DNA of 32,715 nt from Polyangiaceae bacterium (GTDB lineage Bacteria > Myxococcota_A > Polyangia > Polyangiales > Polyangiaceae): NCBI GenBank assembly GCA_020846005.1, contig JADLEQ010000111.1:1-32715 (forward strand). Reading direction: 5' to 3'. A model generated the notes under the pieces. It made no database searches. It was not told the origin of the DNA and was given only the letters and a program-made list of their open reading frames with translations. How positions within the stretch are numbered: position 1 is the stretch's first letter; every line of letters starts with the position of its first letter. Position numbers and translations under genes: made by a program. Of the stretch, positions 1 through 32,715 are shown piece by piece.

Positions 1-123
1 CGTCGTCTGCGTCGTCTGCGTCGTCTGCGTCGTCTGCGTCGTCTGCGTCGTCTGCGTCGTCTGCGTCGTCTGCGTCGTCTGCGTCGTCTGCGTCGTCTGC
101 GTCGTCTGCGTCGTCTGCGTCGT
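1..123. repeat. 9-bp tandem repeat (cgtcgtctg), 13 perfect copies plus a degenerate one
   Basis: Units of cgtcgtctg run without error from 1 to 117 and continue as cgtcgt to 123. On the minus strand each unit reads gac-gac-gca (Asp-Asp-Ala) in frame with the DUF72-like gene. The unit length is a multiple of three, so copy-number change keeps the frame. The repeat lies exactly at the window edge, so its true copy number is unknown and an assembly break here is plausible. Confidence 0.95.
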
Positions 124-850
124 CGCGCTCGTCCCCGAACGCGACGAGCGCCCCGCGGAGCGCCCGCGCGGCCTCGAACGCGCCCTCGCCCTCGAGGACC
201 ACGAAGCCCTCTGCGGCGCCGGCGAGGCGCGCGGCGGCGAGCTCGGCCGCGCCCTCCGTCACGCGTCCGTGCCCCAGGCTGCGGAGCCGCGTGTAGACGA
301 TCTCGCGCGGCCCCACGTCTGCGCGGGCGAGATCGACCACCAGGTGCGCGCCGAGCGCGCGCGCCACCTCGAGCGCGGACTCGTGCTCCCACGGACCGGA
401 GGGCTCCCAGGCGATCCGCCTCCCCTCGCCCCGCAGGGTGTCGAAGAGCCGGCCGAGCAGCTCCCGGTTCCGCGCAGTCGGGCGGATGTCGGCGGCGCAG
501 CGCACGACGACCCATGGCGCCGCGAGCGTCGTCGCGACGGCGACCGCGCGCGCGGCGCGGCTCGCCGGGTGCTTCGGGTCGAGCGCAGCGGCGGTCACCG
601 GCAGGACAACGCTGAACGTGAAGCCCGCCGGCACCTCTCCGAGCCACGAGGCGAGCTTCGCCCGGCGAGGGAGCGGGGCGTCGGTGCGGACCTCCACGAG
701 GTCGAACCGCGCGGCGTACCGCCTCAGCGAGCCGCTGAACGACGGACGACCGATCCGGAGGAGCACGGCCGCGTTGTGGCAAACGTGGAGCCGAAGCGCC
801 ACCGAAAAGGCAACCGGGGAGGGGCGCCCGCCCGCCGCGCGGTCCGCCAC
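1..850 (-). CDS. DUF72-like protein with C-terminal Asp-Asp-Ala repeat tail (3' end off window)
   Basis: Reading the minus strand leftward from a GTG at 850 gives an open frame of about 283 codons that has no stop before the window edge. The product resembles the DUF72 (YecE) family: an IGRPSFSG start region, then LRRYAARFDLVEV (family: YA..F..VE), then SWLGEVPAGFTFSV (family: W....P.GF.F), followed by alternating beta/alpha segments as in a TIM barrel. The usual family start (IGTSGW) is degenerate here. In-frame GTGs at 802 and 766 are other possible starts; the family's typical N-terminus fits 766 well. The tail is a run of 13 perfect 9-bp units, each encoding Asp-Asp-Ala, that reaches the edge. 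The gene starts 17 bp after the stop of the LpxL-like gene, so the two are probably co-transcribed. The biochemical role of DUF72 proteins is unsettled. Family assignment is by motif reading only. Confidence 0.7.
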   Translation of the reverse strand, partial: MADRAAGGRPSPVAFSVALRLHVCHNAAVLLRIGRPSFSGSLRRYAARFDLVEVRTDAPLPRRAKLASWLGEVPAGFTFSVVLPVTAAALDPKHPASRAARAVAVATTLAAPWVVVRCAADIRPTARNRELLGRLFDTLRGEGRRIAWEPSGPWEHESALEVARALGAHLVVDLARADVGPREIVYTRLRSLGHGRVTEGAAELAAARLAGAAEGFVVLEGEGAFEAARALRGALVAFGDERDDADDADDADDADDADDADDADDADDADDADDADDADDADD

Positions 851-867
851 GGCGGGCGGACCGGCCG

Positions 868-1782
868 TCACCCGAAGTCGAACCACTGCGTCGGGTGCGC
901 CCGGATGAAGGCCTCGAGCTCGCGAAGCACGGAGCTCGCCGCAGCGGCCCGCTCGGACCGCCCGGCCTGCCGCTCGACCCTCAGCACGGCGCGCACGTCG
1001 ACCTCGTAGTCGAACGCCGCGATCCGGCGGACGAGCACCAGCGCGATCGGTGCGCCGGAGAGCGCGGCGAGCCGGAACGGACCGTCCGGTACGGCGTACG
1101 GCTCGCCGAACAACTCGCACGGGAGGGTGCGCACCTCGCGCGGCGCGCGATCCAGCTGGAGCGCCACGATCCCGCCCGCGCGCAGGCTGGCGAGCAGGGC
1201 GAGCGCCTCGTGCGGGCCGCCCCCGCCGTGCAGCACGCGCACGCCGCCCCGCCGCCGCGCGGCGTCGCTCACGGCGCGCGCGCCGGCGTCGGCCTCGGGG
1301 CGCATCACCACGAGCACGGGGCGGCCCAGATCCCGCGCCAGGAGCGCCGAGCCCGCGTCCCACCCGCCGACGTGGGCCGTGAGCACGATCACGCCCCGCC
1401 CGCCCGCGGCCGCGGCCGCCAGGCGCTCCCACCCGACGACCCGCGGCGTGGCGCGCTCGGCCTCGGCGCGCCCAGCAGCGAGCGCCTCCGTCAGGCAGTG
1501 GGCGAACGCGACGAACGTCCGTGCGACGTCGCGCGCCTCGACGACCCAGGGGCGCCGCCCGAGCGCGAGCCGGTGGTTCTCGCGCACGCGCCGCCGGACG
1601 CTCGGCTGGAGCAGGGCCGCCACCAGGCCGATCGCGGGCGGCGCCACTTGGAGGAGCACGCCCGGCCCGTGGCGCGCCCCCGCCCACGCCCAGCGTCGGA
1701 GCACGGACGACCAGGTCGGGCCCCCCGCGAGCCGTTGCGCGGTCGAGCGGGCGGGCGCGCCTTGCCGGGACGGACGGATCAT
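868..1782 (-). CDS. LpxL/HtrB-type lysophospholipid (lipid A) acyltransferase
   Basis: Predicted 304-residue inner-membrane acyltransferase of the LpxL/LpxM/HtrB family, which transfers a secondary acyl chain to lipid A precursors or related lipids. A hydrophobic segment lies near residues 42-60. The catalytic HX4D motif reads HVGGWD (H137, D142) after a VIVLTA strand, as in the family. Later come LRAGGIVALQLDRAP (about 200-214) and a segment resembling the family's substrate-binding block, PDGPFRLAALSGAPI (232-246). The length matches the family (about 290-320). I chose the ATG at 1782 because upstream in-frame codons add 184 Pro/Ala/Arg-rich residues without family character. The DUF72-like gene follows after 17 bp. 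The upstream gap to 1997 separates it from a divergent lipoprotein gene. The exact lipid substrate cannot be told from sequence. Confidence 0.85.
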   Translation of the reverse strand: MIRPSRQGAPARSTAQRLAGGPTWSSVLRRWAWAGARHGPGVLLQVAPPAIGLVAALLQPSVRRRVRENHRLALGRRPWVVEARDVARTFVAFAHCLTEALAAGRAEAERATPRVVGWERLAAAAAGGRGVIVLTAHVGGWDAGSALLARDLGRPVLVVMRPEADAGARAVSDAARRRGGVRVLHGGGGPHEALALLASLRAGGIVALQLDRAPREVRTLPCELFGEPYAVPDGPFRLAALSGAPIALVLVRRIAAFDYEVDVRAVLRVERQAGRSERAAAASSVLRELEAFIRAHPTQWFDFG

Positions 1783-1930
1783 CGTGGGTTCGAGCTCGCG
1801 CGGCCCGCTGAGCGCGGGACCACGAGCGCGGGGCAGGAGCCCGGCGCGGGCGGCGCGCGGTTCATGGCATCGCGCCGCGCACGGCGGAAGGCCCAGCCCG
1901 GACGCGACCGCGTGGCCCCGCTCGCGCGGG

Positions 1931-1951
1931 GCGCCGCCCGCCGGGCGGCGC
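1931..1951. other. Perfect 9-bp inverted repeat (hairpin) between divergent genes
   Basis: gcgccgccc at 1931-1939 is followed by a 3-base loop and its exact complement at 1943-1951. It lies between the divergent starts at 1782 and 1997, so it is not a terminator of either neighbour. It could be an operator or simply GC-rich background. Confidence 0.5.
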
Positions 1952-1983
1952 GCTTCCCCGGTGCCGGGCGGCCCGAGGTGGGG

Positions 1984-1989
1984 TAGAAC
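1984..1989 (+). promoter_or_regulatory. Candidate -10 box, leaderless configuration
   Basis: tagaac lies 7 nt upstream of the ATG at 1997, which would place the transcription start at or next to the start codon. No Shine-Dalgarno sequence and no clear -35 are visible. Similar boxes precede the starts at 14219, 18550 and 22562. Confidence 0.35.
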
Positions 1990-1996
1990 GCGACGC

Positions 1997-3199
1997 ATGA
2001 AAGCGTCGCTTCGATTCGTCCCGTCGGTCCTCTTGCTCGCCGCCGCAGGCGCCCTCGGGTGCGCGGAGGATGGCAACCCCAACCCGCTCGAGACGGACGG
2101 CGGCGGCGGCACGGCCGGCGGCGACGGCGGGACGTCGTACGCGAACGGCGGCCCCGGCACCTGCCAGGGCACCGTGAAGCCCACGAACGCGGAGTTCTGC
2201 GGGGCGAGCGCCTGCACCACGACGCTCGACTGCGCCCGCTCCGGCCAGCGGCCGGTGGAGGCGTGCTGCGTCCTCGTCGGGGAGCCGGGCAAGGGCAAGA
2301 ACGACCGCTTCCTCACGCGGTCGACCGACACCAAGAAGTACGCCGATCCGGAGGGCGGTCCGGTCGACCTGTCGTGCTTCGATCCGCCCTACCCGCCCAA
2401 GCCTGCCGCGGGCAGCGGCACGGTGACCCTCACGGGCATCGTGGAGGCGTTCGCCAACGGCTGCGATCTGGTCGGCGTGCGCGTCGAGGTCTACACCGTC
2501 AAGCGCACCGGGGACCCAGCCACCGACGGCGAGCTCGACCAGCTCGTCGGGACGCCCATCGAGACGGACGCGACCTCCGAGGAGGAGCTCGAGGACGTGA
2601 AGAACTGCGTCGATCTCAGGAAGAACCGCCGCTACTCGTATCCGAACGTCCCGATGAACACCGAGCTCGTGATCAAGACGAGCAAGGTGAGCCAGGCCGA
2701 CTCCTGGGCGACGCTCTACGCCTACAACGTCTACGTCCACGCCGACGATCCGGACTACGACGCCACCGCCGGCACCTACCACCGCGACGTCCAGGCGCTC
2801 GCCGAGGACGACTTCGCCACGATCCCCACCGTCGCGATGGGGCGGACGATCAACCCGGGCAACGGCGCCGTGGGGGGAGAGGTCCACGACTGCCGCAACA
2901 TCCGCGTCCAGAACGCGCGGGTCGACGTGTCGAGCCCGCGGCTGGCGCTGACGTACTTCAACGCGGACGAGGACGATCCGCTCCCGGACACCGCGCGGGA
3001 CCAGATCGGGACGGGGCGGACGGGTCTCTACTCTGCGCTCGACATCGCGCCCGGGTGGATCCGCGTCTCGGCGACGGGCCTCGTACAAGAGGGCGGCTCG
3101 GAGGCGCTCGTGTCGCTCGGCTACTTCGACGCGCGCATCTTCCCCAACAGCGTGACCAGCGTCACCCTGCGCGGGCTCCGCCCCTTCCAGGTGCCGTGA
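1997..3199 (+). CDS. Large secreted lipoprotein with two beta-sandwich-like repeats
   Basis: 400-residue predicted lipoprotein. The signal peptide has a Lys/Arg start, a VLLLAAAGALG core and a lipobox ending at C22, so it is probably lipidated and anchored to a membrane. After the Cys comes a Gly/Asp/Thr-rich linker (about residues 30-52), then a Cys-rich region (GTCQG, SACTTTLDC, ACCVLVG), suggesting disulfides in an oxidising compartment. Two segments look like carboxypeptidase-regulatory or transthyretin-like beta domains: VTLTGIVEAFANGCDLVGVR, and a second starting GAVGGEVHDCRNIRVQNARV. Each would bear conserved-looking strands and a Cys. No enzyme motif was seen. The methyltransferase gene starts one base after the stop, so the two are likely translated from one mRNA. 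Function is unknown. Confidence 0.8.
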   Translation: MKASLRFVPSVLLLAAAGALGCAEDGNPNPLETDGGGGTAGGDGGTSYANGGPGTCQGTVKPTNAEFCGASACTTTLDCARSGQRPVEACCVLVGEPGKGKNDRFLTRSTDTKKYADPEGGPVDLSCFDPPYPPKPAAGSGTVTLTGIVEAFANGCDLVGVRVEVYTVKRTGDPATDGELDQLVGTPIETDATSEEELEDVKNCVDLRKNRRYSYPNVPMNTELVIKTSKVSQADSWATLYAYNVYVHADDPDYDATAGTYHRDVQALAEDDFATIPTVAMGRTINPGNGAVGGEVHDCRNIRVQNARVDVSSPRLALTYFNADEDDPLPDTARDQIGTGRTGLYSALDIAPGWIRVSATGLVQEGGSEALVSLGYFDARIFPNSVTSVTLRGLRPFQVP

Positions 3200-3200
3200 G

Positions 3201-3968
3201 GTGACCGCCCGCGGCGCGCGGGCCCGCTCGCCTCGCGACGGCGATCCCGAGCCCACGACCCGCGACGCCCTCCTCGACGGCGCCGTGATCCTCCGCCAGC
3301 CGGCGCGGGGGTACCGCGTCAACGTCGACTCGCTGCTGCTCGCGCGGTTCGCGGCCAGCGTCGGCGGCGGCGGCGTGATCGTGGATCTGGGCGCCGGCGT
3401 CGGCGCCGTCGGGCTCGCGCTGGCGGCGCTCGCGCCCGTGGATCGGCTGGTGCTCGTGGAGCGAGACCCGCTCTTCGCGCGGCTCGCCGCAGAGAACCTC
3501 GCCGACGCCGCGGTCCCCGGCGAGGTGCGACAGCTCGATCTGGCCGGCGATCCGTGGCCCCCGGACCTCTGCGGGGCCGCGCGGCTCGTGCTCGCCAACC
3601 CGCCCTACGAGCAACCGGGACGGGGGCCGGGCGCCTCGGACCCGAGGTCGCGCGCGGCGCGGGCGGGCCCGGTGGAGCCGTTCCTCCGGGCGGCGCGCGC
3701 GGCGCTCGCGGGGCCGCGCGCGTCCGCCTGCGTGTGTTTCCCGGCGCGGAGCCTCGGCGACCTCGCCCGAGAGGCAGACCGAGCGCGGCTGCACGCCCGG
3801 CGGCTGCGCCTCGTGCACGCGAGGGCCTCCGACGACGCGCGCCTGGCGCTGGTCGAGCTCCGCTCCCGCCCGGGCCCGCTCCGAGTGCTCCCCGCGCTGG
3901 TGGAGTGGGACGCGCCGGGGCGGCCCACGCCAGAGCTCGTCGCGCTCGGGCAGCGCCGCCGGGGCTGA
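3201..3968 (+). CDS. TrmN6-like SAM-dependent N6-adenine methyltransferase
   Basis: 255-residue class I methyltransferase. The SAM-binding motif I is DLGAGVGAVGL (62-72), the acidic end of strand 2 is VLVERDP (85-90), and the catalytic NPPY motif is at 133-136, typical of N6-adenine or glutamine methyltransferases. The segment before motif I, with its LLDGAVILRQPARGYRVNVD character, matches the tRNA1(Val) m6A37 methyltransferase TrmN6/YfiC group, where a similar YR.N.DS.LLA stretch occurs. A tRNA target is therefore likely but not proven. The GTG start lies one base after the stop of the lipoprotein gene. The N-terminal 20 residues are low complexity, so the true start may be a little further in. 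It converges on the SPOUT methyltransferase gene, with 24 bp between the stops. Confidence 0.8.
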   Translation: MTARGARARSPRDGDPEPTTRDALLDGAVILRQPARGYRVNVDSLLLARFAASVGGGGVIVDLGAGVGAVGLALAALAPVDRLVLVERDPLFARLAAENLADAAVPGEVRQLDLAGDPWPPDLCGAARLVLANPPYEQPGRGPGASDPRSRAARAGPVEPFLRAARAALAGPRASACVCFPARSLGDLAREADRARLHARRLRLVHARASDDARLALVELRSRPGPLRVLPALVEWDAPGRPTPELVALGQRRRG

Positions 3969-3992
3969 GCCCCAGGCGGCGTGCCTCCCGCC

Positions 3993-4580
3993 TCAGCCAC
4001 GCTCGCCGCCCGCCCGCGGACCCGCCAACCGATCGAGGAGGATGGCCGCCGCGGCTCGCACGCTGAGGTGGTTCCAGCCGTCCGCTCGGGGTGAGCGGAT
4101 GGGCTCCAGGTGAGCGTCCGCCCGCTCGAGCACGGCCGGCGCAAGCCCCCAACCCGTACCGAGCGCCAATAGCACGGGGGGGCCCTCACGCTCGAGCTCG
4201 GCGCGCGCCGCCTCGTGGCTCAGCCGCCGAGCCTCCGCCCGCCCGCCGGCGGCGCTCGTCGTCCAGAGCTCGGGGCGCGCGGCGCCACCGTGGGCGGTCA
4301 CCGCCGCGTCGAGCGACTCGACCACGCAGAGCGCCGCCATCGCCGGCCTCCGATCTGGGATGCGCCGCCCGCCGGACCCGTCGACCCAGTGGTCGCGGAT
4401 CCGGGTCGCCAGCTCGCGCTGCGCGGCCACCGGGTGCGCCACGTAGAGTCGCTGCGCGCCGAACGCGTGGGCGCTGCGCGCGATGTCGTGCAGGTCGAGG
4501 TTCGTGATCGCCGTCGTGACGACGGCGCCCTCCCGATCCACCACCGGGTGGTGGAGGAGCACCACCGCGAGTGCCCTCAC
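3993..4580 (-). CDS. SPOUT-type RNA methyltransferase (PF09936/TM1570-like)
   Basis: 195-residue protein starting at a GTG that overlaps the trmD stop (gtga overlap), hence translationally coupled to trmD. It resembles the small SAM-dependent RNA methyltransferase family PF09936, which often sits beside trmD. Visible features are LAVVLLHHPVVDREG at the start, VTTAITNLDLHDIARSAHAF (the N-terminal substrate/fold region of this family), LYVAHP, and a C-terminal SPOUT-type knot region LLALGTGWGLAP followed by PIRSPRADGWNHLSVRAAAA. Members are about 185-195 residues, matching this length. The RNA target has not been established to my knowledge. Longer upstream reading would intrude into trmD, so the GTG start is preferred. 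Confidence 0.82.
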   Translation of the reverse strand: MRALAVVLLHHPVVDREGAVVTTAITNLDLHDIARSAHAFGAQRLYVAHPVAAQRELATRIRDHWVDGSGGRRIPDRRPAMAALCVVESLDAAVTAHGGAARPELWTTSAAGGRAEARRLSHEAARAELEREGPPVLLALGTGWGLAPAVLERADAHLEPIRSPRADGWNHLSVRAAAAILLDRLAGPRAGGERG

Positions 4581-5290
4581 TCGCGCCGCCTCCCGCCCGC
4601 CGCGAGGAGCTCGGGGCGGCGGGCGCGCGTGCGGTCGAGGGCGTCTTGCTGGCGGTAGGCGCGGATCTTGGCGTGATCGCCGCTGAGGAGCACCTCGGGG
4701 ACGCCGAGCCCGCGGAACTCGGGCGGTCGCGTGTACTGGGCGTGCTCGAGCAGCCCGTCGCATGCGGCGGCGAACGTCTCGCGGGTCGCCGACTCGGGGT
4801 TGCCGAGGACGCCGGGGAGGAGCCTCACCACGGCCTCGAGGACCGCCATCGCGGGGATCTCGCCCCCGGTGAGCACGAAGTCGCCGAGGGAGAGCTCGGC
4901 GTCCACGAACGCGCGGACGCGCTCGTCGAAGCCCTCGTAGCGGCCACAGACGAACGTGAGCGCCGGCCGCGCCGCCAGCTCGGCCGCCCCCGCCTGGTCC
5001 AAGCGACGCCCCTGCGGGGTCAGCAGCACCCGCGTCGTCCGCGCACCGAGCGCCGCCTCCGCGGCCTCGATCGCCGCCACCACGCAGTCGGCGCGCATCA
5101 CCATCCCCGCCCCTCCCCCGTAGGGGGTGTCGTCGACGGTGCGGTGCTTGCCGAGCCCATGCTGGCGGAGCGCCTCGAGGTGGACCTGGAGCTGCCCGCC
5201 GCTCCGTGCCCGGCCGACGAAGCTCGTCTCCAGGAACGGCCCGAAGAGCTCCGGGAAGAGCGTGACGATCGCGACTTGCAACGCGCCCAC
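4577..5290 (-). CDS. trmD: tRNA (guanine37-N1)-methyltransferase TrmD
   Basis: 237-residue SPOUT enzyme that methylates G37 of tRNAs, preventing +1 frameshifting. Family motifs are all present: VTLFPELF near the start, DDTPYGGGAGM (53-63), CGRYEGFDERV (115-125), the knot SLGDFVLTGGE (134-144) and HAQYTRP in the C-terminal domain. The GTG at 5290 has a ggag at 5298-5301 with 7-nt spacing. A TTG at 5281 would give an N-terminus closer to the family's (MQVAIVTLFPE) and lies 7 nt after a tagcgt box, so either start may be used. It sits 43 bp after rimM and overlaps the following SPOUT methyltransferase gene by 4 bp. The usual downstream partner rplS is absent. Confidence 0.96.
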   Translation of the reverse strand: MGALQVAIVTLFPELFGPFLETSFVGRARSGGQLQVHLEALRQHGLGKHRTVDDTPYGGGAGMVMRADCVVAAIEAAEAALGARTTRVLLTPQGRRLDQAGAAELAARPALTFVCGRYEGFDERVRAFVDAELSLGDFVLTGGEIPAMAVLEAVVRLLPGVLGNPESATRETFAAACDGLLEHAQYTRPPEFRGLGVPEVLLSGDHAKIRAYRQQDALDRTRARRPELLAAGGRRRE

Positions 5291-5333
5291 GCTAGCACTC
5301 CGAGCCGATGGCGCGGGGCGCCGCGGCGCGCGC

Positions 5334-5900
5334 TCACTCGATCCAGGCCCCGGCGCTCGCCAGCCGGAGCACGCCCGCGCCGAGATCGACGGCCTCGACG
5401 AGACCCTCGACGAGCGGCTGCTCCACGCGCGCGCCGTCCCCGAGCTCGATCACCGCGGTGTCGACCGTCGGGTGCGTCCGGACCTCGATCACGCGGCCGA
5501 TGAGCCCTGCCGGCCCCTCGACGCGCAGCCCGGGGAGATCAGCCAGGTAATACTCGCCCGCGGCGAGCGGCGGCAGCGCGTCGCGCTCGACCGCGACCGG
5601 CGCGCCCCGCAGCGCCTCGGCGGCCTCGCGGTCGTCGACGCCGCGGAGCTTCACGAGCCGCCCCCGCGCCGACCCACGCACCGACTCGACCCGGTGCTCA
5701 CGCCGCGAGGCGTCCGCCCCAATCCAGAGCCGCGCCCCGGGCGCGATCGACTCGCTACCGCTCCAGTGGAGCGCCAGCCGGAGCTCACCTCGAAGACCGT
5801 GCGCGGCGGCGATCCGTCCGAGCTCGACGACGCGCGCGCCGGTGGGGGCGACCGGCGGGGACGCTCCCTCCTGCTCTGCCCCCTTCGGGCCGCCCATCAC
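5334..5900 (-). CDS. rimM: 16S rRNA processing/maturation protein RimM
   Basis: 188-residue ribosome maturation factor that binds ribosomal protein S19 and helps assemble the 30S head. The N-terminal RimM domain has the classic ELGRIAAAHGLRGELRLAL (about 26-44). The C-terminal PRC-barrel has EYYLADLPGLRVEG and IGRVIEVRTHPTVDTAVIEL. Start codons GTG (5900) and ATG (5897) are adjacent; no strong ribosome-binding site is visible, and the first 20 or so residues are a non-conserved extension. It follows khpA by 11 bp and precedes trmD in the usual rpsP-khpA-rimM-trmD order. Confidence 0.95.
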   Translation of the reverse strand: MMGGPKGAEQEGASPPVAPTGARVVELGRIAAAHGLRGELRLALHWSGSESIAPGARLWIGADASRREHRVESVRGSARGRLVKLRGVDDREAAEALRGAPVAVERDALPPLAAGEYYLADLPGLRVEGPAGLIGRVIEVRTHPTVDTAVIELGDGARVEQPLVEGLVEAVDLGAGVLRLASAGAWIE

Positions 5901-5911
5901 CCGGGGCCCGC

Positions 5912-6148
5912 TCAGTCGACGATGTCGAGGTGGACTCGGCGCCCGGCCTTCTGCGAGGCCGCGATCAGCACGGTACGGATCGACTGGGCCGTCCGTCCGT
6001 CCTTGCCGATCACCTTGCCGATGTCGGCCCTCGCGACCTCGAGCTCCAGGATCTGCTCACCGTTCCGCTCGCGCTCGTGGACCGCGACCGCCTCGGGCTC
6101 GTCGACCAGCGCGCGAGCGATGGTCAGCACCAGATCGCGCAACGCCAT
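5912..6148 (-). CDS. khpA: KH-domain RNA-binding protein KhpA (YlqC family)
   Basis: 78-residue single type II KH domain. The RNA-contacting loop is IGKDGRTAQSIR, with GKDG at 48-51, matching the KhpA/YlqC family, which in other bacteria partners KhpB in RNA binding and affects division and small RNAs. Length matches the family (75-85). It starts 6 bp after the rpsP stop, so it is in the same operon. Whether this organism has KhpB cannot be seen here. Confidence 0.95.
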   Translation of the reverse strand: MALRDLVLTIARALVDEPEAVAVHERERNGEQILELEVARADIGKVIGKDGRTAQSIRTVLIAASQKAGRRVHLDIVD

Positions 6149-6154
6149 CGGTGC

Positions 6155-6406
6155 TCAGCTCGCCTCGGTGGCCGGCGTGGTGCGGAGCACCCGCTCCAGC
6201 GTCGCCGAGCACTTCCCGCCGTGCGCCAGCCAGTGGGCCACCCGCTCGCGGTTCACCTCCAGCCGGACGGGCTCCCGCATCGGGTCGTAGACGCCGATCA
6301 TCTCGATGAAGCGGCCATCCCGCGGGCTGCGCGAGTCGGTCACGACGATGCGGTAGAACGGCGCCTTCTTGGTGCCGTGGCGGGAGAGACGGAGCGAGAC
6401 GGACAT
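6155..6406 (-). CDS. rpsP: 30S ribosomal protein S16
   Basis: 83-residue S16. The family signature is clear: VSLRLSRHGTKKAPFYRIVV followed by DSRSPRDGRFIEMIGVYDP. It is the first gene of the translation operon rpsP-khpA-rimM-trmD-SPOUT methyltransferase. In many bacteria ffh lies upstream, but here the upstream gene is divergent. A candidate -10 (taggcg, minus strand, 6441-6446) lies about 34 nt before the ATG. No Shine-Dalgarno sequence is evident. Confidence 0.98.
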   Translation of the reverse strand: MSVSLRLSRHGTKKAPFYRIVVTDSRSPRDGRFIEMIGVYDPMREPVRLEVNRERVAHWLAHGGKCSATLERVLRTTPATEAS

Positions 6407-6440
6407 CAGGTGGGGATCCGGGGTTGAACGGAGGGGCGTC

Positions 6441-6446
6441 CGCCTA
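6441..6446 (-). promoter_or_regulatory. Candidate -10 of the rpsP operon
   Basis: On the minus strand the sequence reads ggtgctaggcg, with taggcg as the likely -10 hexamer, giving a leader of roughly 28 nt before rpsP. The same 10-base core ggtgctaggc occurs on the plus strand at 6505-6514, so the two form an inverted pair about 53 bp apart between divergent genes. Confidence 0.35.
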
Positions 6447-6509
6447 GCACCGCGAACGAGCGAGCGCCACCCCTGCGATCGGGGCTCCCGGCTCCGGGCT
6501 CGGGGGTGC

Positions 6510-6515
6510 TAGGCT
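6510..6515 (+). promoter_or_regulatory. Candidate -10 of the NifU-C-like gene
   Basis: taggct, inside ggtgctaggc, lies 10 nt before the ATG at 6526, which would leave almost no 5' leader. It mirrors the box proposed for rpsP on the other strand. Confidence 0.35.
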
Positions 6516-6525
6516 CGCCCGAGCG

Positions 6526-6801
6526 ATGCCGGAGCCCCCGCCGACGGTCCAGAGCGTCCTCGCGCAGGTCCTCGCGCCGCTGATCGCGGCGGACGGCGGC
6601 GAGCTCTACCTGGTGGCCGCGTCCGCCGACGAGGTGCACGTGCACCTCGCGGGGCGGTTCGCCGGCTGCCCGGGCAACGAGCTCGTCGTGCGGCGGGTGA
6701 TCGAGCCAGCCCTGCTCGCGGCGCTCCCGGGCGGAGCGGTGCGGGTGAGCTCGGGCGCGCTCATCCCGCAAGGTGCAGAGCGAGTCGCGCCGGCCCCGTG
6801 A
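6526..6801 (+). CDS. NifU C-terminal-domain-like protein lacking one cluster cysteine
   Basis: 91-residue protein matching the NifU C-terminal (Nfu) fold: VLAPLIAADGGELYLV (family: I.P.L..DGGD.EL), then VHVHLAGRFAGCPGNELVVR, then RVIEPALLAAL. Nfu proteins carry a CxxC that binds or delivers a [4Fe-4S] cluster. Here the first Cys is Phe45 and only C48 remains, so the normal bridging cluster site is broken unless another ligand helps. The protein could be a scaffold, a regulator or a decayed paralogue. It stands alone, divergent from rpsP, and converges on the next gene. The ATG is preferred and lies close to a candidate -10. Confidence 0.75.
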   Translation: MPEPPPTVQSVLAQVLAPLIAADGGELYLVAASADEVHVHLAGRFAGCPGNELVVRRVIEPALLAALPGGAVRVSSGALIPQGAERVAPAP

Positions 6802-6803
6802 CG

Positions 6804-6817
6804 CGCGGCCGGCCGCG
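6804..6817. other. 14-bp perfect GC palindrome between convergent genes
   Basis: cgcggccggccgcg sits between the stop codons of two convergent genes (6801 and 6820). It could act as part of a bidirectional terminator, but it has no loop and no T-tract, so the call is weak. Confidence 0.3.
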
Positions 6818-6819
6818 GG

Positions 6820-7695
6820 CTATTGCGGCTTCTTGCCTTTGTCCGCGGGGGGCGGCTCTTCCTGCTTTCGGGTCGCGTGCTCGACGTCCTTGTCCGTCTT
6901 GCGCGGGTCCTCGGCTTTGTTCTTCCGGTAGGTCGCGAGGTTGTCCTGGATGGACTTGTCGACCCACACGACGCCCACGATCTTGGCGTGCTCGCGGTTG
7001 ACGACCCGGACGTAGGTGGCGCCGTCGTGCCAGAGCGCCTCGTCGAACGGACGCTGGGCCTCGGGATCGGCCGCGAGGACGATCGGGGCCACGCCGAACT
7101 TCTTGGTCAGGATCTGGAGCGCGTCTTTGTACGTCTCGCCGAGCGTGCCCCGCTTCTTCAGCTTGTACTCCTCGTAGACCTTCCACAGGCGATCCTCGAA
7201 GAAGAAGTAGTTGCGCGCCGCCCCGGAGCGGAGCCGGATCTTCGACATGCTCTCGTTGTTCCGATACGAGTACTCGCCGTTCAGCTCCGACTGATCGACA
7301 CCCGTCGGCGTCTCGCCGAACTCGAGGCGGCTGCGCCGGAGGAGCTGCTTCTTGTTGGCGAGCTCCTCGTCGAGCGCTTCCATCCGGGGGCCGGGCTGGA
7401 CCTTCTTGTAGAGCGGGACGAATTCCTCGTCGAAGACCTTGTCGTAGACGCGGGCGATCTGCTCGTTGCTCATCCCCCACTTCACGCCGCGCGGAGGGGG
7501 CGCCACCTTCTTCTTCAGCACGCCGGGCGTGGCCTCCTCCTCCTTCTCCTTGCCTTTGTCCTTGCCCTTGCCCGGCTTCGCCGCCGCCTTCTTCTGGCCG
7601 AGGAGCGGCGGCGCCAGCGCCTCCGCGGAGCCCGGCAGGGCCACGGCGCCAAGCCATGCGGCAATGAGTGCGACTGCGAGCGTCCTGGGCTTCAT
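6820..7695 (-). CDS. Secreted protein with Lys-rich linker, function unknown
   Basis: 291-residue predicted exported protein. The signal peptide is MKPRTLAVALIAAWLGAVAL, with likely cleavage around residues 24-28. A very Lys/Glu-rich linker follows (about 35-63), then a mixed alpha/beta region with GVKWGMSNEQIARVYDKVFD, a segment rich in aromatic residues (YFFFEDRLWKVYEEYKLKK), and a tail again rich in Lys and Glu. No enzyme motif or known domain was recognised. The ATG at 7695 has an agagga with 5-nt spacing, which decides the start over longer upstream readings. It converges on the NifU-C-like gene and is divergent from the lipoprotein gene at 7891. A minus-strand tatctg or tatccg in the 7696-7760 interval could be its -10. 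Confidence 0.75.
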   Translation of the reverse strand: MKPRTLAVALIAAWLGAVALPGSAEALAPPLLGQKKAAAKPGKGKDKGKEKEEEATPGVLKKKVAPPPRGVKWGMSNEQIARVYDKVFDEEFVPLYKKVQPGPRMEALDEELANKKQLLRRSRLEFGETPTGVDQSELNGEYSYRNNESMSKIRLRSGAARNYFFFEDRLWKVYEEYKLKKRGTLGETYKDALQILTKKFGVAPIVLAADPEAQRPFDEALWHDGATYVRVVNREHAKIVGVVWVDKSIQDNLATYRKNKAEDPRKTDKDVEHATRKQEEPPPADKGKKPQ

Positions 7696-7890
7696 GCGTT
7701 CCTCTCGGGTCTCAGATACGTCGGGGCTCACCCTGGGGCCCGGATAGCACGGAACCGCCGCTCGTTCGACGCGCGCTCGGGCGCGGCGATTCAGGCGGCC
7801 CGCCCGCCGGCCCCGCGACGCTCCTCCCGAGCGCCGGTCCGCCACGCAGCCGCTCGACTCCGGTGGAGCGCGCGGGTAAGAAGCGCCGCG

Positions 7891-8451
7891 TTGCCCCGCC
7901 GTCTCGTCGCCGCCCTCACGATCGCGTTGGCGGGCCCGGCCGCCCTCGGCTGCGGCTCATCGCGTCCGCCCTCGGCCGTCGCCTCCGCTGAAGGCCTTCC
8001 CGAGTACGGGCCCGAGGACTCCGCGCTGTTCGACGACTCCCTCGCCCCCGAAGTGGTCACCCCCGGTCGCGAGGCGCCGCCGGCCGGCGGCGACGCCGCG
8101 CTGGCCGAGCGCAGCCGGCGAGCCGAGCTGATCCTGCCGGCGCGCATCTCGACGGTCACGCGGGACTCCGCGACGGCGCGCGCGCAGCCGAAGTATCAGG
8201 TCGAGCTCCGGGCGACCGCCGCGCCGATCCTGGGCTCGTTCGAGGACGAGGCGCTCGTGCTGGACGTTCGGACCGCCGGCGCTACGTATGCTGCGCTCCG
8301 CCGATCGGAGGACGCCCTCATGGGCCGGCGCGTCATCGTGCTGGCCCGGCGGTTCGCGTCCGGAGGCGACGCCGTCGTCCACTGGCACGCCGTCGCCGAC
8401 ACCCCCGCGACGCGCGCCACGATCCGCAGGATCGTCGAGCTTCACCGTTGA
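7891..8451 (+). CDS. Small predicted lipoprotein upstream of map
   Basis: 186-residue predicted lipoprotein. A short basic start (PRRL) is followed by a hydrophobic core and the lipobox ALGC, with C21 as the lipidation site. A linker rich in Ser, Pro, Ala and acidic residues follows, then a beta-rich region from RRAELILPARISTVTRDS to the end. No family was recognised. A TTG at 7891 is the best start because it places the signal peptide correctly; upstream codons add Arg/Pro-rich sequence with no signal character. The stop lies 17 bp before the preferred map start and overlaps an in-frame TTG, so the two genes are likely co-transcribed. Confidence 0.65.
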   Translation: MPRRLVAALTIALAGPAALGCGSSRPPSAVASAEGLPEYGPEDSALFDDSLAPEVVTPGREAPPAGGDAALAERSRRAELILPARISTVTRDSATARAQPKYQVELRATAAPILGSFEDEALVLDVRTAGATYAALRRSEDALMGRRVIVLARRFASGGDAVVHWHAVADTPATRATIRRIVELHR

Positions 8452-8468
8452 AGAAGGGACTCTCCAGC

Positions 8469-9299
8469 ATGTTGTGGCGCGCGACCTCGGGGATCGAGCT
8501 GAAGACCCCCGCGGAGGTGGAGGCCATGCGGGTCGTCGGCCGCATGGCGGGGGAGTCGCTCTGCATGGTCGACGACCTGATCCGCCCCGGCCTGACGACA
8601 GACGAAATCGACGCCGCCGTCCACGAGGACACGCTGCGTCGAGGCGCCATCCCGGCGCCGCTGCACTACGTCGGCACGGGCGGCACCGTGCCCTATCCGA
8701 GGAGCGTCTGCACCTCGGTGAACGAGGTCGTGTGCCACGGCGTGCCCGGGCCCCGGCGGCTCGCGCCGGGGGACATCGTGAACGTCGATATCACCCATAT
8801 TTTCGATGGGTTCCATGGTGACACCTCAGCTACGTTCTATGTCGGTGAGCCGAGCCCCGAGGCGCGGCTGGTGACCGAGGTGGCGCGGCTCTGCCTCGAC
8901 GCGGGCGTCGCGCAGGTGCGACCGGGCGCGCGCCTCGGCGACATCGGGGCGGCGATCCAGGAGCTGGCGGAGTCGTGGGGGTGCTCGGTCGTGCGGGACT
9001 TCGTCGGCCACGGCATCGGCCGGCGCTTCCACGAGGAGCCCAAGGTGGAGCACTACGGCGCCCGGGGCCGCGGCGTCCGGCTCCGGCCGGGGATGATCTT
9101 CACCATCGAGCCCATGATCAACCTGGGCGGGCACCGTACCCGGGTGCTCGACGACGGGTGGACGGCCGTGACCGCCGACGGCTCGCTCTCGGCCCAATTC
9201 GAGCACACCGTCCTCGTCACCAGCACCGGCGCCGAAATCCTCACCCAGCGGCCGCGCGCGCTGCGGAACAGCGAGCGATTCGCGGCCCAGCCCCGCTGA
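8469..9299 (+). CDS. map: Methionine aminopeptidase, type I
   Basis: 276-residue enzyme that removes the N-terminal Met from new proteins. All metal and catalytic residues expected for type I MetAP are visible: H90 (VCHGVP), D107 (NVDIT), D118 (GDTSATF), H181 (GHGIG), E214 (TIEPM) and E245 (FEHT). The ATG at 8469 has gaaggga about 9 nt upstream; a TTG at 8448 overlapping the previous stop would add seven residues. The length is slightly above the roughly 250-265 usual for the short type I form, because of a short non-conserved tail. It lies directly after a lipoprotein gene and before a promoter-containing gap. Confidence 0.96.
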   Translation: MLWRATSGIELKTPAEVEAMRVVGRMAGESLCMVDDLIRPGLTTDEIDAAVHEDTLRRGAIPAPLHYVGTGGTVPYPRSVCTSVNEVVCHGVPGPRRLAPGDIVNVDITHIFDGFHGDTSATFYVGEPSPEARLVTEVARLCLDAGVAQVRPGARLGDIGAAIQELAESWGCSVVRDFVGHGIGRRFHEEPKVEHYGARGRGVRLRPGMIFTIEPMINLGGHRTRVLDDGWTAVTADGSLSAQFEHTVLVTSTGAEILTQRPRALRNSERFAAQPR

Positions 9300-9576
9300 G
9301 GTCGCCTCACCGGGGCCCGTCCGCGGCGGGGCACCGCCGGCGGGGAGGCCGGCCGGGCCCCCTCCCCACCCGCCCCGGAGACCGGCGGGCCGCGCGCCCG
9401 GGCGGGCGGGGCGCCGGCGCGGGAGGAGCGCCCGAGCGGCCGAATTCCGACTCGCGAGGTGAGGCGCCGCTTGACGGGGCCGCGACGGCGCGACTACCGT
9501 GGGGCCGCACCCGAGCGCGAGCCCGGACGCACACGCTCGTCCCAGCGTGCAGCGGGGCGGCGCCCCGGATCGGAAG
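9300..9576. other. 277-bp intergenic region, GC-rich inverted repeats and a promoter
   Basis: This is the largest non-coding gap. The first half (9300-9440) is rich in runs such as gccggccggg and cccgggcgggcgg that could fold into hairpins and end transcription from map, but no T-tract is present. The second half holds the candidate promoter at 9471-9500. No small gene with convincing character was seen. Confidence 0.5.
9471..9500 (+). promoter_or_regulatory. Candidate sigma-70-type promoter of the pseudo-Fic gene
   Basis: ttgacg at 9471-9476 and taccgt at 9495-9500 are separated by 18 bp. This is the most canonical -35/-10 pair in the window. It would start transcription near 9507, giving a leader of about 70 nt before the ATG at 9577. 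Confidence 0.4.
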
Positions 9577-11610
9577 ATGGCGGCTGCCAAGAAGCGCAAG
9601 AAGCCTGCGAAGAAGACTTCGAGCTCCGCTCGAACCAAAGCTCGCAAGCCACTGAAGTCAAAGAAGAAATCCACGGGGCGCCGGAGCAAGCCGAGATCGG
9701 CGCCGCGGCCCTCGGGGAAGGCGCGATCACGCGCCGCGCGGCCTCGCGCGGCGGCGAGCCGCCCTGCGGCGAAGCAGCGCCCGAGCGGGGCGAAGGCGCG
9801 GGTGGCGGCCCGCAAGCGCGCCGCGCTGGAGCGCAAGCGACGTGAGCAGGCGCTGCGCGCCAAGCGACGAGAGGCCGCGCGCAAGAAGGCGCTGGCGCTG
9901 CGCAAGAAGCAGGCGGCGCTGAAGGCGCGGAAGGTCGCCGCGCAGCGCGCGAAGCAAGCCGCTGCCTTGCGTAAGCGCGCGGCGCTCGAGCGCGCACGCA
10001 AGGCCGCGCGCGCCCGGCTCGAGAAGGCGCGGGTGGCGGCCCGCCGCAAGGCCGAGCTCGGGCGGAAGGCCGCGCGCGCCGCGGCCTCGAAGGCCAAGGC
10101 CGAGCGCGCGAAGGCGAAGCGCGAAGCCGAGCGGGCCCGCCAGGCCGCGCGGCGCGAGCGCGAGCAGGCCGCCGCGAAGCAGCGGCGCGAGCGCGAGGCC
10201 GCCGCGGCGCTGCGCGCGCGGGCGCTCCAGGCGAAGCTGCGCGCGAAGACGCAGGCCGCCGCGCGCGCCGAGCGCGAGGTCGCGCGCAAGGCGGCTCGGG
10301 CCGCCAAGGAGGCCGCCCGGCAGGCGGCCCGTGAGGCGCGCGAGACCGAGAAGGCGCGGCTCAAGGCCGAGCGCGAGGCCGAGCGCGAGCGCGTCCGCCT
10401 CCAGCGCGAGGCCGAGCGCGAGGAGACGCGCAAGGCGCGCGAGAAGGAGCGGCTCGAAAGGGAGGCCGAGCGCGAGGCGTACCGGAAGGCCCGGGAGGCC
10501 GAGCGCGAGCGGCTCCGCGCCGAGCGCGAGGCGGCCCGCCGCGCGCTCGAGGGCAAGGTGGCCCGCGCCAGCCGCATCGCGGCCCGGGCGGCCCAGAGCG
10601 GGCGCAGCTCGGGCAGGGTCTATCGCCCGTCGATGATCCCGAACCAAGCCGGCACCACCCGCCGCGTCGACGCCGCGGCGTCGCAGCCGACGGCGTCGCA
10701 GCCGTTCGCGTCGTCCGGCCCGCTCGAGCCACCGCCTGAGCTGGCGAGCAGCCCCACCGCGGCGGTCCCTGAACCGCCGGCGCCGGCTCGCCCCGCGCCG
10801 CCGCAGCCCCCCCCTGCCCCCACGCGAGACGCTTCCCCGGAGGCGATCGAGGAGCGCTACGCACGGATCCAGCAGCGGCTGGACGACGCCGGCCCGGATT
10901 TCCGCCGGCAGTACGGCGAGAGCTTCGACATGTCGTGGATCCACCACGACAGCGCGCTCGAGGGGGTCGTGTTCACGTTCCCCGAGCTGAAGATGGCGCT
11001 CGATCCGAGCGTGACGGTCGTCCCCGACTCCAGCTTGCAGCCGGTCTGCGAGGAGATCCGCCGGCACAAGGCCGCGGTGGATCTCGTGCGCGACCTCGGC
11101 GAGAAGCGGCGCGCCTCGCTGACGGTCGACGTGATCAAGAAGATCTTCCTCACGCTGCACCCGGAGGAGGGCGACCTGAAGTCGGTCCGTTACCGCCGGG
11201 ACATCCCGCAGCACCGGCTCTACTTCCACGAGTACTCCGCGCCGGACAAGATCGCCTACAAGGTGCGCCAGGTCGTCGACTGGCTGAGCGGCCCCGAGCC
11301 GAAGAAGCTGCGCTCGCCCGTGCGTATCGCGGCTCGCGTCCACTTCGACCTCGTCCGGGTCTTCCCCTTCCAGACGGACAGCGGCAAGGTGGCGCGCTTG
11401 GTGATGAACCTGGTCCTCCTCCGATCCGGCTATCCTCCCGCGATCATCCACGCCGCTGAGCGGCAGCGCTACTACGAGGCGCTCAAGGGCGCGCTGCCCG
11501 TCCTGGTCTCGATGGTGGGGGAGTCGATCACGAACGCGCTGGCGAGCATCGAGAAGCTGCTCGATGAGCACGAGCACCGCCAGCGCCTGTTCGGCCCGCC
11601 GCCCGCCTGA
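9577..11610 (+). CDS. Histone-like tail / charged helix / degenerate Fic-domain fusion protein
   Basis: 677-residue protein with three parts. Residues 1-95 are extremely rich in Lys, Arg, Ala, Ser and Pro (for example AAAKKRKKPAKKTSSSART), like histone H1 tails, and would bind nucleic acid. Residues about 95-350 form a long, uninterrupted Arg/Glu/Ala/Lys-rich helix, likely a coiled coil or single alpha helix. After a Pro/Ser-rich linker (about 360-425) comes a Fic fold: the inhibitory-helix segment DSALEG (458-463), a YRRD region, and HFDLVRV leading into F596-PFQTDSGK604-VAR then LVMN and SGYPP. The canonical active site HPFx[DE]GNGR has become FPFQTDSGK, so the catalytic His is Phe596 and the phosphate-binding residues are lost. 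AMP transfer is therefore unlikely. The ATG at 9577 begins the basic tail; a GTG at 9499 would overlap the proposed promoter. The gene stands alone. Function is unknown. Confidence 0.85.
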   Translation: MAAAKKRKKPAKKTSSSARTKARKPLKSKKKSTGRRSKPRSAPRPSGKARSRAARPRAAASRPAAKQRPSGAKARVAARKRAALERKRREQALRAKRREAARKKALALRKKQAALKARKVAAQRAKQAAALRKRAALERARKAARARLEKARVAARRKAELGRKAARAAASKAKAERAKAKREAERARQAARREREQAAAKQRREREAAAALRARALQAKLRAKTQAAARAEREVARKAARAAKEAARQAAREARETEKARLKAEREAERERVRLQREAEREETRKAREKERLEREAEREAYRKAREAERERLRAEREAARRALEGKVARASRIAARAAQSGRSSGRVYRPSMIPNQAGTTRRVDAAASQPTASQPFASSGPLEPPPELASSPTAAVPEPPAPARPAPPQPPPAPTRDASPEAIEERYARIQQRLDDAGPDFRRQYGESFDMSWIHHDSALEGVVFTFPELKMALDPSVTVVPDSSLQPVCEEIRRHKAAVDLVRDLGEKRRASLTVDVIKKIFLTLHPEEGDLKSVRYRRDIPQHRLYFHEYSAPDKIAYKVRQVVDWLSGPEPKKLRSPVRIAARVHFDLVRVFPFQTDSGKVARLVMNLVLLRSGYPPAIIHAAERQRYYEALKGALPVLVSMVGESITNALASIEKLLDEHEHRQRLFGPPPA

Positions 11611-11691
11611 GCCCCCCCCGCCGCGCCCTCGGTCCGGGCGCCGGAGCCCCTCACGCGACGAGATCCGCCGGCCGGAGGCGCGCGCCGCCCG

Positions 11692-13092
11692 TCAGGTGCC
11701 GAGGACGGCGTCCCAGCCGGTGGCCTGGGCGAGCCGAGCCATGGCGACGTTGTAGTCATACGTCGCGGAGAGCACGCCGAACCGGCGCAGCGCGTGCTCC
11801 CGCGCCGGATCGACGATCTTCTCGTCCTCCATCGTGCCCACGTCGATGGCCTGCTGCACGCGGAGGAGCCACTGCCTCGCGTAGTGAGCCGCGCGGCGGG
11901 CCGCGGCGAGGCGCTTCGCCGCCTCGCTCGCCTCGGCGTACGCCTGCTCGACCTCGAACCCCACGCCGCCGAGCGCGAAGCGCTCCGTGGCACGCATCTC
12001 CTCGAGCTGCGCCTCGGCCTGCGCGACGCGCGCGGACTGGGGGAGGAAGTCGAGCTTCCACCGCGCAGCAAGCGCGAAGCCGTACACGAGGAAATTGGCG
12101 TCGTCGCGGACGAACGGGTTCCGTTGGTCGACGACCTCGGGCGCTCGCGCCCACCGGCCGCTCAGCGCCAGGCCGAGATCCGGGAGGTATCGCGCGCGCT
12201 CCAGCTCGACGAGCGCCCGGCGCGCGAGCACGCCGGCGCGCGCCATGTTCACCTCCGGCCGGTGCAGGCGCGCCGCCGCGAGGTAGGTGGGGAGCGGCCC
12301 GAGCGCGCGCGCCGTCCGGGCGAGCGGCTCGTCCGGCACGCCGCACCCCGCCTCGCCACCCACGAGCATCCGCAGCGCGGCGAGCGCCGTCGTCTGCGCC
12401 TTCCGCCCCTCGCTCTCCTTCACGTCGAGATCGGCGGAGTACATCTCCACCTTGAGCAATTCGACCTCGTCCCCCTCCCCCTCGGCCACCCGCGCCACGA
12501 GCCGCCGGCGGTGCTTCTCGACGCGGCGACGCGCGTCCGCGAGCAGCACGAGGGAGTCCCTCGCGAGCTGCACGCCCCAGAACGCGCGGCGCACGTCCAC
12601 CTCGACCGCGTTCCGCTCCCGACGCACCTCGTGGGCGCCCGCGAGCACCTGGGCGTCGGCCGCGGCGGTCGCGTGCCCGAGCTTCCCGAACGTCCACAGC
12701 GGGAGGGTCGCGTCGATGCCCACGCGCCAGGCGAGGGCCATGTTCGACGAGAGCGACACGTCCGTGCTCGGGCTGAACACCGGCGAGCCGAACACCGACG
12801 GCGCCGTCCCCGCCCCCGCGGTCGCGACGATGTCCCCGAACGGGGTGAGCGCCACCTGAGACCGCTGCGCGCGCTTCCCGGCGAGCCGCGCCTGCGCCTC
12901 CTGCACCTTCGGGTAGTGTCGTCGCGCCAGGACCAGGCACCGATCGAGCGAGCGGACGGCCTCGGCGCTCGCGCGCTGGTCGGTGACGGGCTCCGGCTCG
13001 TCGCCCGCGCGGGCCGGCGCCGCGTGGCAGGTGGCGAGGGCGGCGGCGATCCCGGCGCAGGCGCTCGCGAGCGCCCGCGAGAGGCGGCTCAT
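11692..13092 (-). CDS. TolC-family outer-membrane efflux protein
   Basis: 466-residue predicted outer-membrane channel of the TolC/OEP family. It has a signal peptide (LASACAGIAAALATCHAAPARA) and two long helical repeats, each rich in Ala, Arg, Glu and Gln (for example YPKVQEAQARLAGKRAQRSQ and SARVAQAEAQLEEMRATERF), separated by beta segments such as the DIVATAGAGTAPSVF stretch and LGLALSGRW, as in OEP repeats. The ATG overlaps the stop of the GGDEF gene by 4 bp, so translation is coupled. No inner-membrane pump or membrane-fusion partner is adjacent. It converges on the pseudo-Fic gene with 81 bp between the stops. A role in export is inferred from family; the substrate is unknown. Confidence 0.8.
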   Translation of the reverse strand: MSRLSRALASACAGIAAALATCHAAPARAGDEPEPVTDQRASAEAVRSLDRCLVLARRHYPKVQEAQARLAGKRAQRSQVALTPFGDIVATAGAGTAPSVFGSPVFSPSTDVSLSSNMALAWRVGIDATLPLWTFGKLGHATAAADAQVLAGAHEVRRERNAVEVDVRRAFWGVQLARDSLVLLADARRRVEKHRRRLVARVAEGEGDEVELLKVEMYSADLDVKESEGRKAQTTALAALRMLVGGEAGCGVPDEPLARTARALGPLPTYLAAARLHRPEVNMARAGVLARRALVELERARYLPDLGLALSGRWARAPEVVDQRNPFVRDDANFLVYGFALAARWKLDFLPQSARVAQAEAQLEEMRATERFALGGVGFEVEQAYAEASEAAKRLAAARRAAHYARQWLLRVQQAIDVGTMEDEKIVDPAREHALRRFGVLSATYDYNVAMARLAQATGWDAVLGT

Positions 13093-14219
13093 TCGGGCTC
13101 CCGCCGCCCGGGCGGCGGCCGATCCGAGCGCGCCCCGCGCGCGACCGGCCGCGCCGACGCGGGGCGCGCCGAGGGCGGCCGCGGCGCGCGCTCCGTCGTC
13201 GCTGGGCTCGGCCCGACGACGGGGGTGTAGACGTACCCGGTCTGCTGGAACACGCAGATCCGATTGCCACCGTCGCGCTTGGCCTGCAAGAGCGCGGTGT
13301 CCGCTGCCCGGAGCAGGGCGTCCTTGGTGCGCACGTCGCGCGACGGGAAGAGCGCGACGCCCATCGAGAGCGTGACGCCGAGCGTCCGCTGGTGCCCGGA
13401 GAACGTTCGAGCGCCCACCTCCCGCCAGATGCGCTCCGCGACCGTGACCGAGCCCGCGAAGTGGGTGCTCGGCAGGATGACCAGGAACTCGTCGCCGCCG
13501 AACCTCGCGACGACGTCGACCTCGCGCACGCTCTTGCGGAGCGCCTCGGCGACGGCCCGCAGCACGTCGTCCCCCAGCCCACGGCCCCCCGCGTCGTTCG
13601 CCTGCTGCAAGCGATCCACGTCGAGCACGACGCAAGCGAGCGGATCGTGGTAGCGCTCCGCTCGCTTGAACTCCTCGCCCAGGCGGACGTGGAGGTGCCG
13701 GTAGTTGTAGAGCCCGGTGAGCTCGTCGTGCACGCTCATCTGCTCGAGCTTCGCGCGGGCGCGGCCGACATGATCGTGGAGCCGCTTGATGCGCAGCATC
13801 GCCTCGACCCGCGCCAGCAGCTCGGCCTCGTCGAACGGCTTGCAGACGTAGTCGTCTGCGCCGATCCGCAGGCCCTCCACCCGGCTCGCGGTGTCGGTCT
13901 TCACGGTGACCAACACGACGGGGAGGAAGGTGTCGCTCGTCATCCCCTTGAGCAGCCGGCACGCCTCCAGCCCGGACAGCCGGGGCATCATCACGTCGAG
14001 CAGGACCAGGTCGATCCCGCCTCGGGCCACCCGCTCGACCGCCGACTGGCCGTCCTCCGTGGTGAGGACGGTGAACCCGTGCGAGCGCAGCGTGTTCGCC
14101 AACAGCTCGCGCGTCATCCGGTCGTCGTCGGCGACCAAGAGCGTGCCCCCGCGCGGGCGGGGCAAGCCGAGAGAGCTGCTGGGGGGCTCGCTGGCCGATG
14201 GGCGCTCGGAGTCCGCCAC
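13089..14219 (-). CDS. Response regulator with GGDEF (diguanylate cyclase) output
   Basis: 376-residue cytoplasmic regulator. The receiver domain (about 25-145) has the acidic pair DDD at 31-33, phosphoacceptor D75 (LLDVMMP), T105 and K127 (CKPF). The GGDEF domain (about 160-325) begins HDELTGLYNYRHL and has the active-site GGDEF at 241-245 and an RxxD inhibitory site (R232-D235) exactly five residues earlier, so c-di-GMP synthesis with product inhibition is expected. The DxDxFKxxND motif reads DVDRLQQAND, so Phe and Lys are Leu and Gln, a small departure that may lower activity. The C-terminal about 50 residues are Pro/Ala/Arg-rich and disordered. The cognate kinase is not in the window. The GTG start at 14219 lies 6 nt after tatact. 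The stop overlaps the TolC-like start. Confidence 0.93.
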   Translation of the reverse strand: MADSERPSASEPPSSSLGLPRPRGGTLLVADDDRMTRELLANTLRSHGFTVLTTEDGQSAVERVARGGIDLVLLDVMMPRLSGLEACRLLKGMTSDTFLPVVLVTVKTDTASRVEGLRIGADDYVCKPFDEAELLARVEAMLRIKRLHDHVGRARAKLEQMSVHDELTGLYNYRHLHVRLGEEFKRAERYHDPLACVVLDVDRLQQANDAGGRGLGDDVLRAVAEALRKSVREVDVVARFGGDEFLVILPSTHFAGSVTVAERIWREVGARTFSGHQRTLGVTLSMGVALFPSRDVRTKDALLRAADTALLQAKRDGGNRICVFQQTGYVYTPVVGPSPATTERAPRPPSARPASARPVARGARSDRPPPGRREPE

Positions 14220-14225
14220 GGTCGG

Positions 14226-14231
14226 AGTATA
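14226..14231 (-). promoter_or_regulatory. Candidate -10 for the response regulator gene
   Basis: On the minus strand tatact lies 6 nt before the GTG at 14219, which would give a leaderless or nearly leaderless transcript. It is a rare AT-rich patch in a GC-rich gap. No -35 was recognised. Confidence 0.4.
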
Positions 14232-14242
14232 CCGATCGGCGG

Positions 14243-14286
14243 GCGCGGCGCCTGATTTCGCGCGGCGCCTGATTTCGCGCGGCGCC
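14243..14286. repeat. 17-bp tandem repeat, 2.6 copies
   Basis: gcgcggcgcctgatttc is present at 14243-14259 and again at 14260-14276, with a partial third copy (first 10 bases) at 14277-14286. The array lies just upstream of the response regulator start. It is followed to about 14345 by an irregular gcc/gcg-rich tract. Confidence 0.9.
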
Positions 14287-14357
14287 GCCGCCGCGCCGCC
14301 GCGGCGCCGCCGCGCCGCCGCCGTGCCGCCGCGGCGACCCAGCGCTGCCGCGGCGCC
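14287..14357. repeat. gcc-triplet-rich low-complexity tract
   Basis: Irregular runs of gccgccgcg fill the rest of the gap between the LptD-like gene and the response regulator. They could fold into strong hairpins and weaken read-through from the upstream gene. No gene is seen here. Confidence 0.6.
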
Positions 14358-16184
14358 TCAGGGCATGAGGTCGAGCGTGCCGCCTGCGTCGAACCCCTCG
14401 CGGCCGACGCGTCGCGCCACCTCTGCGGCGACGGCGAGACAGCCGCACGGGTGGCGGTAGGCGACGCTCGCGCGCAGGCCGAGCCACGTGCGGTCGGTGG
14501 CGTCGGCGTCCACCTCGGCGAGCGTGGCGAGCGCCCGGCCCCACGGCGCGATCACCGACGAGCCCACCGTCCAGCCGTCCGCCGCGAGCCACGGGGCCGC
14601 GAGGTACGGGCGCTCGGCTCGCAGCAGGCGCGCGGTGCTGGCAGCGCGCCCCGCCTCGCGCCCGGCCACGCGGAGCAGCACGTGGGCGGTGGCGTCCGAC
14701 CCGAGCCGGGTCCGGGCCGAGACGTGAACGTCCCTGCGCGCCGGCTCCGCCGCCGCCACCGCGCTCGCGCCGACCGAGCCGCTGTCGGCGTCGAGCGCGC
14801 CGAGGACGAGCGCCTCGACCCGCGCGTCCTCGCGCGCCACGGCCCCACCGTGGAACGCGGCCGCGGCGGCGCCGCCGGCAGGGTATCCGAGCGCGGTCTC
14901 GAACCCGCCGAGGAGCGCGCCGGCTCGCGGCGGCGCCTCGGGCGCGCGCTCCGGCTCGGCCCCGTGGAGCGCGCCCGCCAGCACGACCTCCGGCGTCACG
15001 CGATGCGCGAGCGCGGAGGGACCGGCGCCGAACCGGCGCTCGAGCGGGGCGCCCACCCCGAGCTCCAGCCGCCCGAGCCCGAGGGGCGTGGCGCCTACGG
15101 ACGTCGTCGCCACCCCGACGCCCTCGGCGGCGCGCGCGCGCAGGCGGAGCGGCCCGACGAACGCCGCGCCCTGGAGGGCGCCGTGCTGCCACGCGAGGCT
15201 CGACGCGGCGTCCCCCTCGGCGACGGTGCTGACCTCGACGCCCAGGTGGCCCGCGGCGCCCCGCCCGAGCCCCCAACCGTGCGCCGCACTGGCCCGCGGC
15301 CCCCACCCCATCGCGGCGCCGAGCCCGCCGCCTCGGGCCGCGGTGAGCTCCATGCCCACCCCGCCCGTAGGCCCCGCCCCCCCTGCCGTGTGCAGCGCCG
15401 CTTCGCCGCGGTCGTAGCGCCGGGCCGCCGGCTCGAGCCGGGGCTCGCCCACCCGCGCGCGGTCACCGCGCGCCACGTCGACGCGGAGCGCCCCGGCCGC
15501 CACCGGGATCGGCGACCAAGCGCCGACGCCGTCGACGACGAGCCGCGTCCCCCCGGCGCGCTCCCACTCGAGCCGGAGCGTGGAGCGCGGCGTGGTCTGG
15601 AGCGCGTCGACGCCATAGCCTCCCCGATCGTACGCGCGCGCCCCGACCGCGACGGCGTCCCGCGGCCCGTCCGCTCGCGGCGGGCCGTACGGCAGGTGCA
15701 CGCCCGCCCCGACGCCGAACCCCTCCTCGCCGCTGTATCGTACGGTAGGGGGGAGTAGGCCAGCTCGGTCGGGGCTGCGCAGCCAGAGCCAGGGCAGCCA
15801 GAGCACCGGGATCCCGCCAATCCGCACCGTCGGGTCCTCGACGAGCACGTCGGTCGGTGGCGCGAACGTCACGCTGCTGAACCCGAGCGTGATCGGCGGA
15901 TCGGGGCACGGGCACGCCGCGAGGCGCCCGCCTCCCTCGACCACGACCCCGAGCGGTCCCCGGCTGAGCCGCAGGCGCTCGCTGGTCAGCCGGTAGCGAC
16001 CGCTCCGGACGCGCACCGCTCGCTCGAGCACCAGCCACTCGTCGTCCGCGTCCAGCTCGATCCGTTCCGCGCTGAAGTCGACCCGGTGCTCCGTCGACCC
16101 GGCGGCGCGCGCCGCGCGCGGCGGGAGCGCGCCCGCGAGGGCGAGCGCGGCGCACACCGTCGACGCGGGCGCGGGCAGCCGCAC
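14358..16184 (-). CDS. LptD-like LPS-assembly outer-membrane protein
   Basis: 608-residue predicted outer-membrane protein. After a signal peptide (about 1-28) comes an OstA/LptA-like beta segment, HRVDFSAERIELDADDEWLV then RSGRYRLTSERLRLSRG (33-76). Then comes the LptD-type block RIGGIPVLWLPWLWLRSPDR (121-140) with AGLLPPTVRYSGEEGFGVGA (141-160), and a long C-terminal region of alternating strands consistent with a barrel. Four cysteines in the mature protein form two pairs, C91/C93 and C580/C582, recalling the N-terminal/C-terminal disulfides of E. coli LptD, which has an adjacent Cys pair near its C-terminus. It is shorter than E. coli LptD (784). It starts 18 bp after the AMIN-like gene, so likely in the same operon. 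I leave the symbol empty because Myxococcota carry LptD-like paralogues. Confidence 0.75.
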   Translation of the reverse strand: MRLPAPASTVCAALALAGALPPRAARAAGSTEHRVDFSAERIELDADDEWLVLERAVRVRSGRYRLTSERLRLSRGPLGVVVEGGGRLAACPCPDPPITLGFSSVTFAPPTDVLVEDPTVRIGGIPVLWLPWLWLRSPDRAGLLPPTVRYSGEEGFGVGAGVHLPYGPPRADGPRDAVAVGARAYDRGGYGVDALQTTPRSTLRLEWERAGGTRLVVDGVGAWSPIPVAAGALRVDVARGDRARVGEPRLEPAARRYDRGEAALHTAGGAGPTGGVGMELTAARGGGLGAAMGWGPRASAAHGWGLGRGAAGHLGVEVSTVAEGDAASSLAWQHGALQGAAFVGPLRLRARAAEGVGVATTSVGATPLGLGRLELGVGAPLERRFGAGPSALAHRVTPEVVLAGALHGAEPERAPEAPPRAGALLGGFETALGYPAGGAAAAAFHGGAVAREDARVEALVLGALDADSGSVGASAVAAAEPARRDVHVSARTRLGSDATAHVLLRVAGREAGRAASTARLLRAERPYLAAPWLAADGWTVGSSVIAPWGRALATLAEVDADATDRTWLGLRASVAYRHPCGCLAVAAEVARRVGREGFDAGGTLDLMP

Positions 16185-16202
16185 GCGAGCTCCGGCGCGC
16201 GA

Positions 16203-16931
16203 TCAGGGGCGCGGGCCACGCGCGGCGCCCGGCGTCACGAGGGTGCCGCGCGCGCGCTTCGGGCGGCGCGACGGGCCGGCAGCGGGCGCGGCGGCCTCGG
16301 GCTCTTCTAGCTCCGCCGTCCAACTCCGGGTGGGCGGCGGCACATCGATGATCAACGTCGACGTCCCGCGCGGGCCCTCCACCAGCCGATGGCGGAGCTC
16401 GACCGACTCCCGCAGCTCCAACCACAGCTCGACCCCTTCCTTGCGCGGCGCCATGCGGAAGCGGCTGAGCGGAGTATCGAAGTGCGTGACCACGAGCGCG
16501 TTGGTGTCGTTGCGGACCGCGACGTCGGCGCCGGGCACGAAGAACACGACGCGCCCCGCCGCGCGCCGCACCTCGACGCGCACGGGCTTCGTGAACGCCA
16601 CCCGGAGCTGGCTCGCCTTGCCGACCATCCGGAACGCGGGGAACATCGCCAGCGCGGCGTTGGGATCGCGCTTCTTGCGGGAGGCGCGGCGGGCGGGCCG
16701 ATCGCGCCACGAGTAGCCCCCGGTGGAGGACGGCGCTTTGGTGGCGGCCCCGGCGTCGGTCGCCCCCGGGGTGGGCTGCGGCTGCGCCGGCCCACCGGCA
16801 GGCGGGGCCGGCGCGCCGGTGGCCGCGGGCGCGGGGGGCGCGGCTGCGGGCGGGGGCACCTGCGCCGACGCCGACGAGAGCCCTACGGCGAAGACCGCCA
16901 CACCCACACCGACGCCGCCACGGGATCGCAT
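16203..16931 (-). CDS. AMIN-like periplasmic protein
   Basis: 242-residue exported protein. A signal peptide (GVGVGVAVFAVGLSSASAQ) precedes a Pro/Ala/Gly-rich linker (about 26-72) and a basic patch (RRASRKKRD). A beta-rich region of about 110 residues follows: LRVAFTKPVRVEVRRAAGRV, then FFVPGADVAVRNDTNALVV, FDTPLSRFRM, GVELWLELRES and a closing STLIIDVP. Its layout resembles AMIN domains (short strands ending in an 'IDLPG'-like segment), which bind envelope or peptidoglycan structures. The resemblance is structural reading, not a firm family match. The C-terminal tail is basic and Ala/Pro-rich. It is followed after 18 bp by the LptD-like gene. The ATG at 16931 is chosen because it starts the signal peptide. 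Confidence 0.6.
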   Translation of the reverse strand: MRSRGGVGVGVAVFAVGLSSASAQVPPPAAAPPAPAATGAPAPPAGGPAQPQPTPGATDAGAATKAPSSTGGYSWRDRPARRASRKKRDPNAALAMFPAFRMVGKASQLRVAFTKPVRVEVRRAAGRVVFFVPGADVAVRNDTNALVVTHFDTPLSRFRMAPRKEGVELWLELRESVELRHRLVEGPRGTSTLIIDVPPPTRSWTAELEEPEAAAPAAGPSRRPKRARGTLVTPGAARGPRP

Positions 16932-17008
16932 GGATGGATCTTCGCATGCGGCACCGGGCGGCGCCAGAACCCGGCGCCTCGAGCCCGGGCGCGCGCCCTC
17001 GGCCACGG

Positions 17009-18325
17009 CTACCGGCGCGCGACGCCGCGCCTGCGCGCGGAAGCCGCCTGGGCGGGGCTGTCGCCCGCGGCCGCCTCGTAGATCTTGTCGAGCTTGCCGG
17101 TGAGCGTCACGTAGACGCGCGCGTCGGGGCTGTAGAAGAAGTTGCGGCGCTGGCCATCGAACCCGAGCTGGCCGGTCGCGTTCGCGTAGCCAACGGCGAG
17201 GCTCATTTCGTCCAGCACCTCGAAGCCGAGCTCGCTGCTGAACACGGTCGAGACCACGAAGCGCTGCGGATCGCCGACGTTATCCGGGTCGACGCAGCCG
17301 GTGCTGGTCGCCACGCACGGCTCCGGCAGCTCGTACTTCCAGGTCGGGCGCCAGCCGAAGCTGGTGGACCATCCGACCCGCGACGCGACCCCCACGTCGA
17401 CCGACGCGGTGACGGACGTGGAGTGCTTGGCGTACGCGCCGCCGGTGAGCTGGTCGCCCGCGACGGCGACGCCATCCGGCCGCAGGCGGACGCGACCCAG
17501 GTCGTCGTTGGTGGGGACGATGGCCTCGGTGAACGTGTGCGTGTAGCCGAGCGAGAGGCCGAGGCCGAGCGTCTGGAGGGCGGCCGCCTCGGAGCCGAGC
17601 AGCGGCAGCCCCTGGTTCAGCCCCACCGACGCGCCTACGCCCAGGATCTTGCCGTTGTTCGCGCTCATCTTCGAGGTCGGGAACGTCAGCGTCGGGAGGC
17701 GCACGGCGAGGGCGGTGCTCACGTCCGAGCCCTCGGCCCCCTCGTAGAGCGTGTCCGCGTACGCGAGGCCGAGCGAAGCGTCCGTGAGCGACCACTCACC
17801 GCGCTCCGTCGTGATGTCGCTGTTCGTCATCTCGCGGGTCAGGCCGATCCCGCCGCGGAGAGAGAGGCTCCGGCCCTCGCCCTCCCAGACGTAGTAGCGA
17901 GGCCCGAGCTCGAACGTCATGTCGTACGTCGGGTTCTTGCTGTTCACGTCGTCACCGATGCCGACCGTCTCGGTGGTGGAGGAGTTGTCCCAGCTCAACG
18001 TGGTACCGCGCCAGGCGAGCTTCTTCGGTTTGGGCGGTGCGGCCGCCGGCGCCGGGGTGGCCCCGGTGTCCGCTTGCGGGGCGGGCGCGGCGCCCGCGGC
18101 GGGAGCCTCGGCAGGAGCCTCGGCGGGCTGGTTCGCGGGAGCGGAGTAGTCCGGCGGCAGGGGCGGCGGCGTCTCCTCGACCGGCGGCGCCGGCTCGGGC
18201 GGCGGCGGGGCCGGCTCGGGCGCGGGCTCGGGCGCCGGCTCCGGATCCTGCGCAAGCGCGGGGGAGGCAGCGAACAGGCCCGCCAGGAGCATCGAGGCGC
18301 GGAAGACGACGGAGCGAGCGGCCAT
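17009..18325 (-). CDS. Predicted outer-membrane beta-barrel (porin-like) protein
   Basis: 438-residue protein. Signal peptide SVVFRASMLLAGLFAASPALA is followed by a striking Pro/Glu/Ala repeat region (PEPAPEPAPEPAPPPPEP, to about residue 100), which could span the periplasm or contact peptidoglycan. The rest (about 105-420) alternates polar and aromatic strands separated by turns, for example MTFELGPRYYVWEGEGRSLS and LGLGLSLGYTHTF, consistent with a transmembrane beta-barrel. The C-terminus is not a classic Phe-ending strand: it ends in an Arg/Ala-rich tail. Two Cys in CVATSTGC are spaced for a loop disulfide. The ATG at 18325 has aagg 8 nt upstream. It is the first gene of the envelope cluster, 77 bp ahead of the AMIN-like gene. 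Substrate unknown. Confidence 0.65.
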   Translation of the reverse strand: MAARSVVFRASMLLAGLFAASPALAQDPEPAPEPAPEPAPPPPEPAPPVEETPPPLPPDYSAPANQPAEAPAEAPAAGAAPAPQADTGATPAPAAAPPKPKKLAWRGTTLSWDNSSTTETVGIGDDVNSKNPTYDMTFELGPRYYVWEGEGRSLSLRGGIGLTREMTNSDITTERGEWSLTDASLGLAYADTLYEGAEGSDVSTALAVRLPTLTFPTSKMSANNGKILGVGASVGLNQGLPLLGSEAAALQTLGLGLSLGYTHTFTEAIVPTNDDLGRVRLRPDGVAVAGDQLTGGAYAKHSTSVTASVDVGVASRVGWSTSFGWRPTWKYELPEPCVATSTGCVDPDNVGDPQRFVVSTVFSSELGFEVLDEMSLAVGYANATGQLGFDGQRRNFFYSPDARVYVTLTGKLDKIYEAAAGDSPAQAASARRRGVARR

Positions 18326-18549
18326 GGGAAACCTTGGAGAGCGTGAGGACCCGAGGACGGTCCCGCGACGCGACGCAGGCTGCAAGCACGATCCGTTCCC
18401 GTTGGATGAAATAGTGCAAACCATCGTAATCATGCGAGATCCCACCAGCGATGCCGGCGGTCGGCGGCGAGCGGTCGGGTGCCCCGTCGCGGAACTGACG
18501 GCGCGGGGCAGCGTTTCGCCTCCGTCAGGTCCCCGCTAGAGTGCCGCGC
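18326..18549. promoter_or_regulatory. Divergent promoter region between porin-like gene and bactofilin
   Basis: 224 bp without a gene. The segment about 18395-18440 is the most AT-rich patch in this part of the window and reads, on the minus strand, gattacgatggtttgcac then tatttcatcc, suitable for a promoter of the porin-like gene. No confident -35/-10 pair could be fixed. The plus-strand candidate -10 for bactofilin is listed separately. Confidence 0.4.
18537..18542 (+). promoter_or_regulatory. Candidate -10 of the bactofilin gene
   Basis: tagagt lies exactly 7 nt before the ATG at 18550, the same spacing as at 1984 and 22549. tttcgc at 18514-18519, 17 bp upstream, is a possible weak -35. 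Confidence 0.4.
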
Positions 18550-18933
18550 ATGCCGGCCGCCGCGACCGAGCTCCACGCCCTCCTGGGCCCTGGCACGCGC
18601 TTCGAGGGCAAGCTCGCGTTCGAGGGCCGCGTCCGCATCGATGGCACGTTCCGCGGCGCCATCCAGGGCGGCGAGGCGCTGGTGATCGGCGAGGGCGCGG
18701 ACGTCGAGGCGGAGATCGACGCGATGAACGTGATTGTCCGCGGCGGGCGCGTGTCCGCGAACGTCCGCGCGACGCACGCGATCGAGCTCTACGTGCCGGC
18801 CGTGGTCTCCGGTTCGCTCCGCGCGCCCCAGGTGTTCCTCGACAAGGGCGTCCAGTTCTCGGGGACGTGCGAGATGACCTCGGAGCCCGCGGCGCCGGCC
18901 TGGGTCCCACCCGGCCCGGGCGGGCCTCCGTGA
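18550..18933 (+). CDS. Bactofilin (polymer-forming cytoskeletal protein)
   Basis: 127-residue bactofilin (DUF583 family), which self-assembles into filaments as a right-handed beta-helix and helps place envelope or chromosome-segregation machinery. Regularly spaced strand-turn units are visible: LLGPGTRFEGKLAFEGRVRI, then DGTFRGAIQGGEALVIGEGA, VEAEIDAMNVIVRGGRVSAN and GSLRAPQVFLDKGVQFSG. The length is typical. The C-terminal tail is Pro/Gly-rich. A GTG at 18541 is 9 bp earlier in frame; the ATG is preferred. The stop codon lies inside a perfect 16-bp palindrome. Confidence 0.93.
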   Translation: MPAAATELHALLGPGTRFEGKLAFEGRVRIDGTFRGAIQGGEALVIGEGADVEAEIDAMNVIVRGGRVSANVRATHAIELYVPAVVSGSLRAPQVFLDKGVQFSGTCEMTSEPAAPAWVPPGPGGPP

Positions 18934-18945
18934 CCTCGAGGTCAC
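18930..18945. other. Perfect 16-bp palindrome spanning the bactofilin stop
   Basis: gtgacctcgaggtcac is a fully symmetric 16-mer that contains the bactofilin stop codon. It has no loop and no following T-run, so a protein-binding operator is as likely as a terminator. It lies 176 bp ahead of the next gene. Confidence 0.7.
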
Positions 18946-19109
18946 GCCTCCAGCGCCCGACGGCCTCCCGCGTGGGCGCGTACGCCGTGGACGAGCCGCG
19001 GGAAGCCGCAGCGCCCCGGCCGCGTAGGAGTAGTTGATCCGGGCACGTTGCGTGCAAGGCCCGGAGTGCCCAGGTAGCCGGTCTCGAGCGTCCCAGCGCC
19101 CCGAACCCG

Positions 19110-19115
19110 AAGGAG
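19110..19115 (+). promoter_or_regulatory. Strong Shine-Dalgarno site of the SRPBCC gene
   Basis: aaggag with 6-nt spacing to the ATG at 19122. It is the clearest ribosome-binding site in the window and fixes this start. Confidence 0.85.
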
Positions 19116-19121
19116 CCCCCG

Positions 19122-19712
19122 ATGCACCTCACTCGCCGGTCCCTACTCGCGCTCGGCTCCGTCGCAGGCGCCTCGTTGCTCGGTCGCCGGGCGGAGGCCG
19201 CGCCTGCCCCGGTCACCCGCTACGAGGTGGAGACGCCCTACAGCGACACCAAGGCGGGGGCGGCCCGCGTCGTGGTCGAGGCGCCCGCGTCGCTCGTCCG
19301 CAAGATCGTCACCGACTTCCGCAAGTACCCCAAGCTGACGCCCCGGTTCCAGAAGGTAAAGATCGTGGGGCGCGACGGCGATCGCACGGACGTATACCTC
19401 AGGGTGCCCATCCTGAAGGGCACGACCACCATCTGGGTCGTGCTGCGCTTCGAGCCGCCGCGCGAGGTGGACGGCACGTTCCTCCTCGAGGCCCACATGG
19501 TGAAGGGCAACGTGAAGCGCATGGACACGCTGTGGAAGGTCCGCCCGATCGACGACGAGCGGTGCGAGGTCTCGCTGGAGATGCACGTGCTGCCCAAGAT
19601 CTTCGCGCCGTCATCCGTGATCACGGGCGAGGCGGCGACCGCCTCCGAGCGCGCGGTGCACGGCACGCGCCGCCGCGCCGAGAAGAAGCGCAGGGCGGCG
19701 AAGGAAGCGTGA
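19122..19712 (+). CDS. Tat-exported SRPBCC (START-like) protein
   Basis: 196-residue protein. The N-terminus carries a twin-arginine signal (TRRSLLALGSVAGASLLG), so it is probably exported folded by the Tat system, whose tatB and tatC genes lie in this window. The rest matches the SRPBCC/START-like polyketide cyclase or lipid-transport fold: VVVEAPASLVRKIVTDFRKY then PKLTPRFQKVKIV (family: v..d.eki...l.D...yp.w...v..v), alternating strands, and a C-terminal helix region SSVITGEAATASERAVHGTR ending in a basic tail. Such proteins hold hydrophobic ligands in a cavity. The ligand is unknown. The next gene overlaps the stop by 4 bp. Confidence 0.82.
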   Translation: MHLTRRSLLALGSVAGASLLGRRAEAAPAPVTRYEVETPYSDTKAGAARVVVEAPASLVRKIVTDFRKYPKLTPRFQKVKIVGRDGDRTDVYLRVPILKGTTTIWVVLRFEPPREVDGTFLLEAHMVKGNVKRMDTLWKVRPIDDERCEVSLEMHVLPKIFAPSSVITGEAATASERAVHGTRRRAEKKRRAAKEA

Positions 19713-20266
19713 GCCCGCTCCGGCGCGCGGCGAGCGTCGCCCTGCTCACCGCCAGCGCGTGCCGCGAGCGCGCGAGCCCGCCGGGCGCGCAACGCGCCGA
19801 CCCGAGCGCGGCCGCGTCGGGGACGCCAGCCGCCGCGCCCTCGCCGCAGCGGTCATCGCGACGAGCCTCGTACGATCCGACCATGGAATGCGCGGGTATC
19901 CTACCAGAGGGGCCTCCGCGCTCACGGCTCGATGCGCTCGCGGCGAGGTGCGCGCCCGGGACGGCGATCGCGGCGGGCAGCGTCGTCGTCGCCACGCTGG
20001 CGGCGGGGCAGCGCGCGTCGGCGCACCTCGTGCTGAGCGATCCCGCGCGCTGCGTGCGGGGCGTCGCGGCGGCCGCGCCGGGCGTCGAGGCGCTGCTGCT
20101 GCGCGTCACTCCCGAGCGCGGCCCGAGCGCGAGCGGCGCCGGCGGCCGCGACGCGCTGGTCGGTTCGGCAGGCCCCGTCTGCCCGGGCGCCGGGCGCCAC
20201 CTGGTCGAGGTCGAGGTGACCGCGGGTGCGGGCGAGGTCGCCGCGGCGTTCGCCGTCGCTGAGTGA
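19709..20266 (+). CDS. Secreted or lipid-anchored small protein, function unknown
   Basis: 185-residue protein whose GTG overlaps the stop of the SRPBCC gene (gtga), hence coupled. A short hydrophobic start (LRRAASVALLTASAC) could be a lipoprotein signal with C18, but the lipobox (ASAC) is imperfect. It is followed by an Ala/Pro/Ser-rich stretch. The later part has even hydrophobic spacing (SVVVATLAAGQRASAHLVLS, then VEALLLRVTPE and HLVEVEVTAGAGEVAAAFAV), likely a small beta-sandwich. Two Cys pairs may form disulfides. No family was recognised. It converges on the AgmX-like gene with 25 bp between stops. Confidence 0.65.
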   Translation: MSPLRRAASVALLTASACRERASPPGAQRADPSAAASGTPAAAPSPQRSSRRASYDPTMECAGILPEGPPRSRLDALAARCAPGTAIAAGSVVVATLAAGQRASAHLVLSDPARCVRGVAAAAPGVEALLLRVTPERGPSASGAGGRDALVGSAGPVCPGAGRHLVEVEVTAGAGEVAAAFAVAE

Positions 20267-20291
20267 GCGCCCGCCGCCCGGCCCGCGCGCG

Positions 20292-22478
20292 TCAGCGCAC
20301 GCTGAAGCTCTTGCCCACCGTCACCGCGTCGCCCGAGAACGCCGGCACGCGCGCCGCGCGGAACACCCGCGCCACGCACCCGCCCACCACCGTCCCCGCG
20401 AGCTCACCGCTCACCACGGCGTTCGTCGCGCGACCGCTCGGCGCGAACGTGACCGCGACGCGCCCCGAGCCCGTCGGTCCGTCGTCCTTCTTGCAGCTGC
20501 CGGCGGAGCCCGCGGCCGCACCGAGCGCCGCCGCGGCCGCCGCCCGATCGAACGGCGGGAGCTCCGAGGGAGGCGCCTCGGCCGGCTTGGCCGGGGTATC
20601 TTCCGCCGGCTTGTCCTCCTTGCGGCGCTCCTCCTCCTTGCGGCGCTCCTCCTCCTTGCCGCGCTCGTCGTCCGCGGGCTTCGTCTCCTCGCCGCCGCGC
20701 GCCACCGCCGCCTCGCCCGTCGACGCGGCCGGTGAGGCGGACGCCGGCGCGAGCGGCGCCTCGGCGGCGGAAGCGGTCGCGGGTGCCGCCGCGCTCGGCG
20801 CGACGGCCGTCGCGAGCTGCGCGGGCTCCGCCACGGGCGCAGCGCTCGCCGCAGGCGCAGGCGCCGACGCGCCGCCGAAGACGCCGAGCTGCCACGCGAG
20901 CGCGGCGCCCCCGCCGAGGAGCGCGACGAGCACGCCGGCCACGAGCGCGCCCCTCCCCCTCGGCGCGTCGGCGGGGACGGCCTCCTCGGGGGCGGAGTGC
21001 ACGCCAGCGACCGGTGGGGCGAGCAGCGCGGGGGCGGGCGCCTCCACTACGGGCGCGGTGAAGTCGGGCGCGGCGAGCCCCGCCCCGAATAGCCCTCCCC
21101 CTGTAAGCTGCACGAGCGAGTCCGGCGGTCCCTCGTCGGCGCCGGCGCGTCGCCCCATCCCGAGGACGTCCTCGGCCGCCGCCTTCGCCGGGGCCTTCGG
21201 GCGGGTCGCCGCGCCCGTGAGCTGATCGAGCGAGAAGAGCACGGAGCTCTCGTTGCGCGCCCCGGTCGCCTGCGGCTCTCCGCCGGCGGCCGGCGCCGCG
21301 GCCGGCACCGGAAGGTCGAAAGCGTCAGCGTCCGGGACGGACGGACGGCGCGGTGGCGGCGCCGCGCGCGCGGGCGGGGGCGACGGGGAAGGCGCGGGCG
21401 GGGGCGGCATCGTCCGGGCCGTGTGCACCGCAGGCGCAGGGGGAGAGCCGACGCGGCCGGGCGGCGCGTCCTCGCTCGCCTGGCGGAGGAGCACCTCCGC
21501 GAGCGGTGCCTCCATCGAGACCGTCTGATCGTCGAAACGCACCTCGTGCGACGGCGCCGGGGTCGCCCACTTCGCCGGCTCGCGCCACGCCACCGCGACC
21601 TCGTCGGGGCGCACAGCGCCGCGCGCCCTCAGCGCGTCCGCGAGCTCGGGGACCTCGAACGGCGTCAGCCAGTCGTCCATGCCGTCACGCCAGACGAACG
21701 TCTCGTGATCGATCGTGCCGCCGGCGTAGGCATCCAGGATCTCCGGCAACGTGAGGTCCCGGTGATCGTCGTCGGTGACCGCGACCGTCCACGTCGGCGC
21801 CGCGGGCGGCGCCTCGCGCGCGATCTCTGGCGCTGGCGCGGCGGGGCTCGCGGCGCGCGGCGCAGCCGCCGCGGGCCGGAGCGCGCCGGCGGCGGGGCGC
21901 GGCGCTGCGGCGGCGGGCGCCTGCAGGCCCCCGAGCATCGTGCGCTTCGCGCCGGCGGCGTCTGCGGGCCGGGGCGGCGCGCTGGACGGGCTGGGCCCGG
22001 CGGCGAGCGGGCGCGGCGTGCGAGATCCCGCAGCGCCCGCTCGCGGGGCGGCGCCCGGCGCCTGCAGCCCCCCGAGCGCCGTCCGCTTGCTCGACGCCAT
22101 CGATCCGGGCGGCTGGGATGCCGGCCCCTCCCCGGCGGCGCCCGGCGGCCGCGAGGCGGGCGCCCCCGCGCCCGCGCCCGGCGGCCGCGAGATGGGAGCC
22201 GCGGCCCTCGCCTTGTCGAACGGGCTGGGCGCGGGCGGACGCTCCGCAGCCGGCTGCGGCGCCGGCGACGGCGCGACCGCCGGGAGCGTCGCCTCGGGCG
22301 CCGCAGGCGCGGCGGGTGCGCTCGCGGGGGGCGCGGCTGCCTCGGCAGCCGCGAGCGCCGTGCCGTCGACGACGATGGCCGCCTGGCAGCGCTTGCACGT
22401 GATCTTCACCTTCCGCCCGCGGACCTTGTCGTCCGGGAGCGCGTACTTCGCGCTGCAGCCGCTGCACTGGACGTTCAT
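20292..22478 (-). CDS. AgmX/GltJ-like protein: zinc ribbon, GYF domain, TM, TonB-like C-terminus
   Basis: 728-residue predicted inner-membrane protein. Domains in order: an MJ0042-type zinc ribbon with C5, C8, C28 and C31; a long Pro/Ala-rich linker with two copies of KRT(A/M)LGGLQAP and three of [SA]-[RQ]-PPG-type motifs; a GYF_2 domain around 233-285 (TFVWRDGMDDWLTPFEVPEL, W263); a second linker; one transmembrane helix (GALVAGVLVALLGGGAALAW, about 508-530); a Glu/Lys/Arg tract with three ERRKEE repeats; and a C-terminal domain (about 660-728, GRVAVTFAPSGRATNAVVSG) of the AgmX/PglI or TonB-like type. In Myxococcus xanthus, AgmX (GltJ) has this order and its cytosolic zinc ribbon and GYF domains bind motility switch proteins. 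A motility or envelope-spanning role is likely here but unproven, since no other glt genes are adjacent. Confidence 0.85.
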   Translation of the reverse strand: MNVQCSGCSAKYALPDDKVRGRKVKITCKRCQAAIVVDGTALAAAEAAAPPASAPAAPAAPEATLPAVAPSPAPQPAAERPPAPSPFDKARAAAPISRPPGAGAGAPASRPPGAAGEGPASQPPGSMASSKRTALGGLQAPGAAPRAGAAGSRTPRPLAAGPSPSSAPPRPADAAGAKRTMLGGLQAPAAAAPRPAAGALRPAAAAPRAASPAAPAPEIAREAPPAAPTWTVAVTDDDHRDLTLPEILDAYAGGTIDHETFVWRDGMDDWLTPFEVPELADALRARGAVRPDEVAVAWREPAKWATPAPSHEVRFDDQTVSMEAPLAEVLLRQASEDAPPGRVGSPPAPAVHTARTMPPPPAPSPSPPPARAAPPPRRPSVPDADAFDLPVPAAAPAAGGEPQATGARNESSVLFSLDQLTGAATRPKAPAKAAAEDVLGMGRRAGADEGPPDSLVQLTGGGLFGAGLAAPDFTAPVVEAPAPALLAPPVAGVHSAPEEAVPADAPRGRGALVAGVLVALLGGGAALAWQLGVFGGASAPAPAASAAPVAEPAQLATAVAPSAAAPATASAAEAPLAPASASPAASTGEAAVARGGEETKPADDERGKEEERRKEEERRKEDKPAEDTPAKPAEAPPSELPPFDRAAAAAALGAAAGSAGSCKKDDGPTGSGRVAVTFAPSGRATNAVVSGELAGTVVGGCVARVFRAARVPAFSGDAVTVGKSFSVR
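20614..20667. repeat. 18-bp tandem repeat in the AgmX-like gene
   Basis: tcctccttgcggcgctcc occurs at 20614-20631 and 20632-20649, followed by a degenerate third copy to 20667. In the minus-strand frame it encodes repeats of Glu-Arg-Arg-Lys-Glu-Glu on the periplasmic side of the transmembrane helix. Copy-number change would keep the frame. Confidence 0.9.
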
Positions 22479-22548
22479 GGGAGATGACAGGGCGACGCAC
22501 GCAGAGCCGCCTGATCTGGAGCAGTAGCACGACCCGCAACGAACGGCC

Positions 22549-22554
22549 TAGGAT
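22549..22554 (+). promoter_or_regulatory. Candidate -10 of the plsC gene
   Basis: taggat lies exactly 7 nt before the ATG at 22562. No -35 is recognised. It lies in the 83-bp gap between divergent genes. Confidence 0.4.
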
Positions 22555-22561
22555 GCCGCCG

Positions 22562-23266
22562 ATGTCGATCCCCCTCGTCGCGGCCGCCATCGCGGAGACC
22601 GGGCGCATCTCCATCCCGACGCTGGCCGACTCCATCCGCGGCCGGCTCACGATGGAGGCGTCGGATCACCGGCTCGAGTCGTGGTCGTCCCGGCTGCTCC
22701 GCCTCGCGCGCGTCGAGCTCGACGTCGAGGGGCTCGAGCACGCGCGCGCGGGACGCGCCTGGGTCATCATGAGCAACCACCAATCGCACTACGACATCCC
22801 TGTGCTCTTCCAGGCGCTCCCGGTCCGGATGCGCATGATCACCAAGACGGAGCTGTTCCGCATCCCGATCTTCGGCCGCGCGATGCGCGCGGCCGGCTTC
22901 GTCGAGGTCGACCGGTCGAACCGCTCGCAGGCGCTCGACGCCCTCCGCCACGCGCGGACGGCGCTCGAGGGCGGCACGAGCATCTGGATCGCGCCGGAGG
23001 GCACGCGTAGCCGCACGGGTGAGCTCGGCGCCTTCAAGAAGGGCGGCTTCCACCTCGCCGTGGACGCCGCAGCGGACATCCTCCCCGTCACCCTGCTCGG
23101 CACGCGGGAGATCCTCCCGGCGGGGACCCTCGCGATCCGCCGCGGCGCCCGGGTGCGGGTCGTCGTGGGCGCCCCGCTGGCGGCCGGTGCGTACGGCCGC
23201 CCGCGGCTGGAGGAGCTCATGGCGGACGTGCGGCGCGCGATCGCGGGCCCGCTCGCTCGGCCCTGA
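22562..23266 (+). CDS. 1-acyl-sn-glycerol-3-phosphate acyltransferase (PlsC family)
   Basis: 234-residue membrane-associated acyltransferase of the PlsC family, which makes phosphatidic acid from lysophosphatidic acid and acyl donors. Motif I is NHQSHYD (H73, D78, the HX4D pair), motif III is EGTRS (146-150), and the region MITKTELFRIPIFGRAMRAA (92-111) has the KxEL..P..G block of the family. A late proline block (LPVTLLGTREILPAG) matches motif IV. The start is taken at 22562 because it fits the candidate promoter; an in-frame ATG at 22553 adds three residues. It is divergent from the AgmX-like gene. It could also acylate other lysophospholipids. Confidence 0.92.
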   Translation: MSIPLVAAAIAETGRISIPTLADSIRGRLTMEASDHRLESWSSRLLRLARVELDVEGLEHARAGRAWVIMSNHQSHYDIPVLFQALPVRMRMITKTELFRIPIFGRAMRAAGFVEVDRSNRSQALDALRHARTALEGGTSIWIAPEGTRSRTGELGAFKKGGFHLAVDAAADILPVTLLGTREILPAGTLAIRRGARVRVVVGAPLAAGAYGRPRLEELMADVRRAIAGPLARP

Positions 23267-23281
23267 GCGCCGGGGCGCCGC

Positions 23282-24046
23282 TCATTCGGCGACGCGGCAC
23301 CACACCCGGACGACGACGCTCCCCTTCTCCGTCCACGGGGTCACGTCGATCCGGTCGACGGCGTCGAGCGACTCGACGGGGAGCCGCCGCAGGAGCCGCT
23401 CTCGGACGAACTCGCGCCGCGCGCTCTGCGACGCGAGCCGACCGAGATCGGCGCCGCGAACGACGAACGTGATCATCTCGAACACGTCGATCGCGCCCGC
23501 GGCGGCGCTCGGCGCCGCGCCGCCCTGCACCGCCGGCGACGCGGCGGCCGCCTTCGGCGGGGGCATGCTGTACCCACGCAGGGCTTGTCGCCGAGGATCC
23601 GGCACGCGGTCGCCGTAGTCGAGGGTGGTCATCGGCGTCCGCGGCGAGAGCGGCGCCGACTCGCCGGCCAGATCGGCGTCGATCGCCGCGAGCGTCTCGC
23701 GGCCGACCTGGCCGAGGCCGAGGGTGACCTCGGGCACGGACACCGCGACGGGCCGGATCCCGGACTCGAGCTCCTGCGCCCCGGCCGTGGTCGCCACGTC
23801 GACGAGCAGATCCGCCGTGATGGCGGCCAGCGTCTCCCGCCCGGCTTGCCCCTCGTGCACCTCGATCACCGGGCCGGCGTCGTCGCCTCCCGCGTCACCG
23901 AGCAGCGCCTCCGCGATCACGGCGAGCGTCTCGCGGCCGGCGTGCTGGTAGCTGGCGATCACCTCGGGCGCGGTCGCGGGCTGGGCGGCGCGCGGCCGCG
24001 AGGCGGGGCGGGGAGCCTTGGTCGGGCGGGGCGGGCGCTGGACCAC
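23282..24046 (-). CDS. GRETLA-repeat protein, function unknown
   Basis: 254-residue protein not recognised as a known family. After a basic Pro/Arg/Ala-rich start (1-26) come three repeats of about 25 residues at 27-51, 59-83 and 105-129, each with the core GRETLAxIxAxL (GRETLAVIAEALL, GRETLAAITADLL, GRETLAAIDADL) preceded by a Pro-Val-type strand and, in copies 2 and 3, Gln two residues before the Gly. Linkers between them are acidic. A Pro/Ala linker follows, and a C-terminal domain of about 70 residues (from AIDVFEMITFVVRGADLGRL) with mixed helix and strand and a final VRVWCRVAE strand. No signal peptide is apparent, so it is probably cytoplasmic. The repeats look like short helical docking motifs. 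It lies downstream of gltBD with a 39-bp gap. Start is a GTG. Confidence 0.7.
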   Translation of the reverse strand: MVQRPPRPTKAPRPASRPRAAQPATAPEVIASYQHAGRETLAVIAEALLGDAGGDDAGPVIEVHEGQAGRETLAAITADLLVDVATTAGAQELESGIRPVAVSVPEVTLGLGQVGRETLAAIDADLAGESAPLSPRTPMTTLDYGDRVPDPRRQALRGYSMPPPKAAAASPAVQGGAAPSAAAGAIDVFEMITFVVRGADLGRLASQSARREFVRERLLRRLPVESLDAVDRIDVTPWTEKGSVVVRVWCRVAE

Positions 24047-24085
24047 TACCCGCGCATGATGCCACGGATCCGGCCGCGCCGCGTG

Positions 24086-25510
24086 TCAGGGCAGCTCGGT
24101 CTCCCCCATCAGCCAGCGATCGGCCTCGCGCGCCGCGGAGCGGCCGTCCGCCAGCGCCCAGACGACGAGCGACTGCCCGCGCTGGCAGTCCCCGGCGGCG
24201 AAGACGCCCGGGACGCTGGTCATCCGGGTACGCCGGTCGACGCGGGCGTTGCCGCGGGCATCGAGTGCCACGCCGAGCTGCTCGAGCAGGCCGGCGCGCT
24301 CCGGGCGCACGAAGCCCATCGCGAGCAGGACCAGCTCCGCGGGGATCACGAGCTCCGTCCCCGGCATCCGCTCCGGGCGGCCGCCCACCAGGCGCACCCG
24401 CACCGCGTGGAGGCTGGTTACCGCCCCCCCCTTGCCTTCGAGGCGCTCGGTGAGGATGGAGAACTCCCGCTGGCCGCCCTCCTCGTGGGAGGACGACTCG
24501 CGGTACTGGAGCGGCCACGACGGCCACGGCGTCGTCGGCGAGCGCTCGTCCGGCGGTCGCGGCAGGAGCTCGAGGTTCGTCACGCTGCGGGCGCCCTGGC
24601 GGTGGGCCGTCCCGATGCAGTCGCTCCCGGTGTCCCCACCCCCGATCACGATCACGTGCTTGCCACCGGCGAGGATCGCGGCACCCTCGGGTACTGCGTC
24701 CCCCGCCACGCGGCGGTTCTCCTGTTCGAGGTAGTCCATCGCGAAGTGGACCCCGGCGAGCTCGCGCCCCGGCACCTCCAGGTCGCGCGGGACGCGCGCT
24801 CCGATCGCGAGGACCACCGCGTGGAACCGCTCACGCAGCGCGACCGCGTCGAGATCCCGGCCGACCTCCACGCCCGTCTCGAACCGCACGCCCTCGGCCC
24901 GCATCAGCTCGACGCGCCTCTGGACGACTCGCTTCTCCAGCTTGAAGTCCGGGATGCCATAGGTGAGCAGCCCTCCCAGGCGATCTGCGCGCTCGAAGAC
25001 CGTCACCTCGTGGCCGGCGCGGCGGAGCTGCTGCGCGGCGGAGAGGCCGGCCGGCCCCGACCCGACCACCGCGACGCGGCGCCCCGTCGCGCGGCGCGGC
25101 GGCCGCGGCACGACGAGCCCCGCCTCCCACGCCCGATCGGCGATCGTGCGCTCGATGAGCTTGATCCCGACGGGCTCGGCCCCGATGCCGAGCACGCACG
25201 CCGCCTCGCAGGGCGCCGGACACACGCGCCCCGTCACCTCGGGGAAGCCGTTCGTCGCGTGCAGCAGCGCGCTGGCGTCCGCCTCGCGGCCCTCGTAGCT
25301 CGCGTGGTTCCAGTCGGGGATGAGGTTCCCCAGCGGGCACCCGGTGTTGCAGAAGGGGATCCCGCAGTCCATGCACCGCGCCCCCTCCTGGCGCAGCGCC
25401 TCGGCGGAGATCGGCAGCTCGAGCTCCCGATGGTCCAAGATCCGCAGCTCGGGCGGACGCTTGGCGGCGTCGGTGCGCTCGTACTCGAGGAAGCCGGTGA
25501 TCTTGCCCAC
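24086..25510 (-). CDS. gltD: Glutamate synthase small subunit (GltD)
   Basis: 474-residue NADPH-dependent subunit that passes electrons to GltB for making glutamate from glutamine and 2-oxoglutarate. The N-terminal cluster cysteines C46, C49, C54 and C58 ([16 protein letters not shown]), and C97, C101 and C105 ([11 protein letters not shown]), are present. The FAD motif is [17 protein letters not shown] and the NADPH motif is [15 protein letters not shown], with a closing [18 protein letters not shown]. The length matches the family (about 470-490). Its GTG start lies one base after the gltB stop, so the pair is one operon. The N-terminus [11 protein letters not shown] is typical. Confidence 0.98.
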
Positions 25511-25511
25511 G

Positions 25512-28500
25512 CTACGCCTTCGCCTCCGCGGCCACCACGGCCTCGTGGAGCGGATCCTCGAGGCCCCCCGGCGCGAGGCTCGCCCGGACCTGCTGCTCGA
25601 GCGCCCGCCGGTACTCCACCGGGACGACCTTCACGAATCGCCCGACCGCGGCCTCCCAGGCGCCGAGCAGCTCACGCGCCTTCGGGCTGCGCGTGCGGCG
25701 GACGTGCTCCTCGAGCAGCCGGGCCACCCACGCGGCGTCCTCGCCGTTCAACCCCTCGAGCTCGACCAGCCCCGGGTTCACCCGCTTCTCGAACGCGCCG
25801 TCCTCGTCGAGGACGTACGCGTACCCGCCGCTCATGCCGGCGCCGAAGTTCCTGCCCGTCCGCCCGATGACGAGGACGCGACCGCCGGTCATGTACTCGC
25901 ACCCGTGGTCGCCCACCCCTTCGACGACGGCGACCGCCCCGCTGTTGCGCACGCAGAACCGCTCGCCCGCCATCCCGCTGAAGAACGCCTTGCCGCTCGT
26001 CGCGCCGTAGAGCGCGACGTTGCCGATCAACACGCTCTGATCGGCGCGGAACGTCGCGCCACGCGGCGGCCGTACGGCGAGCGTCCCGCCCGAGAGCCCC
26101 TTGCCGACGTAGTCGTTCGCGTCGCCCTCGAGCGTCAGCTCCATGCCGGCCACGGCGAAGGCGCCGAAGCTCTGCCCGGCCGACCCGTGGAACGACAGCC
26201 GCACCGAGCCCCGCGGCAGCCCGCCCCCGCCGTGGCGCCGCGCGATCTCGCCCGCGAGCATCGCCCCGACCGTGCGCTGCGAGTTGCGGATCGGCAGCTC
26301 GAGCTGCACGTCCACCCCATCCCGGATCGCGGGCTCCGCGCTCGCGATGAGCTCGTGGTCCAGCGCGCCGGCGAGCCCGTGCTCCTGCTCGATCGTCTTG
26401 CACACCTCGACGCCGGGGCGCGCCTCGGCCGGCGCGAGCAAGTCCGAGAAGTCGAGGCGCGCGAGCTTCCAGTGAGTCGACTCGCGGACGCGCAGGCGGT
26501 CCGTCCGGCCCACCATCTCTCGGACGGTGCGGAAGCCGAGCGCCGACATGAGCCGGCGCAGGTGCTCCGCCACGTAGAACATGAAGCGGATCACGTGCTC
26601 GGGCTTCCCGGTGAACCGCTGGCGCAGGACGGGATCCTGGGTCGCCACGCCGACCGGGCAGGTGTTGAGGTGGCACTTGCGCATCATCACGCAGCCGCTC
26701 GCCACGAGCGGCGCGGTCGCGAAGCCGAACTCCTCCGCGCCGAGCAGCGCCGCGATGGCCACGTCCCGCCCGGTGCGGAGCTGGCCGTCGACCTGCAGGA
26801 CGACGCGCGATCGCAGGTCGTTCGCGACCAGCACCTGGTGAGCCTCGGCCAGGCCGAGCTCCCACGGGACGCCCGCGTGCTGGATCGAGGTGAGCGGCGA
26901 CGCGCCCGTCCCCCCGTCGTAACCGGAGACGAGGACCACGTCGGCGTGCGCCTTCGCCACCCCCGCCGCCACCGTGCCGACGCCAGCCTCCGCGACGAGC
27001 TTCACGCTGATCCGCGCCGACGGGCTCACGTTCTTCAGATCGAAGATGAGCTGCGACAGGTCCTCGATCGAGTAGATGTCGTGGTGAGGTGGAGGCGAGA
27101 TGAGGGTCACCCCCGGAGTGGAGTGGCGCGTGCGGGCGATGACCTCGTCCACCTTGTGGCCCGGGAGCTGGCCCCCCTCCCCGGGCTTCGCCCCCTGGGC
27201 GACCTTGATCTGGAGCTCCTCGGCGTTCACCAGGTAGTGAGTCGTGACGCCGAAGCGACCGCTGGCGACCTGCTTGATGGCGCTGCGCCGCCAGTCCCCG
27301 TTCTCGTCGCGGGCGAACCGCTCCGGCCGCTCCCCGCCCTCACCGGTGTTGCTGCGCCCGCCGATGCGGTTCATCGCGACCGCCAGCGTCTCGTGCGCCT
27401 CGGCGCTGATCGAGCCGAAGCTCATCGCGCCCGTGGCGAAACGCTTAACGATCTCGGTCGCCGCCTCGACCTCCTCGAGCGGCACCGGCTCGGCCGCCGG
27501 GACGAGCTCCCAGCCGCTCCGGAGGGTGATCGGCGAGTCGCCCTGCTCGTCGATCGCGCGCGCGTACGCCTCGTAGGAGCCGGAGTCCTCCAGGCGGACC
27601 GCCCGCTGCAGATCCGCGACCACGGCCGGACTCCACAGGTGCCGCTCGCCCTGCACTCGATAGGCATGGACGCCCCCTACGTCGAGGCGGAGCGGCGACG
27701 CGACCCCGCGCGGGTGTGCTCGGGCGTGGCGCCTCCGGATCTCCTCGGCGATCACGTCCAGATCGATCCCGCCGAGCCGCGAGGCGGTGCCGGTGAAGTA
27801 CCGCTCGACCAGCTCCGCCGACAGGCCGATCGCCTCGAAGATCTGCGCCCCCTGGTAGCTCTGCAGGGTGCTGATCCCCATCTTGCTCATCACCTTGAGC
27901 AGGCCCTTGTTCAGCGCCTTGATGTACTTCTGGATGGCCACCGCCGGTTCGGTGACCCCACCGATCGCGCCCTCGGCGACCATCGAACGCAGGCTCTCGA
28001 AGGCGAGATACGGGTTCACCGCGCCCGCGCCGTAGCCGGTGAGGAGACACACGTGGTGCACCTCCCGGGCCTCCCCCGTCTCGACGACGATGCCGACCTT
28101 CATGCGCGTGCCGTTGCGCATGAGGTGGTGATGTACGGCCGCCGTCGCGAGCAGGCTCGGGAGCGGCGCCATGTGCTCGTTGGTGCCGCGGTCGCTCAGG
28201 ATGACCAGCGAGTGGCCATTCAGCACCGCGAGCGATGCGAGCCGACAGAGCTCGTCGAGCGCGCTCTTGAGCCCCGCGGCGCCCTCCGCGACCGGGTAGA
28301 GCAGGGGCAAGGTCGGCGGCACCCGGAAGTGGACGAGGTGCGCGGTGCGGAGCTTGGCGACGTCCTCGTTCGTGAGGATGGGATGCTCCAGCTCGAGCAT
28401 CTGCACCTGGTCCGGCAGCTCGTAGAGGAGGTTCCCCTCGCCGCCGATGTAGCTCTTCAGGCTCATCACCAGCTCCTCGCGGATCGGGTCGATGGCCGGG

Positions 28501-30077
28501 TTGGTGACCTGGGCGAAGTGCTGCTTGAAGTAGTCGAAGAGGAGCGGATCCCGATCGCTCAGCACGGCGAGCGGGACGTCGGTGCCCATCGAGCCGACGG
28601 GCTCCTCCCCCTTCGCCCCCATGGGCCCCACGATCACGCGGAGCGTCTCATCCGTCCACCCGAAGGTGCGATGGCGCACCGTGAGGCTCTCCGGTTCCGT
28701 CCCGGTCGCGGTGGCGGGAGGCGCGTCGATGTCGGCCAGCGCGAGCTTGTTCTCACGGATCCACCGCGCGTAGGGCTTGCGCCGCGCGAGGGTGTCCTTC
28801 AGCTCGTCGTCCTCGACGATCCGGCGCTCGCCCAGATCGACGAGGAACATCCGCCCGGGCTCGAGCCGCCCCTTCCGCTCCACCTGCTCGGGCGGGACGT
28901 CGAGGACGCCCGTCTCCGACGCGAGGACGACGAGGCCGTCACGCGTCGTCATCCATCGCGCGGGGCGCAGTCCGTTCCGGTCGAGCAGGGCGCCGATCAG
29001 GCGGCCGTCCGTGAACGCCAGCGCAGCCGGGCCGTCCCACGGCTCGATCAGGGCGGAGTGGTACTCGTAGAAGGCGCGCCGCGCCTCGGACATCCGCGGA
29101 TCGTTCTGCCACGCCTCGGGGACCAGCATCATCATGACGTGCGGCAGCGAGCGCCCCGCCCGCAGGAGCAGCTCGACGACGTTGTCGAGCTGGGCCGAGT
29201 CGCTCCCGCCGGGCGCGATCGTCGGCAGCAGGTGCCGGAGATCCTCGGCGAAGACGTTGCCGTCGAAGAGCTGCTCGCGCGCCCGCATCCAGGCGGCGTT
29301 GCCGCGCACGGTGTTGATCTCGCCGTTGTGCGCCACGAAGCGGAACGGCTGCGCCAGCTCCCAGGTCGGGAACGTGTTGGTGCTGAAGCGCTGGTGCACG
29401 AGCGCGAGCGCGCTCGCGAAGCTCGGTGCGGCGAGATCCGGGTAGAACGCCACCAGCTGCTCGGCGAGGAGCAGCCCCTTGTAGACCACCGTGCGAGAGG
29501 ACAGGCTCGGGATGTAGAAGCGATCCCGCTCCGTGAGCCCGCTCTCCCGCACCGTGCGCTCCGCCCACTTGCGGATCACGAACAGCTTGCGCTCGAACTT
29601 CTCGGCGTCCCGAACGGCGGAGCCGACGAACACCTGCTTGATCACCGGCGCGCTCGCCCGGGCCATCGGCCCGAGCGCGGACTCGTCCACCGGCACCGTG
29701 CGCCAGCCGAGCAGCTTCTGGCCGACCCCGAAGATCTTGTCCTCCAGGATCTGCTGGCAGCGCCGCTGCTCCTTGGCGCCGCGAGGCAAGAACACCAAGC
29801 CTACGCCGTAGCTGCCGGGCTCCGGGAGGTGGATGCCCTTCTGCGCGCACTCCTCGCGGAGAAAGGCGTCCGGGACCTGCACGAGCAGACCCGCGCCGTC
29901 GCCGGTGAGCGGGTCACAGCCGCACGCGCCCCGGTGCACGAGGTTCAGCAGGATGCCGACGCCCTTCTCGACGATGTCGTGCGTGGGCGCGCCGTCGAGG
30001 CGCGCGACGAACCCCACGCCACAGGCGTCGTGCTCGTTCGTGGGGTCGTACAGGCCTCGGCGAGGCGGCAGCGGCAT
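25512..30077 (-). CDS. gltB: Glutamate synthase large subunit (GltB)
   Basis: 1521-residue glutamate synthase large subunit. After an 18-residue propeptide comes the amidotransferase nucleophile C19 (EHDACGVGF), which becomes the N-terminus after cleavage. Then follow the glutaminase domain, a central domain, the FMN-binding synthase domain ([20 protein letters not shown] and [11 protein letters not shown]), the [3Fe-4S] ligands C1129, C1135 and C1140 ([19 protein letters not shown]), and the C-terminal GXGXG-type beta-helix repeats ([20 protein letters not shown]). The ATG at 30077 has agga 8 nt upstream and gives the expected short propeptide; an ATG at 30140 would add 21 residues. gltD follows immediately. 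Codon use matches the neighbours. Confidence 0.98.
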
Positions 30078-30149
30078 GCGGCGGTCCTGCGGCGCCGGCC
30101 AGGGGGAGCGCGGGCGCGCCGGGCCGACGCGGCGGCTCATGAAGCCACG

Positions 30150-30169
30150 CCTTGACGCGTTGCGCAAGG
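30150..30169. other. Imperfect palindrome between gltB and a divergent lipoprotein gene
   Basis: ccttg (30150-30154) and caagg (30165-30169) flank a partly symmetric centre (acgcgttgcg). It lies in the 154-bp divergent gap, a position suited to an operator controlling gltB. No regulator is adjacent, so this is only a candidate. Confidence 0.3.
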
Positions 30170-30231
30170 GGAATCGTGCCCGGGGGCGCGCGCTGGACTC
30201 TCGGAAGCGGACTCTGCGAAGATGCGCGCCG

Positions 30232-30975
30232 ATGGCCTCGTCAGCTCCGTCCCCTCCGCTCGGTGTCGCGACCGCGCTCGTCGCGGCGCTGCTCGCCTGC
30301 AAGAAAGAAGCGCCGCCGGCGCCGGACCCGCCGCCGCCTCCGCCGGCGGCGTCCGCCGCGACGCGCTGCGGCCCCGGCATCGACGTGGACCCGGGCGCGG
30401 GGGAGTTCAAGCCGGCGGTCACCGCCTTCAAGGACAAGGACTACGCCACCACGCGCCGGCTCCTCGCCACGATGGCGGACAAATACCCGAAGAGCGCGAA
30501 GGTGCGCGTCTGGGCCGGCGACGCCCACCTCTACGAGAAGTCGACCGACGCCGCGGCTGATGCCTCCCTACCCTATTACAAGAGGGCGCTGGAGCTCCAC
30601 GCCGAAGGGTGCCCGCTCGACGAGGTGGAGCACTACTATCTGCTGCTCGGCATCGCGAACGCCTACCTGCGAAAGAGAGACGCGGCCAGCGCCGTCCCGC
30701 ACCTCGAGGACTCCGTCAAGCGCTGGCCCAACAGCGCGCAGGGCTTCTACGTGCTGGCGAGGGCGCAGTGCGGGGCCGGCAACGTCGAGGGCTGCCTCAC
30801 CTCGTTCGAGAAGGCCCTGACGGTCGCGAAGCGCGCGCAGCGCCCGGCGTTCCTGCGCACACACTACTCTCTCGACGACTGGATCCGCATGAGCGCCCGG
30901 CAGTCGGAGTTCGTGAAGTTGCGCCTCAACCCCGGCTACGCGAAGGCGATCCGGGAGGCGAAGAAGGACGACTGA
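30232..30975 (+). CDS. TPR-like lipoprotein
   Basis: 247-residue predicted lipoprotein. The signal ends in ALVAALLAC with C23 as lipidation site, followed by Lys and a Pro/Ala-rich linker. The remainder is helical with TPR-like spacing: FKDKDYATTRRLLATMADKY, PKSAKVRVWAGDAHLYEK, YYKRALELHAEG, YYLLLGIANAYLRKRDAASA, HLEDSVKRWPNSAQGFYVLA and GCLTSFEKALTVAKRA, so a protein-protein scaffold at the membrane is likely. No catalytic motif was seen. It precedes tatB by 84 bp and may be transcribed with the tat genes. The ATG at 30232 is chosen because it starts the signal peptide. Confidence 0.8.
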   Translation: MASSAPSPPLGVATALVAALLACKKEAPPAPDPPPPPPAASAATRCGPGIDVDPGAGEFKPAVTAFKDKDYATTRRLLATMADKYPKSAKVRVWAGDAHLYEKSTDAAADASLPYYKRALELHAEGCPLDEVEHYYLLLGIANAYLRKRDAASAVPHLEDSVKRWPNSAQGFYVLARAQCGAGNVEGCLTSFEKALTVAKRAQRPAFLRTHYSLDDWIRMSARQSEFVKLRLNPGYAKAIREAKKDD

Positions 30976-31059
30976 CCTTGCGCGATCGACGCCCCCCCGG
31001 CCCCGTGGGCCGCCCGCGCGTTGCCGGGGCGCCGGGGGCGCGCTAGCGATCGCCGCCCC

Positions 31060-31482
31060 GTGTTCGGCATCTCCTTCACCGAGCTGGTGGCGATCGCGGT
31101 CATCGCGCTGGTGTTCGTCGGCCCGCAGAAGCTGCCGGGCATGCTGCGGACGCTGGGCGAGTACATGGTGAAGCTCCGCCGCTTGACGAGCGAGGTCCGC
31201 CAGCAGACGGGCATCGACGACCTGCTCCGCCAGGAGGGCATCGAGGGAGGGCTCACGGAGCTCCGGGGCATCCTCCGCGGGGAGCTCCCCTACCGACCCT
31301 CGGCGCGGGGGCGGGCCGACTCGGATCCGTACGCGGACGAGCCGGTCCTCGATCCGACCCGCGAGTACCCCGTGGAGGGTCCGGACGCCGCCGAGGCGCT
31401 GCCCGACGATCTGGTCGACGACGAAGACCTGGCGCCTGCGGCACCGGCTCCCCCCGAGCCCCGGCGAGCCGAGGAACCGTGA
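31060..31482 (+). CDS. tatB: Sec-independent translocase protein TatB (TatA/B family)
   Basis: 140-residue Tat component. One N-terminal transmembrane helix (FGISFTELVAIAVIALVFVG, from residue 2) is followed by the hinge GPQKLPG, an amphipathic helix (MLRTLGEYMVKLRRLTSEVR) and a long acidic Pro-rich tail. TatB proteins bind precursors together with TatC. The length and extended tail favour TatB over TatA, but no separate tatA is visible in the window. The GTG start at 31060 fits the helix position; tagcga lies 10 nt upstream. The tatC GTG overlaps the stop by 4 bp. Confidence 0.9.
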   Translation: MFGISFTELVAIAVIALVFVGPQKLPGMLRTLGEYMVKLRRLTSEVRQQTGIDDLLRQEGIEGGLTELRGILRGELPYRPSARGRADSDPYADEPVLDPTREYPVEGPDAAEALPDDLVDDEDLAPAAPAPPEPRRAEEP

Positions 31483-32312
31483 GCCGCGCCGACCGAGCCC
31501 GCGCCGACCCGCCCGCGCCGGACGAGCCCGGCACGATGACGTTCTGGGAGCACCTCGAGGAGCTGCGGGCGCGCATCGTGAAGATGCTGCTCGCGTTCGC
31601 GCTCGGCGCGGGGGTGGCGTGGGTGTTCCGGGAGGAGCTCCTGCTCCTCGTCACTCAGCCCTTCCTGGACGCGTGGGCGAAGAGCGACCTCTCGACCAAA
31701 GCCTCCCTTCACTTCCCCGCGCCGACCTCCCTCTTCGTCGCGTACCTCAAGCTCGCCTTCCTGGGCGGCGGGCTGCTCGCGTTCCCGCTCATGCTCTGGC
31801 AGGTGTGGGCGTTCGTCGCGCCAGGGCTCTACACCAAGGAGAAGCGCCTGGCGGTGCCGTTCGTCCTGGCATCGTGCGCGCTCTTCGCGGGTGGGGGGCT
31901 GTTCGGCTTCAAGTTGGCGTTCCCGCTCGCGTTTCAGTTCCTCCTGGGCATGGGTGGGCCGGTCGCCGGCTCGAGCTTCGAGGTGACGCCGACCGTCATG
32001 ATCCAGGACTACCTGGATTTCGTCCTGCAGATGCTCCTCGCGTTCGGCATCGCGTTCGAGCTGCCGGTGCTCATCTTCTTCCTGGCCCTCGCGGGGGTTG
32101 TCGACCATGTGAAGCTCATCCGCTTCTTCCGGTACTTCGTGGTCGTGGCGTTCGTCGTGTCAGCGATCGCGACGCCACCCGACGTGACGAGCCAGCTCCT
32201 GCTCGCGATCCCGCTCTGCGTTCTGTACGCGCTCGGGGTCGGGGTCGCGTGGCTCGTGACCCGGTCCCGCCGCGTCGCGGACAAGCGCGCAGACCGGCTC
32301 GGCGAGGACTGA
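31479..32312 (+). CDS. tatC: Sec-independent translocase protein TatC
   Basis: 277-residue six-helix inner-membrane protein, the receptor of the twin-arginine translocase. The cytoplasmic N-terminus has MTFWEHLEELRARIV (20-34), matching the family's conserved HLxELRxR motif. Six hydrophobic segments follow, with the conserved P...F..Y.K-type periplasmic/second-helix region FPAPTSLFVAYLKLAFLGGG, an APGLYTKEKR cytoplasmic loop and the SAIATPPDVTSQLLLAIPLC segment. The GTG start overlaps tatB; a Met at residue 20 is an alternative start at 31536. Its substrates would include the Tat-signal SRPBCC protein encoded at 19122. Confidence 0.97.
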   Translation: MSRADRARADPPAPDEPGTMTFWEHLEELRARIVKMLLAFALGAGVAWVFREELLLLVTQPFLDAWAKSDLSTKASLHFPAPTSLFVAYLKLAFLGGGLLAFPLMLWQVWAFVAPGLYTKEKRLAVPFVLASCALFAGGGLFGFKLAFPLAFQFLLGMGGPVAGSSFEVTPTVMIQDYLDFVLQMLLAFGIAFELPVLIFFLALAGVVDHVKLIRFFRYFVVVAFVVSAIATPPDVTSQLLLAIPLCVLYALGVGVAWLVTRSRRVADKRADRLGED

Positions 32313-32417
32313 GGCCGCGGCGACCCGCCGCCCGACCCCCAGCGCCGGGCGCGCCGATGAGTCGCCCTGCGCCCCGCGCGCCAGCGCACGCAGGCGCGCC
32401 AGTGCCACGCCCCCTCC

Positions 32418-32715
32418 GTGAGCACGGAGCGCGCGCTGCGCGCGCTCGCCCGGCAGGTCGGCGGGCTCTCCGACAGGCTCGGCGGCGCGCTCGAGGATCT
32501 CGCCATCGAGACCGTCCCCGCCCTCCTCGCCGCCGCCTGGGGCCTCTCCGACATCGAGCGCCGCCGCGACCTGCTCCAGGTCGACGGCGTCGTCGGCGAG
32601 CTCGACCTCGTCCTGCGCGCCAAGCTCCCCTCCGGCGCGCCGCTCGCCGTCCTCGGCGAGGTCAGCGCGCGCCTCACCCGCAACGAGGTCGACGAGCTCC
32701 TCCGCTCCGCTCGCC
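32418..32715 (+). CDS. DUF3782-like / PD-(D/E)XK-type protein (3' end off window)
   Basis: Open frame from a GTG at 32418 to the window end, 99 visible codons. It resembles DUF3782 and related PD-(D/E)XK-like proteins: ALRALARQVGGLSDRLGGAL followed by EDLAIETVPALLAAAWGL, then VDGVVGELDLVLRA and LAVLGEVSARLTRNEVDELL. In such folds D and ExK supply the active site (here D in GELD and E in GEV), but the usual Lys is Ser (GEVS), so nuclease activity is doubtful. The start could be upstream, and no family can be firmly assigned from a fragment. It follows tatC by 105 bp, which hold nothing else recognisable. Confidence 0.6.
   Translation, partial: MSTERALRALARQVGGLSDRLGGALEDLAIETVPALLAAAWGLSDIERRRDLLQVDGVVGELDLVLRAKLPSGAPLAVLGEVSARLTRNEVDELLRSAR

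Follow-up and report, generated by a model that had tools for sequence, protein, structure and literature searches.

The window analysed here is a stretch of 32,715 nt from a Polyangiaceae bacterium. Its forward strand contains an open frame at 9577-11610 that encodes a protein of 677 aa, and the third-position GC content of 0.82-0.96 across this frame supports coding throughout. An in-frame GTG is present at 9499, upstream of the ATG at 9577; as this GTG lies inside a promoter-like element, the ATG is the likelier start. The element scores 8/12 and went unreported by a promoter scan with a threshold of 9. The upstream neighbour is a methionine aminopeptidase-type gene (Pfam Peptidase_M24), and the downstream neighbour, in convergent orientation, encodes an outer-membrane efflux domain (TolC-like). 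The frame is the sole Fic match in its own genome (5.7 Mb). Elsewhere in the window, a long open frame of 1611 aa (25320-30155, forward) overlaps another of 1641 aa (25512-30437) on the reverse strand, and a Pfam search of the forward one gave no match. The features of the gene are compiled in Table 1.

Table 1. Features of the Fic-fold gene and its upstream region, in window coordinates
Feature	Position	Strand	Basis
Promoter-like TTGACG-N18-TACCGT upstream of the gene	9471..9500	+	weak consensus match, 8/12
ORF of 677 aa: basic tail, charged helix, Pro-rich linker, Fic-fold domain	9577..11610	+	frame, Pfam, models, composition
H1-like basic tail, residues 1-95; 40% K+R, 24% A, net charge +36; predicted disordered to ~77	9577..9861	+	
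Charged A/R/K/E region, residues 96-345; two long predicted helices, moderate confidence	9862..10611	+	composition, model
Pro-rich linker, residues 346-424; 27% Pro, predicted disordered	10612..10848	+	
Fic-fold domain, residues 424-677, kept across the class	10846..11607	+	Pfam, PDB search, genome searches, model, structure comparison
Remnant of class II inhibitory motif, DSALEG, residues 458-463; E462 = FICD E234, D458 = T230	10948..10965	+	
Flap region PQHRLYFHE, residues 544-552; no beta hairpin in model	11206..11232	+	
Degenerate Fic signature FPFQTDSGKVAR, residues 596-607; F596 = FICD H363, K604 = R371, R607 = R374	11362..11397	+	
RQRYY, residues 629-633; R629 = FICD R396, Y632 = Y399, invariant in 143/143	11461..11475	+	

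The C-terminal part of the protein had been predicted to adopt a Fic fold, and this was borne out by profile search and structure prediction. The Fic family PF02661 is the sole Pfam family found (residues 523-614, 33.3 bits versus a cut-off of 24, E 8.8e-8), and all 122 sequences of the domain alignment match it at E <= 0.001; an NCBIfam search of the 677-aa protein gave nothing above the model cut-offs. A sequence search of the PDB retrieved human FICD with an E value of 4e-20. Residues 406-677 were modelled with AlphaFold2 from the 122 sequences at a mean pLDDT of 95.1 and a pTM of 0.90. Structural comparison of the model with Foldseek and VIA-align placed FICD first (Z 26.6, 256 residues aligned), followed by other Fic proteins, and AvrB was also among the matches (Z 13.1).

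The canonical HPFx[DE]GN[GK]R signature with its catalytic His is absent, i.e. the window protein reads FPFQTDSGK. In the alignment of the PDB sequence search, the motif FPFQTDSGKVAR is placed opposite HPFIDGNGRTSR of FICD, with Phe596 at the position of His363 and with T600, D601, S602, K604 and R607 at the positions of D367, G368, N369, R371 and R374, respectively. The exchanges named in the original prediction (H to F, D to T, G to D, N to S, and R to K) are thus all found in this alignment. In place of the catalytic His, 77 of 143 distinct domains have Phe, 61 have Tyr, four have Trp and one has Ser; none has His. Orthologues with an intact HPFxxGNGR motif would have refuted the prediction; with no His in any of the 143, the claim of a Fic fold that lacks the catalytic residues is strongly supported. 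Judged from these sequences, the His is missing throughout a large orthologous family, and its absence does not set the window gene apart. The position of the metal-binding Asp is variable (K, R, N, T, S or E), whereas P597 and R607 are invariant in the 143 domains, and R540, P597, R607, R629 and Y632 are invariant in the family alignments. The lone member with Ser at the former catalytic site (L092) reads SPFPKHSGK, with the motif at position 171.

FICD variants with single mutations of H363 or D367 have an activity of about 4-6% (PMC4342408). Because both the His and the metal-binding Asp are lost in the family, AMP transfer by the known mechanism is very unlikely. The metal-binding Asp, the motif (anion-hole) Asn and the equivalent of FICD Asn407, which contacts adenine, are not conserved, whereas of the two arginine-type positions Lys604 is largely retained within the class and Arg607 in the whole family; ATP binding in the usual mode is thus doubtful. 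By motif, the family stands outside the catalytic Fic adenylyltransferases; by sequence and structure, it is a Fic-fold family.

The remnant of a class II inhibitory motif, SALEG with E462 and with Asp in place of Ser/Thr, had also been recognised correctly (Table 1). The strict [ST]xxxE[GN] motif is absent from the window protein, in which Glu462 and Gly463 are kept. In the family, position 462 is Glu in 141 of the 143 domains and Asp in two, and position 458 is Asp in 137 and Glu in six, i.e. the Ser/Thr has been replaced. In canonical Fic proteins the inhibitory Glu and the gamma-phosphate compete for the second Arg of the motif (PMC3667792, PMC4342408). The residues of this autoinhibition pair (E234/R374 in FICD and E462/R607 in the window protein, paired by sequence) are both present in 143 of 143 domains, with Glu or Asp at 462.

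The flap region differs in its degree of conservation. In the class, P544, H546, R547 and Y549 are found in 123 of 123 sequences and H551 in 122, and this invariant H-R-x-Y-x-H string of Polyangia is situated where the flap hairpin is expected. DSSP assigned no strands to the AlphaFold2 model, including the flap region, and the beta hairpin of canonical Fic proteins thus appears to be missing from the modelled structure. In the 20 sequences from outside the class, Y549 is the only near-constant flap residue (19 of 20), and K604 is mostly lost.

The domain was detected by profile search in 279 of the 290 genomes of the class and, at E <= 1e-10, in 170 of the 184 genomes of the order, and the family is mostly single-copy and near-universal in both. 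In a phylum-wide sample, 182 of 379 genomes match, a number that includes weak matches (~1e-7 to 1e-21) from genomes in which those Fic proteins that were checked have a canonical motif. Members confirmed by motif outside the class belong to six families (f39, f47, f49, f58, f60 and f67). A collection of named genomes contributed 32 loci, in records labelled Polyangiaceae, Sorangium, Labilithrix, Byssovorax, Myxococcales/Myxococcota or uncultured delta/proteobacteria, including one short fragment (L063) that has no profile match. These labels suggest that the window belongs in or near Polyangiaceae, and thus to the class Polyangia. In three genomes of family f3 (G005, G007 and G009) the match to the domain is split in two although the frame is continuous, and this suggests that about 30-50 aa have been inserted ahead of the flap region. 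A search of viral contigs with one narrow pattern retrieved no relative; the plasmid matches had <30% identity among the matches listed and are annotated as Fic family proteins, the motifs of which were not inspected.

For comparison, canonical Fic proteins of Myxococcota were used as controls. All 27 read HP[FY]xDGNGRxxR, and 22 of them have an upstream [ST]xxxE[GN] motif; as the controls were chosen by motif from 30 loci, these counts describe the control set and not a rate. On a maximum-likelihood tree, a single branch with a support of 100/99, present in all 200 bootstrap trees, separates the His-less proteins from the others. All 27 controls are outside the His-less clade, and the label His-less versus canonical requires one change on the tree. 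The branches among the canonical rows are long, so that the tree singles out no nearest canonical relative. The median dN/dS value is 0.07, ranging from 0.02 to 0.18 (51 close pairs, which are not independent), and the family is hence under strong purifying selection. It seems that strong selection has preserved an enzyme fold for a new, putative role. A toxin-antitoxin or mobile-element gene is not favoured, because the family is near-universal and mostly single-copy. Most work on Fic proteins concerns mobile toxins or effectors whose distribution is scattered. A Fic fold that is fixed in nearly every genome of a class, with the catalytic His lost and the Glu/Arg pair kept, is an unusual natural pseudoenzyme in the superfamily.

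The N-terminal part of the protein is variable in the family. In the model of the whole protein (pLDDT 70), residues 1-77 are disordered, 78-203 and 222-338 are helical (moderate confidence), and a disordered linker leads to the Fic fold. The postulated charged helix of about 250 residues is represented by these two modelled helices; in residues 96-345, K, R, A and E make up 82% of the residues, and the net charge is +52. The tail (residues 1-95) matches no Pfam or NCBIfam model. Its designation as H1-like is backed by its composition and by similar starts in relatives and related genera (MAAKKTRK..., MAARKKK...), but the tail cannot serve as a defining trait of the family, as it is limited to one branch. 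The ancestral-like form is compact, with about 240-280 aa, and has no tail; outside the tailed groups, the start of the frame is usually no more than about 20-140 aa away from the domain, L083 (261 aa) being among the exceptions. The label "tail" requires three changes on a tree of 72 domains. Together with the tail-less frames, this shows that the tail is lineage-specific and was added later, inside the window's family, where it was probably also lost. A search for similar tails elsewhere in the window's own genome returned just the gene itself, a result of little weight, since sequences of this kind may be affected by compositional-bias filters.

The best explanation, to which we assign a probability of about 50%, is a selected pseudo-Fic protein, in which the inhibitory helix would now belong permanently to the fold and the cleft would be reused for binding. 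This reading rests on the finding that the Glu/Arg pair is among the best-kept parts of a protein from which the catalyst is gone. This Fic-fold family of Myxococcota, passed on vertically and usually present as a single copy, would have lost the AMP-transfer chemistry early and been retained for a binding or regulatory task. The inhibitory helix would be docked permanently, as a structural part. The former nucleotide cleft, presumably remodelled in Polyangia by the H-R-x-Y-x-H string and the K-x-x-R pair, may hold and report either a small anionic molecule or a protein partner. One ligand shared throughout the phylum is doubtful, because most sequences from outside the class lack the flap signature and Lys604. 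For the window's family, we infer from the composition of the tail and from the precedent of CarD with its HMGA-like tail that the H1-like tail would bind DNA and keep the Fic domain on the nucleoid. As the tail-less majority could not be tethered in this way, tethering would at most be a lineage-specific addition. Fic proteins with a degenerated motif or without a flap have been suggested by Goepfert et al. to have probably taken on new functions (PMC3667792).

The most serious alternative is an active enzyme with a different chemistry, i.e. a Fido fold that does not use the signature His. AvrB, which was among the structural matches of our model, is a Fido protein with a divergent motif that can act as a glycosyltransferase (PMC10866546). 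In Polyangia, a relocated active site might be built from H546/H551, R547, D458/E462 and R607. The class has gained four invariant polar flap residues under a low dN/dS value, and H546, R547, Y549 and H551 would suit an active site as well as a binding site. However, most families outside the class have other residues at these flap positions, so that the presumed catalytic set is not family-wide, and the fold is closer to FICD than to AvrB. A relocated active site throughout the phylum is rejected on account of these replacements, and one within the class is possible; overall, we regard a different chemistry as possible but doubtful. A more far-reaching proposal, that in the core family of the class the site has moved from the signature His to the flap H-R-x-Y-x-H string, with an undescribed Fido chemistry or mode of nucleotide sensing, and that one family is coupled to the nucleoid via the H1-like tail, is rather unlikely.

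The second alternative is a pure structural or protein-binding scaffold, in which the cleft would be closed and empty and conservation would reflect the fold and one partner surface. The changes at the anion-hole Asn, the metal-binding Asp and the Asn407 position are compatible with it, and so is the inhibitory pair, since in FICD the Glu and the gamma-phosphate are rivals for the Arg (PMC4342408) and a permanently docked pair would block ATP. Yet the conserved positions cluster in the flap region and in what was the active site, beyond the requirements of a bare scaffold, which makes this explanation improbable. A normal Fic gene that has decayed locally or been sequenced wrongly is refuted as an explanation by the replacement of the His in all orthologous domains, frames that are intact in most genomes, the low dN/dS value and the separate, well-supported clade.

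The family resembles several known systems in some respects and differs from them in others. With FICD/HYPE and class II Fic proteins it shares the fold over about 250 residues, the Glu of the inhibitory helix, the second Arg of the motif and conserved equivalents of R396, Y399 and Y400. In contrast to FICD, the catalytic His, the metal-binding Asp, the anion-hole GN and the first Arg are replaced, the inhibitory Ser/Thr is Asp or Glu, the model has no flap hairpin, and neither a TPR nor a membrane anchor is present. Like AvrB, the family has the Fido fold but no HPFx[DE]GNGR motif. AvrB, however, is a secreted effector of a plant pathogen and a rhamnosyltransferase, which modifies a protein without a divalent metal (PMC10866546), and the likeness is confined to the fold. 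Degenerate clades are also known among Fic/Doc proteins, i.e. Doc D2 with Gln in place of the His and F3 with a changed motif, and other functions are suspected for them (PMC4454073). These are likewise natural groups that depart from the signature, but Doc D2 keeps the NKR part, whereas the family described here keeps only P, F, G and the last Arg, has an aromatic residue in place of the His, and, in contrast to D2 and F3, is near-universal in one bacterial class.

A Fic domain joined to a DNA-binding part, which is putative here and based on the composition of the tail, is known from CbFic2 of Coxiella burnetii. CbFic2 has an intact HPFDDGNGR motif, is active on histone H3 and carries a C-terminal HTH as its DNA-binding part (PMC10628234), whereas the window protein has a degenerate motif and an H1-like tail. 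The myxobacterial precedent is CarD, in which a compact domain is joined to an HMGA-like DNA-binding tail (PMC4374960). As in CarD and the tail-less CdnL of Myxococcus xanthus, a compact domain occurs alone or fused to an unfolded basic tail, and the window tail is of the CarD type in being an unfolded region rich in K/R/A/P, as judged from composition and predicted disorder (residues 1-77). The domains are unrelated, that of CarD being an RNA polymerase-binding domain, and the tail of CarD is C-terminal and HMGA-like. A literature search for Fic pseudoenzymes or for Fic proteins in Sorangium found no description of the family, which is no proof of absence. The family makes a role of the Fic fold without AMP transfer directly testable, with tailed and tail-less orthologues for comparison.

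The gene neighbourhoods were considered as a source of functional information and rejected, because the neighbours differ by lineage and no operon partner can therefore be named. Neighbour names other than those identified with Pfam were assigned by reading the sequence. The methionine aminopeptidase and TolC-like neighbours are conserved in the window's branch only, and other families of the order have histidine kinase and thioredoxin-like neighbours. In Sorangium and near relatives (L045-L050 etc.), a long TPR protein-kinase-like gene is found about 4-5 kb upstream on the same strand. An IlvE-like neighbour is present in f49 and f60. RsmH/FtsI-like genes of a division cluster adjoin in about ten loci of the class (L154, L158, L161, L162 and L164-L169; upstream, opposite strand). 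A RibA (GTP cyclohydrolase II)-like gene is situated directly 3' in 15 loci (L164, L165, L167, L168, L176, L178, L182 and L185-L192), which belong to f18 of the class and to f39, f47 and f67 outside it, and this is the deepest conserved linkage that was seen.
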